Part shown: piece by piece, positions 1-42,070 of the stretch | Position numbering within the stretch: position 1 is the first letter of the stretch | How the letters are laid out: each line of letters starts with the position of its first letter | IMG/VR virus record: IMGVR_UViG_3300028558_000046 | Location: 1-42,070 of that record | Origin: a virus | Strand: one strand, 5' to 3' | Length of the DNA stretch: 42,070 bases | Notes under the pieces: generated by a model | Seen by the model: only the letters and a program-made list of their open reading frames with translations | Databases searched by the model: none | What the model was told of the DNA's origin: nothing | Position numbers and translations under genes: made by a program

Positions 1-129
1 TGAAGTTCAGCCACTTCGCTGTCGATATAGCCGTCAATCGTGGTCGCATCTTCCGCGGACGGAATTTGCCCAACATCTCCCCCGGTCAGGATAGCCAGAA
101 CCTTGAACTGGATTTGAGCGCGGGTTTTG
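1..129. repeat. Terminal overlap of a circular contig (left copy)
   Basis: These bases recur as the last 129 bases of the window with a single difference (base 3 is A here, C in the other copy). One coding frame runs through the joined ends without a break, so the repeat is most simply an assembly overlap of a circular or circularly permuted phage genome. The mismatch is synonymous (two leucine codons), which suggests minor strain variation or an end error. A genuine short direct terminal repeat is less likely but not excluded. Confidence 0.85.
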
Positions 130-134
130 GACAT
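1..134 (-). CDS. gp4-like head-completion / tail accessory protein, N-terminal part (cut by contig end)
   Basis: The gene starts at an ATG at base 134, preceded by a GAGG ribosome site, reads off the left end and continues on the right end of the window. Joined across the circle it encodes 112 residues. The protein is acidic and helical, beginning MSKTRAQIQFKVLAIL and ending with a YGPQIAEYF tail. Its place between the head genes and the gp10-like gene matches P22 gp4, which seals the portal after packaging. It is shorter than P22 gp4 (about 166 residues). The assignment rests on position and size rather than on a clear motif. Confidence 0.7.
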   Translation of the reverse strand, partial: MSKTRAQIQFKVLAILTGGDVGQIPSAEDATTIDGYIDSEVAEL

Positions 135-142
135 GCGGCCTC

Positions 143-173
143 AAAGAAAAAGAGCGCCCCGAAGGACGCTCTT
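143..173 (-). terminator. Intrinsic terminator after the head genes
   Basis: Read leftward, a 7-bp stem (AAGAGCG with CGCTCTT) is followed by a T-rich run (complement of AAAGAAAAA). It sits between the stop of the AT-hook-like protein and the start of the gp4-like gene, so it should reduce transcription from the head module into the tail module. Confidence 0.75.
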
Positions 174-191
174 GAGTTTGGGAGGTTATGG

Positions 192-464
192 CTACTCTAC
201 AGGATCTGGCTCGGGCATGAGCACGACTTCCTTGCGGGGCCGGCCTGGGCCACGCTTGGCAGGCTTGTCCGGCGCATCGTCTACGTCGTCCGCATCTTCT
301 ACGTCAAAGAATGGGTTATTCAGCGCCTTCTGCACGAAAGCATGAGCGCGGACATCGACCTCTTCGCCCTTGGGAAATTTAATTCCGCCGAAAGCGTGAG
401 TAAACGACGGGCCAGCGCCGCCGCCGTGCAATTCATCTTCGCCAAGCCAAGTAACTTTAGCCAT
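192..464 (-). CDS. Small head-module protein with AT-hook-like C-terminus
   Basis: This 90-residue protein is not recognised as a named family. I start it at the ATG that overlaps the stop of the upstream glycosyltransferase gene (TAATG), which signals translational coupling. The first two thirds look folded (AKVTWLGEDELHGG, then an FGGIKFPKGEEVDV stretch). The C-terminal third is charged and contains KRGPGRPRK, which matches the AT-hook core RGRP flanked by basic residues and could contact DNA. It lies between coat-associated genes and the gp4-like gene, so a minor head or head-tail joining role is inferred. Confidence 0.7.
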   Translation of the reverse strand: MAKVTWLGEDELHGGGAGPSFTHAFGGIKFPKGEEVDVRAHAFVQKALNNPFFDVEDADDVDDAPDKPAKRGPGRPRKEVVLMPEPDPVE

Positions 465-1153
465 TATGCGGCCTCCTGTTCTCTGATTTCTGCATCTGCA
501 AGGCAGATGTCGTGGCATACGTTGCCGGTGTAGTGTCGAACTCGGATGTCAGGATCAACCCAGCAGTCGCCGCCGAGTTCAATCCACTTCCGGCAGAAAT
601 TGTAATCTTCGCCCTCATCGGTGATCTGACCATTCAACTCGATCATATCGAGCCAGAACCACGAGCGGACTTGCACGCCCTCGGTCACATATGGCTTTGT
701 CACCGCTTCCATCTTCTCAATCACAGTCGAGCGGATCGCCATGAACCCGGTCGCAACCGCATCCATTTTCCAGAGCCGGCCGACTTCCGTTCGCATTCCC
801 GTGATGTTTCCAACCGGAAACTTGGCAATTGCTGCGGGCTGCTCGTCCCAGCGATGATGCCGCTTGGCTGGAGCCGCCGCAACGATATCGACGCCATGTC
901 TGAACAGCTTAAAGAAATCCTCCGGGTTAAACCCGATGTCGTCGTCAATACAGACGATCCAGTCGCACTTGTCGGCCATCGCTTGAGCAATTAGCCGATT
1001 GCGAACGCGCGGCAGGATAGCCGTTCCAGCAGCAATATAGGTTTTCAGTTCAAATCCGAGCTTGGCGGCCATGCGATCGGCCGCCATCACCGACAGCATA
1101 TAGTCGTAATGGACCTGTTCGTTATAGCATGGCGTACAAAGGCCAATTCGCAT
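464..1153 (-). CDS. Family 2-like glycosyltransferase
   Basis: The 229-residue protein opens with RIGLCTPCYNEQVHYDY, the N-terminal beta strand and nucleotide-binding segment of GT-A glycosyltransferases. A metal-binding DDD motif follows (WIVCIDDDIGF, around residues 84-94). Near the C-terminus EGEDYNFCRKW resembles the acceptor-side ED motif, and DIRVRHYTGNV is typical of phage members of the family. It should transfer a sugar from a nucleotide sugar. It lies between the coat-associated gene and the connector genes, so virion glycosylation is possible; modification of a host polysaccharide is the alternative. The start ATG has a GGGAG site upstream. Confidence 0.8.
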   Translation of the reverse strand: MRIGLCTPCYNEQVHYDYMLSVMAADRMAAKLGFELKTYIAAGTAILPRVRNRLIAQAMADKCDWIVCIDDDIGFNPEDFFKLFRHGVDIVAAAPAKRHHRWDEQPAAIAKFPVGNITGMRTEVGRLWKMDAVATGFMAIRSTVIEKMEAVTKPYVTEGVQVRSWFWLDMIELNGQITDEGEDYNFCRKWIELGGDCWVDPDIRVRHYTGNVCHDICLADAEIREQEAA

Positions 1154-1175
1154 GAATACTCCCAGGAAAGAATGA

Positions 1176-1194
1176 GGGCGGGCCTAACCCGCCC
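1176..1194 (-). terminator. GC-rich intrinsic terminator
   Basis: A perfect 7-bp stem (GGGCGGG/CCCGCCC) with a 5-base loop lies between the coat-associated gene and the glycosyltransferase gene. In the leftward direction it is followed by a T-rich but interrupted tract (TCATTCTTTCC), so termination is probably partial. Confidence 0.65.
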
Positions 1195-1203
1195 CCACCA
1201 GGT

Positions 1204-1599
1204 TTAAGCGACCGGAAGATACTCGACCACGACGTAGCCGGCGCCCGCAGTTGAGGCCGTGCCGGTCGAAACCGACGTAGCAACAACCGTGGTGTCCGCC
1301 GCAGGCGTCGCGGTCGTGGCCGTAGCCAGCGCCGTGCCGCCCGTGATAACGCCAGCCGTGCCGAGCGCAATGCCCGTGCCATAGCTGGCATCGCTTGCCG
1401 ATGTCCCGATCTTCATGGTGTTCGTGGAGCCTGCATTAAACGCAGTCGTCACGACAACATAAGTGCGCAGAACAATCGCGCCGGCCGGAAGAGTGCCGAC
1501 CGTTTTAACCCCAGTATAACCGAGGCTGAAATCGATCGGAGCGCGGAGATAGTTAAGCGTTTGGTCGCCGCTAGAGCGAGCCGTAATACCCGTACCCAT
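1204..1599 (-). CDS. Putative head decoration or capsid-associated protein
   Basis: The 131-residue protein is rich in Thr, Ala, Gly and Val and almost free of charged residues in its second half, as expected for a beta-sandwich surface protein. It begins MGTGITARSSGDQ and ends YVVVEYLPVA. It directly follows the coat gene with a good AAGGA ribosome site, the usual place for a decoration protein. No named family is recognised; the role is inferred from position and composition. Confidence 0.7.
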   Translation of the reverse strand: MGTGITARSSGDQTLNYLRAPIDFSLGYTGVKTVGTLPAGAIVLRTYVVVTTAFNAGSTNTMKIGTSASDASYGTGIALGTAGVITGGTALATATTATPAADTTVVATSVSTGTASTAGAGYVVVEYLPVA

Positions 1600-1626
1600 T
1601 TTGATGTTCCTTTTCTCTCTGGATTA

Positions 1627-2769
1627 TTACGCGTCGGCCACAGCGGCGTAGAAGCCCGTGCAGATTCCCCACTCCTTGAGGTTTCCGCCCGTTGTTTTCT
1701 TGAACATCTTGGCAATGCCATAAGCTGCCTCGATGCCAACGCCCTGGTTGAACTGATAGTCGGTGTTGTCGAGCTGGGTTGGCTTTGCCATCTGGCCGTA
1801 AGCCATCGCCATCGCCGACTGACCGCACAGCCACACCGGCCGAACGTCCGTCGTGCCGCCCGAGCCGGCGTTCGTGTAGTAAGTCGGAGCCAGCGTGTCG
1901 ATTTCCGGGATTTCGCGATGAATGACGCCATCATACATCTGGTCGCCGTCCTGGAAGATCGGGTTTTTGTTGAACCCATCACCTTCACGAGGGCGAACGT
2001 TCTGGTTGACGGTATCGAGAGACGCCTTCAGATCGCGGAAGGTCCGCGAGCCGTGGAACGCCACGAAGTATTCCCGGCCGTCCTTCAACTTGAAGGGGCG
2101 GATTTTCGGGTTTGCCGCACGCGCAAAGCGCTTGAGGAACTTCATATTCGTGGTTGTCGCGGTGTCGTTGGTCGTGTCCAGCGTGGCAGTCGCCGTGGCA
2201 AACGTCGCGCTATAGTTCGACTTCAACTGACCGAACACCACACGATCAGAGTTGTCCGAAACCCAGGTGTTGCGCTGGGCAGCGGTCGCGGAATCGAACA
2301 AGATGCCATTGACGCGTTGGCCGTTGGTAGAACCGAGACCGGCAGGGGCCGACTCAGAAGGCAGCGCATAAAACGCCTGCACGATTTCGTCGCGGTTAAG
2401 TTCCTTGAGCCAATCCGAAAGCAGCGGGCGCGCAACGCCGAAAATGGCGGTTGAGTCCTTGTGCTTTTCAGCCTTGTTGGTCTTGACCGCATTACGCGCC
2501 CAATCGATCCAGACGCGCATACCGTAGTTATCAACGTTCTCTTCGTTGCCGGCCAAGGGGCCAGAACCGATCGCCTGGGCGCCGAGACGGGCAACCAGCG
2601 GAATATTCATCTGCTCACCGCCGGAAACGAGATCCATGCGCTTGCGGATGATGGCAGTGATGTCCTCGCCCATGTACGGGGAGAACAGGTTGTCGCGAAC
2701 CCATTCGCGGTTCACCTGCTTGGTGAACTCAATGACCTTATTGTTGGTTTGGATGGTAGTAAGAGCCAT
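1627..2769 (-). CDS. Major capsid (coat) protein
   Basis: The 380-residue protein carries features of the phage capsid families related to N4 gp56 and DUF4043. These are an N-terminal helix (VIEFTKQVNREWVRDNLFSPYMG), the segment NIPLVARLGAQAIG, a mid-protein DGREYFVAFHGSRTFRDLK core, and a C-terminal GQSAMAMAYGQ stretch. It forms the icosahedral shell, assembling around the upstream scaffold protein. It lies downstream of portal and scaffold, as in P22-type phages. A strong terminator precedes it, and its ribosome site is displayed in a hairpin loop, which suggests expression regulated separately from the scaffold. Confidence 0.9.
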   Translation of the reverse strand: MALTTIQTNNKVIEFTKQVNREWVRDNLFSPYMGEDITAIIRKRMDLVSGGEQMNIPLVARLGAQAIGSGPLAGNEENVDNYGMRVWIDWARNAVKTNKAEKHKDSTAIFGVARPLLSDWLKELNRDEIVQAFYALPSESAPAGLGSTNGQRVNGILFDSATAAQRNTWVSDNSDRVVFGQLKSNYSATFATATATLDTTNDTATTTNMKFLKRFARAANPKIRPFKLKDGREYFVAFHGSRTFRDLKASLDTVNQNVRPREGDGFNKNPIFQDGDQMYDGVIHREIPEIDTLAPTYYTNAGSGGTTDVRPVWLCGQSAMAMAYGQMAKPTQLDNTDYQFNQGVGIEAAYGIAKMFKKTTGGNLKEWGICTGFYAAVADA

Positions 2770-2797
2770 GACGGCTAATCCTTTCTAAAAGCCGTCA
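2767..2797 (-). promoter_or_regulatory. Hairpin presenting the ribosome binding site of the coat gene
   Basis: On the transcript, TGACGGCT pairs perfectly with AGCCGTCA (8 bp). The 13-base loop (TTTAGAAAGGATT) contains the AAGGA ribosome site, and the last base of the stem is the A of the coat-gene ATG. This fixes the ribosome site in an exposed loop. It could stabilise the message 5' end and favour initiation, or be a binding site for a translational regulator. Confidence 0.7.
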
Positions 2798-2802
2798 GCC
2801 CA

Positions 2803-2828
2803 ATAAAAAACCCGCCATCAAGGCGGGT
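2803..2828 (-). terminator. Strong intrinsic terminator between scaffold and coat genes
   Basis: A perfect ACCCGCC/GGCGGGT stem with a 5-base loop is followed, in the leftward direction, by TTTTTTATT. It ends a fraction of transcripts coming from packaging, portal and scaffold genes just before the coat gene, which must then rely on read-through or on a promoter I did not find. Confidence 0.85.
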
Positions 2829-2852
2829 CGGTCATCAGGAGCGCGGCTGGTT

Positions 2853-3695
2853 TTAAGCGTTGGCGTGTCGCCAGAGCCCTTCGTCGGAAACGTCATTGTC
2901 ATCAGCGGAAACATTCGCTGATGCATTGGTCGCTCGGGTCAGGGATGGCGGAAGCGAAACAGCCGGCCTAGCGCCGGGTTGTGCTGTTGCGGGTTGAGCA
3001 GCCGCGCGGGCTTTCTCGATGGCCTTCGCGAGGAAGGCTGGATCGGAAAGCAAGCGTTCCTGCTCGCGTTCACGGAATGCGGTGAGGTCGTTGCCTACTT
3101 CGGCCCTTGTTTTCTGCTCACGATGCCACTGGATGAGAGTTTCGCCTGGATCGCGCGACTGCTGCATGAGAGCCCGTAAAGCGGGATCGACAGCCTTTTG
3201 TGCAGCCGCGTAAGCTTCGGTGAATTCTTCCTTGTAGACCTTATGAGCGTTCTGGAGACTGGCTTCCCGGCGTTCGCTAAGGATGATTTCGCGCGTTTGA
3301 TTGAGCACGAAATCCTTGTAACCCTTGGGATCAAGCAAAGGATCCGGTTCTTCAGGAACCTTCACCTCGGGAGTTGGTTCTGCGCGCGGTGCCTGTTGTC
3401 GCTGCCATTGAAGCCTTTCAGCCTCAAGAGCCGCTACCTTATCGGCAAGCGCCCGCTTTTCGTCGTTGATCTCCCGAACACGCCATGACGGCACCTGGGG
3501 CGCATTGTCGTCAACGGCGGGTTTCTCCGCGGCGGCGACAGGCGTTTCAGATACTTCGGCAACCGGAGCTTCCGGCGCTTCGCTGGGCTTGTCCTCTACG
3601 ACTGGAGCGGCAACCTGTTCGGCCGGAGCTTCGTCGCTGTTAGCTTGATCGAACAGTTCCTGGTCAGTCAGTCCTTCAAGTGCCTCAATAGCCAT
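2853..3695 (-). CDS. Scaffolding protein (putative)
   Basis: This 280-residue acidic, Ala/Glu/Pro-rich protein has a long predicted coiled coil (about residues 70-110, INDEKRALADKVAALEAERLQ). More charged helices follow (residues 130-230), then a disordered Pro/Ala linker and a short C-terminal tail. It has no catalytic motif. Its position between portal and coat, its helical low-complexity character and its size match scaffolding proteins of P22-type phages. It would direct coat assembly and leave the procapsid before packaging. The start has an AAGGG ribosome site. Confidence 0.75.
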   Translation of the reverse strand: MAIEALEGLTDQELFDQANSDEAPAEQVAAPVVEDKPSEAPEAPVAEVSETPVAAAEKPAVDDNAPQVPSWRVREINDEKRALADKVAALEAERLQWQRQQAPRAEPTPEVKVPEEPDPLLDPKGYKDFVLNQTREIILSERREASLQNAHKVYKEEFTEAYAAAQKAVDPALRALMQQSRDPGETLIQWHREQKTRAEVGNDLTAFREREQERLLSDPAFLAKAIEKARAAAQPATAQPGARPAVSLPPSLTRATNASANVSADDNDVSDEGLWRHANA

Positions 3696-3792
3696 TTACT
3701 CACCCTTTCGCGTTTCGTGCGATCACGTATGCCCTCTGTCGCTCGGGCGTGCGGGTAGTCCTGTCCGGTGTTTCGTCCCGGTCTTACGATCT

Positions 3793-5799
3793 CTATGCAG
3801 TCTGCGGCGCTGGCTGGGCTGCCTGCTGGGCATCAGCCGCTTGCTGGCGCGCTGCCATAACCTGTTGGGTGCGCCTATCAGCGTCGTTCTGTGCGGCCTC
3901 GTGTGCCCTGTCCTGTGCGTTCTCGTTCTGCTCATGCGCGAGCTGGGCAAAGCCTAAGATGCCCTCCAGCTTCGCAGCCAATGTTCCGCTGTCCTGGTCG
4001 GTCTTGGCCGTGATCCGAGCGACCTCGATCTGTGTCAGCGCCTGCAACTGCGCCTTGCGCCATTCGAGGCTGTTATCGGCGACGGCTTTCTGCCCGTCAG
4101 CCTGCAATTCCATCTGCTTCAACTGGCCTTGCGCGGCAATCTTGGGATCAACCGGCGGCGGCTGGCTCTGCTTGGCCTGAATCTTCTGAAGCATCTGGGT
4201 TTTCACCCGAGTTTCAAGCGGCGATAGCTCCAGCGCGATTTCGGGGAAGTTCTGCGCGAACTGCGGGCCAAGCGCCTGCAAGGTCGCCGCTGCGTCCCCC
4301 TGCATGTTGACCGTATCCGGGCCTTCGTCGATGATGAAATCAACGTCCATTGAGCCGATGGCGTTCACGATCGACGGAACGCCGTTCTGCATGGTTAGTT
4401 TGTTGATCTGGAAGAACTGCGCCACGTTCTGATCGTCGGTGACCCGAATCCAGCGCTCGGATTTCCAGTGCTCGGTAATGATGTTCCAGATCGCGCGGTA
4501 AACCCGGATTTTCCAATTCTTGAATGCCGACAGATAAGGCCCAAGCTCGGCCATGCCGGCCTGTTGAAGCAATGCAATCGCTCTGCCGCTCGAATCCTCT
4601 AGCCCCTGCCCGATCAAGGCCGGGTTAGGCCCGAAGTTCTCAATCTCGGTCTTGGCTTCCTGAAGCATCTCCAGTTGGCCTTTCATGTCATTGGCCTTCG
4701 ACACGTCGTCGAATTCCAATTCCATGCCGGGATTTTTCTCTATGATGCCATCCGCCTTTGCAGCTTCGCGGCGCGTAACCTCGATATCCTCGACCGCGCC
4801 CTTTTCGATGATAAGCCGGCGCGTATTGAGCAGATGCAGCGCCTTCGACCGGCGCATGTTGATTTCGTCTTGGGCCGACTTCAGGTTCCGGATAAAGCCG
4901 TATCGGTCGCCGTCATGATCGACGCTTGCCGAGAACATCAGGAAGCGAGGAAAGGTCTTGCCCTTGTTATCGTGGAACGGCGAAACGCCCTGCATCATCA
5001 CGGTATTGCCGATGTAGAGCGTCCAGCACCATTTTCCCTTGCAGATATACCAGTGATCGACCAACCGCAGCCGCTTCAGGCTGGTGTTAACCCAGACGCG
5101 CTCCCGGTCCTGATCGGCCGAAGAAGTGATATCCGAGCCGCTTTCCATCAGGCCGTCGATTTCGGCAGCCTTGTTCGGCAATAGCTCCTTGGCCTGGTCT
5201 ACGTCGATCCATTTCGCAATGCCCATGTAGCGGGCGTCCGTAAATCCCTCGTCAAACGAGCGCGGATCATAGAAAAACGTGTCGCAATAGACGATGTGCA
5301 TCGCCAAATCAGGGTCGCCATGATCCCCCGGCTCAAGATCGAATTCCACGCCGGCGATGCCGTCCACTGCACCTAGCCTGGCATTGCGGGTTGATTTGCT
5401 TTTCCAGTCGTTAGTATCGAGGCAATACCGCATGACCGCGGATGCCAAGTCGGCGCCCTGCTCATGCTCAGGAGTGCGAGCGTAGGCTTTCGGATCCTGC
5501 CGTAGCTTCTCCACAATGCCAACAACAGCGTTAATCTTGCGTTCAATCCGGTTCGACGTGACAACAGGCTGCTTACGACGGCGCAGGACAGCGATTTCTT
5601 CCGATGTCCATTGGTCGCCGTGGTAGTAATGTCGGGCCTCGCGGGCTTCCTCTACTTCCTGATCCTTGGCGCCTAAATAATCATAGTACTGCCGTTTAAG
5701 CCGGTCGATCGACAGGTATTGAGCCTGATCGTCCTCAGTCGTGTTTCCGCTGCCGCCCGTCATTGGTTCGGGCGCTGAGGTCGCGTTAGCAGGTTGCAT
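3793..5799 (-). CDS. Portal protein, P22 type
   Basis: The 668-residue protein has P22-type portal features. N-terminal are YYHGDQWTSEEIAVLRRRKQPV and SNRIERKINAVVGI. A middle wing-stem follows (CDTFFYDPRSFDEGFTDARYMG, then KSAQDEINMRRSKALHLLNTRR) and then GPNPALIGQGLEDSSGRAI. From about residue 540 a Gln/Ala-rich coiled barrel-like tail ends in QQAAQPAPQTA. Twelve copies would form the DNA gate at one vertex, where terminase docks. The start overlaps the stop of the upstream small gene (TAATG). Its length (P22 gp1 is about 725) and order are as expected. Confidence 0.93.
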   Translation of the reverse strand: MQPANATSAPEPMTGGSGNTTEDDQAQYLSIDRLKRQYYDYLGAKDQEVEEAREARHYYHGDQWTSEEIAVLRRRKQPVVTSNRIERKINAVVGIVEKLRQDPKAYARTPEHEQGADLASAVMRYCLDTNDWKSKSTRNARLGAVDGIAGVEFDLEPGDHGDPDLAMHIVYCDTFFYDPRSFDEGFTDARYMGIAKWIDVDQAKELLPNKAAEIDGLMESGSDITSSADQDRERVWVNTSLKRLRLVDHWYICKGKWCWTLYIGNTVMMQGVSPFHDNKGKTFPRFLMFSASVDHDGDRYGFIRNLKSAQDEINMRRSKALHLLNTRRLIIEKGAVEDIEVTRREAAKADGIIEKNPGMELEFDDVSKANDMKGQLEMLQEAKTEIENFGPNPALIGQGLEDSSGRAIALLQQAGMAELGPYLSAFKNWKIRVYRAIWNIITEHWKSERWIRVTDDQNVAQFFQINKLTMQNGVPSIVNAIGSMDVDFIIDEGPDTVNMQGDAAATLQALGPQFAQNFPEIALELSPLETRVKTQMLQKIQAKQSQPPPVDPKIAAQGQLKQMELQADGQKAVADNSLEWRKAQLQALTQIEVARITAKTDQDSGTLAAKLEGILGFAQLAHEQNENAQDRAHEAAQNDADRRTQQVMAARQQAADAQQAAQPAPQTA

Positions 5800-6020
5800 T
5801 ATTTCCCAAATCCGCTCAGCAGAAGGTCGCGCAACTCGGAAAGCCCTACGGACAACTGCTGCGAAACTTCATCAGCGGGAAGCCTCTTAGCAACAGCCAT
5901 CAGCAAATGAGCATAAGTCATAGCCTCATCCGACCGGACAAACACCCCAGTCCAATCGCCGGCAGGCTTTAGCGGGCCCGTGGATAAGCGCTCGGCTGCC
6001 TTACAATGCTGAGTATCCAT
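5799..6020 (-). CDS. Small conserved-type protein between terminase and portal
   Basis: This 73-residue protein is not recognised. I start it at the ATG overlapping the stop of the large terminase gene (TGATG), and its stop overlaps the portal start (TAATG), so it is locked into the packaging operon. It is predicted to be helical, with a leucine-rich C-terminus (LSVGLSELRDLLLSGFGK) and one Cys. It could be a packaging or portal-assembly helper; that is inference from position only. Confidence 0.65.
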   Translation of the reverse strand: MDTQHCKAAERLSTGPLKPAGDWTGVFVRSDEAMTYAHLLMAVAKRLPADEVSQQLSVGLSELRDLLLSGFGK

Positions 6021-7477
6021 CAATACACCTTGAATGAATCCGACTGCACCGCAGTCGATTTGTAGCCCGACTGGTTCTTCGGCTTGTCGTCCCCGGACAT
6101 CTTCCGAACCCAAGGCCGCGACATGCAGGCGTACCGCCATTCATCGCCGGCATGGTCTTCCATGTCGCTGTCTAAATCTTCCGGCTTTAGTGGATCGTGC
6201 TGCAAGGCCGGTATGGTCCTAATGCTGTCCGTGCATGTTGAGAAAGTCACAATCATTGGCAGGCCGTCATCATCGCCGACCAACCGGCCTCGCATTTGAT
6301 CCCAGCCGCCCATTGCACCGCGACCCGGAACACGTTTGTTGTCCGCAGGCCGGAACGGAACCAGCTTCGCCCTGATCAGCGCGGAGTTGATCCGCTCCGA
6401 TATAGGTGGACCGCCATCTTCACTGAAAGCCGCAGGATCAAGAACACCACCAACAAGCTTAGGATCGGCAGCTTCCAATATCGCCAGATGTTCGCCAACC
6501 TTATCAGCGTGCATCTTAAGCCCGACGTTCGGCTTGCCAGGCTGCATACCGTACCATTCGCGATAGCGAACCATGCAGCCGCGAGGCAACCAAACACCGT
6601 CCGGCGTTTTGAACTTGTCCCCGACAACGGCCCACCATCCGAAGGAGAACGGTTTGGCCGATCCCCAATCGCCAGAACGAAAGCGAGCCCAATCCCTCGA
6701 AATCTCAAATGGTCTGACAATATGACGGGAGGCTTCCCAGCAATCGAAGAACGCGCCTTCAATTACCGTCCAATCGCCTTCTAGCCAGGCTTGAACCAGT
6801 TCCTTCGAACCGGAAGCCTTGAGCTTGGCGACATAATCTTCGCCTAAGTATTTGTTGTCCCCAACGCGAGACGGAATGTAAACGCGCTCCAGTCCGCTCA
6901 CAGCGTCCTTAACAACCGTGTAGCCCATCGGATCAGGATCGATATAGCGCGCCCTAACCCATTGATGCCCAGGACCGCCGGGGTTGCCTGTAGCTCGAAA
7001 GCCTGTCGGAACACCCGCTCCAGAGCGCAGCGTAGCCATCAATTTCATGATGGGCTTTTCAGACGGAAAGTTGCCTATCTCCTCAACATACAATCGCGTG
7101 TAGCTGTGGCCCTGATACGCTTCAGCATCAGCATCGGTTTCCAGATAGGCAAACCGCAATCGAGCCCCGTCAGGCGCTCGCCACATTTTATCCTGTTCGT
7201 GGAACTTCCACCCAAGCGGCGAATAGATTTGCTTTGAACGCTCGATCGTCTCGACAAGCTCGGTACGTTGGCGCCGGATCATCAGCCCGATGGCATGTTC
7301 GCCGTAAGCGTCAGCGTGCTCCAGGAAATCCCCTAGAACGCCATCCGTCTTGCCGCCACCACGAGCCCCGCCAAAGAAAACCTCAAATACCGGGCACGAT
7401 ATCAGGGCAGACTGCGGCCCGTCTTGGGCCTCCCAGCTTATTGAAGTGTGTTCGGCTGCGAGTGCTGTTGCTGCCAT
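6020..7477 (-). CDS. terL: Terminase large subunit
   Basis: The 485-residue packaging motor has a Walker A motif GARGGGKT at residues 37-44, Walker B RLYVEE at 128-133 with the catalytic Glu pair, and the coupling motif ATGNPGG at 162-168. An RNase H-like nuclease begins near RSGDWGSAKPFSFGW with the first metal-binding Asp. It pumps DNA through the portal using ATP and cuts the concatemer. The gene overlaps the putative small subunit by 40 bases and couples to the next gene by TGATG. A headful (pac) mechanism fits the circularly permuted contig but is not proven. Confidence 0.95.
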   Translation of the reverse strand: MAATALAAEHTSISWEAQDGPQSALISCPVFEVFFGGARGGGKTDGVLGDFLEHADAYGEHAIGLMIRRQRTELVETIERSKQIYSPLGWKFHEQDKMWRAPDGARLRFAYLETDADAEAYQGHSYTRLYVEEIGNFPSEKPIMKLMATLRSGAGVPTGFRATGNPGGPGHQWVRARYIDPDPMGYTVVKDAVSGLERVYIPSRVGDNKYLGEDYVAKLKASGSKELVQAWLEGDWTVIEGAFFDCWEASRHIVRPFEISRDWARFRSGDWGSAKPFSFGWWAVVGDKFKTPDGVWLPRGCMVRYREWYGMQPGKPNVGLKMHADKVGEHLAILEAADPKLVGGVLDPAAFSEDGGPPISERINSALIRAKLVPFRPADNKRVPGRGAMGGWDQMRGRLVGDDDGLPMIVTFSTCTDSIRTIPALQHDPLKPEDLDSDMEDHAGDEWRYACMSRPWVRKMSGDDKPKNQSGYKSTAVQSDSFKVY

Positions 7478-7725
7478 TCTGCGGTACTCTTGGCCTTCGC
7501 TGGCAGGCGAGCGACGTACCTGTGAACAATTTCCGATTTCAGTTCGGCCGACGATAGGTCAGGCATCACTTTGCGGAGCAATCCCAACCCAGCCGAAACC
7601 TGCGTCGCGCTCATCTCGCGCTCACCTAGAACATGCTCGATAATGGCATTGAGGATATTAGAGTTTTGGATTTTAACCCTGTGCTCATCCGTCATCTGAA
7701 AGCCGGGCTTGCGGCCTCTGCTCAT
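7438..7725 (-). CDS. Putative terminase small subunit
   Basis: The 95-residue helical protein begins with a basic SRGRKPGFQ segment. A helix-turn-helix-like region follows (SNILNAIIEHVLGEREMSATQVSAGLGLLRKVMPDLSSAELKS). Its gene is immediately upstream of, and overlaps, the large subunit, the standard place for the DNA-recognition subunit. It is shorter than most small subunits and lacks a motif I can name, so the call rests mainly on position. Confidence 0.6.
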   Translation of the reverse strand: MSRGRKPGFQMTDEHRVKIQNSNILNAIIEHVLGEREMSATQVSAGLGLLRKVMPDLSSAELKSEIVHRYVARLPAKAKSTAEWQQQHSQPNTLQ

Positions 7726-7740
7726 TTTGCGCTCAATTCG

Positions 7741-8289
7741 TTACAAATCATTCGAAATCTGGCCCAACTCGGCCATCACGTCGTCAGCCTCATCGGATAT
7801 TGTTTTGGCAATCTGGCCCGAGACCTTGCCTACCGACTCTTTCGCCATGGTTAACTTTTCAACGGCCTTCTTGACCTGCGAAGTTCCATCGGTTCGGGCT
7901 TGCTCAAGTGCGCCGCGCGCTTCGTCCATCATGGCTCGAAGGCTGGCAGCGAAGGAGCCTCGGCTAATTGGTTTTGATCCTGAAACGGCGTAAAGCGGCG
8001 CTGGCGCTGTAATCGTCGGCGCAGGCGGCAACGGCGTAGCGGGAGTTGGCGCAGTCGCCCCGTTCAGATGCAGCGCCGCTGCTATTTCATCATCCGTAGC
8101 CATTTGGCTTACCATTACCGTGTGATCGCCAAGCGTGACGAATTTGTCTGAACCGATGACCCGGGTGCGAAGCCCGCCGGGGTATTCGTGCCGTAGCTTG
8201 TCGCGGTCGATCATCTCATAAACCGCTTTGGAAAGGTCTTGTGCGTATTGCTTAAAGCGGAGCGGGCTGAATCTTTCAGGCCGGTTCAT
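7741..8289 (-). CDS. Hypothetical protein with proline linker and helical C-terminus
   Basis: The 182-residue protein has three parts. Residues 1-75 are mixed (NRPERFSPLRFKQYAQDL, ending ATDDEIAAALHLNG). Residues 76-105 are an Ala/Pro/Thr linker, and the C-terminus is a long amphipathic helical part rich in Ala, Lys and Glu. It overlaps the preceding short gene by 14 bases and lies just upstream of the small terminase gene. The function is unknown; a structural or packaging accessory is possible. Confidence 0.7.
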   Translation of the reverse strand: MNRPERFSPLRFKQYAQDLSKAVYEMIDRDKLRHEYPGGLRTRVIGSDKFVTLGDHTVMVSQMATDDEIAAALHLNGATAPTPATPLPPAPTITAPAPLYAVSGSKPISRGSFAASLRAMMDEARGALEQARTDGTSQVKKAVEKLTMAKESVGKVSGQIAKTISDEADDVMAELGQISNDL

Positions 8290-8437
8290 CGTCCGGAATG
8301 CAGTATTCAGCCGGCGCGGTGTCGGCCTGCTCAGGCGGGATCGTAACCGCTACGGTTTCTTCCGGGCCAAGCCAGAACGCGCGGTCTGCCTTGGAATTGG
8401 CTTTCTTGAAGTCAACGCCATAGACGACATTCGACAT
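8276..8437 (-). CDS. Short acidic hypothetical protein
   Basis: This 53-residue protein starts MSNVVYGVDFKKAN and ends with the acidic tail CIPDDEPA. A longer upstream in-frame extension exists, but it would run through the terminator hairpin, so the internal ATG is chosen. The pattern YGVDFKK followed by an acidic tail recurs in small phage proteins next to terminase genes. No function is assigned. Confidence 0.6.
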   Translation of the reverse strand: MSNVVYGVDFKKANSKADRAFWLGPEETVAVTIPPEQADTAPAEYCIPDDEPA

Positions 8438-8452
8438 GGGCGCCTCTAATAG

Positions 8453-8485
8453 AAAAACCCGCCGCCGATTTGCTCGGATGCGGGT
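8453..8485 (-). terminator. Intrinsic terminator between early and packaging genes
   Basis: ACCCGC pairs with GCGGGT around a loop that itself contains a CCG/CGG pair. Leftward the stem is followed by TTTTTC. It separates the replication block from the packaging genes and so is a natural early/late boundary; antitermination or a late promoter would be needed downstream. Confidence 0.7.
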
Positions 8486-8502
8486 CATAATTCTGAATCT
8501 GC

Positions 8503-9048
8503 CTATCTGACGTCTGATTTGCGCGAATCTGTCAACCCCCAAAAATGCGCTAAGGTAGTTAATCCACTCGAAAGCGATATCAGCGCCTCGTGGCCGATCA
8601 GGATTTCATCCCTTTCGCACATTGAGCGAACAATACGCTCGGCGGCCAGACTTGCGGTTTTCAGCGCAACGTGAGCGTCGATAAACGATGCGACTGCCCG
8701 TTGATGCCGGCGCACCTGCTTTCTGCCCTCATAGCTGTCGGGGTCAGGGCTTTCACCGCCGGCCCGATCGAAGCAAACCGCCTTGGGATCCGGTGACGGG
8801 CTGCACAGGGCCGAGGTATACATCGCAGATAGCTCGCCCCAGCGCTTGCCGGCCGCGTACATCGCGCTTGTGATCTTGCCTACCAAGTACAGCCGTCCGA
8901 GTTCTGTACCCCACAGCGGGTCGCGCATCCCGGTTAAAGCGGCATCCCGCAAGCGTCGGACTTCGGATGGTGAATACTCGGGAACAACGGGACCGCGCTG
9001 GACCCTGCCGTTCGGTTCGCGTTGTGCTAGTGATTTTCTTCGCCCCAC
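8503..9048 (-). CDS. Hypothetical protein, Arg-rich, helix-rich
   Basis: The 181-residue protein opens with a basic tail (GRRKSLAQREPNGRVQRG). A conserved-looking block follows (SPSEVRRLRDAALTGMRDPLWGTELGRLYLVGKI), then helices to residue 175. It contains two Cys but no zinc motif. Such proteins lie at the end of the replication block of many alphaproteobacterial phages, in my recollection; the function is unknown. It is the last gene before the terminator that divides early from packaging genes. Confidence 0.7.
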   Translation of the reverse strand: MGRRKSLAQREPNGRVQRGPVVPEYSPSEVRRLRDAALTGMRDPLWGTELGRLYLVGKITSAMYAAGKRWGELSAMYTSALCSPSPDPKAVCFDRAGGESPDPDSYEGRKQVRRHQRAVASFIDAHVALKTASLAAERIVRSMCERDEILIGHEALISLSSGLTTLAHFWGLTDSRKSDVR

Positions 9049-9076
9049 GTTATTGCCCCCTTCTGAAATTGGAAAG

Positions 9077-9949
9077 TTAGGAGTCCAGTCGTCGCTCGAG
9101 CCCGTACTTCTCGAGCATTTCTTTTGGTACTCGGCACGCAGGAGAGTCCAAATGCGGCCCGGCCTCTCGAGACCAATGACCGAATTTCTTGTAGCTGGTC
9201 AAAACGGCATCCCAATTCAGCCCTTCCGGCGCATCTGAAAAAGCTGCCGCGGCGTAATCGTGGAACCGCTGCTGGTTTAGCCAAGTGATCGCCTGCGGGA
9301 TGAATTTGCTTCCGATATTGCCTCGAGCTCCCTCCTCTCGAGCAAGGGCCGCCGCAGCAGATATCATCACCTCGGGGTCAACCCCGGTTTTCACCAAGGC
9401 GTTGAACTTCTTTTCGGCTGGCTGCCAAGGGTTCGCGCCATCGCGTCGGGGAAAGGCTGCCTTGAACCTCTTGAAATCCTCACTCGCTCGAGCCTGCGGC
9501 TTCGCAGGCGTCGGAATGCTTTCTTTTCCCTTCGGCTCCTTTTCCCCTCCCTTCCCCTCCAGGGCGATCTTTGGCAATTCCTCGCTAGGAATAGCTAGGG
9601 CTTTCGGTTGATCGCTAGGAGGAGCGGGGCAAACCTTATATTTGCTAGGATTATCAATCTTTTGGTGCTTTGCCCAACCTGTTATCTCAAAGAACTCTTT
9701 CCCTTCCACGGAATAGAATCTGATGAGCCCAATAGACCGGAGCTCCTCGAGCATGGCTTGGATATCATCCCCCGTGAAATTGTCCGCCGGCATAACCTGG
9801 GCTTTGATGGTGCGCGGAGCGATCGGGGCTCGCCCAAAGTCATCAACGAAATTCCACAGTCCGATGAAAAGCAGGCGCGTCACCGGCCCGCAGTCCATGA
9901 CCTGCTCACTTGTCCAAAATTCGGGTTTAATAGTGCGGATGCGGGCCAT
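9077..9949 (-). CDS. Replication initiator / replisome organiser protein
   Basis: The 290-residue protein begins MARIRTIKPEFWTSEQVM, the hallmark of phage replication proteins with an N-terminal winged helix. RLLFIGLWNFVDDFGRAP and the second half of the fold (MLEELRSIGLIRFYSVEG, then FFEITGWAKHQKIDNPSKY) follow. The middle is a Pro/Lys-rich linker. The C-terminus (residues 175-285) is helical and would recruit helicase or loader. I place the start at the ATG overlapping the stop of the preceding gene, not 45 bases upstream. The gene contains a putative origin (iterons) and seven of nine clustered CTCGAG sites, as lambda ori lies inside gene O. Confidence 0.82.
   Translation of the reverse strand: MARIRTIKPEFWTSEQVMDCGPVTRLLFIGLWNFVDDFGRAPIAPRTIKAQVMPADNFTGDDIQAMLEELRSIGLIRFYSVEGKEFFEITGWAKHQKIDNPSKYKVCPAPPSDQPKALAIPSEELPKIALEGKGGEKEPKGKESIPTPAKPQARASEDFKRFKAAFPRRDGANPWQPAEKKFNALVKTGVDPEVMISAAAALAREEGARGNIGSKFIPQAITWLNQQRFHDYAAAAFSDAPEGLNWDAVLTSYKKFGHWSREAGPHLDSPACRVPKEMLEKYGLERRLDS
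9540..9665. other. Putative replication origin: iterons, purine tract and AT-rich stretch
   Basis: Four GCTAGG(A/G) repeats start at 9584, 9594, 9614 and 9654, giving spacings of 10, 20 and 40 bases, so all face the same side of the helix. Next to them (about 9540-9562) is an almost pure pyrimidine strand, GGAGGGGAAGGGAGGGG on the other strand. The last iteron lies in AT-rich DNA. The block is inside the linker-coding part of the initiator gene, the arrangement of lambdoid origins. CTAG is a rare tetranucleotide in bacterial DNA, which makes four in 76 bases notable. Confidence 0.55.
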
Positions 9950-10137
9950 TATTCGCCTCGAGCCTTTCTGGCGGAGGCCATGATTTGCTGACAAATCCGT
10001 TCAGCATCGCGCTCGTGAATCATCACGCGCAGATAGGTTTCTTTGGCCGCTTCGGTCCATTCTTGGCAAAGCACGATATGGCCGCAGCCCCCGACAAACA
10101 CATCGGGGGGCATTACCTCAAAGGTTTTCAGGCTCAT
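9949..10137 (-). CDS. Hypothetical 62-residue protein
   Basis: The protein begins SLKTFEVMPPDVFVGGCGHIVLCQEW, with a short GCGHIVLC segment whose two Cys and one His could bind metal weakly. It ends in a basic ARKARGE tail. Its stop overlaps the start of the initiator gene, and its own start overlaps the stop of the GapR-like gene, so the three are one translational block. One CTCGAG site overlaps its last codons. The function is unknown. Confidence 0.65.
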   Translation of the reverse strand: MSLKTFEVMPPDVFVGGCGHIVLCQEWTEAAKETYLRVMIHERDAERICQQIMASARKARGE

Positions 10138-10382
10138 TAGTCGATCCCCAGCGTACCGCGATAGAGATCAATCATGGCCTCTCGAGATCGGCGCTTCTCC
10201 GCATCCTCGCGCTGCGCCCTGATGATCGCCCGCAAGGCGGGGATGTCGAAACCGTCAGATTTTGCTTCCGTGAACACATCCCGGATGTCGCCGGAAACCT
10301 CGTCCCGGTCGTCCATCAGCTTATTGATGCGCTCGACGATGCTTTTAAGCTGCTGGTTGCTGTTGTGGCCCGGCTCTGTCAT
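10137..10382 (-). CDS. gapR: GapR-like nucleoid-associated protein (DUF2312)
   Basis: The 81-residue protein matches the DUF2312/GapR family over its length. It has IVERINKLMDDRDEVSGDIRDVFTEAKSDGFD, then IPALRAIIRAQREDAEKR and a C-terminal helix IDLYRGTLG. In Caulobacter GapR forms tetramers that clamp overtwisted DNA ahead of replication forks and stimulates topoisomerases. A phage copy directly upstream of the initiator suggests support of phage replication or replacement of the host protein on phage DNA. The start overlaps the end of the nuclease gene by 38 bases. One CTCGAG site lies in its 3' part. Confidence 0.9.
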   Translation of the reverse strand: MTEPGHNSNQQLKSIVERINKLMDDRDEVSGDIRDVFTEAKSDGFDIPALRAIIRAQREDAEKRRSREAMIDLYRGTLGID

Positions 10383-10773
10383 CGCATTCCTCTTTGGTTT
10401 GGTTGGTGGGAACGCGATTGCTACTGTTATTTCTACGGAGGATTCCCCAGCACTCCAGGGTGATCAGGGCCTCGTCTAAACTTGATGCTGTCGCGACCGT
10501 CGCCCCGCATTCATCCATTGCTGCGAGCGTTAGCCTCTGGGACGGCGAGAGACGGCCACCAGAAGCCTTTAATTCCAGGGCATACAAACTGCCGCCCTTC
10601 AGAATTACGAGATCAGGGACGCCCGCACGGACGCCAAGGCCCTTGAATATCTTGGCCTCGATCATCGATCGCTTGCCCCCGTTCGGCGTATGCCAGAAGA
10701 ACACGCGCGGTTCGGCCCTTGCGTTCAGATGCAACACCACGGCCCGGTGAATATCTTGCTCCGGCCGCTTCAT
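10345..10773 (-). CDS. VRR-NUC domain nuclease
   Basis: The 142-residue protein is a stand-alone VRR-NUC (PD-(D/E)xK) nuclease. The order is PEQDIHRAVVLHLN, then WHTPNGGKR, then the catalytic centre VRAGVPDLVILKGGSLYALELK with Asp54, Glu67 and Lys69. In the family these enzymes act on branched DNA such as Holliday junctions or flaps. In the replication block it probably resolves recombination or replication intermediates before packaging. The start overlaps the stop of the upstream gene (ATGA). The C-terminal 25 residues beyond the domain overlap the GapR gene. Confidence 0.9.
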   Translation of the reverse strand: MKRPEQDIHRAVVLHLNARAEPRVFFWHTPNGGKRSMIEAKIFKGLGVRAGVPDLVILKGGSLYALELKASGGRLSPSQRLTLAAMDECGATVATASSLDEALITLECWGILRRNNSSNRVPTNQTKEECDDRAGPQQQPAA

Positions 10774-10970
10774 GTCTCCAGCGCCTTTGGCTCGCGCAGA
10801 TTATTTACAACAGCGGCGCGCAAGGCGAGCGAGGTTCCAGTGATGACGATGTTAGCTAGATGGCCCTCCGATATTTCAAACCGGAGGAGTTCATCGGAGC
10901 CGCAAATCTGGATATTGAGGACGTAAACTTGAGGGGCCGGCGAGGTCAGGTAGGCCAATCGCGCTTTCAT
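10770..10970 (-). CDS. Hypothetical 66-residue protein
   Basis: A small, mostly beta-type protein with segments QVYVLNIQICGSDELLRFEISEGH and ANIVITGTSLALRAAVVNNL. It has 4-base ATGA overlaps at both ends, which supports translation in the replication operon. No family is recognised. Confidence 0.65.
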   Translation of the reverse strand: MKARLAYLTSPAPQVYVLNIQICGSDELLRFEISEGHLANIVITGTSLALRAAVVNNLREPKALET

Positions 10971-11110
10971 GCCGCCCTGCTCTTCTTTCGCAGCGCAATC
11001 ACGATCTCCATGACCTTGACGCGATGGCGCAATTTGTCACGTGATTTGGGATCGGCGCTTTTCAGGGCGCGCTTGTTGGCTTTCAACAGAGACCGAGGGG
11101 AGGGTTTCAT
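10967..11110 (-). CDS. Small basic protein (47 residues)
   Basis: A very basic helical peptide (KPSPRSLLKANKRALKSAD, then RHRVKVMEIVIALRKKSRAA). The start is set by the ATGA overlap with the end of the HNH gene; the upstream in-frame extension would overlap that gene further. The charge suggests nucleic acid binding. The function is unknown. Confidence 0.6.
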   Translation of the reverse strand: MKPSPRSLLKANKRALKSADPKSRDKLRHRVKVMEIVIALRKKSRAA

Positions 11111-11628
11111 GCGGTCCTCGCAAATTCGCCGAAATACTTGATCGCAGCGCAAGCGTAAGCATCATGGGCTTCTTCTGCGGTGTGGAAGTAGCCAAGGAAG
11201 ATCACGTTATCGCCGACCTTGATCTGCGTTCGCCATTTCTTGCCTTTGTGGCAAGCGTGGTAGTATGCGCCCTTGAGACCGGAACGATTGTTTGATTGAA
11301 CTTTCTTGTTCTGTTTTTGCTGGGAAGAGGTCGCTAGGCGTAAATTGCTGATCGCATTGTTTGAAGGATTGCCGTCGATATGGTCGATCTCGGCTCCGCC
11401 AATGGTCGGACCATAAATATAAATCCATGCCAATCGATGCGCGCCCATCTGATTAAACGGGCTTACCCCAATGAAAATGTAGCCGTTGCGTTTAGTCCCG
11501 GCGATATCGCCCGCCTTCATCCGGCCGCCAGTCGAACTCGGTTTTTTCCAACGGAAAATCCCGGTGACTTGATCGTAATCAAGCCACTCCCGAAGATGGG
11601 CTTGCGTGGGAAGCTTATTAGCGGTCAT
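11107..11628 (-). CDS. HNH homing endonuclease with AP2 DNA-binding domain
   Basis: The 173-residue protein has a short N-terminal recognition part (LREWLDYDQVTGIFRWKK). An HNH_3 nuclease core follows (AHRLAWIYIYG, EIDHIDGNPSNNAISNLRLAT) and then a C-terminal AP2-type domain (LKGAYYHACHKGKKWRTQI to HDAYACAAIKYFGEFA). Free-standing enzymes of this type cut an allele lacking them and spread by repair. It sits between DnaA-IV and the small basic protein, overlapping both, so its insertion does not break the operon. A paralogue lies in the tail region. Confidence 0.9.
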   Translation of the reverse strand: MTANKLPTQAHLREWLDYDQVTGIFRWKKPSSTGGRMKAGDIAGTKRNGYIFIGVSPFNQMGAHRLAWIYIYGPTIGGAEIDHIDGNPSNNAISNLRLATSSQQKQNKKVQSNNRSGLKGAYYHACHKGKKWRTQIKVGDNVIFLGYFHTAEEAHDAYACAAIKYFGEFARTA

Positions 11629-12223
11629 TGAGTATCTCCCGCTTTATCTCCTCGATGCTTTCAGCCAGCCCTTCTTGCCCGGCAGCGAGACGGGAATTTA
11701 TTCGCCGTATCGATGCGATTATAGTCGAGTGGTCTCGATCCATTCGCCGGCCGATTTCCGGCAGCGACCTCGTTGTCAATTCCTTGCAGAGATAAGCGGC
11801 GAGTTGGCGTGGCCGCACGACATCCTTATCGCGCCGCGGTGAAAGGATATCGTTCCGGGAGATGCCGTAATGATATGCGACGGCTTTGATGACATCTTCG
11901 ACCTGGATGGTGCGATGGGAGGCAGGTCCAAGATCCTTCTCGACACCAAACCACGGCGCCTTTTTGATCGGGATCGCCTTCTGCCGTTCCGCCCATGCCT
12001 TGATCGGGTCTGGCTTGCTGACCTGGACAGGCTCGTTGATCTCGACCGGCTCCGGTTCGATCGGAACAATCTCGACCGGCTCCGGTTCTTTCCCCTGCAT
12101 GAGTTCCGCGTGATGTTTCCTTAGCAGCGAAAGAAGCTGTGCCGATCCGTTCTTAGCTTTCTCGCAATAAAACCTGTCCTCATCCACTGCTGCGTGGTGA
12201 GGCTTGTCTAGCATATCAAGCAT
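11618..12223 (-). CDS. DnaA domain IV protein (DnaA-box binding, no ATPase)
   Basis: The 201-residue protein lacks the AAA+ ATPase and keeps only the DnaA C-terminal DNA-binding domain at residues 105-175. The order is TIQVEDVIKAVAYHYGIS, then VVRPRQLAAYLCKELT, then SLPEIGRRMDRDHSTIIASI. DHSTI at residues 165-169 matches the DnaA signature DHTTV. Residues 48-70 are a Pro/Glu/Val repeat linker, and residues 1-40 a separate helical part. It could compete with host DnaA for DnaA boxes, repress host initiation, or mark a phage origin. It lies early in the leftward replication operon. Confidence 0.9.
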   Translation of the reverse strand: MLDMLDKPHHAAVDEDRFYCEKAKNGSAQLLSLLRKHHAELMQGKEPEPVEIVPIEPEPVEINEPVQVSKPDPIKAWAERQKAIPIKKAPWFGVEKDLGPASHRTIQVEDVIKAVAYHYGISRNDILSPRRDKDVVRPRQLAAYLCKELTTRSLPEIGRRMDRDHSTIIASIRRINSRLAAGQEGLAESIEEIKREILNDR

Positions 12224-12249
12224 TATTCCCCGTGCCCCCGTTGTCTTTC

Positions 12250-12645
12250 TTAGTTCCCCGTAAGGATTTCGCGAGCCGCGATAATCTGAGTTTCAGCCGC
12301 GACCAGCGCGTCTCCAGAATGGTCCGCACCAGCTTGGCGATGGAGTTGGATTTCGTGCTCAAGGTTTTTTATTTCCGTCTCTAGAATTGCCACCAACTCG
12401 GCGCGAACCTTGTTCATCAACCAGTGCGGAACAATTTTTGTGCGGAGCGCTCGGAAGTTTTCGATCTGATCTCCAGTAATGCCTAGTCGTCGCGCGATGT
12501 TCTTTCGCGCCTGCAATACCCCTGTTTTGCAACGTCTAACCTCGCTTCTCTCAAGGGAGCGGGTCATTTTATTCAACGCCTCTAGGTCGGAAACCGCACT
12601 GTTCATTTGACGGAAATCTTCCTGCATTTTTACAAAATCCTTCAT
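12250..12645 (-). CDS. Hypothetical coiled-coil protein
   Basis: This 131-residue protein is nearly all helical, with heptads in FRQMNSAVSDLEALNKMTRSLE and VRAELVAILETEIKNLEHEIQ. I chose the internal ATG (MKDFVKMQEDF) rather than the upstream ATG, whose extra 13 residues come from a GT-repeat stretch. A short basic patch (QARKNIARRLGIT) could bind nucleic acid. It is placed just upstream of the DnaA-IV gene. The function is unknown. Confidence 0.65.
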   Translation of the reverse strand: MKDFVKMQEDFRQMNSAVSDLEALNKMTRSLERSEVRRCKTGVLQARKNIARRLGITGDQIENFRALRTKIVPHWLMNKVRAELVAILETEIKNLEHEIQLHRQAGADHSGDALVAAETQIIAAREILTGN

Positions 12646-12768
12646 GACAAAAACTCGAACATGAAGAAGGACACACACACTCACGCAAACGATAACTTCG
12701 ATCCCTTCACATCGCTAGGTTTGCAGACCGCGATGCTTTTGAACCGGCTGCGAATACAGGCGCAGCTT

Positions 12769-13017
12769 TTAGAACTCACCTCCGAAGAAAAAGAAGGTAG
12801 CGAGGAAAAGCCCGAGTCCGAAAACCAGGCCAAAGACCGACCAGGCCACCACAGCGAGGATGTCGAACATGGTTTGCGCGAACTCGCCGCGCGGAAACAG
12901 AAGGGAGGGAATTTCTAAATCGGGCGACGTGTTTTGTAAGTCGCACGGGACCGGCTGCGTCGTTGTTTCCCCCGCACGGCGCGGCCGGTTGCTGATGCGC
13001 TCGAATGACATATTCAT
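12769..13017 (-). CDS. Small single-pass membrane protein
   Basis: The 82-residue protein has a soluble N-terminal part and one strong C-terminal membrane segment (MFDILAVVAWSVFGLVFGLG, then FLATFFFFGGEF). Its start overlaps the stop of the 33-residue membrane protein upstream (ATGA), which favours this strand over a shorter plus-strand frame opposite. It is an early membrane protein; host takeover or exclusion are possible roles, without direct evidence. Confidence 0.6.
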   Translation of the reverse strand: MNMSFERISNRPRRAGETTTQPVPCDLQNTSPDLEIPSLLFPRGEFAQTMFDILAVVAWSVFGLVFGLGLFLATFFFFGGEF

Positions 13018-13115
13018 CGCTGGCCAAACCTAATGAATTGGCCGATTGCAATGCCGACGATTGGCGAGAACGCAACCCACGCAACCAACAGGACGATGTG
13101 CCAATGAGCCATCAT
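13014..13115 (-). CDS. Micro membrane protein (33 residues)
   Basis: The reading frame starts with two Met codons and encodes MMAHWHIVLLVAWVAFSPIV followed by GIAIGQFIRFGQR: one membrane helix with a basic C-terminus. It has 4-base ATGA overlaps with the genes on both sides, which makes translation likely despite its size. The function is unknown. Confidence 0.6.
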   Translation of the reverse strand: MMAHWHIVLLVAWVAFSPIVGIAIGQFIRFGQR

Positions 13116-13411
13116 GCCGCTCCCTGTTCGAGTGAAATTAGATGCTCGGAGACGTAATCGAGATAGGTTCGCCCAAACCACTCACCGGCGAGAACCCATT
13201 TGCCGCGCGAGACGCGCCGAATGTCCAAGCCGTAGTAGTCCCTAAGATCCTCAAGCCGCCTGCCCTGTGCGTCATGGCTGAACTCGACGATCTGGCCCTT
13301 GCGGGACATGAACAGATCGTAAATCTCACGCAACCGCGAACCGATGCAGGGGACGGCACGGCAAGCCCGCGCATGGCGCTTCCTGAGATGGCTGGCGGGC
13401 GCGGTCCTCAT
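13112..13411 (-). CDS. Hypothetical 99-residue early protein
   Basis: The protein has an Arg-rich N-terminus (TAPASHLRKRHARACRAV) and a compact C-terminal part (GQIVEFSHDAQGRRLEDLRDYYGLDIRRVS, then WVLAGEWFGRTYLDYV). Its start is fixed by an ATGA overlap with the zinc-finger gene and its end by an ATGA overlap with the micro membrane protein. An internal ATG (MSRKGQIVEF) could be an alternative start. No family is recognised. Confidence 0.65.
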   Translation of the reverse strand: MRTAPASHLRKRHARACRAVPCIGSRLREIYDLFMSRKGQIVEFSHDAQGRRLEDLRDYYGLDIRRVSRGKWVLAGEWFGRTYLDYVSEHLISLEQGAA

Positions 13412-13587
13412 GCTTTTTCGTCCCGAGGCGGCAACTGGATTTCACGCGCTACCTTTTTGTATTCTTCCGCGACGAGATCGGCGCACCGTCCAATGCACTC
13501 GTTGCAAATCTTGCAACCATCAGCCGATATCAGCCGGAAAACCTGAGCGCTGGGCTTGCCGCAAAACGAGCAGTTGCCATCAGGCAT
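13408..13587 (-). CDS. Free-standing ClpX-type C4 zinc finger protein
   Basis: The 59-residue protein consists almost only of the ClpX zinc-binding domain. Cys6-Ser-Phe-Cys9 begins it, a 20-residue spacer (GKPSAQVFRLISADG) follows, and Cys28-Asn-Glu-Cys31 closes it. In ClpX this domain dimerises and docks adaptors and some substrates, including lambda O. A lone copy next to replication genes could block or redirect ClpXP; this is inference. It overlaps the end of the Cro-like gene by 8 bases, and its stop forms an ATGA overlap with the next gene. Confidence 0.85.
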   Translation of the reverse strand: MPDGNCSFCGKPSAQVFRLISADGCKICNECIGRCADLVAEEYKKVAREIQLPPRDEKA

Positions 13588-13795
13588 GGATGATCCCCCA
13601 CAAATCGTCGGGGGCTTTCATCGATCGTTCGTGGAGGGCGTCTTGCAGGATCTTGTGAGTTTTGGCCGGGAATTTCCCGATCCGCTTCCAATTGGAAATG
13701 GCGGACGTGTGTTTCACGCCGGTTATTGCAGCGACTCCAAGGTTTCCCCCGAGTGCATCTACAACGTCGCTAACGGTGCATAATGTCTCAGCCAT
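13580..13795 (-). CDS. Cro/YdaS-like regulator
   Basis: The 71-residue protein has a helix-turn-helix typical of small Cro- and YdaS-type regulators (VVDALGGNLGVAAITGVKHTSAISNWKRIGKFP), followed by one C-terminal helix. It is the first gene of the leftward unit and divergent from the XRE repressor gene, so it most likely acts like Cro. Its promoter contains an operator, and the -10 box lies so close to the ATG that the transcript may be leaderless. Confidence 0.8.
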   Translation of the reverse strand: MAETLCTVSDVVDALGGNLGVAAITGVKHTSAISNWKRIGKFPAKTHKILQDALHERSMKAPDDLWGIIHA

Positions 13796-13800
13796 GCCCC

Positions 13801-13829
13801 TCCATATTCATATTTCCTGAAGAAGTCAA
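13801..13829 (-). promoter_or_regulatory. Leftward early promoter (PL-like) with operator in the spacer
   Basis: Reading leftward, TTGACT (-35) is followed by exactly 17 bases and TATGGA (-10). The spacer is filled by operator O1. The expected start of transcription falls on or next to the ATG of the Cro-like gene, so its first message may be leaderless. Repressor bound at O1 would block RNA polymerase directly. Confidence 0.6.
13807..13821. promoter_or_regulatory. Operator O1
   Basis: TTCATATTTCCTGAA is one of four related 15-bp imperfect palindromes (consensus TTCATATTTyCTGAA) found only around the repressor gene. It overlaps the PL-like spacer. Confidence 0.65.
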
Positions 13830-13845
13830 CATCATAAATCCTTAA

Positions 13846-13874
13846 TAGCGAATTTATATTTTCTGAAATAATAT
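13846..13874 (+). promoter_or_regulatory. Possible promoter of the XRE gene
   Basis: TAATAT is a fair -10 box just after operator O2; the -35 region (TAGCGA) is poor, as in a maintenance promoter needing activation. Transcription from it would begin near base 13881, next to the second ATG of the XRE frame (13882), so a leaderless start there is possible. Confidence 0.35.
13853..13867. promoter_or_regulatory. Operator O2
   Basis: TTTATATTTTCTGAA is the second copy of the 15-bp motif, 46 bases centre to centre from O1 and just upstream of the XRE gene, so autoregulation is likely. Confidence 0.55.
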
Positions 13875-14250
13875 GGAACTGATGCAAAAACGTGATCCAC
13901 TGCGATGGAGATCGCCAGGTTCCCAGCGATTGCGCTGGGTTCGCCTTGCAGAAGGATTCGAAAATTCGGCGCAGTTCGCTTCCCATGTCGGTCTTGGGAT
14001 AACTGCCTATAGCCAATATGAGAACGGTGTCCGGCTATCGCTGGATGCGGCAATCAAGATTGCGAACAAGGTTCCAGGGCTGACGACAGACTTTCTAGTC
14101 CGTGGGCGCGAGGAGGGTATGCCCGCCGAGCTACGAAGGCGGATAGAGGCAGCTAAGGAGAAGGAAGCGGCGGAACTGGCACCGGAGGAGCCGCCCATTG
14201 AGCGGCCTTCTGTGACCCGCTACGGACCACCCAAGAGACCTAGCCCTTAA
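13873..14250 (+). CDS. XRE-family phage repressor (CI-like)
   Basis: The 125-residue protein has an XRE helix-turn-helix at about residues 19-70 (RLRWVRLAEGFENSAQFASHVG, ITAYSQYENGVRLS, LDAAIKIANKVPGLTTDFLV). The C-terminal tail is charged and Pro-rich (RRRIEAAKEKEAAEL, then EEPPIERPS). It lacks a LexA-type peptidase, so induction would not be by RecA self-cleavage. Lying between two operator clusters, it is the best candidate for the lysogenic repressor. The start is uncertain: the first ATG is used here, but the ATG 9 bases later or a downstream codon is possible, as no ribosome site is visible. Confidence 0.75.
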   Translation: MELMQKRDPLRWRSPGSQRLRWVRLAEGFENSAQFASHVGLGITAYSQYENGVRLSLDAAIKIANKVPGLTTDFLVRGREEGMPAELRRRIEAAKEKEAAELAPEEPPIERPSVTRYGPPKRPSP

Positions 14251-14428
14251 ACGGCAACACGTTCTTGCTCATCTGGATCGGATCGGCCGGCACGTCTACA
14301 AGGAACTTGTCCACCAGTTCTTGCAGGGCGGCGATCACCAGAATCATATCATCAGGATTGTCGGGCAACTGAGCCGCGAGCGTTATAGCGTGGCGTCTGT
14401 GCCATTGCAGCGGCGTCGATATCAGCAT
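14240..14428 (-). CDS. Small protein convergent with the repressor gene
   Basis: A 62-residue protein starting MLISTPLQWHRRHAITLAAQ. It continues with an acidic turn (LPDNPDDM) and a helix (ILVIAALQELVDKFLVD). The WHRRHAI ... AAQLP ... ELV pattern recurs, as I recall, in small alphaproteobacterial phage proteins. Its end overlaps the end of the repressor gene by 11 bases, so transcripts are antisense to each other. An upstream in-frame ATG exists but is less likely. Confidence 0.6.
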   Translation of the reverse strand: MLISTPLQWHRRHAITLAAQLPDNPDDMILVIAALQELVDKFLVDVPADPIQMSKNVLPFKG

Positions 14429-14574
14429 TCCTACCCCCCCCATCCGGTCCCACCCAGAACATACCAAGAACCCGTCCCGATTGGGGCGGCAATATGTCAG
14501 GTCTAAGACACAATCTGCACGATTGCGCGGAAGAAAGTCAACTCGACTGCGCTAAATATCGCGCGAACTTTATT

Positions 14575-14589
14575 TTCACATTTCCTGAA
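14575..14589. promoter_or_regulatory. Operator O3
   Basis: TTCACATTTCCTGAA is the third copy of the 15-bp motif, 30 bases (about three helical turns) upstream of O4, so repressor dimers on O3 and O4 could touch. Confidence 0.6.
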
Positions 14590-14597
14590 TTATTTCC

Positions 14598-14626
14598 TTG
14601 ACGCTTCATATTTTATGAAGTAGCTT
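14598..14626 (+). promoter_or_regulatory. Rightward early promoter (PR-like) with operator in the spacer
   Basis: TTGACG (-35), a 17-base spacer and TAGCTT (-10) precede the recombination operon. The spacer is occupied by O4. The -35 box is strong and the -10 box weak. About 50 bases of leader follow before the first gene. Confidence 0.6.
14605..14619. promoter_or_regulatory. Operator O4
   Basis: TTCATATTTTATGAA is a perfect palindrome (6-bp arms, 3-base centre) and the best copy of the operator motif. It fills the spacer of the rightward promoter. Confidence 0.7.
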
Positions 14627-14674
14627 CTCCTCATCGAACAAATCACCGGCCAGCCGGATCGATAGGGGAACGAG

Positions 14675-14911
14675 ATGCGCTATCTCTTCAACAACGACTT
14701 CCTGATCACCGAGCAAGGCGAGATCAACGCGCGATACATCAAGATCGCCGCCCGTGCCCGTGCTCGATCCCGCTACGGCGCCACCTGTACCCGGTTCGAT
14801 ATTGCCGAGTTCGAGGAAAGGCTGGGCGCTCTCGCCATCCTTCAGCAAGCCAAGTTTCGCGATGGCATGTTCGTTCCGTCCGAAGCCAGCGCTCTGCAAG
14901 CCGCCGAGTAA
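14675..14911 (+). CDS. First gene of the rightward operon, hypothetical
   Basis: A 78-residue protein (MRYLFNNDFLITEQGEINAR, then YIKIAARARARSRYGATC and an acidic helix) with an AGGGGA ribosome site. The RARARSRYG stretch is basic. As the first product from the rightward promoter it may be regulatory. No family is recognised. Confidence 0.7.
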   Translation: MRYLFNNDFLITEQGEINARYIKIAARARARSRYGATCTRFDIAEFEERLGALAILQQAKFRDGMFVPSEASALQAAE

Positions 14912-14916
14912 CCGCC

Positions 14917-15090
14917 ATGACCACCAAAACCATTGACCGAAAAGTATACGAACTCCTCGCCGCGCACTTCCTGTTTGACCATCCGAGGATCAACACGGAA
15001 GCCGCACGGACCACGCTGGCGGTCGCCATTCAAGGCACCGTCGAAGCGGAAATCCAGTTCATGCGTTCGCAATTGGAGAAATCACAGTGA
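14917..15090 (+). CDS. Hypothetical 57-residue protein
   Basis: A small helical protein (TTKTIDRKVYELLAAHFLFD, ending MRSQLEKSQ). Its GTGA overlap with the next gene supports translation. The function is unknown. Confidence 0.55.
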   Translation: MTTKTIDRKVYELLAAHFLFDHPRINTEAARTTLAVAIQGTVEAEIQFMRSQLEKSQ

Positions 15091-15203
15091 AAACCTTCAT
15101 TCGCCGTCACGGCTTCGACGCCACCGACGTTCGGGACTTCGTTGCGATCGTTCTTTTCATAAGCACGCTCGCAGTTTGGGCTGCGATCGGATCGGGAGGT
15201 TAG
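15087..15203 (+). CDS. Micro membrane protein (38 residues, GTG start)
   Basis: The frame starts at a GTG overlapping the previous stop. It encodes a charged N-terminus (KTFIRRHGFDATDVRD) and one membrane helix (FVAIVLFISTLAVWAAIG). The function is unknown. Confidence 0.5.
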   Translation: MKTFIRRHGFDATDVRDFVAIVLFISTLAVWAAIGSGG

Positions 15204-15205
15204 TC

Positions 15206-15370
15206 ATGGCTTCCGCCAAACAACGCGAGACGGCCCAGCAGTACGCCGACAGGCTTTTGTCCTTCTGGCAATTGCAACGCGCGGCAGGGATCAAGCCCGA
15301 ATTTCGTCGGCTGCCAGCCAATGACAGCTTAGAGCGCGACTTGGAACTAATCCGCCAGTGCATGGAGTGA
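15206..15370 (+). CDS. Small basic hypothetical protein (54 residues)
   Basis: A soluble helical protein ([20 protein letters not shown], ending [13 protein letters not shown]) with a GGGAGG ribosome site, four bases before the annealase gene. A longer frame upstream would overlap two other genes and is rejected. The function is unknown; co-expression with recombination genes is certain from position only. Confidence 0.6.
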
Positions 15371-15374
15371 AATA

Positions 15375-16196
15375 ATGAATATCGCCATTCGCAATTCGCA
15401 GGAAATCGCAGTCCGGCCTCCGCAGTTTGATGGAAGCCAGATCGATCTTATTAAACGGACTATTTGTAAGGGCGGCACCGACGACGAACTAAAGATGTTT
15501 CTGCATCAGGCAGAACGTACCGGCCTCGATCCGCTAACCCGCCAGATTTACGCGGTGAAGCGCTTCGACTCGCAGGCCGGCCGCGAGGTTATGTCAATTC
15601 AGGTTAGCATTGACGGTTTCCGCCTGATTGCCGAGCGCACGGGCAAGTATGCCGGTCAGGTTGGCCCGTTTTGGTGCGGACAGGACGGTCAATGGTGTGA
15701 CGTATGGTTAGCTGATGCGCCTCCGGTAGCTGCGCGGGTTGGTGTCATTCGCAGCGACTTCAAGGAGCCATGCTGGGGCGTTGCCAGATTCAAGTCCTAT
15801 GCCCAAACCAAGAAGGACGGCACCCCGACCCGCATGTGGGCGGTTATGCCCGACGTGATGCTGGCAAAGTGCGCCGAAAGTCTCGCGCTGCGCAAGGGCT
15901 TCCCGCACGAACTAAGCGGCCTTTATACCAGCGACGAAATGGGACAGGCCGCTGATGACCGGGCGGCGCCGACTTATGAACGCGCTCCCGATTATGACGC
16001 AATAACCGGGGAAGTGTTTTCGCCGGCCGCAAAGATAACGGCGGAACAAGTTGCGGCAATTGTCGGTCTCTGCGACGAAATCGGTGTCGATAAGCAAGCC
16101 TTCTGCAATTATTTCAAGGTCAACGGCATCGCGGAGCTTCCGGCGAAGGCTTTCGACCGAGCTATCACTGCTCTCAATAAGAAGAGGGCAAAGTGA
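15375..16196 (+). CDS. bet: Bet/RecT-family single-strand annealing protein
   Basis: The 273-residue protein matches phage Bet/RecT annealases: [59 protein letters not shown], and [23 protein letters not shown] followed by [14 protein letters not shown]. It pairs complementary single strands made by the exonuclease encoded just downstream. Residues 200-273 are a variable C-terminal extension ([20 protein letters not shown]) like those that recognise single-strand binding protein in related proteins. The stop overlaps the exonuclease start. Confidence 0.92.
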
Positions 16197-16831
16197 TGGA
16201 TCAGATCGTTCAAGGCTCTGTCGAATGGAAGCAGTTGCGCCTTGGCCGCGTTACGGCGTCCCGCGTTTCGGACATCGTTGCCAAGACCAAGAGCGGCTAC
16301 AGCGCCAGCAGGGCGAACTATGCTGCCCAGCTTATCGCGGAGCGCCTGACGGGTACGCCGGCAGAGTCGTTCACTAACGCAGCGATGCAGCACGGGACGG
16401 AGACAGAACCAGAGGCGCGGGACGCCTATTGCTTCTATCAGGGCGTGACGGTCGAACAGGTCGCCTTTGTACCGCATCAGAAGATCGATCAGGCCGGGTG
16501 TTCCCCCGACGGCCTGGTTGGCGATGACGGCTTGGTCGAGATCAAGTGCCCCCAGACTGCTACACATCTGGAAACACTGCTCGGCCAAGCCGTGCCCGCC
16601 AAGTACGAGACGCAGATGCAGTTTCAAATGGCATGTACCGGCCGCCAATGGTGCGATTTCGTATCTTACGATCCTCGGATGCCGGAAAACATGCGCCTGT
16701 TCGTCAAGCGCGTTCCTCGGGATGACAAGCGCATTGCCGAACTGGAAGCCGAAATCGCATCGTTCCTTTTGGAACTGGCTGTCAAACTATCACAGCTAAC
16801 TAGCCTCTACGGTTTGCAGGAAGCCGCCTGA
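16196..16831 (+). CDS. YqaJ-type (lambda Exo-like) recombination exonuclease
   Basis: The 211-residue nuclease has GSVEWKQLRLGRVTASRVSD at the N-terminus, HGTETEPEARDAY as the conserved acidic helix, and the PD-(D/E)xK centre CSPDGLVGDDGLVEIKCP with Asp105, Glu115 and Lys117. QMQFQMACTGRQWCDFVSYD follows. It resects double-strand ends 5' to 3' and hands the strand to the annealase encoded upstream. The ATG overlaps the previous stop (TGATG); a GTG one codon earlier is possible. The C-terminus is slightly shorter than lambda Exo (226). Confidence 0.92.
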   Translation: MDQIVQGSVEWKQLRLGRVTASRVSDIVAKTKSGYSASRANYAAQLIAERLTGTPAESFTNAAMQHGTETEPEARDAYCFYQGVTVEQVAFVPHQKIDQAGCSPDGLVGDDGLVEIKCPQTATHLETLLGQAVPAKYETQMQFQMACTGRQWCDFVSYDPRMPENMRLFVKRVPRDDKRIAELEAEIASFLLELAVKLSQLTSLYGLQEAA

Positions 16832-16989
16832 TGCGCGAGCGGATCGACATCAAGGAAGCGCTTCGCCTTTACCACACTTGGCAGAACTGGCGGGAAGTCG
16901 CGAAGCGCTTAGTCCGCGAGAACGGAATGCAATTTTGCGCCGATGCCGTGCAGGCGGCCGTCAGACGGTATGACAGGAGGACGGCATGA
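16831..16989 (+). CDS. Small helix-turn-helix-like protein (52 residues)
   Basis: A compact basic protein (RERIDIKEALRLYHTWQNWR, then EVAKRLVRENGMQFCADAVQ, ending RRYDRRTA). It resembles a single helix-turn-helix (NWREVAKRLVRENG). It overlaps the exonuclease gene by one base and NinB by four. A DNA-binding helper role is inferred. Confidence 0.65.
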   Translation: MRERIDIKEALRLYHTWQNWREVAKRLVRENGMQFCADAVQAAVRRYDRRTA

Positions 16990-17366
16990 GCCGGGCGCTT
17001 CTAGTTCTTTCGTCCCGAGAAATCCGAGAGCGCGGCATCAATTGGATTCGGCGCGCGCCTGCCGATACTCGGGTTGAGTTCAAGGCGCCGAAGCGGTCAC
17101 TCGACCAAAATTCCAAGCTCTGGGCCAGTTTGACGGACGTTGCCACGCAGAAGGAACACGCCGGCAGGAAGTACACCGCCGACCAGTGGAAAGTGCTGTT
17201 CATGCACGCCTGCGGCCGTGAGGTTCAATTCCTGCCATCCCTCGACAACAGGACATTCATTCCATGGGGCCAGTCATCCTCCGACCTCTCGAAAGAGGAA
17301 ATGACCGAGCTTCTAGAATTTATCCTCGCATGGGGCGCCGAGCATGGCGTGGTGTTCCATGACTGA
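16986..17366 (+). CDS. ninB: NinB recombination protein
   Basis: The 126-residue protein matches NinB (Orf of lambda): the segment RTPAD-like RAPADTRVEFKAPKRSLDQN with the family motif RSLDQNSKLWA, then DQWKVLFMHACGREVQFLPS, and the C-terminal FIPWGQSSSDLSKEEMTELLEF. NinB binds single-stranded DNA and replaces RecFOR functions in phage recombination. It belongs to the annealase-exonuclease module and starts with an ATGA overlap. Confidence 0.93.
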   Translation: MSRALLVLSSREIRERGINWIRRAPADTRVEFKAPKRSLDQNSKLWASLTDVATQKEHAGRKYTADQWKVLFMHACGREVQFLPSLDNRTFIPWGQSSSDLSKEEMTELLEFILAWGAEHGVVFHD

Positions 17367-17658
17367 GCTTCGCCAGCGTCAACCGCGAGAGAAAAACGAA
17401 AAACATCTTCAATTCATTCGAAGTTTGCCCTGCTGCATCTGCGGCGACGATACGACGGTCGAAGCGGCCCACATTCGCAGCGTCTCGCTTGAACACGGCA
17501 AAAGGTGGACCGGCATGCAAGAGAAATCGAGCGACAAGTGGGCACTCCCGCTTTGCAACGACCACCATCGCGAACAACACACGATGAACGAAATGGCGTT
17601 TTGGAAGCTCTACGGCATCAATCCTTTCACGCTGGCAATTTCATTGAGGTCACGATGA
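17359..17658 (+). CDS. HNH-type nuclease (DUF968/NinG-like neighbour of NinB)
   Basis: The 99-residue protein carries Cys-x2-Cys (LPCCICG), the segment VEAAHIRS (first His of the motif) and LPLCNDHHREQH (last part of the HNH/zinc cluster). This is the pattern of small phage HNH proteins found next to NinB, such as the DUF968 and Ref-like families. It probably nicks or cuts recombination intermediates. I start it at the internal Met that overlaps the NinB end by 8 bases. Confidence 0.85.
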   Translation: MTELRQRQPREKNEKHLQFIRSLPCCICGDDTTVEAAHIRSVSLEHGKRWTGMQEKSSDKWALPLCNDHHREQHTMNEMAFWKLYGINPFTLAISLRSR

Positions 17659-17969
17659 CGCACTCTCCCTCCTGTCCTGACATAGCCAGTGCTCACTTTG
17701 AGGCATTGATGGAAATCAGGCGCATAGCCAATGAACCGGGCGACCGCCGTGCGCTGGTTGACAAGATTTACGGTATTGCCACTGAGGCCTGTCGCGCTCC
17801 TGCCCAAGCAGAGCCAGGGGTCAGGGAATCTACTCTGAAAATGGTAGCCGGTCTGTTCGCGGAATCCGTTCATGAAACCTACACCCGCGAGCAAATCGTC
17901 AGCGTCGTTGAAGATATGATCCGGCTTGGGCGCCCTAGCTCCTCGCTCTCATCGACGGAGCAAAAGTGA
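17655..17969 (+). CDS. Hypothetical helical protein
   Basis: A 104-residue protein with SAHFEALMEIRRIANEPGDR and LKMVAGLFAESVHETYTREQ, followed by a Ser-rich tail. ATGA overlap upstream and TGATG downstream. No family is recognised. Confidence 0.65.
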   Translation: MTHSPSCPDIASAHFEALMEIRRIANEPGDRRALVDKIYGIATEACRAPAQAEPGVRESTLKMVAGLFAESVHETYTREQIVSVVEDMIRLGRPSSSLSSTEQK

Positions 17970-18220
17970 TGGGCCTCGCGCAGTGGATCAACGATATGCG
18001 CTGGGCCATGAACGCTAAACGCGCTCGTGCGTGGCGCCGGAAACTGATGTTTTCGCAGCGTGAGGCGTTTGATAGGGCGTTCCGCCCTCGTCTCGGGATG
18101 CGAGAGCCTGGTGTGGTTATCGATTATCCCGACGCCTTTTATCACACCGACATCGAGGATCTTTGCCGCGCGATGGCGGCTTCCTCGTTGTCCTCCCCTG
18201 TGCGCGGGGATGCGACATGA
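17969..18220 (+). CDS. Hypothetical Arg/Trp-rich protein
   Basis: An 83-residue protein (MGLAQWINDMRWAMNAKRAR, then AWRRKLMFSQREAFDRAFRP) with a basic helical first half and an acidic second half (DYPDAFYHTDIEDLCRAM). A GTG one codon upstream is an alternative start. The function is unknown. Confidence 0.6.
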   Translation: MGLAQWINDMRWAMNAKRARAWRRKLMFSQREAFDRAFRPRLGMREPGVVIDYPDAFYHTDIEDLCRAMAASSLSSPVRGDAT

Positions 18221-18393
18221 TTGGCCGCTTCATCATCGAATGCGAACCGGCCAACTTAGATGTGGTCAGGCAGGCAATTGAATATCTTCAAGAGCACCTT
18301 GAGACAAACGATGTTTTGTCCAACTCTGGCGGGGTTCAAATGTTCGCCACGCGCCTGAAAAAGAGCATCCGTGTTCGACAGGTGAAGCTATGA
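18217..18393 (+). CDS. Hypothetical 58-residue protein
   Basis: A small mixed alpha/beta protein (MIGRFIIECEPANLDVVRQA, ending RLKKSIRVRQVKL). It has ATGA overlaps with the genes on both sides. No family is recognised. Confidence 0.55.
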   Translation: MIGRFIIECEPANLDVVRQAIEYLQEHLETNDVLSNSGGVQMFATRLKKSIRVRQVKL

Positions 18394-18641
18394 CATGGAC
18401 CTCCAAAGACGGCCCGAAGTGCCCTGTTTCGCCGGAGGATCAGGGCGAGTTCATGGAGCCGCGGAATCCATGCGTGACCGATAATGATCGCGACGAAATC
18501 CTTGTGATCTTCGGAGGCTCCGCGATTCGCAGTTGGGGCTACAAGGATGAAGCCGAGCGCAGGACCAAGATTTTAGCGGCGCGCGAATACGTCGAAGGTT
18601 GGTGCGACGCCCTTTTGGTGACGCGGCCAGAGGGGAAGTGA
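18390..18641 (+). CDS. Hypothetical 83-residue protein
   Basis: A soluble protein with MTWTSKDGPKCPVSPEDQGE, then ILVIFGGSAIRSWGYKDEAE and a Trp-Cys segment near the end. ATGA overlap with the previous gene. The function is unknown. Confidence 0.6.
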   Translation: MTWTSKDGPKCPVSPEDQGEFMEPRNPCVTDNDRDEILVIFGGSAIRSWGYKDEAERRTKILAAREYVEGWCDALLVTRPEGK

Positions 18642-18643
18642 CC

Positions 18644-18817
18644 ATGTTTGAGGACGAGATGACCGAAGAACATATGGCGCGCACCGAGGCAGAATATCAG
18701 GCGGTGACGAGGCAGGAAGTGTTCGTCGAGGAGTTAGCGCAGGCAAAGTCCGTTGCGTCGGGTCTGATCGGATGGGCCACCGCACTCGTGCTCTCTTCGC
18801 AGAATGGAAAGGGATAA
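18644..18817 (+). CDS. Hypothetical acidic 57-residue protein
   Basis: An acidic N-terminal half (MFEDEMTEEHMARTEAEYQA) and a helical, possibly membrane-associated second half (SVASGLIGWATALVLSS). A GTG two codons upstream could also start it. TAATG overlap with the next gene. Confidence 0.55.
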   Translation: MFEDEMTEEHMARTEAEYQAVTRQEVFVEELAQAKSVASGLIGWATALVLSSQNGKG

Positions 18818-19071
18818 TGACACAGCACCCTTGCGCGGGCATGACGAAAGCTCAACGAGAAGCCTTTGAGCGGATCGCGACTAATCAGGCGCCGATGGCA
18901 ACCCACAAGACACTCCTTGCGCTGCGAGCAAAGGGCTTAGTCGGCTACACCGACAAGGTTATCGGCCGGGATGCGCTCGGCAAGATCACTGTTCCAGAAT
19001 GGTTTGTGCCGCTCCACGCGCATCTCCAATGGTGCAAGTGGTGCAGTGAAAACGTCACCGAGGCAGAATGA
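18817..19071 (+). CDS. Hypothetical 84-residue protein, possibly DNA binding
   Basis: The segment MTKAQREAFERIATNQAPMA followed by THKTLLALRAKGLVGY resembles a winged-helix fold (helix, short turn, recognition helix, wing with GYTDKVIG). The end has a WCKWC pair. The start is chosen by the TAATG overlap. A regulatory role is possible. Confidence 0.6.
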   Translation: MTQHPCAGMTKAQREAFERIATNQAPMATHKTLLALRAKGLVGYTDKVIGRDALGKITVPEWFVPLHAHLQWCKWCSENVTEAE

Positions 19072-19169
19072 TGGAAACCGAACACGCCCGACTCCTGCAA
19101 CAAGGCTGGCACCTCGCGCCGGACGGTTGCTACCGCAAAGGCGAGAAGGCGCGCGAGAGTCGTGCCTGA
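19068..19169 (+). CDS. Micro-protein (33 residues)
   Basis: Two tandem Met codons start a small charged peptide (ETEHARLLQQGWHLAPDGCY). It overlaps the preceding stop by four bases and the next GTG start by eight. Translation is plausible but unproven. Confidence 0.45.
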   Translation: MMETEHARLLQQGWHLAPDGCYRKGEKARESRA

Positions 19170-19602
19170 TTGGTTCGTGACCAAGGACGGCGATCTAAGT
19201 TGCCTGCAACTCTACGAGAGGCATTACAGTTGCTATGAATACCGAGACGGACGAAAGCGCAGTCAGTTTGTTGGTCCCGGCGAGCACATCGTGCTCCGAA
19301 CCGGAGACGCTGACGCCATGTTTGTTTGGCGAAAGTTCATCGATGATTCCGGCCAGCAAGGCGTCAACTGCGCCGTGTTCCGAAACGAAAGCCAACTCCG
19401 ATCGTCCGACCTTATCCGACAGGCTGACGCCATCGCTGATTTCTGCTGGCCTGGTGAGAGGCATTACACATACGTCAATTCGCAAGCAATCAGGAGCACC
19501 AATCCGGGCTTCTGCTTTGTGGCCGCTGGATGGAGGAGAACAGGAATGACACGCAATGGATTGATAGTGCTCTCGCGCTGCCCGCAGGACAGCGCCGAAT
19601 GA
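19162..19602 (+). CDS. Conserved-type phage protein of unknown function
   Basis: A 146-residue protein beginning at GTG. Its recognisable segments are PDWFVTKDGDLSCLQLYERH, FVWRKFIDDSGQQGVNCAVFRNE and RHYTYVNSQAIRSTNPGFCF, followed by AAGWRRTG. The FVWRKF-x-D-x-SGQ-x-GVNCA-x-FRNE and AGWRR patterns recur, as I recall, in proteins of many unrelated phages, and the fold looks acetyltransferase-like (mixed alpha/beta with a conserved GW). No reaction can be assigned from the sequence alone. Confidence 0.75.
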   Translation: MPDWFVTKDGDLSCLQLYERHYSCYEYRDGRKRSQFVGPGEHIVLRTGDADAMFVWRKFIDDSGQQGVNCAVFRNESQLRSSDLIRQADAIADFCWPGERHYTYVNSQAIRSTNPGFCFVAAGWRRTGMTRNGLIVLSRCPQDSAE

Positions 19603-19772
19603 TCGCGGAAGCCCAAGCCTTAAAAGCCGTTCGAATGGCTCGCGATAAGGAGCGCGAACGCTGCGCCGAAATTGCCGAGCGGCTTTGCGATCAAGGCCGC
19701 GATGGCTACCAGATCGCGAAAGTAATTCGCGCTGGCAAAGGCAGTCGCGCCTCTGTGGGAAGAGAGCGGTAG
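19530..19772 (+). CDS. Hypothetical 80-residue protein overlapping its neighbour
   Basis: The frame overlaps the previous gene by 73 bases, an unusually long overlap for this operon. The protein is helical and charged (AEAQALKAVRMARDKERERC, AEIAERLCDQGRDGYQIAKV). A later in-frame Met (MIAEAQAL) would reduce the overlap to a few bases and could be the true start. Confidence 0.55.
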   Translation: MEENRNDTQWIDSALALPAGQRRMIAEAQALKAVRMARDKERERCAEIAERLCDQGRDGYQIAKVIRAGKGSRASVGRER

Positions 19773-19780
19773 TGCGGCAC

Positions 19781-19981
19781 ATGAATAATAAAGAACTTAT
19801 CCAGTTCGCAGAGTACTACCTCGCGAACAATGCGGCCGAGAGCGGAACCGATGAGCTTATCAGAATGCTTGTGGCTGCTCTTAGGAAGCGGAATTTGACT
19901 GACATTCATACTCCGTTCCTAAAGCAGCCCGCGTGGTGCGGACACTGCGGAGGGACATGCCAATGCGGGGAGTACGAATGA
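19781..19981 (+). CDS. Small protein with C-terminal Cys cluster
   Basis: A 66-residue protein, helical at first (NNKELIQFAEYYLANNAAES), ending in WCGHCGGTCQCGEYE, where four Cys and one His could hold one zinc. GTG at 19772 is an alternative start. ATGA overlap with the methyltransferase gene suggests coupled translation. Confidence 0.6.
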   Translation: MNNKELIQFAEYYLANNAAESGTDELIRMLVAALRKRNLTDIHTPFLKQPAWCGHCGGTCQCGEYE

Positions 19982-20685
19982 CCCGCAAAGAGACCTTGGC
20001 GGAAGGCGTGACGCTATATCTGGGCGATTGCCGGGAGATATTGCCGACGCTTGGCAAGGTGGATGCTATTATTAGTGACCCTCCCTATGGCATTAAACAC
20101 AACGGTACGCGTAGCCCAAAAAGCAGCATCAGTTCAACTGGAAGGCGCCAGTCTAAGATTTCGATTGTCGGAGATAATGATCCATTCGATCCAGCTCCAT
20201 TCTTGGAGTCATCTTCTGTTGCCTGCTTTACAGGTGCCCAGCATTTTGCAGAACGCTTGCCGGGTGGCACCTATCACGTTTGGAATAAACGCGGTCCCTA
20301 TGACCCTTTGCACCAGTCGGATGGTGACTTGATATGGATCAGCGGAGAAAAGAGGGCCTTGCGAATAGTGGACTTGGTATGGCGCGGGATATGCCGCACT
20401 ACTGAGAATGCGGACCAAATAGTCCATCCGACCCAAAAGCCTGTAGCCCTTATGGACTGGTGTATTAGATGGATCGGCCCCAAGGCAATCGCGATTGTTG
20501 ATCCCTTCATGGGGAGCGGGACAACCGGCGTTGCTGCCGTCAAGCTCTCCCGTAAGTTTATCGGGATTGAGATTAGCCCGGCTTATTTCGACATCGCCTG
20601 CAAGCGCATCCAAGCCGCGCTAGACGCGCCTGACATGTTCATTGAGACACCCAAATCCGCGAAGCAGGAGGCTTTCGAACTATGA
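19978..20685 (+). CDS. DNA methyltransferase, N6-adenine/N4-cytosine class (beta order)
   Basis: The 235-residue enzyme carries the catalytic motif SDPPYG (Asp34-Pro-Pro-Tyr37) before the cofactor motif DPFMGSGTTGVAAV near the C-terminus. This order is that of beta-class enzymes such as CcrM. HPTQKPVALMDWCI and FIGIEISPAYFDIACKRI complete the family signature. It uses S-adenosylmethionine to methylate adenine N6 or cytosine N4. No restriction gene is adjacent, so it is an orphan, probably protecting phage DNA or altering regulation. The CcrM-type C-terminal domain is absent. Confidence 0.92.
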   Translation: MTRKETLAEGVTLYLGDCREILPTLGKVDAIISDPPYGIKHNGTRSPKSSISSTGRRQSKISIVGDNDPFDPAPFLESSSVACFTGAQHFAERLPGGTYHVWNKRGPYDPLHQSDGDLIWISGEKRALRIVDLVWRGICRTTENADQIVHPTQKPVALMDWCIRWIGPKAIAIVDPFMGSGTTGVAAVKLSRKFIGIEISPAYFDIACKRIQAALDAPDMFIETPKSAKQEAFEL

Positions 20686-20870
20686 CCGATGAAGAAATCG
20701 CGGGTAAGCTTAGGGTTGCTCTTTGGCACATGGTCGATTGCTTCAAGCCGTTTACGATGAAGCCGATGGGCGCGCCCGGAAGCGTCGCCCGCTTGGAGCA
20801 AGAACAGCAGATTGCGGCGCACAAGCGGGCCAAGGAGGCTCTCGCGCTCTCTCAGGCGGAACGCTCATGA
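20682..20870 (+). CDS. Hypothetical 62-residue protein
   Basis: An acidic start (MTDEEIAGKLRVALWHMVDC) and a long charged helix (SVARLEQEQQIAAHKRAKEA). ATGA overlaps at both ends place it inside the methyltransferase operon. The function is unknown. Confidence 0.6.
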   Translation: MTDEEIAGKLRVALWHMVDCFKPFTMKPMGAPGSVARLEQEQQIAAHKRAKEALALSQAERS

Positions 20871-21040
20871 CTCTTAAAGAAAAAGCAAAAGCTTATCGAA
20901 AGTTAGCGAAAAACCGCGCAGAGCTGGCATCCAGGTATGCAAAGGCAAAACAATATGAGAGAGCCGCGAGGTGGTATATGGCCGCAGATAATTTCATGAG
21001 GATTGCTGCTGAATTTTCCAGCCCGCGCCGTCATCGGTAG
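20867..21040 (+). CDS. Small basic helical protein (57 residues)
   Basis: MTLKEKAKAYRKLAKNRAEL followed by ASRYAKAKQYERAARWYMAA forms one long basic amphipathic helix with a TPR-like look. ATGA overlap fixes the start. The function is unknown. Confidence 0.6.
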   Translation: MTLKEKAKAYRKLAKNRAELASRYAKAKQYERAARWYMAADNFMRIAAEFSSPRRHR

Positions 21041-21050
21041 ACAAGACCCC

Positions 21051-21647
21051 ATGACAATCGGGCTATTCGGAAAGCAAGAGCGAACACCAAGCATCGGTAA
21101 TCACGAGCGCTCGCTCGCGGCTGGTTCCGATGAATGGATAACCCCAAAATGGATCGTGGACGACCTCGGCCCGTTCGATTTGGATCCATGCGCCGCCGTT
21201 GTTATGCCGTGGAGGACCGCAGATAGATCCTTTACCGAGATAGACAATGGCCTTTTTCAAAGATGGGAGGGGTTCGTTTGGATGAACCCTCCCTATGGGA
21301 CAGCAACCAGCGAATGGCTAGGCCGGATGGCAGAGCACAACAACGGTATAGCCCTCATATTTGCCCGCACGGAGACGGAGATGTTTTTTAAGTATGTTTG
21401 GGGTAGGGCTGCCGCCCTCCTTTTCCTGAAAGGACGTGTTCACTTCCACCGCCGCGACGGCGCTATCCCATCTTCAAAAGGTAAGGCCGGTAGCGGAGGA
21501 CCAGGGGCGCCATCTGTCCTAGTAGCCTATGGTGACATCGCAAGATCGCGTCTTGAGCGTCTGAGCGGCAAGGGATCATTTGTAACCGCTTGGGCTACTT
21601 CGGCGTCTCAGGCCCAACGCGATAGCAATCCGTCAGTCAAACCGTAG
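21051..21647 (+). CDS. Dam-family phage DNA N6-adenine methyltransferase
   Basis: The 198-residue protein matches the phage Dam family (PF05869 type): SDEWITPKWIVDDLGPFDLDPCAA for cofactor binding and FVWMNPPYG as the catalytic NPPY motif. LIFARTETEMFFKYVWGRAA and LFLKGRVHFHRRDG follow, then PSVLVAYG. It methylates adenine. I chose the internal Met (MTIGLFGKQE) because the longer frame overlaps the previous gene. It is the second methyltransferase of this operon and has no partner nuclease. Confidence 0.9.
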   Translation: MTIGLFGKQERTPSIGNHERSLAAGSDEWITPKWIVDDLGPFDLDPCAAVVMPWRTADRSFTEIDNGLFQRWEGFVWMNPPYGTATSEWLGRMAEHNNGIALIFARTETEMFFKYVWGRAAALLFLKGRVHFHRRDGAIPSSKGKAGSGGPGAPSVLVAYGDIARSRLERLSGKGSFVTAWATSASQAQRDSNPSVKP

Positions 21648-21666
21648 ACCGAGGAACTCCCAAAGT

Positions 21667-21930
21667 ATGACGATGCCGGCAGAACAAACGCTCGAACGCG
21701 AAAAGGACAAGCTGTACCTTACGGACGCAGAGTTGATCCGGCGTATTGGCGTGCCGGAACGGACTATGCGGTCCATGCTTCCGGGCTTGGAAACGAAGTA
21801 CGGATTCCCCAAAAAGTCCCCTTTATTCGGGGGAAGGCGCTATTGGCCGGCTGTGAAAACTTGGCTGGACAAGCACAACGGGCTTACAGTGGACCCGCTA
21901 ACTTCCCACTCAAAGAGGGTCCTGCGATGA
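21667..21930 (+). CDS. Excisionase-like / MerR-type small DNA-binding protein
   Basis: The 87-residue protein has LYLTDAELIRRIGVPERTMR, then LETKYGFPKKSPLFGGRRYWPAVKTWLD. This is a winged helix of the excisionase/AlpA kind in which GGRRYWP forms the wing. It lies directly upstream of and overlaps the integrase gene, so it is the best candidate for the directionality factor. A second Met two codons later is an alternative start. Confidence 0.75.
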   Translation: MTMPAEQTLEREKDKLYLTDAELIRRIGVPERTMRSMLPGLETKYGFPKKSPLFGGRRYWPAVKTWLDKHNGLTVDPLTSHSKRVLR

Positions 21931-23237
21931 CCGATGAACGAGAGCCTCCCGTGCTGGGCCTGCCTGCGCCTGGTCTCGTCTGGAGGAAGCGGAAAGACGG
22001 CTGGGTTGCGACCTGGCAGGCGCGCACCGATCGCATCAAGGATGGATACCGGCCCAAATATGTCCCGCTCTGGTCCGGCGCCGAACTGACCGAAGTCGAA
22101 GCCGTAGATATCTCCACGCGCTGCCAGCACCAGCAATATGACATGCTGACATTCGGCCGAGAGTTGCCGCCGGAGCCTAAGCCAGAACCGCCCGGCTTCC
22201 ATGGCACGATACGGTCGCTCGTGCATTGCTACCGCAACGACCCGGATTCGCCGTACCAAAAGAACCGCTATCACGTCCGGCAAAACCGAGACAGCATGCT
22301 AGGCCGCATCGTGACCCGCCATGGTGATGTGTCTCTAACCGAGATCAAGGCGCGCGTTCTGTTGGCCTGGCACAAGGACTGGAGCCACGACGGAAAGAAG
22401 CTCGCCACGGGATCCGCTTTCATCGGCCAGCTACGCGCCCTTTTCAGCTTTGGCGCGACATTGATCGAAGATCCGAATTGCGAGCGCCTATGCGGCGTCA
22501 TGCACAAGATGCGCTTCCCCGGTACGAAAGCTCGCGAAGTGAGCCTAACAGCCGAACAGGCCAATGCTATCCGGGCCACGGCACATGCTGAGTTCGGCTG
22601 GCACTCGGTCGCCTTGGTGCAGGCATTCCAGTTCGAGGGGACAATGCGCCAGAAGGACGCGATTGGCGAATATGTGCCGATATCGGAGCCCGGCGTTTCT
22701 GCCGTCATCCATCGCGACCGGAAATGGCTGCGGGGCATCGTCTGGCAGGAGATCGATGAGAACCTTATCCTGAGACACGTCACCAGCAAGAAGCAAAAGT
22801 TGGCCGTCATTGACCTGAAGCTGGCGCCGATGGTGATGGAGGAATTGCAGCGGCTTGTCGGCAAAGAACCGCTTGTCATGGTCGATGAGGTCACCAAGAA
22901 GGTGACGGTCAACCGGCATCTGCTGCCGGCCTCGGGGCCGATCGCCATCTGCGAGACCAACGGGTTGCCCTGGTTCGCCACTGAGTACCGCCGCAAATGG
23001 CGCAGGATAGCGCGCAAGGCCGGCGTGCCCGATGACGTATGGTCGATGGATAGCCGCTCAGGGGCCATCTCTGAGGCTATACAGGCCGGCGCCCCCATCG
23101 AGTTCGTGCGTCACGCTGCAACCCATAGCGACGTTTCACAGACTGCGGACTATGACCGGAGCCAAGCAGAGGCCACGGCCAAGGTCATGCGGATGCGGAT
23201 GGAAGGCCGGAACAAACCCAAACCGGGTAATGACTGA
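21927..23237 (+). CDS. int: Tyrosine integrase
   Basis: The 436-residue recombinase has an N-terminal arm/core-binding half and a catalytic half. Visible catalytic residues are Arg at about 240 (FEGTMRQKDAIGEY), Arg377 in MDSRSGAISEAIQAG, His400 in RHAATHSDVSQTADYDR and Tyr409, the nucleophile, nine residues after it. The first His of the HxxR box is replaced by Met, as often seen in alphaproteobacterial phage integrases. It integrates phage DNA at attB through the attP that follows the gene. The start is fixed by ATGA overlap with the excisionase-like gene. Confidence 0.95.
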   Translation: MTDEREPPVLGLPAPGLVWRKRKDGWVATWQARTDRIKDGYRPKYVPLWSGAELTEVEAVDISTRCQHQQYDMLTFGRELPPEPKPEPPGFHGTIRSLVHCYRNDPDSPYQKNRYHVRQNRDSMLGRIVTRHGDVSLTEIKARVLLAWHKDWSHDGKKLATGSAFIGQLRALFSFGATLIEDPNCERLCGVMHKMRFPGTKAREVSLTAEQANAIRATAHAEFGWHSVALVQAFQFEGTMRQKDAIGEYVPISEPGVSAVIHRDRKWLRGIVWQEIDENLILRHVTSKKQKLAVIDLKLAPMVMEELQRLVGKEPLVMVDEVTKKVTVNRHLLPASGPIAICETNGLPWFATEYRRKWRRIARKAGVPDDVWSMDSRSGAISEAIQAGAPIEFVRHAATHSDVSQTADYDRSQAEATAKVMRMRMEGRNKPKPGND

Positions 23238-23360
23238 CGGATGACTGACAGCCATTGATCGACCAAAGGTTTTTACCAAAGTCCACTGTCTGTTATTCAT
23301 GGCGATGAATTTGGCTAAGTTGTTAGAAAACCTAATGAAACGCGAAATAGCTGTCAGTCA
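23231..23360. other. Putative attP with arm-type repeats
   Basis: TGACTGAC occurs twice in direct orientation (23231 and 23242) at the end of the integrase gene and once inverted (23353). The longer arms TGACTGACAGC (23242-23252) and GCTGTCAGTCA (23350-23360) are perfect inverted repeats. A 16-bp palindrome ATTCAT-GGCG-ATGAAT (23295-23310) lies almost exactly at their midpoint. The DNA between is AT-rich and gene-free. This is how arm sites flank a core in phage attachment sites. The crossover core itself cannot be defined without the host sequence. Confidence 0.6.
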
Positions 23361-23401
23361 AATTTAATGCAATGGCCGCTCTGGGCGGCAGGAGGATGAG
23401 G

Positions 23402-23770
23402 ATGAGCTGGGACCTGATCGAAACCATTATGGAAGGCAAAGCCGCTGCGGCTACTGAGCCGTGGCCTGATCAGGTTGGCAAGGCCTACCGGCCGGGCTCA
23501 GGAACCGAGGGCTGCGCCTTTGACGATGCGTGGTGCAGCGGCTGCGCTCGGGATGCGGAATATCGAGAGGGCGGTGATGACGCCGACCCGGCGCTAGGCT
23601 GCAAGATCCTAGCGGATTCGTTTTGCTACGACATCAACGATCCAAAATATCCGAAAGAGTGGATTTACGGGCGCGACGGCCGGCCACGTTGCACGGCGTT
23701 CACGACTGACCCAACCAAGCCGCTGCGCTGCGATAGAACGGCCGATCTGTTCGCTGGCGCCCAGCAGTGA
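23402..23770 (+). CDS. Cys-rich hypothetical protein
   Basis: The 122-residue protein has a Cys-rich centre (CAFDDAWCSGCARDAEY, then LGCKILADSFCYDINDP) and C-terminal Cys residues (PRCTAF, LRCDR). A structural zinc site is likely. A clean AGGAGG ribosome site precedes the chosen ATG by six bases. It is the first gene after attP, so in the prophage it would lie at the opposite end from the integrase. The function is unknown. Confidence 0.7.
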   Translation: MSWDLIETIMEGKAAAATEPWPDQVGKAYRPGSGTEGCAFDDAWCSGCARDAEYREGGDDADPALGCKILADSFCYDINDPKYPKEWIYGRDGRPRCTAFTTDPTKPLRCDRTADLFAGAQQ

Positions 23771-24148
23771 ATGCAGAACACCGAGGATAGGATAGTGCGA
23801 AAACTTGAAAGCCCGCTAGACCATGAACGCGGCACGGTCACATACGATATCGGCAATGGCAGGTGGGCGACCTTTGACCGCCGCGCCGTTGAGAAATATG
23901 GCCTATGCCGCCTTCTGGAAGAATACGGCGTCGAAATGCCGACCGAGCGGGTTCCGGTTATTCAGTACGGCCGGCGTATAGGGACACTGCCGCCGGACTT
24001 CGACCCAGCTTTCGCCCGCAGCATTTCGTTTATGTACGACGTGAGGCCTGGGGATTTCACCCGCACAGACGACGGCTGGGTTGTTGGCCGGACGATGGGC
24101 GCCAGCGATGTCGATTGCGTCGCGGGCTTCATACGCGATCCTCAGTAG
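23771..24148 (+). CDS. Hypothetical 125-residue protein
   Basis: Directly abuts the previous stop. Segments GTVTYDIGNGRWATFDRRAV and VIQYGRRIGTLPPDFDPAFA suggest a small beta-rich soluble protein. No family is recognised. Confidence 0.65.
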   Translation: MQNTEDRIVRKLESPLDHERGTVTYDIGNGRWATFDRRAVEKYGLCRLLEEYGVEMPTERVPVIQYGRRIGTLPPDFDPAFARSISFMYDVRPGDFTRTDDGWVVGRTMGASDVDCVAGFIRDPQ

Positions 24149-24162
24149 GGATGGAAAGAGAC

Positions 24163-24303
24163 ATGAGCGCGACATGGTGGGAACGCCTGAAGTTCATCCG
24201 GTTCTATCGATCGGCGGCTTGCTCAAGCGAGCTGGTGACAGCGGCTTACTGGCTTCAGATAGGGCGGCGCGGCTGGCATATTGAAATCCGCAAGGTATTT
24301 TAG
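24163..24303 (+). CDS. Micro-protein (46 residues), basic and aromatic
   Basis: SATWWERLKFIRFYRSAACS followed by SELVTAAYWLQIGRRGWHIE is amphipathic and possibly membrane associated. No strong family signal. Translation is plausible from its place in the operon. Confidence 0.5.
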   Translation: MSATWWERLKFIRFYRSAACSSELVTAAYWLQIGRRGWHIEIRKVF

Positions 24304-24322
24304 TGACGGAATAGGAGCGAGC

Positions 24323-24532
24323 ATGGCTAATGTCGATGACGAGGGCAGGATGGCGCTGTGGTGCATTCATAACCCGGACCAAGCGGCGGCCGAAATTGAG
24401 CGGTTGCGGAGAGCGCTTAAGAACATCGACGCTGTTGCCACGCAAAAGAAGGCTGGCGCCGCCGTGAGAATGCAGCGGATAGCTCGATGCGCTCTCTCGC
24501 CTTCGAATGGAACGCGCGAGGGTGCGACATGA
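24323..24532 (+). CDS. Hypothetical 69-residue protein
   Basis: MANVDDEGRMALWCIHNPDQ followed by AAAEIERLRRALKNIDAVA, a charged helical protein with a TAGGAGCGAG ribosome site. ATGA overlap with the next micro-gene. The function is unknown. Confidence 0.6.
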   Translation: MANVDDEGRMALWCIHNPDQAAAEIERLRRALKNIDAVATQKKAGAAVRMQRIARCALSPSNGTREGAT

Positions 24533-24612
24533 ATCATTGGTGGAGCTTAGTCGTTGCTACGGCAGCCGGGGTTTACGTCATCAAACCGTCGCCGCCACTT
24601 AAACGCCGTTGA
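24529..24612 (+). CDS. Micro-protein (27 residues), one hydrophobic segment
   Basis: NHWWSLVVATAAGVYVIKPS then a basic end (LKRR). It looks like a very short membrane or signal-like peptide. ATGA overlap with the gene before it is the main support. Confidence 0.4.
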   Translation: MNHWWSLVVATAAGVYVIKPSPPLKRR

Positions 24613-24632
24613 CCGAGGAGGAAAAGACCCCC

Positions 24633-24800
24633 ATGAGCAATTGGCCTGTAGGATGTCATTCGCCGAACTCTTGCGCCCGCCATAGGCAATGCATGTATAC
24701 CCGATGCAGACATGAGACGGATGAAAACCTTAAGTCCGACATCGACAAAGCCGTGGAGACCGAGGCCGCCCTGCGGGCGATGAGGGAGCGGCGCTCTTGA
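24633..24800 (+). CDS. Small Cys/His-rich protein (55 residues)
   Basis: The N-terminal half has CHSPNSCARHRQCMYTRCRH, four Cys and three His that could bind zinc. An acidic helix follows. The ATG has a GAGGAGG-type ribosome site. A TTG 24 bases upstream could extend it. The function is unknown. Confidence 0.6.
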   Translation: MSNWPVGCHSPNSCARHRQCMYTRCRHETDENLKSDIDKAVETEAALRAMRERRS

Positions 24801-24810
24801 GCAGACACCA

Positions 24811-24900
24811 ATGACCATTGACCCGCATACATGGATATCGATCTGTTTCGGCGTCGGTATGTTTCTAGGCGTCCGGTACATGACACGTCCACGATCTTAA
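24811..24900 (+). CDS. Micro membrane protein (29 residues)
   Basis: TIDPHTWISICFGVGMFLGV followed by a basic end (RYMTRPRS), one short membrane helix in the N-out or N-in orientation by charge. Supported only by hydrophobic pattern and position. Confidence 0.4.
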   Translation: MTIDPHTWISICFGVGMFLGVRYMTRPRS

Positions 24901-24912
24901 ACAGATGCACCG

Positions 24913-25101
24913 ATGAGCAACAGGATCACGCCACAGCCGGAATACGAAGCGCTGGACGAGTTCAACGGCCGCCTGCTTGCGGTCATCATACCGGAGCTGG
25001 AGCGCTGGAAGTCCGATCCGCTTATCCCGGCGCTCGGGATTGCTGGGGACATCTGCGAAGGGCTTCGGCGTGCTGGGCTGCTTCGCAGCTACTCACACTG
25101 A
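24913..25101 (+). CDS. Hypothetical 62-residue protein
   Basis: SNRITPQPEYEALDEFNGRL, VIIPELERWKSDPLIPALG and GLRRAGLLRSYSH give a helical soluble protein. No family is recognised. Confidence 0.6.
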   Translation: MSNRITPQPEYEALDEFNGRLLAVIIPELERWKSDPLIPALGIAGDICEGLRRAGLLRSYSH

Positions 25102-25119
25102 TAAACAGGGCAGCGACGG

Positions 25120-25224
25120 ATGAGCAAATGGAACGAGCCACCAACCACTCGCGATTTTATGATTATATGGCTGATTTTTACCTTAGCGGTTGGCGCCCTG
25201 ATACTCTGGCTACCGCGCGTCTAA
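25120..25224 (+). CDS. Micro membrane protein (34 residues)
   Basis: SKWNEPPTTRDFMIIWLIFT followed by LAVGALILWLPRV: a polar N-terminus and one strong membrane helix with a basic end. It is the last protein gene of the rightward unit before the tRNA-like element. Confidence 0.5.
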   Translation: MSKWNEPPTTRDFMIIWLIFTLAVGALILWLPRV

Positions 25225-25239
25225 GCGAAGACCATTTAT

Positions 25240-25315
25240 GCCCCGTGGCAGGTGCCAGAAAGCGAGGTTCGAGTCCTTGCGGGAAAGCTTCGGGGTTCGA
25301 TCCCTCGAACGGGGT
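25240..25315 (+). tRNA. tRNA-like element, anticodon CGA (Ser-type), degenerate D arm
   Basis: GCCCCGT pairs with ACGGGGT to close a tRNA-sized cloverleaf. A T arm CGGGG-TTCGATC-CCTCG is intact. A 5-bp anticodon-like arm CGAGG-TTCGAGT-CCTTG would expose CGA after the conserved T33, followed by an 11-base variable region. The D arm is reduced to GGC-AGGT-GCC. Bacterial tRNASec also has a 13-bp acceptor-plus-T stack, but its anticodon differs. Both hairpins look like T arms, so the element may instead be fused remnants of tRNA 3' ends. No CCA follows. Confidence 0.35.
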
Positions 25316-25369
25316 CACTCGCTCCTGGCCAAGCAGGGCGCTAGCTGCGTGCCCCCGAGAGGACTTCGC

Positions 25370-25588
25370 TCAGTCCGACTCCAAGATAATCACTTTCGAC
25401 CGTCTCAGAATCGCCAATTGCCGAGCCCGCGTGCAAGCCGTGGTAAACGGCATAGCCTCATGTGTGCGGAAATAATGGTCCTTTACTGTGATCGACGGCG
25501 ATAAAATGGTAAACGACCAGACTCGCGTTCCCTTCGGTTTCATGCCGTGCGCTGACTCATAACGCGACGTGTCCAGCTTGATCTCCAT
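25370..25588 (-). CDS. Small conserved-type hypothetical protein
   Basis: A 72-residue protein starting MEIKLDTSRYESAHGMKPKG, then RVWSFTILSPSITV and a C-terminal basic beta-hairpin ending IILESD. The LDTSRYE-x-AHG-x-KP-x-G pattern recurs, as I recall, in small alphaproteobacterial and phage proteins. It lies beyond the late terminator, so it needs its own promoter or read-through. It faces the end of the rightward unit. Confidence 0.55.
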   Translation of the reverse strand: MEIKLDTSRYESAHGMKPKGTRVWSFTILSPSITVKDHYFRTHEAMPFTTACTRARQLAILRRSKVIILESD

Positions 25589-25616
25589 GACGCGAGTATA
25601 GGCCGCAATCTGTACA

Positions 25617-25650
25617 AAGAAAACCCGGCCGCCACTTAAGGCGAGCCGGG
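25617..25650 (-). terminator. Terminator of the leftward late unit
   Basis: CCCGGC-CGCC pairs with GGCG-A-GCCGGG (10 bp with one bulged base, 6-base loop) and is followed leftward by TTTTCTTTG. It lies downstream of the CHAP gene, at the convergence of the two transcription units. Confidence 0.8.
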
Positions 25651-25696
25651 CTAGTCAGGTTGGGAGGTTAGAAACAGGCCCGAGCATGGGCCGAAC

Positions 25697-25722
25697 ACTG
25701 CCGGGAGGATGAAACCGGCAGT
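25697..25722. other. Perfect 8-bp hairpin between CHAP gene and terminator
   Basis: ACTGCCGG and CCGGCAGT flank a 10-base loop. There is no T run on either side, so it is not a classical terminator. It may protect the 3' end of the late message. Confidence 0.45.
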
Positions 25723-25748
25723 TCATTGACGGCGGTTAGGCCGAAACT

Positions 25749-26237
25749 TTAGCTGGGACGACGGAACGCAATAGCGTTCGCAACTGATCTGACGCGCTCG
25801 CGCACAGCATGGCCGTCATTACCCGATTTGACAATCCAGCGGCCCGGCGCGCCCCCGGTTATAATTCCAACGTGATGATGCCAAACCACGATAGCGCCGG
25901 CCTCCGGACCAGGAGCGGGAGATCCAAAGCGAGCCCACCAGCGGGCCATATTTCCAGCCTGATCAGCTACTCCAAGGTATTTGCGCATCCACCAGCCGCA
26001 CCAGGCGCGAGGTCTGGCCCAAGACCCGCTTTCCTGGGCCAGCGCGGGCCGTGGAGTCGTCCCCCGCCGGACCTTATGCATCCTTACCCGGATTGAAACC
26101 GCCCCTGAAAATGGGTTGCTGGCCTGCTGCTGACAGGCAAAATCGAGAAGGAAGCACGGCGAAGCTTGCCTGTGACGGGCTTGGGCAGGCGATAGCAGGC
26201 AGGCAACGACAAGCGCCGCCAGAGCGGGTTTCAACAT
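25749..26237 (-). CDS. Secreted CHAP/NlpC-type peptidoglycan hydrolase
   Basis: The 162-residue protein has a Sec signal peptide (residues 1-20, LKPALAALVVACLLSPAQA) and a CHAP-like catalytic domain. The catalytic Cys80 lies in RAWCGWWMRKYLG, GAIVVWHHHVGIITGG supplies the His, and WIVKSGNDGHAV with AIAFRRP completes the fold. Proteins of this type cleave peptide cross-links. It is the last late gene, separate from the GH25 endolysin. It may help lysis from the periplasm or act on the cell surface. An N-terminal Cys28/Cys35 pair may form a disulphide. Confidence 0.82.
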   Translation of the reverse strand: MLKPALAALVVACLLSPAQARHRQASPCFLLDFACQQQASNPFSGAVSIRVRMHKVRRGTTPRPALAQESGSWARPRAWCGWWMRKYLGVADQAGNMARWWARFGSPAPGPEAGAIVVWHHHVGIITGGAPGRWIVKSGNDGHAVRERVRSVANAIAFRRPS

Positions 26238-26251
26238 GTGATGCTTTCTGG

Positions 26252-26554
26252 TTACTTGTATTCGCCGTCTACGTTCTGGCGATGGCCGGTGATGAATCCC
26301 GAGCCGTGGCGCAAGTCGGAAATGTCTCGCTGCGCGATAGTGAGCATGGCGCTATGGTTGGTGAGTCGTTCTTCCATTGTGGCGAGACGGCTGTCCGTGG
26401 TGCGGGCAAGTTTGATCGCTTCTTCAACGGCCGACAGCCGAACCGCCAGCAGGTCGATACGGCCACCAATGCGGCTAAAAGCGCCGACAAATCCCGCAAG
26501 CAAAACGATCGCATTGAGGATAGCGCCCCAGGATATTGTCGGGTCTAAGGTCAT
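26252..26554 (-). CDS. Membrane-anchored coiled-coil protein, spanin- or holin-like
   Basis: The 100-residue protein has one N-terminal membrane segment (WGAILNAIVLLAGFVGAFSR) followed by a long coiled coil (IDLLAVRLSAVEEAIKLART, RLATMEERLTNHSAMLTIAQ). This is the shape of an inner-membrane spanin or a single-pass holin. It lies in the lysis cassette just upstream of the CHAP gene. With the lipoprotein gene nearby it could form a two-component spanin; that pairing is inferred. Confidence 0.7.
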   Translation of the reverse strand: MTLDPTISWGAILNAIVLLAGFVGAFSRIGGRIDLLAVRLSAVEEAIKLARTTDSRLATMEERLTNHSAMLTIAQRDISDLRHGSGFITGHRQNVDGEYK

Positions 26555-26589
26555 CTTTCAGATTTCCGCTCCACTCAGGCTGTACTTAT

Positions 26590-26838
26590 TCAGGTCGTGG
26601 TGGTGCCATCGTCGGGCGGCAACGGCGTCTGGAAGTCCGCGCTGTCCGTTTCAAGCTGGGCCAAAAGCGCGTCCACCTGTGCCTGTGTCGCATTGGAGCC
26701 TGCCAGCATCCCTGCGATCGCCATGACGTATGGTTCCATGCTGACGGCGCCCTTCTGAATTGCAGGGGCAACCTTAATGATGGCTTCAACGATCTGTTCC
26801 GCCAGGATCACCCCGGCTTCGATTGCTGCCGCGTCCAT
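26590..26838 (-). CDS. Small protein of the lysis cassette
   Basis: An 82-residue protein of hydrophobic amphipathic helices (AAIEAGVILAEQIVEAIIKV, MEPYVMAIAGMLAGSNATQA) and an acidic, Thr-rich end. Its start overlaps the lipoprotein stop. It may associate with the membrane. The function is unknown. Confidence 0.6.
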   Translation of the reverse strand: MDAAAIEAGVILAEQIVEAIIKVAPAIQKGAVSMEPYVMAIAGMLAGSNATQAQVDALLAQLETDSADFQTPLPPDDGTTTT

Positions 26839-27224
26839 TATTGAACTCCGTTTTTGGCAAGAAGGTCTTGCAGGTCGCCTACGGCTGTTGCCGCAGCGCT
26901 AATTACGTTAGTGGCGTCCACGGTCGGATACGCCTTCATAAACGTGTTGGCCTTTTTCATTGCAGATATGGCCTTGAGATCGGCCGCTTGCAGCTTCACG
27001 ACAACAGAGCGTTGCGCGCACGGAGATGTGACGGTTGCAACGGTGCCGGTTTTGCAGAGCGGGATGGCCTTATAGGCACGCTCGCCACTGAGCGCGATGC
27101 CATAGGCCGCTTCAACTGATTGGATGGTATTAAGCGAGACGGAACTACTCAGATTGAGTTTCGGGCCTGTGGCGCAGCCGCCGAGCGATAGCCCGACAGC
27201 CGCAAGGATCAGTAATTTTCGCAT
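26838..27224 (-). CDS. Phage lipoprotein of the lysis cassette
   Basis: The 128-residue protein begins MRKLLILAAVGLSLGGCATG, a lipoprotein signal with lipobox LGGC (Cys17 lipidated). The mature part is a helical soluble domain with one Cys pair (LCKTG, SPCAQR). It is exported and anchored, most likely to the outer membrane, and could be an o-spanin-like or exclusion protein. It is larger than a typical Rz1. The AAAGGA ribosome site supports this start over one five codons upstream. Confidence 0.75.
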   Translation of the reverse strand: MRKLLILAAVGLSLGGCATGPKLNLSSSVSLNTIQSVEAAYGIALSGERAYKAIPLCKTGTVATVTSPCAQRSVVVKLQAADLKAISAMKKANTFMKAYPTVDATNVISAAATAVGDLQDLLAKNGVQ

Positions 27225-27235
27225 GGGAGTTCCTT

Positions 27236-27592
27236 TCAAGAGGCTTTGCGCTGGCCTTCGAGCGCAGCGACGGCCATTCCGTCCGTGAGGGTGACTGTCG
27301 CCGTGCCGTTTGGGCCGGGATTGACGAGGGTTTTCTTGTTTGCTCCGATCGCAGCGGCCTGTCCGGTATTGCTTGAACTCTTGACGCCGCGGTACGCCGT
27401 ATAAAGAGCGGTGGCAGCACTCGCCAAGGCCAAGAGACCGTTTGCTGTGGATCCGAGACCTTCGATGAGAGATTTGATCTGATCGAAGGTGATGCCCAGC
27501 GCCTGTAAGTTCAAAATTCCAAACGCCGTTCCGGCAACGGCCAACGCATATCGTTTAGCCGTGTCGATCTGTGCCTGAGTAGGCAAGTTCAT
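27236..27592 (-). CDS. Putative holin
   Basis: The 118-residue protein has two hydrophobic segments, RYALAVAGTAFGILNLQALG and GSTANGLLALASAATALYTAYRG, separated by a short acidic linker. The C-terminus is soluble and Gly/Thr-rich. Size, topology and place between the endolysin and the spanin-like genes fit a class II-like holin. No named family is certain. Confidence 0.55.
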   Translation of the reverse strand: MNLPTQAQIDTAKRYALAVAGTAFGILNLQALGITFDQIKSLIEGLGSTANGLLALASAATALYTAYRGVKSSSNTGQAAAIGANKKTLVNPGPNGTATVTLTDGMAVAALEGQRKAS

Positions 27593-27620
27593 TGGTATTC
27601 TCCAGTGATGTGAAGGGGAA

Positions 27621-27809
27621 TTATTCTTTAATGACGGATAGAAAAACGATGTAAGGCCAGATGACGAAAAGGATCGCGTAGGAGCCGACCTTTACCCAGA
27701 ACGTGTCCGCTGGATGCTCCGACTCCACGACGCTTGCCATGGCAAGCCATCCGGTCAGCCACACCGCTGAAAAATAGAAGATTAGCCAGTTTGCGAGCAT
27801 GTATCGCAT
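27621..27809 (-). CDS. Two-pass membrane protein of the lysis cassette
   Basis: A 62-residue protein with two membrane helices (MLANWLIFYFSAVWLTGWLA and VGSYAILFVIWPYIVFLSVI) around a short acidic loop. It may be a holin, antiholin or exclusion protein. Confidence 0.6.
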   Translation of the reverse strand: MRYMLANWLIFYFSAVWLTGWLAMASVVESEHPADTFWVKVGSYAILFVIWPYIVFLSVIKE

Positions 27810-27818
27810 GAGCTTCTT

Positions 27819-27947
27819 TCAGAGAGGCCAGCAGAACCAAGCCAGCCAGCAGTCGAGGCCGAACAGAAAGGCGAACATCCAGAGCAGCGGAATCTCTGGG
27901 CCGTTAAAGCGAACAAGCCGGATTAGAACTAGGTAAAGGGCGGACAT
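27819..27947 (-). CDS. Micro membrane protein coupled to the endolysin
   Basis: A 42-residue, very aromatic peptide (SALYLVLIRLVRFNGPEIPL, LWMFAFLFGLDCWLAWFCWP). The start overlaps the endolysin stop (TGATG), so the two are translated together. It probably inserts in the inner membrane and belongs to the holin set. Confidence 0.6.
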   Translation of the reverse strand: MSALYLVLIRLVRFNGPEIPLLWMFAFLFGLDCWLAWFCWPL

Positions 27948-28654
27948 CAGGAAGTCAGCGCGTTGTCGGTCCACGCTTCCACCAGATCGTCGCGCGTTCC
28001 CTGGAAGCTGTTGATATCGATGCCCTTGGTGAGAATGCCGGGCATTGTGTGAGGCATTGGTCCGATGGCATCTCCGGTGAACTGCCAAAGGGTCGGCGTC
28101 ACCCAGGGCAACGGCCTGCCCGTGCTGTCTTTCATCTTGGCAACGGGGCCGTATTCACAAAGCCAGAACGGGCATTCGGCAAACGTCTGCCTCACTTCCT
28201 CGCTGGCGTTGACAATCTGTTCTTTCACGCGATTGCCGCTGTAGATCCACAACGGCCTGCCTAGCATTTCCTTGCCGATCTGGAGGAACTGGACGGCTTG
28301 CGAAAGCGTCATCTGCGAGGCTCTGTTGTCCTCCCAATCAAGCGCCATCAATGTGCGGTAGTCAGGCTGCGCGGCGTCAAAGAAGTGGTTGATCTGTCCC
28401 TGTACGGTGTCGCCTGTGTTAAAATGGTATGAGCCGGTCAACAGACCAGCGAGACGCGCATTATTCACTCGCTTTGCATAGGCCGGATCGGAAACGCCGA
28501 CTCCTTGCGTTGCCTTATGTATTACGCCCCAGATGCCAGCCGACGCCATGGCGCGGAAATCCGCAACCGGGTCAGTATGATGGGCGTCGCTATAGAGGAT
28601 ATCGCCGTGGAACAGGTCCACGACGCGCGGGAAGATTGTCATTGAGTGACCCAT
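27947..28654 (-). CDS. Endolysin, GH25 muramidase
   Basis: The 235-residue protein has the GH25 barrel: VVDLFHGD with the first Asp, GVIHKATQG, GSYHFN, the catalytic Asp-x-Glu strand LMALDWEDN, PLWIYSGN, PFWLCEYGP, LWQFTGDA and the closing GIDINSFQGT. It cleaves the glycan strands of peptidoglycan at the end of infection and has no cell-wall-binding domain or signal peptide. A Met four codons later (MTIFPRVVD) is an equally good start. A terminator just upstream limits its message. Confidence 0.92.
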   Translation of the reverse strand: MGHSMTIFPRVVDLFHGDILYSDAHHTDPVADFRAMASAGIWGVIHKATQGVGVSDPAYAKRVNNARLAGLLTGSYHFNTGDTVQGQINHFFDAAQPDYRTLMALDWEDNRASQMTLSQAVQFLQIGKEMLGRPLWIYSGNRVKEQIVNASEEVRQTFAECPFWLCEYGPVAKMKDSTGRPLPWVTPTLWQFTGDAIGPMPHTMPGILTKGIDINSFQGTRDDLVEAWTDNALTS

Positions 28655-28676
28655 GAAAAAGCCGCCCGAAGGCGGC
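28655..28676 (-). terminator. Intrinsic terminator upstream of the endolysin gene
   Basis: GCCGCC-CGAA-GGCGGC is a tetraloop hairpin followed leftward by TTTTTC, directly at the endolysin start codon. It ends tail-fibre transcripts and lowers endolysin expression. Confidence 0.85.
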
Positions 28677-28704
28677 TAAAGCGACATTGTAGCTTTGCGC
28701 TAAA

Positions 28705-29574
28705 TCAGAAACCTAAAGCAGTTTTCCAAAGACCAGCCGCAGCAGCAACGCCGGTATCATTAAAATCCGTACCGCCGCCGCGGTTGGTATTGTTCAGGGT
28801 ATCGAAATCCGGCCCTGATTTGATGGTCGTACCGTTCACAACAGCCGCTTGCGCCGCACGGATGGTCGAGTTGGATGCGCCGCTAAACCAACTCTCTAGC
28901 GGGACATACATCGCAGATGTCAGGCCAACGTTATCAAAAATAGAGCGAACTTCTGTAAACCCCGCTTGCATCGTGGCTTGTGAGGTACCCGCATTAGCGT
29001 CGCTCTCGCCTATCATGGCAAGAATCGTAATGTTGCTTGCAGGAATGCCGAGGGCAAATAGCCGAGAAACCGCAGCGCGGATGCGATGCACGCAAACGCC
29101 GTTGTTGCGCCACTCGACAATTGCCGTAGATCCGACATTGACCGGCAACCAAATCACGTTGTCGTAGTTGCCGGCGGTAATTAGCGAATCTCCAAGCGTA
29201 GCCCATATTGAGCCTCCCGTACCCGCCACGCTCAACAGCGGGTCTGCGGCCTGATAGATGCCCCCATTCTGCAAACTTACGTTGAAGTGCTTGGTTGGAT
29301 TAGTGACCGTGTGCGGCGTTGTGCTGACGTTTGTGCCTTGCGACTGGCCCCAGCACAGGAACGCCCGATAATTCCCGGTCTTGGCTGTCGCTGGATTGAC
29401 TTGAGTTCGTCCCGCATAGGAATAGGTTTCCTGCACATAGGGCACCACGCTTTGCAGCATGTTCGGGTCTGATTGTGATGACCGCGCTCCGATAACCGGC
29501 ATCGCGCTAACCGAGAGTCCAGCCAGTAAGTCCCGTCTGGATAGTGTTGCCGTACCATGTTTGCGTATCTGCAC
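28705..29574 (-). CDS. SGNH/sialate O-acetylesterase-like protein with Tat-type signal
   Basis: I start at GTG (29574), which has a GAGAGG ribosome site; ATG at 29631 would lengthen the 68-base overlap with the fibre gene. The 289-residue protein then begins with a twin-arginine signal ([20 protein letters not shown]). SGNH-type blocks follow: [39 protein letters not shown] and the C-terminal [16 protein letters not shown]. The usual catalytic His before FND is Asp here, so activity is uncertain. It could remove acetyl groups from a surface polysaccharide or only bind it. Export is unusual for a tail-module protein. Confidence 0.7.
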
Positions 29575-31279
29575 CCGCGCCCCTCTCAAGCCATCTAAGT
29601 TCATGATATCCAAGCCCAGGATACCCGACATAGACGGCGGAAGGAACGGCGTTGATGCCGCTCGTGCAAGAGTTCACGCCAGATCGGGCGGAATTTACGG
29701 TTGAACTGTCGATGCCTACTCCGACAACAACTGACTGGCCGCTCGATGTACTATTCCCGGTCGTTCCGAGGACCGTAGCCTCAACAGGCTGCGAATTATT
29801 GCCCCTTAAAACAGCAACTTGATTTGCTGTACTGGCATTTGCCTGCCGAAACGCCAGCGTCGAATATGACCAACTTGTGGTCGTCTCCGCAACTAGAAGC
29901 GGCCGAACCGCCTGATTATATTCGTTGTAAAGAAGCCGCAGTAATACGGTGTCGCTGATCTGCCCATCGGCCACCATGCGACCCGACCCGACATAAGTCG
30001 CTTGGTTGGCGGCGACCGAAACCGTGTTACCGGACGCCGAGCCGAAGCGAATGGTGATGCTGTTTTTATTCGTCCAGACGCCCTTGAGCAGTTGCAACTC
30101 GGTCGAGGCTGCACCCGTGCCGCGCGCCGTGGCGGATCCCGCAACCGCGCCGTCGTCCCACTTCGGGCCAGCGCCGAGCCGGATCGTGCCGCTGTCGTTG
30201 ATGACGAAGAAATCGTAATTCTTGCCGGACTGATGGTAGTTGGTATGTGCAGCGGTCGAGTCGAGGGCCAGCGTTAGCTCTGCAACGATATCCGTCATGG
30301 CGAACGACGAGCCGTTGTAGATCGGTACGAACTGGCTAACGCAGGGCGTATAATAAACGCTGGTCGCGCCGGAAACGTCCGCCGATGTGACGGAAACGCC
30401 GGTCGTCAGCGTCAGACGCCCCTGCGGCTGAACAATTGTCGAGGATGCCGCGCCCGCAGCAGCCCAAGTCCCATCCCCCCTCCAAAAAGTCGAGGACGAT
30501 GCTCCAGTCCCAGAATTTAGGTTGTTCACCGAGAGATTGCCGGTCACACCCGTGGACAAAGGCAGGCCGGTAGCGTTGGTAAGCGTACCGGATGCCGGTG
30601 TCCCTAGCGCGCCGCCAACAAAATACGCCGCTCCGGTCCCAACTTCATCGGTCAGAGCTGCCCGTAGGTTGGCACTCGACGGCGTAGCAAGGAAAGTCGC
30701 GACGCCGGTCCCAAGCCCAGATATGCCACTCGCAACAGGCAAACCCGTCGCGTTCGTCAGCGTGCCAGAGGCCGGCGTTCCAAGCGCAGGCGTGACAAAT
30801 GTCGGGGAACTGAATGTTCCACCCGTGATTGTCTTGCCTGTGAATGTCAGGGCGCTCGGCAATGACAGCGTTGGATTGCCAGCGACGCCATCGCCATTCG
30901 TGACAGTGATCTCTGCGGCGGTTCCTGTGACCGTTCTCTGCGCCCAAGTATTCGCCGCGCTCCGGACGAGAACGCCCATGCCTGTTAGAGCGGCTATTGC
31001 TTGCAGATCCGCATCAAGACCGGAGGTCAAGAGCGAAGAAAGGCTAACGTTTCGATAGGCGCCCGCCGTCTGATCCTGAACCACGATCATCGCGGTTGTT
31101 GGATCAACTACGGGACCAGCACCTAGCAACGAATAGTCAACCCCAAAAGTATATGTGCCGTTCGACTTCGTAATGGTCAGGAAGCTTGAAGCAACCACGC
31201 TGACCGGGAACTTCGGCAGCACCTTCAGCTTGAGAGAGTTGACCCGCGTTAGTTTAAGCCGCAAATTTTGCGTAGTCAT
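29507..31279 (-). CDS. Tail fibre / spike protein with internal repeats
   Basis: The 590-residue protein has an N-terminal attachment-like part ([20 protein letters not shown]). Two copies of a repeat follow ([14 protein letters not shown] followed by xSGxxG) with intervening fibre-like Ser/Thr/Gly sequence. [14 protein letters not shown], a common fibre-domain joint, leads into a C-terminal beta-rich receptor domain. It is a likely receptor-binding fibre. It starts by ATGA overlap with the upstream repeat protein and overlaps the SGNH gene at its end. Confidence 0.8.
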
Positions 31280-32289
31280 TGACGCGGGCCACCTTCAATG
31301 ATCGCGACGTTAGCCGACAGAATTTGAGTTGTGATATTGTCCATTTGGACCCTGCAAAAAACGTCATACTGCTCGGGGCAAAGGTTTTCCATATCGGATT
31401 CGCTAAATGCCCACTGGATTGTGAAATTATCGGTCAGAATAATCCCCGATGAGAGCGTCGCGGAAAGCACGGGCGAGTTAGGGCAGCCTTGGCGGCAGAT
31501 ATAGGTTCCGATGGATTGTGCGGATGAAATGTCGAGCGCATCCCCATTATCGTCAACAAAACTGATGTTAACAATCCAGTCCTCTCGATTGGAGACGGAC
31601 CCTAGCGTTCCCGTGTACATCTTTAACCTTTCGAGTGGATTGTAGTTTGGAGGAAACGCAGTAAGAACGAATGCGGCGGCATCGGCGTTGTCACTTGTCG
31701 ATAGTGTGCCAGTGACAACAGACGCCGACGAGAACGTTAAAACGTCAGGTGATTCAGTTGCCGCGAATGTGCCGGTAACGATGAACGCGCCCGCAAATGA
31801 AGCGCTGTCCTTCGTATCCGTCGCGATGAACGGCCCGGAAGCTCCGATATTCCCGCTAAACGAAAGACTGTCTGCTGTTTCCGTCGCAGCAAAGACGCCG
31901 CCGATGAAAACAGAACCTGCCAGTGCTGCGCTATCGGCTGTTTCAATTGCCGCTAACGTGCCGCTTGCACCCGTGTTGCCTGACAGGGCCGCGTTATCGG
32001 GTGCCTCCGTGGCAGCGAAAGTTCCTGAAACATTCGAGCTGGTAGTGAACGCAGCGACATCTTGCGTTTCCGTCGCGCCCAGCGTTCCCGTCGTTCCGGT
32101 GTTACCCGACAGCGCCGAGATATCTGCGCTTTCAGTCGCCGCTAACGTGCCCTGATCGGCTACCGTTCCGACGAGAGCTGCCGCATCGGCGGCGTCCGTG
32201 GTCGAGAGCGTACCGGAGACAGATGCAAGGACAATCGGATGCCCAATGAGGCTTCCGCGTACCGGGAATGAACGGCCTAGACGAGCCAC
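31276..32289 (-). CDS. Repeat-rich tail protein with C-terminal domain
   Basis: Residues about 25-215 hold nine or so copies of a 17-18-residue repeat, GTLAATEt-x-D-x-AALSGN-x-G, which would form a regular beta-solenoid or stalk. Residues 230-337 are a separate domain ([20 protein letters not shown], then [14 protein letters not shown]) like those of phage tail-tip or baseplate proteins. ATGA overlap with the fibre gene suggests both are fibre parts. Repeat number may vary between strains. Confidence 0.75.
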
Positions 32290-32305
32290 GGCCTAAATTC
32301 CCTTT

Positions 32306-32815
32306 TTAGAACTCAACAACCATATAGCAGTAAGCATTGACGGCGGCGCCAAAGGTGACGCGGACCCGATAGAACTTGTTGGCCTGCAAATACGGCTCGC
32401 GGCCGAGCGGCCATTGCTTGATATACTGGTTGGTCGGCGCGATCAGTTGCGGGCCGTCGATCGCGCGGGTTGCGGTGGTGGTGCCCTCGGCGCTGGCGGT
32501 GTAGCCGGTCGCCGAGGTGCCGACCGAAATCAGCGCCGATGTCGGGTCGCCGAATTGCAGCGCATCGCCGCTCCAGCGGGTGATGTCGGCGGTGACCATC
32601 GCGGTCACGGTTGCCGCCACGTCGGTCTCTAGCAACTCGACTTCGCCAGGAGTTGCGGCCGCCGAGCCGTCAAACGAGATGCCATACTCGATCATCTTGC
32701 AGGGCACCAAGGGCTTGAACTGCAGCAAGGTCTTGATCGCGGTGCCGGTCGTGACCTTGACCGGGGCCGCAGTGGTGTTCATCGAGCCGTTATTGAGCAA
32801 ATATTGAAGTGCCAT
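32306..32815 (-). CDS. Tail-module structural protein
   Basis: A 169-residue protein with AAPVKVTTGTAIKTLLQFKP, a beta-rich middle (EVELLETDVAATVTAMVTAD) and C-terminal YRVRVTFGAAVNAYCYMVVE. It looks like a small beta-sandwich virion protein. Codon choice here and in the next two genes seems more GC-rich than in the flanking fibre genes, possibly a recombined cassette. No named family. Confidence 0.65.
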   Translation of the reverse strand: MALQYLLNNGSMNTTAAPVKVTTGTAIKTLLQFKPLVPCKMIEYGISFDGSAAATPGEVELLETDVAATVTAMVTADITRWSGDALQFGDPTSALISVGTSATGYTASAEGTTTATRAIDGPQLIAPTNQYIKQWPLGREPYLQANKFYRVRVTFGAAVNAYCYMVVEF

Positions 32816-32825
32816 GTTGAATTTC

Positions 32826-33539
32826 CTACCAGTAAGCGGCGCGTTTCACGGCCTGAAGGATCGGGATATTGGGAGCGGCGAGGAATGCGGGACCGCTGCC
32901 GGCCGCCAGAATGTCGCAGCCAACCGCGACCCAAGTGTCCGAGGCGGACACCGTAGCGGTCATCACATTGGACGCGGAGCCGGCGGTGTGGTTGGCTGCA
33001 GCAGTGCAAGCGGTATCAAGCCAGTCCTGAGTAGCCGAGGTCGAGGAAAAGTTGGTGCCGCCGCCGTTGCAGAAGTAGGCAGCGGTCATGTTGCCGGTGG
33101 CGCTCGTGATCGTGACGCTGGCGGTCGTGCTGCCGGAATTGTTGACCGCGTGATTGCCGTTCGGGAAGCTCGTTGCCCCACCGGTCTGGTCGACGCCGGT
33201 GAACGAAATGGCGCCCATCGCGATGTGGCGACTGCCGGTCCAGGTAGCTTTTAGCGTCTTCTGCCCGCTCACCGGGGCGATCAGGCCGAACATGGCCACC
33301 GAACCCAGGTCGGTATTGGCTATCGCCGCATTGGTGATGGCCGTCATCGACTGGTTTGAGCCGCCGAAGTCCCAGACAACAGTGATCCCGGTGGGCAAAC
33401 CCGTGGCATTGCCGAAACAAAGCCCGACGATTAAAGCGCGATTGCTTCCCGAACCGACTGTGATGATCGTCGACGACGATAACGTAGCCACGGGGACGGC
33501 ATCATCAACATGGCCTTGAGCATCGAAGGCGACGGCCAT
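32826..33539 (-). CDS. Tail-module beta-sandwich protein
   Basis: The 237-residue protein is a Thr/Ser/Gly-rich beta protein (SNRALIVGLCFGNATGLPTG, TWTGSRHIAMGAISFTGVDQ, SDTWVAVGCDILAAGSGP) resembling phage lectin-like or adhesin-like virion proteins. It ends at a basic KRAAYW. It may bind the cell surface. Specific function unknown. Confidence 0.65.
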   Translation of the reverse strand: MAVAFDAQGHVDDAVPVATLSSSTIITVGSGSNRALIVGLCFGNATGLPTGITVVWDFGGSNQSMTAITNAAIANTDLGSVAMFGLIAPVSGQKTLKATWTGSRHIAMGAISFTGVDQTGGATSFPNGNHAVNNSGSTTASVTITSATGNMTAAYFCNGGGTNFSSTSATQDWLDTACTAAANHTAGSASNVMTATVSASDTWVAVGCDILAAGSGPAFLAAPNIPILQAVKRAAYW

Positions 33540-33545
33540 CGCAAA

Positions 33546-33917
33546 TCAGATGTTGGAGACGAAGGCGTTGAACGCAGCGGCAACCGCGTTGTTGATGTCG
33601 CTATCGGTGCAGAGCAGCGCAGCCGTGGCGAGTTGCGCCGGGGTCATGCTGACCAGGGTGCCGTTGACGGTGGCATCGTTGGCCACGATCTGGTTGGCCG
33701 CCGCTGCGTTGACGAACAGCGGCTTGTAGAAGCTCGGATTGTTGAGCACCGCCGAGGCGTAGTTCTTGCGCGCGATATGCAATTGCACGGTGGTGCCGGT
33801 GATCGCCTCGCCCGGAATTGAGGTGGTGCAGAACTCGATCAAGGACATCAGCACCCGGTTGCCGAACACGGCATCGGTGGCGATGGTGGCCATATCGTTT
33901 AGATTTGCGGTTGCCAT
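33546..33917 (-). CDS. Hypothetical tail-module protein
   Basis: A 123-residue protein (ATANLNDMATIATDAVFGNR, VQLHIARKNYASAVLNNPSF) with an Ala-rich helical C-terminus (DSDINNAVAAAFNAFVSNI). Good GGAAAG-type ribosome site. No family is recognised. Confidence 0.65.
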   Translation of the reverse strand: MATANLNDMATIATDAVFGNRVLMSLIEFCTTSIPGEAITGTTVQLHIARKNYASAVLNNPSFYKPLFVNAAAANQIVANDATVNGTLVSMTPAQLATAALLCTDSDINNAVAAAFNAFVSNI

Positions 33918-33941
33918 GGTGGAGCTTTCCTTTTGTTCTTA

Positions 33942-34349
33942 TTAACCGTGGGTAATCGTGCCGGACGAGATTGTCACCGTGCCGCCCGAGGTGATCGTGG
34001 TTGTACCGAGCACGATATCCGTTCCCGAGGTGCCGACTGTCAGGCCCGAGACGATGGTGGTTCCGGCGTTATTGCGAAGTTCAGCCAGAGCCGCCGTACC
34101 GGATGCGGAAGCCGTAGCCGAAAGAGGCGTGCCGGAAAGCGTCAACACTGCACCGGAGACAGTACCAGGCGTTGCGCTCAATGTGATCGTGGCAAGCACG
34201 CCAGTCGCGCCTGAAAGGCTGGCGGTTCCGATCACCAACTGCCCAGCAGTCGCAGATCCAGTCGAAGCCGCTGCGGTCTTGGTAGCGATCAAATCAGCAA
34301 CGAGCTGCATCCGGTTGGTTTTCAGAGTTGAAGCGTAGACGACAGACAT
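33942..34349 (-). CDS. Hypothetical tail-module protein, Thr/Ser/Gly-rich
   Basis: The 135-residue protein starts with a helix (SVVYASTLKTNRMQLVADLI) and continues as a low-charge beta region (GQLVIGTASLSGATGVLATI, LNGTPLSA-like repeats, TVTISSGTITHG). It resembles small phage surface proteins repeatedly found in tail-fibre clusters. The function is unknown. Confidence 0.7.
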   Translation of the reverse strand: MSVVYASTLKTNRMQLVADLIATKTAAASTGSATAGQLVIGTASLSGATGVLATITLSATPGTVSGAVLTLSGTPLSATASASGTAALAELRNNAGTTIVSGLTVGTSGTDIVLGTTTITSGGTVTISSGTITHG

Positions 34350-34362
34350 TCAGTTTTCTCCC

Positions 34363-34386
34363 AAAGAAAAACCTCCCGAAGGAGGT
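34363..34386 (-). terminator. Intrinsic terminator after the collar-fibre gene
   Basis: ACCTCC-CGAA-GGAGGT forms a tetraloop hairpin followed leftward by TTTTTCTTT. It separates the collar-domain fibre from the downstream tail genes. Confidence 0.85.
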
Positions 34387-34392
34387 TGGTGG

Positions 34393-35421
34393 TCAGAGTT
34401 TGATATACATGGTGATGAGCATCATGGGCGGCAGGTTCACAAACGGCGTGCTCGTGCCGCCTTGCGCGACGCCCGTGATGGAGCCAGAAACCACAACTTG
34501 GTTGAGCGTGGTATTTGCAGCGTCACTGGTTGCCCCGGCCGATCCACCTGCGGTGGTAACGCCGACGATATTGACCCCGCTGCCGGTTTGGGCTGAAACC
34601 ACGTTGCGGGCTGTCGAGCCGCTGAACGTTCCACTCGGCGTATATGCCGGAAGGTTGCCAGTGACGAGCGTCGAGCTTTCGGAGCCGCTTGATGATCCGA
34701 GTGTTGTTGCGCCAGACCCGAAATAGCTGCTTGTTAATCGGCTGGCGGCAGAATTGCCCATATCATCGAGGCCAGCCATAACGCGACCGCGCATATCAGG
34801 CAGAGTAATCGTTTTGTTCGCCGCCCAATCCGCGGCGGCAGAAACGCCCCTGCCCGTCGAGACAGCGAGGTTTGCATCGGCGCCCCAGAGGTACAGGAAC
34901 AAGGCTTGGGTATCGGAATTGGCCCGCTCGGTTGCGCCCGAAGTTGCCGAGCCGATTGTGCGCCCATTGGCGCGAACAAAGCCGGACAGAACGCCAGTGC
35001 CATAGGTGATCTTCATGTCACCTGTGGCGAGGATCGTGGTAGCGTCTACGGTCCCGCCCCCTCCACCACCCGAAGAAGCTCCGACAACGAGCAAATTATC
35101 TTGGACGATTTGTGTGACGCCATTCACGTCTGTAAGACGGATTTTGATATTTCCATCAGCGCAGAACAGTTGCGGTATCCGGCCTGCCGCATCCAATGTG
35201 ATCGGGTTAGGCCACGGAATGGATAGAGCCGTATCTTGGTAACAATTTTGCGGTGTGCTGGTCGTGCCCGCCTGGATCAGATAGAGAAATCCGCCCGCCA
35301 GCGGCTTCGCGTACTTATCAAGTTGCTGCGTCATGCTAATTCCGGGTATAGTTCCGGCTGCAAAAGCCTGTGCAGATAGCACAAAGAGCGCCGCGAGGGC
35401 GACGGTAAGACGTTTGAGCAT
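34393..35421 (-). CDS. Tail collar-domain fibre with an N-terminal signal-like segment
   Basis: The 342-residue protein opens with a Sec-type signal (KRLTVALAALFVLSAQAFA, cleavage near residue 21), unusual for a virion protein. Then come LAGGFLYLIQAGTTSTPQNC and ALSIPWPNPITLDAAGRIPQ, a phage fibre N-domain, a Gly linker and a collar domain (YGTGVLSGFVRANGRTIGSA, WAANKTITLPDMRGRVMAGL, DDMG). The collar fold and N-domain are common in fibres of rhizobial phages, as I recall. The segment could also be a hydrophobic attachment peptide. Confidence 0.8.
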   Translation of the reverse strand: MLKRLTVALAALFVLSAQAFAAGTIPGISMTQQLDKYAKPLAGGFLYLIQAGTTSTPQNCYQDTALSIPWPNPITLDAAGRIPQLFCADGNIKIRLTDVNGVTQIVQDNLLVVGASSGGGGGGTVDATTILATGDMKITYGTGVLSGFVRANGRTIGSATSGATERANSDTQALFLYLWGADANLAVSTGRGVSAAADWAANKTITLPDMRGRVMAGLDDMGNSAASRLTSSYFGSGATTLGSSSGSESSTLVTGNLPAYTPSGTFSGSTARNVVSAQTGSGVNIVGVTTAGGSAGATSDAANTTLNQVVVSGSITGVAQGGTSTPFVNLPPMMLITMYIKL

Positions 35422-35432
35422 GAGAGGCCCTA

Positions 35433-35762
35433 ATGCTTTGGAAGCTGTTTCAGTTGTCGGTAGCTTTGGCGCTCATCGCTGGCGGCGCGTTGCTTTTGAT
35501 TGCGTGGGAGCATCCGATTTCGATCATCTGGACGGCCCCTTCAGAGATATTCTGGTCAACCAACGTTCGCAGCCACGAAGGCGGCGGCCTCTACTGGTGG
35601 ATAGGGCCGATGCTTATTGCGGCTGGAGCGCTGTGGATTGCTGAGGACTGGTTTGGTCTTGGCCGATATTCTTCAAAAGATTCCGCGTCGCCATCCGGAA
35701 AGAGGCCAATCTTGCCGGCGTATGACCATGATCAGCCAAAACGGCCGCCCTCGTCCACTTAG
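35433..35762 (+). CDS. Plus-strand membrane protein inside the late leftward region (moron candidate)
   Basis: A 109-residue protein with two strong membrane segments (LFQLSVALALIAGGALLLIA and LYWWIGPMLIAAGALWIAED), an aromatic loop between them and a polar, Pro-rich tail. It is on the opposite strand to all neighbours and fills the only gap there, overlapping the end of an ejection-protein gene by 149 bases. A GAGAGG ribosome site precedes its ATG. Lone opposite-strand membrane genes in late regions are often expressed from the prophage, for exclusion or surface change. No family match. Confidence 0.6.
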   Translation: MLWKLFQLSVALALIAGGALLLIAWEHPISIIWTAPSEIFWSTNVRSHEGGGLYWWIGPMLIAAGALWIAEDWFGLGRYSSKDSASPSGKRPILPAYDHDQPKRPPSST

Positions 35763-37320
35763 CGATCGTTGACGCGCCTGCGGGCTTCGCTAGATGTCTG
35801 GCAAACATCATGCCCGTTCCAGCGGCACCGATTCCCTTGATCAATAAGGATACATCGCCATAAGTCAGGGCTCCGGCTGCGGCTGCACCGCTGGCAATTA
35901 GTTTTCCCCACGCCGCAGCGCCCGCCGTGTTCGATGTGTTTGCAAACTTGTCGGCGTCCTTTAGATGGCGGCCGAGCGCTGCAATACTGTCGAGCGAAGC
36001 CTTATGTTCGGGCGAAAACAGCACGGACTTGGCACGATCTCCAAGCCCCTCCCATTTCGTCGCGAACTGATTGAGGCTGAATTTCCCGGTTGATTGGTTG
36101 TGGCCTAGTTCGGAAAGAGCTGTCCCGGCAATCTGCTGAAAATCTTCTGGCGGCATGGATTGGCGAAGTTGAGCAAGAAGCCTCACATTCCCCGTTTTGT
36201 CTTGAGCGGCTTTCGTCAGAGATCCGATAAGACTTTCATCCGAATTGATTCCGGACAGCTTTTGCAGTGTCTTGTTGAACTCAATTATTGGCGCAGCCGT
36301 TGCGTTCGCGTCCTTCAGGGCTTGAACAGCTTCTGGCGGCGCAACACCTTCCTTCGCGCTCTGAGCGGCGACGCCTTCCATGTCGCGGGACATCGCCCCA
36401 TATACGCGCTTCAGATCCCCAGCATTGAAGCCGGGATTTGCCGCACCGAAATTCAGCGTATTGCCGACATCCGATCTCGCGCGCTGAAGCCCGTCAAATG
36501 TCGCGCCTTGATCGACAAGATTATGAATATCTTCAAGTCCAGCCTTCGGGTTGGTTTGGCCTGCGGCTGTACGTTCTGCAACAATCTGTTTTAGAACCTT
36601 CTCCGTCGTGGGTAGTTCCGCAGTTCCAGACTGATCAAGCATGTTGCGCAGAGACGAAAAGGCGTCATCAATGCGTGAATTGTTGCTCTCGATCACTCCT
36701 TTAATCGATGGTCGTAACATGGCGCCGGTTGAAGCTCGGTCAACCACGCCACCCGATAAATCGTCGGCAATATCTCCGACCTTGTTGCCTGCCGCACTGA
36801 CCGTGCGCGCCGCCCGTTCGCCAATCTTCGGGCCGACCAAGGGAAGTTGTTGGGCTGCCTTTGTCGCCGCCTGCATCCCCTTGTTTTCTGTAGCGAGACC
36901 TATTGGCAAAGGCGCACCCAAGTCTTGGGCAGTCTGAGCTGCTGTTATGCTAGGGGAAACTTCGGCTGTGCGGGGAGCAAGCGCAACGCCTGCGACGCCT
37001 TCGCCACCACGAAGCGCCGCGCTTCCGGGCGTCAAATAGAGTGCCGCGCCCCGAGCGCGGTCTAGTTCCTCTGGACTACCGGCCTGCACCTTGCCACTGT
37101 AGACATCGCCCGGCAGGGTAAGGGCATCGACGGCGCCCTTGGCGAGTTGGCCCCAGGAAGTCTCCCCAAGCTTATCCATAAACGATTTAGGCGCAGGCGT
37201 CGCGTCAGTAGGCGCGCTTTGTCCCTCCATGACAAAACCATCCGGCAACGCCGATGCAGACGGGGCAGACTGTTCGAGCACAAAACCGTCCGGCAAATCG
37301 CTCACGCCGTTGGGTTCCAT
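35614..37320 (-). CDS. Putative DNA ejection (internal virion) protein
   Basis: The 568-residue protein has two N-terminal copies of a LPDGFV motif (SDLPDGFVLEQSAPS, SALPDGFVMEGQSAP), which occurs in ejected phage proteins, then a long helical body. Near the C-terminus are two hydrophobic stretches (LIASGAAAAGALTYGDVSLL, IKGIGAAGTGMMFARHLAKP) that could insert in the host membrane. Position after the 547-residue gene matches the P22 gp7-gp20-gp16 series. It would be packaged in the head and injected ahead of DNA. It overlaps the upstream gene by 19 bases. Confidence 0.75.
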   Translation of the reverse strand: MEPNGVSDLPDGFVLEQSAPSASALPDGFVMEGQSAPTDATPAPKSFMDKLGETSWGQLAKGAVDALTLPGDVYSGKVQAGSPEELDRARGAALYLTPGSAALRGGEGVAGVALAPRTAEVSPSITAAQTAQDLGAPLPIGLATENKGMQAATKAAQQLPLVGPKIGERAARTVSAAGNKVGDIADDLSGGVVDRASTGAMLRPSIKGVIESNNSRIDDAFSSLRNMLDQSGTAELPTTEKVLKQIVAERTAAGQTNPKAGLEDIHNLVDQGATFDGLQRARSDVGNTLNFGAANPGFNAGDLKRVYGAMSRDMEGVAAQSAKEGVAPPEAVQALKDANATAAPIIEFNKTLQKLSGINSDESLIGSLTKAAQDKTGNVRLLAQLRQSMPPEDFQQIAGTALSELGHNQSTGKFSLNQFATKWEGLGDRAKSVLFSPEHKASLDSIAALGRHLKDADKFANTSNTAGAAAWGKLIASGAAAAGALTYGDVSLLIKGIGAAGTGMMFARHLAKPAGASTIAKWTRAAVLADHGHTPARLASFRMATRNLLKNIGQDQTSPQQSTALQPQ

Positions 37321-38945
37321 TTGCCGCCGATAAACTTAATGCGCTGGCCGGTCTTGGGATTGAACGCCGTCGCGCCTTCCGGGATCGCCCCCGCCGGACT
37401 CGCTGTAGTCCCGGGGCCTTGAGCCTTTGGCGCGATCACCGAATCCGTGGAAAGCGGCGTGTGGGTGACGGGATCGAGGATCGGGTGCTGCTTGTCGTAC
37501 TGTTGAACGACATTATCCCAATTGTCCCAATTATCGCGATTTGCTCGCGCCATCCTGCCAAGGTCTACATCGCGCTTGGCAAGCTGAGAGAAGATTCCGA
37601 GCACGCGAAGATTGCCCGCCTTGTCCAGCGACAGACCGGGATTATTGGCGAGGAACGTCCTAAACTCGAATTGAGCGGGTCGAGGCGATACGCTCTTTGC
37701 TGCTTCTGATGCTAGGGCGGCATTGAGCTTTTCAATAGTCTGGGCACCAGACAGGTCTCCGACGTTGACGCCCATCTGCTCTAATGCCTTCTTGAGTTTC
37801 AGCGCCGTTTCGCCTCCGAAACCCAGCGTCAGGTTTTTGTCGCTCTGGACTATATTGGCGACTGTGTTCAACGTGTTCAAGCGCGTTTGTGCGGAACGCC
37901 CATCCGCGATAATGCTGTCTTGTTCCTTGACATCAGATTGGGCTCTCGCCGTCGCAGTGGCCTCATCACCCTTTTGCTGGGCAGCGCGCTCATCAATCTT
38001 CGGGTTCGCCTGCGATGCATTAAAGTCGCGCTGGGATTGGGTTAGCTCCGAAGCCTTGTCGATCGCATCAACTTGCTTTTGAATAGCCTCTTGCGTCGGA
38101 CCTTTAAGGAGCGCGGCGGCGCGATATTTCAGGCCGGCAACGTACCGAACAGGATCAACCCCAGGAGGGATTAGGCCTGCCGCTACTGCGTTGGCAAACG
38201 GGGATGGTGCTTGTGGGGCGGGCTGGCCTTGTGGCGCCTGTGGGGCCACTTGAGGGGCTTGCGGGGCCGGCTGCGGTTGGCCCTCTGGCGCCATCGGAGA
38301 TGCAGGTTGTGGAGCGCCCTGCCCGCTGCGCATCCGCTGGGCCGCTGCTTGAATGACTTGCTGCACCCGTGGCGCGACGCTTGGATCAAGAGTCGCGTTC
38401 GGGTCAGTCCGCGTCATAGCGGAGACCTGCTGAATAACAGGGCCAGCTAGTTCATCAGGGATGCCCGCAGACGATACAAACCCGACAATAGATCCCGGCT
38501 GGTCGCCTTGCGGAGACCCCCGTGCGGGCTGGGGTTGCGGCTGGCTATTGTCAGTCGGACGGGCATCAACAGCAGGAGCGGATCGGTTAGTAGAAGGCGG
38601 CAAATCCGGTGCGGGCTGCGTCTGTGGGGCACCGCCGGGCGTCCCAGTCGCGATGAAATTAGCGCCTTCCCGGTTCTGCTGAATGCCCTGACGCTGCAAA
38701 TCGAGGTTAGAAAGTGCTACGCCCTGCCCTACATCGCCATGCTGGAATAGCGCCTTGCCCATCGCAGCAAAGTCGGGCTGCCCGTTAACCATCGGGACGC
38801 CACCTTGAAACAGATCGCGGCCCTGCTGCTGATAAGCCTGATCGCGGCCCTTATAAAACGAGTCGAGAATACCGCTGAAATCAGGAATGGTAGCGCGCGA
38901 AGATGCGCCAGCGCCGCCCGCAAGGATTTGGTCAATGTCAGCCAT
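37302..38945 (-). CDS. Putative DNA ejection protein, Pro/Gln-rich
   Basis: The 547-residue protein starts with a helical part (DFSGILDSFYKGRDQAYQQQ), then a long disordered Pro/Gln/Ala region (about residues 100-250, repeated QPAPQAPQ). An alpha-helical coiled region follows (EAIQKQVDAIDKASELTQSQ, EQDSIIADGRSAQTRLNTLN). The tail GATAFNPKTGQRIKFIGGKW resembles a short beta module seen in other phage proteins. The place between two ejection-type genes gives the role. TGATG overlap upstream. Confidence 0.7.
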   Translation of the reverse strand: MADIDQILAGGAGASSRATIPDFSGILDSFYKGRDQAYQQQGRDLFQGGVPMVNGQPDFAAMGKALFQHGDVGQGVALSNLDLQRQGIQQNREGANFIATGTPGGAPQTQPAPDLPPSTNRSAPAVDARPTDNSQPQPQPARGSPQGDQPGSIVGFVSSAGIPDELAGPVIQQVSAMTRTDPNATLDPSVAPRVQQVIQAAAQRMRSGQGAPQPASPMAPEGQPQPAPQAPQVAPQAPQGQPAPQAPSPFANAVAAGLIPPGVDPVRYVAGLKYRAAALLKGPTQEAIQKQVDAIDKASELTQSQRDFNASQANPKIDERAAQQKGDEATATARAQSDVKEQDSIIADGRSAQTRLNTLNTVANIVQSDKNLTLGFGGETALKLKKALEQMGVNVGDLSGAQTIEKLNAALASEAAKSVSPRPAQFEFRTFLANNPGLSLDKAGNLRVLGIFSQLAKRDVDLGRMARANRDNWDNWDNVVQQYDKQHPILDPVTHTPLSTDSVIAPKAQGPGTTASPAGAIPEGATAFNPKTGQRIKFIGGKWNPTA

Positions 38946-39616
38946 CAGCTAAATCCACCAAATAGACCTCCAGCCAGCTTACCGATTGAGGTAAGGGCGC
39001 TGAGTTGGTTCTGGCCGACATTGTAGTTATTCATCGTCGCCGCGGCGTTCGACGCGCCCTGCGCCGTCTGATTGCCGTTCGCTGCGTTGCCTTGGTTGAC
39101 ATAGTTGGTGTTGAGAGCGTTGGCCTGACCTGTGGCAGCGTTGGCTTGCCCAGCAACAGCATTCGAGTTTGCCGACAGATAAGGCGAAAGGCCGCTCAGA
39201 TAGTTGCTGTATTGCTGCCCAGCGAGCCCGGTCGCATACTTCATACTGTCCGCATCAGCATTGCCGCTGCTGAGATTTCCAGCCGCCGCATGAGTCCGGT
39301 TGAGAGCCTGCAAGCCCTGATCGAGCGCGAAGCCATAGGCACCATATTGCGGGCTGCTCTCGAAATTCTGGGTTGCACGCTGCAAACCGGCCGCGCCGTT
39401 TGCTCCCGATGCATCGCCATAGGCATTCGAGCCGGCGCCTGTTGAAGCCGCTAGGTTGCCATACAGATTAGATGCCGTGCCATAGCCGGTATTGATCGCG
39501 TTGTTGCCTTGACCGTACAGGCCCGACAACTGATCATAGCCTTGCTGAAGGCCTTGATTGCGCTGTGCTGCGGCCTGTTCGGCTGTATCGTTCGAAAAAA
39601 GGTCGAAGAGTGACAT
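38945..39616 (-). CDS. Putative DNA transfer protein (gp7-like)
   Basis: The 223-residue protein is Gly/Ala/Asn/Gln/Tyr-rich, with a repetitive N-terminal half (QGNNAINTGYGTASNLYG) and a C-terminal hydrophobic end (ALTSIGKLAGGLFGGFS). Such Gly-Ala-rich helical proteins with a glycine-rich C-terminus are typical of short-tail phage ejection proteins. I start it at the ATG overlapping the previous stop (TAATG). First of the three-gene ejection set. Confidence 0.7.
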   Translation of the reverse strand: MSLFDLFSNDTAEQAAAQRNQGLQQGYDQLSGLYGQGNNAINTGYGTASNLYGNLAASTGAGSNAYGDASGANGAAGLQRATQNFESSPQYGAYGFALDQGLQALNRTHAAAGNLSSGNADADSMKYATGLAGQQYSNYLSGLSPYLSANSNAVAGQANAATGQANALNTNYVNQGNAANGNQTAQGASNAAATMNNYNVGQNQLSALTSIGKLAGGLFGGFS

Positions 39617-39807
39617 TAGGTCGGTGTCCACAGTTTGGTTGCGGCGACGTATTTCAAAACTTGCGTATCGGTCGGAGCGACTGGCGAAACGTCAGGCAGT
39701 TGCGCGAGCTTTTGATGCTGGCTGAAGTAATTGAACCAGACTTGCGTCATCAGCCCGGTTTGCGGGTCAACCACGGGCACGTCCAACCCAGGGAAAGGGA
39801 TTGCCAT
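39616..39807 (-). CDS. Short tail-associated protein (63 residues)
   Basis: MAIPFPGLDVPVVDPQTGLM followed by TQVWFNYFSQHQKLAQLPDV and the end TQVLKYVAATKLWTPT. The pattern of a neck-needle or fibre N-terminal segment (GLMTQVWFNYF) is recurrent in tail proteins, so a tail-needle adaptor is possible. It lies between the gp10-like and ejection genes, where P22 has gp26. Confidence 0.65.
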   Translation of the reverse strand: MAIPFPGLDVPVVDPQTGLMTQVWFNYFSQHQKLAQLPDVSPVAPTDTQVLKYVAATKLWTPT

Positions 39808-41249
39808 CAGTGATTCCGAAGCGCCATGTCTTGCGTTCCGCCCATAAAGCCAACGTAGATCGGATCAGATATCCGCAGCCGCCAGCGGCGCCCTTCGCTT
39901 CCGGTCAGGCCACTTCTAAGCATCGTGACGCGGGACTGCTGATATTGCCGCCCAAGCGGCCGGCTGAATTCGTTGCTGTAGGTTAGGCCGCCGTCGTTCG
40001 ACCATGAGATGCCGACTTGCGGATTTGTCGCGATCGGGTCGGTGCCTGTCGCAATGCCAACCCCGGTATCGAAATTAAAGTCAGCCCGTGCAACCTTTGT
40101 GCGGTTCGGGAAGTTGCCAACGGGGCCGCTATCCATCTGCATAACGAGCGGGTTGCCGTACTCGGTATAATTCGTTGGATCGATGTAGAGCAGCCGGCCG
40201 CCTTGCGTGTCGCCAACGATCCACTTGCCGAACGCCGCACAGCCGCCGATCGCGCGCCAACGCAATTGACCGTAGCTAACGCGCTCATTCCACTTCTGCG
40301 AACCCAGATCGAATTCCCAGGTAAAGGTGGAAGATCGAAGCACCCATTTTGGATGACCTTGCGAAATGTAAACCGAAGCTTCCAGCGTCGTCTTGTCGGA
40401 AACACCAGCAATCAAGCGGTCCAAGTCAGGCGGGGAAATCTTCAATGGAACAGGCGATCCATTGTGCTGGACAACCGAGAAATCATCGGCAACCCAGATC
40501 AACGCCGACCCGAACCCGTCTTGATGGCCTGCAATCGCGTATGGGCTCAACAACCCCCTCTGAAGCACGTATGAGCGCGTAAACGGAAAGCCTGTAGGAT
40601 TAGCCGTATCAGCGTAGACCTCGCCAAAGTTCGGTCCTAGCGCCACCAATTGCCCGTTAAACGGGACTGCTCGCGTCAGCCCTCCCGGCTTTGATTGTGC
40701 CGTCGTCTTGTCAGTCGTTGCGATCGAAACCGCGTTCTGTCCCGAGGCTTGCAGCGTTCCATTTCCATAGGTGAAAATGAAATAGCTATCCATGAAGCAG
40801 ACGCTATTCGGTGCTCCCACATCAGTATCGGCAAAGTTAGAAACCGCTGACGATGTGACGGTAAACGCCCCGGTTTGCGGCGCGACACAAACAATGTCCG
40901 GAGTGGCCGCGTTGTTGATCGCGAAGAAAACCTTTTCCGTGCCGTTTAGGGTGCCGGTCAGAGCGGTTTCGGCACCTGTGCTGTCAAAACGGCTGACCTT
41001 GCCCGACCAAGCCGCATAAAGTGTGCTGCCGACCAGGATTTGACCGCGAAACCCGGTATTGGCCGAAGTCCCGAATAGCGATAATCCCGGCGATTTGCGC
41101 CATACGACGGCGGGAGGGGCTAGTTTCTTGGCGGCCTCGACATCCTTGCCGAGTGGTTCCGCGTATGCGTTTATGAGCCTTCCCGCGCTTTCCTGAGGAA
41201 ATGCACCAGGCGAGCTAGATAGGGGCCATGGGATGGGCACTGCACTCAT
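39807..41249 (-). CDS. P22 gp10-like tail plug / DNA stabilisation protein
   Basis: The 480-residue protein resembles the packaged-DNA stabilisation family: a start of the type PIPWPLSSSPGAFPQESAGR, the segment RLINAYAEPLGKDVEAA, beta-propeller-like repeats (DIVCVAPQTGAFTVT, DSYFIFTYGNG, ALIWVADDFSVVQHNG) and a C-terminal domain (VGISWSNDGGLTYSNEFSRP, RRWRLRISDP). In P22 gp10 hexamers seal the tail under gp4. I start it at the ATG overlapping the HNH stop (ATGA); the longer upstream frame is rejected. Length matches gp10 (472). Confidence 0.87.
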   Translation of the reverse strand: MSAVPIPWPLSSSPGAFPQESAGRLINAYAEPLGKDVEAAKKLAPPAVVWRKSPGLSLFGTSANTGFRGQILVGSTLYAAWSGKVSRFDSTGAETALTGTLNGTEKVFFAINNAATPDIVCVAPQTGAFTVTSSAVSNFADTDVGAPNSVCFMDSYFIFTYGNGTLQASGQNAVSIATTDKTTAQSKPGGLTRAVPFNGQLVALGPNFGEVYADTANPTGFPFTRSYVLQRGLLSPYAIAGHQDGFGSALIWVADDFSVVQHNGSPVPLKISPPDLDRLIAGVSDKTTLEASVYISQGHPKWVLRSSTFTWEFDLGSQKWNERVSYGQLRWRAIGGCAAFGKWIVGDTQGGRLLYIDPTNYTEYGNPLVMQMDSGPVGNFPNRTKVARADFNFDTGVGIATGTDPIATNPQVGISWSNDGGLTYSNEFSRPLGRQYQQSRVTMLRSGLTGSEGRRWRLRISDPIYVGFMGGTQDMALRNH

Positions 41250-41737
41250 TCGAATCTCGCAAACTCGCCAAAAAGGCGCGCAGCGGCTTCGCAATAGGCA
41301 GCATGAGCTTTAACCGGATCAAGAAAATAACCGAGGGTCTTACTTTTGCCTTCGAACCTTATTTGAGCGACCCATCTGCTGGTCTGAGAATACCAACTCA
41401 CTCCTTTATAGCCGCTCTTGTTGTCGGCTCGCTTTCCCATGTTAGCTTTGTTCTGGCTTCCTGTCGCCAAGCGAAGGTTAGCCCATCTATTATTGCTGCG
41501 ATCTGTGTCCTTGTGGTCAACCTGACGAGATGGCCATTCGCCTGTCATATACAGCCATGCTAATTGATGGCCTTTATACCGCCCGCCATCGAGACGGATC
41601 AGACGATACCCTTCGCTATCTGCGCCTGCGACAGAACCGGCTGGCGTGGAATTGCCCGGCGAAACTCGCCAAACAAAAATCCCCGTGAGGGGATTATAGT
41701 CAAGCACTTCGCGAAGGCGCTCTGCTGTCGGCCTCAT
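41246..41737 (-). CDS. HNH homing endonuclease with AP2 domain (tail region copy)
   Basis: The 163-residue protein repeats the layout of the early-region homologue. A start like LREVLDYNPLTGIFVWRVSP is followed by GHQLAWLYMTGEWPSRQVDHKDTDRSNNRWANLRLAT as HNH core. The AP2 domain ends in AHAAYCEAAARLFGEFARFE. It is inserted exactly between gp4-like and gp10-like with TGATG and ATGA overlaps, so expression of neighbours is kept. It probably cuts the uninterrupted allele in related phages. Confidence 0.9.
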   Translation of the reverse strand: MRPTAERLREVLDYNPLTGIFVWRVSPGNSTPAGSVAGADSEGYRLIRLDGGRYKGHQLAWLYMTGEWPSRQVDHKDTDRSNNRWANLRLATGSQNKANMGKRADNKSGYKGVSWYSQTSRWVAQIRFEGKSKTLGYFLDPVKAHAAYCEAAARLFGEFARFE

Positions 41738-42070
41738 CAGAAATATTCTGCGATCTGCGGACCATAGCCCGGCGTCTGACGGGTGAGGACACGCAAACGG
41801 TTGCGATAGCTCAGAGCCACCTGCTCGTTAGACTGCCCCCCGAATTCATCCGCAGCGGCGTTCGCCACCAGCTTGCAGAATATCACGAACAGCCCATCAT
41901 CGAGATTATCTGGATCATCGATGTAAGCCGCGCCGTCGCTTTGCAGTTCAGCCACTTCGCTGTCGATATAGCCGTCAATCGTGGTCGCATCTTCCGCGGA
42001 CGGAATTTGCCCAACATCTCCCCCGGTCAGGATAGCCAGAACCTTGAACTGGATTTGAGCGCGGGTTTTG
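41737..42070 (-). CDS. gp4-like head-completion protein, main part (5' end cut by contig end)
   Basis: This piece covers residues 2-112 of the protein begun on the left end of the window (bases 134 to 1). The complete product is 112 residues, acidic, with VAELQSDGAAYIDDPDNLDD, then VANAAADEFGGQSNEQVALSYRNR and the end YGPQIAEYF. A GTG at 41955 is not the start: coding clearly continues upstream into the terminal repeat. P22 gp4 has the same place between head genes and gp10. Confidence 0.75.
   Translation of the reverse strand, partial: KTRAQIQFKVLAILTGGDVGQIPSAEDATTIDGYIDSEVAELQSDGAAYIDDPDNLDDGLFVIFCKLVANAAADEFGGQSNEQVALSYRNRLRVLTRQTPGYGPQIAEYF
41942..42070. repeat. Terminal overlap of a circular contig (right copy)
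   Basis: This copy matches the first 129 bases of the window apart from one mismatch at the third position. Removing it gives one genome unit of 41,941 bases. Confidence 0.85.

Follow-up and report, generated by a model that had tools for sequence, protein, structure and literature searches.

Does the linker-coding part of a replication initiator gene also hold the origin at which the phage starts its replication? This question is raised by a 42,070-nt stretch of viral DNA (IMG/VR record IMGVR_UViG_3300028558_000046; the whole stretch is called the window here), in which a cluster of short repeats lies inside such a gene. To our knowledge, the origins of most temperate phages are unmapped, a few models excepted. 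The initial annotation had taken the segment for the phage origin, and this view is supported by frozen codons in the closest relative, by phased iterons and a purine ladder throughout the family, and by iterons that follow the N-terminal domain of the initiator. Judged from sequence, we consider it highly probable (about 0.85) that the CCTAGC iterons and the purine ladder constitute the replication origin inside the initiator gene.

The initiator gene and the elements in its linker

The elements are listed with their window coordinates; L002 is the closest relative.

9077 to 9949, minus strand: replication initiator gene, 290 aa, with N-terminal winged helix, disordered linker and C-terminal DnaD/primosome-like domain
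9662 to 9949, minus strand: part coding the N-terminal winged helix, by prediction the likely iteron binder
9631 to 9661, no strand assigned: AT-rich block, candidate unwinding element on the iterons' far side from the purine tract
9644 to 9649, plus strand: iteron 1, GCTAGG, coding strand TCCTAGCAA; within the AT-rich block; unchanged in L002
9614 to 9619, plus strand: iteron 2, coding strand TCCTAGCGA; absent from L002
9594 to 9599, plus strand: iteron 3, coding strand CCCTAGCTA; one change in L002
9584 to 9589, plus strand: iteron 4, coding strand TCCTAGCGA; unchanged in L002
9561 to 9568, minus strand: C-rich junction ATCGCCCT, corresponding to the TCACCCCC box of the family
9519 to 9560, minus strand: purine tract, of which 9541-9560 is GGAGG GGAAG GGAGG GGAAA, a ladder of GGANN pentamers
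9492 to 9509, minus strand: short hairpin GCCTGCG-AAGC-CGCAGGC directly past the purine tract, role uncertain

Profile matches assign the encoded protein to phage replication initiation protein families (PHROG 2149, 6.7e-36; PHROG 1408, 3.3e-35), and no Pfam family was matched at E up to 0.01. The N-terminal winged helix covers residues ~1-96 and the linker ~97-153, followed by the C-terminal domain. By profile, the C-terminal part resembles DnaD-like loaders and primosomal proteins, with residues 129-234 matching a DnaD-like helicase loader (4.7e-9). AlphaFold predicts a confident winged helix at about residues 10-90 (N-domain pLDDT ~90 or more), a disordered stretch at 117-153 (linker pLDDT below 50) and a helical C-terminal part of moderate confidence. 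A Foldseek comparison with solved structures returned mostly winged-helix DNA-binding proteins with weak E-values, headed by 4pql (E 0.014), which we take to be a RepA_N N-terminal domain, and continuing with CodY, BlaI, MecI and Fur types. From this model we infer that the N-terminal winged helix binds the iterons. The repeats had been placed in the linker-coding part of the initiator gene, and this is correct: iterons, junction, tract and hairpin all lie in the DNA that codes the disordered stretch and the residues just preceding it.

On the coding strand CCTAGC occurs four times, at plus-strand positions 9584, 9594, 9614 and 9644 of the 42-kb window. The repeats had been described as GCTAGG(A/G), which is their plus-strand form; because the initiator gene is on the minus strand, the coding-strand form is (T/C)CCTAGCNA and the purines are those of the minus strand. 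Sequence, number and stretch of the repeats hold as described, and so do the positions of three copies, but the fourth is at 9644 and not at 9654. Thus, the first two spacings of 10 and 20 bp stand, and the third is 30 instead of 40. Helical phasing is approximate, with offsets of 0, 10, 30 and 60 against a 10.5-bp turn. The iterons at 9584, 9614 and 9644 have a common codon frame and code Pro-Ser; the one at 9594 is read in another frame as Ala-Leu-Ala. Across the 42 kb only two hexamers have four non-overlapping copies within 72 bp, and CCTAGC is one of them. When the protein was kept and its codons were resampled by the phage's own usage, none of 20,000 synonymous recodings had four CCTAGC in the linker, and any hexamer reached four copies within 72 bp of the linker in 9 of 2000.

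Both flanking elements noticed initially were found beside the repeats. The purine-only run comprises 25 nt (9536-9560) on the coding (minus) strand, and the AT-rich stretch at 9631-9661 contains 30-bp segments, starting at 9631-9636, that rank in the lowest 0.1% of the 42 kb for stability. The window has just one GGANN x4 ladder, which is at 9560 and adjoins the iterons. The AT-rich block is far less stable than the purine tract, whose stability is about average; the tract is therefore no obvious melting site in this phage, and stability gives no support to the ladder as the melting site of the window. Perfect stems of at least 6 bp are found at the hairpin site in 25% of the relatives against ~5% elsewhere. 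Present in only a quarter of relatives, the hairpin was rejected as an essential part.

The closest relative, L002, has an N-domain 83% identical to that of the window. It keeps the first and last iterons exactly, carries one change in the third and has lost the second; the start of the GGANN ladder is kept, and an unbroken run of ~30 bp of the AT-rich block, spanning iteron 1, is identical. Among conserved residues, codons are identical between window and L002 at 26 of 32 positions in the linker, compared to 29 of 69 in the N-domain upstream (Fisher p = 2.4e-4). Conservation of the repeats at synonymous positions, named beforehand as a check of the origin reading, is thus seen in this one close relative. 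L002 is the sole close relative of the CCTAGC class, and one of the four copies is lost in it. An exact 15-mer scan of viral contigs gave 74 stretches, with an initiator encoded only on L002's own contig, and no closer relative of this class appeared in a profile scan and in ~780 genomes from one taxonomic class and one order.

A layout common to related initiator genes

Relatives of the N-domain were gathered from viral contigs, genomes and a phage collection, and 122 non-redundant genes were retained. These 122 relatives share a linker layout of palindromic iterons in exact 11-bp register, a C-rich junction and a coding-strand GGANN purine tract. More than a hundred genes of related phages and prophages have the layout in common, with differing binding-site sequences. 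Among cultured relatives, it is present in phage Butters, for which Mycobacterium smegmatis is a laboratory host. In 114 of the 122, the N-domain is followed within 0-220 nt by the start of the longest purine segment on the coding strand; a uniform distribution would give 27%. Within a fixed window past the N-domain, 77% of Gly codons are of the purine form (GGA/GGG) against 36% elsewhere, and 41% of Arg codons (AGA/AGG) against 15%. Since Gly and Arg codons switch to purine forms only there, the purines are chosen at the DNA level.

In the iteron region, autocorrelation peaks at lags of 11 and 22, in the tract at 5, 10, 15 and 20, and in a control region at none. The family iterons, mostly TCGNCGA, are spaced in pairs by 11 (128 pairs), 22 (83), 33 (63) or 44 (31) bp, also by 55 and almost never by other distances, and 411 of 535 GGA-to-GGA steps are 5 nt. 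In 79 genes, the last iteron and the first GGA are separated by 19, 30, 8 or 41 nt, all of which are 8 modulo 11, and iterons and ladder therefore share one register. Between the two, TCACCCCC is the commonest box, and a TCACCCCC/GGA junction is present in 27 genes. GGANN x4 ladders were found in the linkers of 71 of 121 relatives and twice elsewhere in the 765 kb of strand searched. Periods and spacings repeat in 23 held-out genes. Neither 5 nor 11 is divisible by three, so protein coding alone cannot yield such steps. Among the relatives, no other part of the mid-gene region stacks as weakly as the ladder, and a strong C-rich clamp borders it toward the iterons. A G-quadruplex was considered and discarded, as the two-tetrad patterns in 93 of 110 tracts follow trivially from GGANN.

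The window has the ladder after the iterons in common with the family, in the form of the single GGANN x4 ladder at 9560. TCGNCGA iterons in 11-bp register were not found in it; CCTAGC on a 10-bp grid takes their place. The window is a divergent variant of the origins composed of 11-bp iterons and a GGANN ladder. Residue 41 is His in 68 of 74 TCGNCGA genes, Ala in the window and L002, and Leu or Met in five TCANTGA genes; because small iteron classes follow phylogeny, it is only a lead to a specificity residue.

L161 and L138 show textbook layouts, in which about eight iterons at most precede the tract without a break in the 11-bp register. In L217 the purine tract lies ~250 nt further along than in its family, and the DNA between N-domain and tract appears to code an HNH-type segment.

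Other initiator families show how the modules combine. The C-terminal domain of the window is 65% identical to that of L003, and the N-domain family of L003 has no detectable profile similarity to that of the window (probability 0.3%). This second family has 30 non-redundant members with GCTAGC-like iterons 11 bp apart that lead directly into an AGAGA/AGAGAC tract. The iteron of the window had been called unlike any that could be named, which is right for the exact hexamer, but GCTAGC iterons are used by the second family. In a third family (L300-L306), GAAACGTTTC or GTAACGTTAC-type iterons are followed by CCCCC and a CAGANA tract; the N-domain of this family may be distantly related to the window's N-domain family (probability 78%). 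The window and L002 have N-domain and iterons in common and differ in the C-domain; L003 has the window's C-domain, but the iterons of its own family. These sharing patterns indicate that the iterons stay with the N-domain as C-domains are exchanged. A nearly identical hairpin (GCCTGCGAAG[C/G]CGCAGGC) is found in the window and in L003, at the joint before the shared C-terminal domain; in L003 it likewise lies directly past the purine tract.

A further candidate origin layout is that of the MARARNIKP-type initiators (L012-L014, L017, L018, L220-L299), whose linker DNA contains CTGATTC/CCTTAAC heptamer repeats that are rich in pyrimidines on the coding strand, with dyads upstream. An R-loop model was rejected as not general: in most relatives the purines are on the coding strand, but the MARARNIKP-type genes and L004 have pyrimidine-rich repeats there.

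The proposed origin and its alternatives

According to the origin reading, the N-terminal winged helix would bind the phased CCTAGC iterons on roughly one face of the DNA, and this phasing would let several initiator molecules form a single complex. Such a nucleoprotein complex may strain the adjoining DNA until the strands open, either at the GGANN purine ladder, the element shared by the family, or at the opposite end, where this phage has its AT-rich block. The C-terminal DnaD/primosome-like domain could then recruit the replicative helicase. This is probably the host's, because the 20 window ORFs that were scanned showed neither a helicase nor a loader. The disordered linker would mainly be a by-product of origin coding. 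Against the reading count the 10-bp grid of the window's iterons, compared to 11 in the family, the single close relative of the CCTAGC class with its lost copy, the average stability of the purine tract and the course of the GC skew. The cumulative GC skew, proposed initially as a further check, does not turn at 9.6 kb. Its minimum lies near 15 kb and coincides with a switch in gene direction, and skew was set aside as uninformative. An oriC-type, DnaA-dependent origin was dismissed as well: the window has 13 near-matches to DnaA boxes where 16.7 are expected, hence no enrichment, and none occurs between 7530 and 10800.

Three other explanations have to be weighed. The least improbable, though we consider it unlikely, is that the iterons are an operator through which the initiator or another DNA-binding protein represses its own operon, with replication starting elsewhere. 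Iteron-binding initiators can autoregulate, as is generally known, and spacing alone cannot separate an operator from an origin. An operator, however, needs neither a purine ladder in fixed register nor a conserved AT-rich block, a repressor would be badly placed ~300-370 bp into the gene, and lambda O and pSK41 rep have origins at the equivalent place. The iterons of an origin could also serve as an autoregulation operator.

Still less probable, in our estimate, is a recombination boundary, at which repeats, tract and hairpin would be kept as the joint for swaps of N- and C-terminal modules. The C-domain (65%) and the near-same hairpin shared with L003 next to different N-domains, the N-domain and iterons shared with L002 next to different C-domains, and the enrichment of hairpins at the joint would all suit such a boundary. 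It leaves unexplained, however, the phased iterons, which differ in sequence between N-domain families, and the exact register of iterons and ladder, and swapping is equally expected if N-domain and origin travel together, as is reported for pPR9 and the PLE satellites. Equally slight, and already largely refuted, is the chance that repeats and purine run are coding by-products of a low-complexity Pro/Ser and Glu/Gly/Lys linker in favoured codons: three iterons do code Pro-Ser in a single frame and the linker is E- and G-rich and predicted to be disordered, but the recodings never gave four copies (0 of 20,000), the family's 5-nt ladder and 11-nt iteron steps ignore the triplet, the shift of Gly and Arg to purine codons is limited to the linker region, and codons are frozen between window and L002.

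Known systems and wider meaning

As a single locus, an intragenic origin is of a known kind, with precedents in lambda O and RepA_N plasmids. In lambda, the origin lies in the middle of the initiator gene O (PMC7466680, PMC5043065), and the purine asymmetry of its tract is published (PMC5043065). With the same script, the longest purine segment of our lambda O control mapped to 609-656 of L179; the annotated iterons, at 535-619, immediately precede it. The likeness thus consists of a mid-gene origin, repeated initiator sites and a subsequent tract with purine asymmetry in coding direction; the window has repeats in the initiator gene beyond coding need, an adjoining purine-asymmetric tract and an AT-rich block. 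Unlike lambda, with 18-bp iterons 20-24 bp apart, the window has sites that measure ~6-9 bp and follow a 10-bp grid (11-bp in the relatives), and the lambda tract is AT-rich, whereas that of the window's family is a GC-containing GGANN ladder. No homology of the initiator to lambda O was detected by BLASTP (E = 11), and its PHROG matches are other initiator families.

In RepA_N plasmids (pSK41), the boxes bound by the N-terminal winged helix lie mid-gene in rep, the linker that the origin encodes is dispensable, and the C-terminal domain contacts the replication machinery; in pPR9, N-domain and origin are swapped for a phage-like one (PMC5703833). The initiator of the window may be arranged similarly: a winged helix and a disordered linker are predicted, the C-domain is DnaD-like by profile, and the best, though weak, structural match of the model is 4pql (E 0.014). 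A RepA_N Pfam domain was not found in it at E up to 0.01, and RepA_N replicons are Gram-positive AT-rich plasmids, unlike the window. We know of no GGANN ladder in RepA_N plasmids.

In PLE satellites, the N-terminal DNA-binding domain of RepA covaries with the iteron-holding origin and the conserved C-terminal domain recombines separately (PMC8263062). Here as in the window, the DNA-binding domain pairs with its iterons and the C-domain is separate, but PLE has three semi-palindromic iterons of ~30 bp in intergenic position, whereas those of the window are intragenic. The unwinding module of bacterial oriC combines a DnaA box and DnaA-trios (PMC10797057) and is similar in that double-stranded initiator boxes adjoin a ladder of short repeats in fixed orientation. 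The differences are units of 3 nt compared to 5 nt in the window's ladder, and an AAA+ initiator with DnaA boxes; the initiator of the window is not AAA+, and the window shows no enrichment of DnaA boxes.

Of wider interest are the sequence rule of the family and the common purine ladder, a layout for which we found no description in the open-access full-text literature searched, subscription journals being mostly outside this search. The rule, namely 11-bp-register iterons, a C-rich junction and a purine ladder in the initiator linker, would locate origins directly from sequence in many phages and prophages and would match initiators to their sites. The ladder would be a testable, GC-tolerant alternative to the textbook AT-rich melting element. 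Tentatively, the GGANN (or AGAGAN/CAGANA) ladder might even be a single-strand element read by the initiator or the helicase loader, equivalent in phages to the DnaA-trios; several initiator families whose DNA-binding domains differ would each have combined it with phased iterons, and the initiator gene would then be a portable cassette of binding domain, matching iterons and common opening ladder.

A VRR-NUC nuclease gene (10345-10773, minus strand) and an HNH endonuclease gene (11107-11628, minus strand) lie just upstream of the initiator, and the same gene block contains a 201-aa protein (11618-12223, minus strand) with the DnaA C-terminal box-binding helix-turn-helix (Pfam 4.5e-26). Adjacent genes for a RecT-like annealing protein and a RecE-like exonuclease are found at 15375-16831 on the plus strand. 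Two DNA methyltransferase-like genes and a probable integrase gene (19933-21647 and 21843-23237, both plus strand) point to a temperate phage.

Follow-up and report, generated by a model that had tools for sequence, protein, structure and literature searches.

All nine CTCGAG hexamers of a bacterial virus record of 42,070 bases, IMGVR_UViG_3300028558_000046, were found to be confined to positions 9095-10186, over the replication genes. This whole record is called the window below, and I read it as a temperate phage. The array is real, it exists at the level of the DNA, independently of codon usage and protein sequence, and it recurs in other phages. The best explanation may be that the replication module carries a signal array of the methylation type whose enzyme is probably encoded by the host; I give this reading a probability of roughly 0.35.

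The CTCGAG array and the genes beneath it

The nine sites start at 9095, 9110, 9166, 9322, 9337, 9487, 9746, 9957, and 10181, and an exact count over all 42,070 bases gave 0 copies outside 9095-10186. This agrees with the first-pass annotation, which had placed nine copies at about 9095-10186 and none in the other 41 kb; a check for a comparable density elsewhere in the window also came back empty. Since the mean over 100 dinucleotide-shuffled versions of the window is 13.4 copies, a total of nine is not high, and the extreme feature is the placement. CTCGAG is the most clustered of all 6-mers in the window (scan p of about 2e-12, uncorrected for about 2,000 6-mers). The number expected in the array segment is 0.46 under a first-order and 0.69 under a second-order Markov model, the former being near the earlier chance estimate of about 0.3 copies.

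As summarized in Table 1, the array covers a single minus-strand operon of the gapR-like gene, a 62-codon ORF, and rep, whose start is the ATG at 9949 within an ORF of 9077-9994. Relatives of these genes were collected by protein searches of IMG/VR, and their loci are labelled L and the fuller records G.

Table 1. Positions of the CTCGAG array and of the genes and short motifs it overlies in the window
Feature	Position	Strand	Basis
CTCGAG array, nine copies	9095..10186	palindromic, no strand	exact count and capable-position test
Replication initiator gene rep (lambda O / DnaD-like), 7 of 9 sites	9077..9949	-	phrog_2149 'replication initiation protein', 7.9e-36
62-codon ORF between rep and gapR, 1 site (9957)	9949..10137	-	homologues in L111 and L129
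gapR-like gene, 1 site (10181)	10137..10382	-	PF10073 GapR_DNA-bd, 3.5e-22
Three 14-nt repeats, TCGCTAGGAATAGC-like, in exact 30-bp steps	9582, 9612, 9642 (span 9582..9655)	.	located in the rep linker and presumed to be origin iterons
GAGCTC copy inside the array	9325..9330	.	exact count
GAGCTC copy inside the array	9740..9745	.	exact count

All nine sites are in coding frames, six as nCT CGA G and three as CTC GAG. The earlier claim that the sites occupy three genes and at least two codon phases, with the uncommon Arg codon CGA, is thus borne out, two phases being counted. The neighbouring bases vary among the nine sites so that only the hexamer is common, and the spacing is irregular, from 15 to 259. 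None of the longer repeat, conserved flanks, or regular spacing of an iteron array was found for CTCGAG. The 14-nt repeats, which lie near the array midpoint at 9640, are the likely origin iterons; an additional GCTAG is found among them at 9594. Several relatives have other tight repeats near rep, e.g., of the GCTAGC, ACGCGT, and CGTAAC types. The window has 0 copies of GAGCTC beyond the two inside the array. A search of the window for RNA families and tRNAs gave none. As a separate observation, positions 11618-12223 encode a phage protein in which a DnaA C-terminal DNA-binding domain was recognized (PF08299, 4.5e-26), and ORFs related to it lie near gapR-rep in L117, L123, and L132.

Can the encoded proteins or the codon usage explain the sites? 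When synonymous codons were permuted in the three array genes, the mean was 1.08 CTCGAG and 0 of 1000 permutations reached 9, so that the excess is 8.3-fold. Among the positions synonymously able to hold CTCGAG, 9 of 11 are filled in the three array genes, whereas none of 153 is filled in the 27 other genes that I chose as plausible; when frames of 80 aa or longer were called automatically, 9 of 10 were filled in the span and 0 of 226 beyond it. Given the proteins and the codon usage, CTCGAG is the top over-represented hexamer in the window array, in the two arrays of a relative, L008, and in L123, L117, and L132 pooled. It is second among hexamers in the array of the unrelated phage L221, and in the L185 integrase it is raised but not top-ranked (5 copies versus about 1.7 by codon permutation). 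For all of these loci, counting L123, L117, and L132 singly, 0 of 1000 permutations matched the observed number; the enrichment is weaker in the L084 array, whose count was reached by 12 of 1000.

The first-pass annotation had held that amino-acid demand cannot account for the sites, and the permutation, capable-position, and hexamer-rank tests agree. It is true that CTC GAG and GAG CTC are common codon pairs and that CTCGAG stands about 2-fold over codon permutation in some bacterial contigs, but six of the nine sites use the uncommon CGA. There is next to no chance that random occurrence, codon usage, or amino-acid demand made the array; these are ruled out by the clustering, the permutations, the capable positions, and the hexamer rank. 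The results suggest that a second DNA signal, possibly one of DNA methylation or protein binding, overlies the replication genes.

The emptiness of the remainder was analyzed separately. The 27 other genes have 288 palindromic hexamers, as against 438.6 expected by codon permutation, and seven palindromic hexamers expected there at least 5.5 times are absent, CTCGAG being one of them. Thus, an avoidance specific to CTCGAG was ruled out, since many palindromes are avoided, and the general avoidance in this phage is probably due to restriction. The array itself has 17 palindromic hexamers with CTCGAG included, versus 21.7 expected, and the others are not raised as a group. Since general avoidance accounts for the absence of CTCGAG outside the array, the array requires a cause of its own. 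The palindrome GATATC is overrepresented, with 20 copies versus 7.5 expected outside the window array and 20 versus 8.7 in the L008 record.

Recurrence in related and unrelated phages

Including the window, 29 loci were compared, all having the rep C-terminal domain and 28 also having gapR; repeats of the same contig were avoided as far as noticed, and short or weakly matching loci were left out. The gapR-to-rep span has 9 CTCGAG in the window, 14 in L008, 8 in L123, 7 in L117, 6 in L132, and 4 in L124, which is the same contig as L084. Thus, 6 of the 29 loci carry an array at the orthologous place, with 4-14 copies. CTCGAG of the ordinary kind is also present outside the arrays of L117 and L132. 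The first-pass annotation had taken free loss of the sites in relatives as a point against a signal. This is half the case: the sites recur at gapR-rep in diverged relatives, whereas the other 23 loci have 0-2 copies. A scan of genome contigs gave 4 loci, one of which, in Bradyrhizobium japonicum in8p8, has no array.

The carriers differ in the Rep N-terminal domain, and what separates gapR from rep varies among them as well, being an HNH, T5orf172, or nuclease-like ORF. On the trees of rep and of gapR, which hold 27 of the 29 loci, array presence changes 5 times on each, with a shuffled mean of 5.6. This rules out a link to the Rep or GapR lineage, and the array is, as far as these trees tell, not a clade trait. 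The intervening gene was rejected as a partner of the array, since L131, L135, L136, L126, L148, and L151 have such genes (T5orf172 or HNH, as read by eye) and no array.

It was found that 8 of the 16 site columns in gapR and the rep C-terminus are common to at least two phages, one of these eight, rep column 74, being common to a carrier and the array-free L129. When gapR and the 62-codon ORF of the window and L111 were aligned, the two had 88.4% identity over 440 columns. The gapR site lies in a 20-nt stretch with 8 differences between the two, which is the maximum, and at the site of the 62-codon ORF they differ by one synonymous base. These differences indicate local change rather than replacement of a tract, and, together with the GC content given below, they favour point-wise gain or loss under selection, drive in another host being a less likely alternative. 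A decayed former array in the array-free members was rejected: the 21 array-negative members have 84 one-mismatch words versus 80.9 expected, which is no excess. The carriers have 23 versus 37.4 expected. This depletion is probably an artefact of permuting the site codons, because the counts per member are nearly equal (about 3.8 in carriers and 4.0 in non-carriers).

The full record of L008 (G002, 49,369 bases) has 25 CTCGAG, of which 14 lie over gapR-rep, 11 at 34667-36318, and 0 elsewhere. The second array covers a tyrosine integrase gene and an MUG113-type gene, and the flanks of CTCGAG differ between the two arrays. As the segments were cut, they include 18 of the 22 GAGCTC copies of this record, and the second has one further copy a short way upstream. 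In G539, which has 26 CTCGAG in 57 kb, 8 of them fall within 1.5 kb at a related integrase, so that the integrase array is found in G539/L185 as well.

Viral contigs were also scanned for three close CTCGAG; at least 120 stretches were obtained, whose contigs are a biased sample, and 80 of them were reviewed. Capable positions were scanned in all sequences of at least 4 kb. In one unrelated phage contig (L253:4089-5421), a DnaN sliding-clamp gene has CTCGAG at 24 of its 34 capable positions, versus 17 of 144 elsewhere. In the unrelated phage L221, 44 of the 47 CTCGAG in a 14.4-kb stretch are in its first 4.2 kb (L221:68-4219), near an AAA ATPase gene. Another palindrome, GTTAAC, occurs thirteen times within 300 bp at L051:14109-14414 and 15 times in that whole locus.

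A possible methylation signal and its rivals

In the mechanism proposed here, the nine CTCGAG would be a cis-acting DNA signal on the replication module, from the gapR-like gene to the end of rep, kept by selection rather than imported. The hexamer may have been written into the coding sequence wherever the proteins permit, around the presumed iteron origin. A DNA methyltransferase specific for CTCGAG, probably that of the host, would mark the array, and whether such a dense patch is methylated, hemimethylated, or unmethylated may gate the access of the initiator or the expression of rep. Replication would thereby be timed or licensed, most likely in the manner of the GATC/Dam/SeqA cluster at oriC of E. 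coli or of the CTCGAG cluster that Nocardia has near dnaA. A wider claim is that an overlapping DNA code nearly saturates the allowed positions and provides an epigenetic or binding platform for replication and integration, repeatedly gained and lost according to host and independent of the iterons. I find this wider claim plausible, at somewhat less than even odds.

The methylation reading is consistent with the recurrence of the gapR-X-rep arrays across differing X and differing Rep N-terminal domains, and with site positions that are partly common and partly different among carriers. The array is a locally significant cluster of one methyltransferase recognition word, and this word is a bare hexamer whose flanks vary within and between arrays. 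A bare hexamer is typical of modification and restriction enzymes rather than of transcription factors. A methylation target had been among the earlier proposals, and the published clusters discussed below suit it; the GC content of the array, the local differences from L111, and the L253 array over a sliding-clamp gene also count in favour of the present reading. Against this reading, the second array of L008 is on an integrase gene and not on replication, and most of the family, 23 of 29 loci, manages without an array.

The methyltransferases adjoining XhoI homologues in sampled Alphaproteobacteria were used as tblastn queries, and no XhoI-type methyltransferase was found in the window or in the phage loci examined. 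The window encodes two DNA methyltransferases, at 19933-20685 (N6_N4_Mtase) and 21003-21647 (Dam family); homologues of the former, 45-51% identical, are found in the array-free L146, L149, and L143. A methyltransferase-like ORF lies upstream of gapR in both L008 and L123, but the two were unrelated to each other in this search and that of L008 has no Pfam match. No DNA methyltransferase motif was found in the fuller record G004. Among 198 genomes of the family of the Bradyrhizobium reference, which may not include the hosts of the array phages, one has a clear match to the XhoI-type methyltransferase and two have XhoI itself, one of them as a fragment.

If not a methyltransferase, a protein that binds DNA may read the array. 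A GapR-related binding array had been among the earlier proposals. The array does not track the GapR-like protein, and this idea is weakened, at the level of sequence comparison, since the GapR-like protein of the array-free L083/L111 is 91% identical to that of the window over residues 1-80. The earlier idea of an initiator-specific site has also lost ground, because the Rep N-terminal domains of the carriers differ and rep holds iteron-like repeats of its own. More generally, a host or phage protein, such as a silencer, a repressor inside genes, or a partition or nucleoid protein, might bind CTCGAG without any methylation across early modules that are toxic, off-target sites being removed. 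Such a binding array is a tenable though rather unlikely account, not far behind the methylation reading in probability. It would cover both arrays of L008, on the replication module and on the integrase, and would suit sites that spread module-wide over several genes; GAGCTC is enriched along with CTCGAG, filling 9 of 14 and 8 of 13 of the positions capable of it, which suggests a half-site reader. It is opposed by unconserved flanks and unfixed spacing, and neither GapR nor Rep tracks the array. Moreover, the two long array records, the window and that of L008, have in common gapR, the rep C-terminal domain, distant structural proteins, and a few short matches, and no other gene among the window ORFs of at least 60 aa. 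Import is the other kind of explanation. Segments from replicons rich in CTCGAG, and in GAGCTC as well, under a drive like that of the HIP words of cyanobacteria, may have recombined into phages that avoid palindromes. I regard this as unlikely, though hardly more so than a binding array. Among the matches listed, L278 has CTCGAG at 43% and GAGCTC at 63% of capable positions, and L244 has 36% and 47%, throughout the stretch examined and beyond codon usage; the arrays coincide with exchangeable modules, including the integrase module of G539/L185, and the HIP literature links such words to methyltransferases (PMC4390886). On the other hand, contigs of the L278/L244 type were chosen by a scan for dense CTCGAG, and their excess over codon permutation is about 2- to 3.5-fold, as against 8.3-fold in the window. 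The GC content of the window array is that of its genome (0.558 versus 0.557 in the flank); the second array of L008 is somewhat richer, at 0.605. The densest alphaproteobacterial genome sampled has 7,675 CTCGAG in 3.8 Mb, which is far from the array density, and no donor chromosome at that density was found in 119 family and 385 class genomes (Bradyrhizobium reference), which are draws from larger groups. The 91% identity of the GapR-like protein to an array-free one also speaks against import, and the genome-wide overrepresentation that defines HIP is absent, none of the 153 capable positions outside the array being filled.

A relaxed avoidance would require only that the genome was purged by an XhoI-like system and that the array segment was newly acquired and is unpurged. 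The remainder of the window does avoid palindromes, and XhoI-type enzymes are present in 5 of 385 sampled Alphaproteobacteria and in the two family genomes mentioned above. There is also the precedent of CcrI, which cuts CTCGAG in Caulobacter CB13, three Caulobacter phages being reported to have no such site (PMC11945714). But by codon permutation a missing purge predicts about 1 site in the array and not 9, the other avoided palindromes are not raised there as a group, and the array recurs in six phages. As a full account, this is very improbable and strongly disfavoured; what it might account for is the emptiness outside the array.

Should the array prove to be a platform for methylation or binding, origin control of the Dam/SeqA type would extend to a temperate phage, with another word and inside genes, and sequence alone would offer a route to phage origins and to the host factor reading them. 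It would then also show cleanly, in a natural setting, how a signal in the DNA can override the choice of codons. If instead the array was imported in the manner of HIP, tracts would be exchanged between replicons with opposite palindrome regimes.

Comparison with known systems

No description of such a phage array was found in the literature searched, which included few subscription journals. In E. coli, a GATC cluster read by Dam and SeqA controls oriC. Iterons lie inside lambda O-type initiator genes, and the array resembles them in being a DNA signal inside an initiator gene. In contrast, lambda O iterons are longer and tightly spaced with conserved flanks, whereas the CTCGAG array spans three genes and the iterons of rep are separate from it.

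Clusters of orphan-methyltransferase motifs at origins are described by Blow et al. 2016 (PMC4752239): GATC with Dam, CTCGAG in Nocardia, TTAA in Arthrobacter, and CTAG in Haloarchaea. The Nocardia cluster, between dnaA and dna polIII, has the same hexamer as the phage array and, like it, recurs at one locus in several genomes; it is dense at a replication-initiation locus, and the phage array is dense on gapR-rep, around the presumed origin. However, the Nocardia type is chromosomal and non-coding, whereas all the sites of the window array are coding; for the phage array no cognate methyltransferase was found, and L008 has its second cluster at an integrase, unlike the Nocardia type. Because of the coding sites and because no XhoI-type methyltransferase was found, the array was not filed as a member of this class, though it may well work in a similar way. 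CTCGAG methylation is reported for giant viruses in another study (PMC7253447).

The avoidance of the CcrI site resembles the window in that most of the genome has no CTCGAG, and the three Caulobacter phages of the study cited above have none either. But avoidance of this type predicts no sites anywhere, while the phage has a saturated patch. HIP1 and its alternates, as Elhai 2015 (PMC4390886) presents them, are iterated palindromes of cyanobacteria tied to methyltransferases. They are genome-wide, whereas the array occupies one segment of an otherwise CTCGAG-free phage; what the two have in common is an iterated palindrome in coding sequence, with a bare word like a recognition site.
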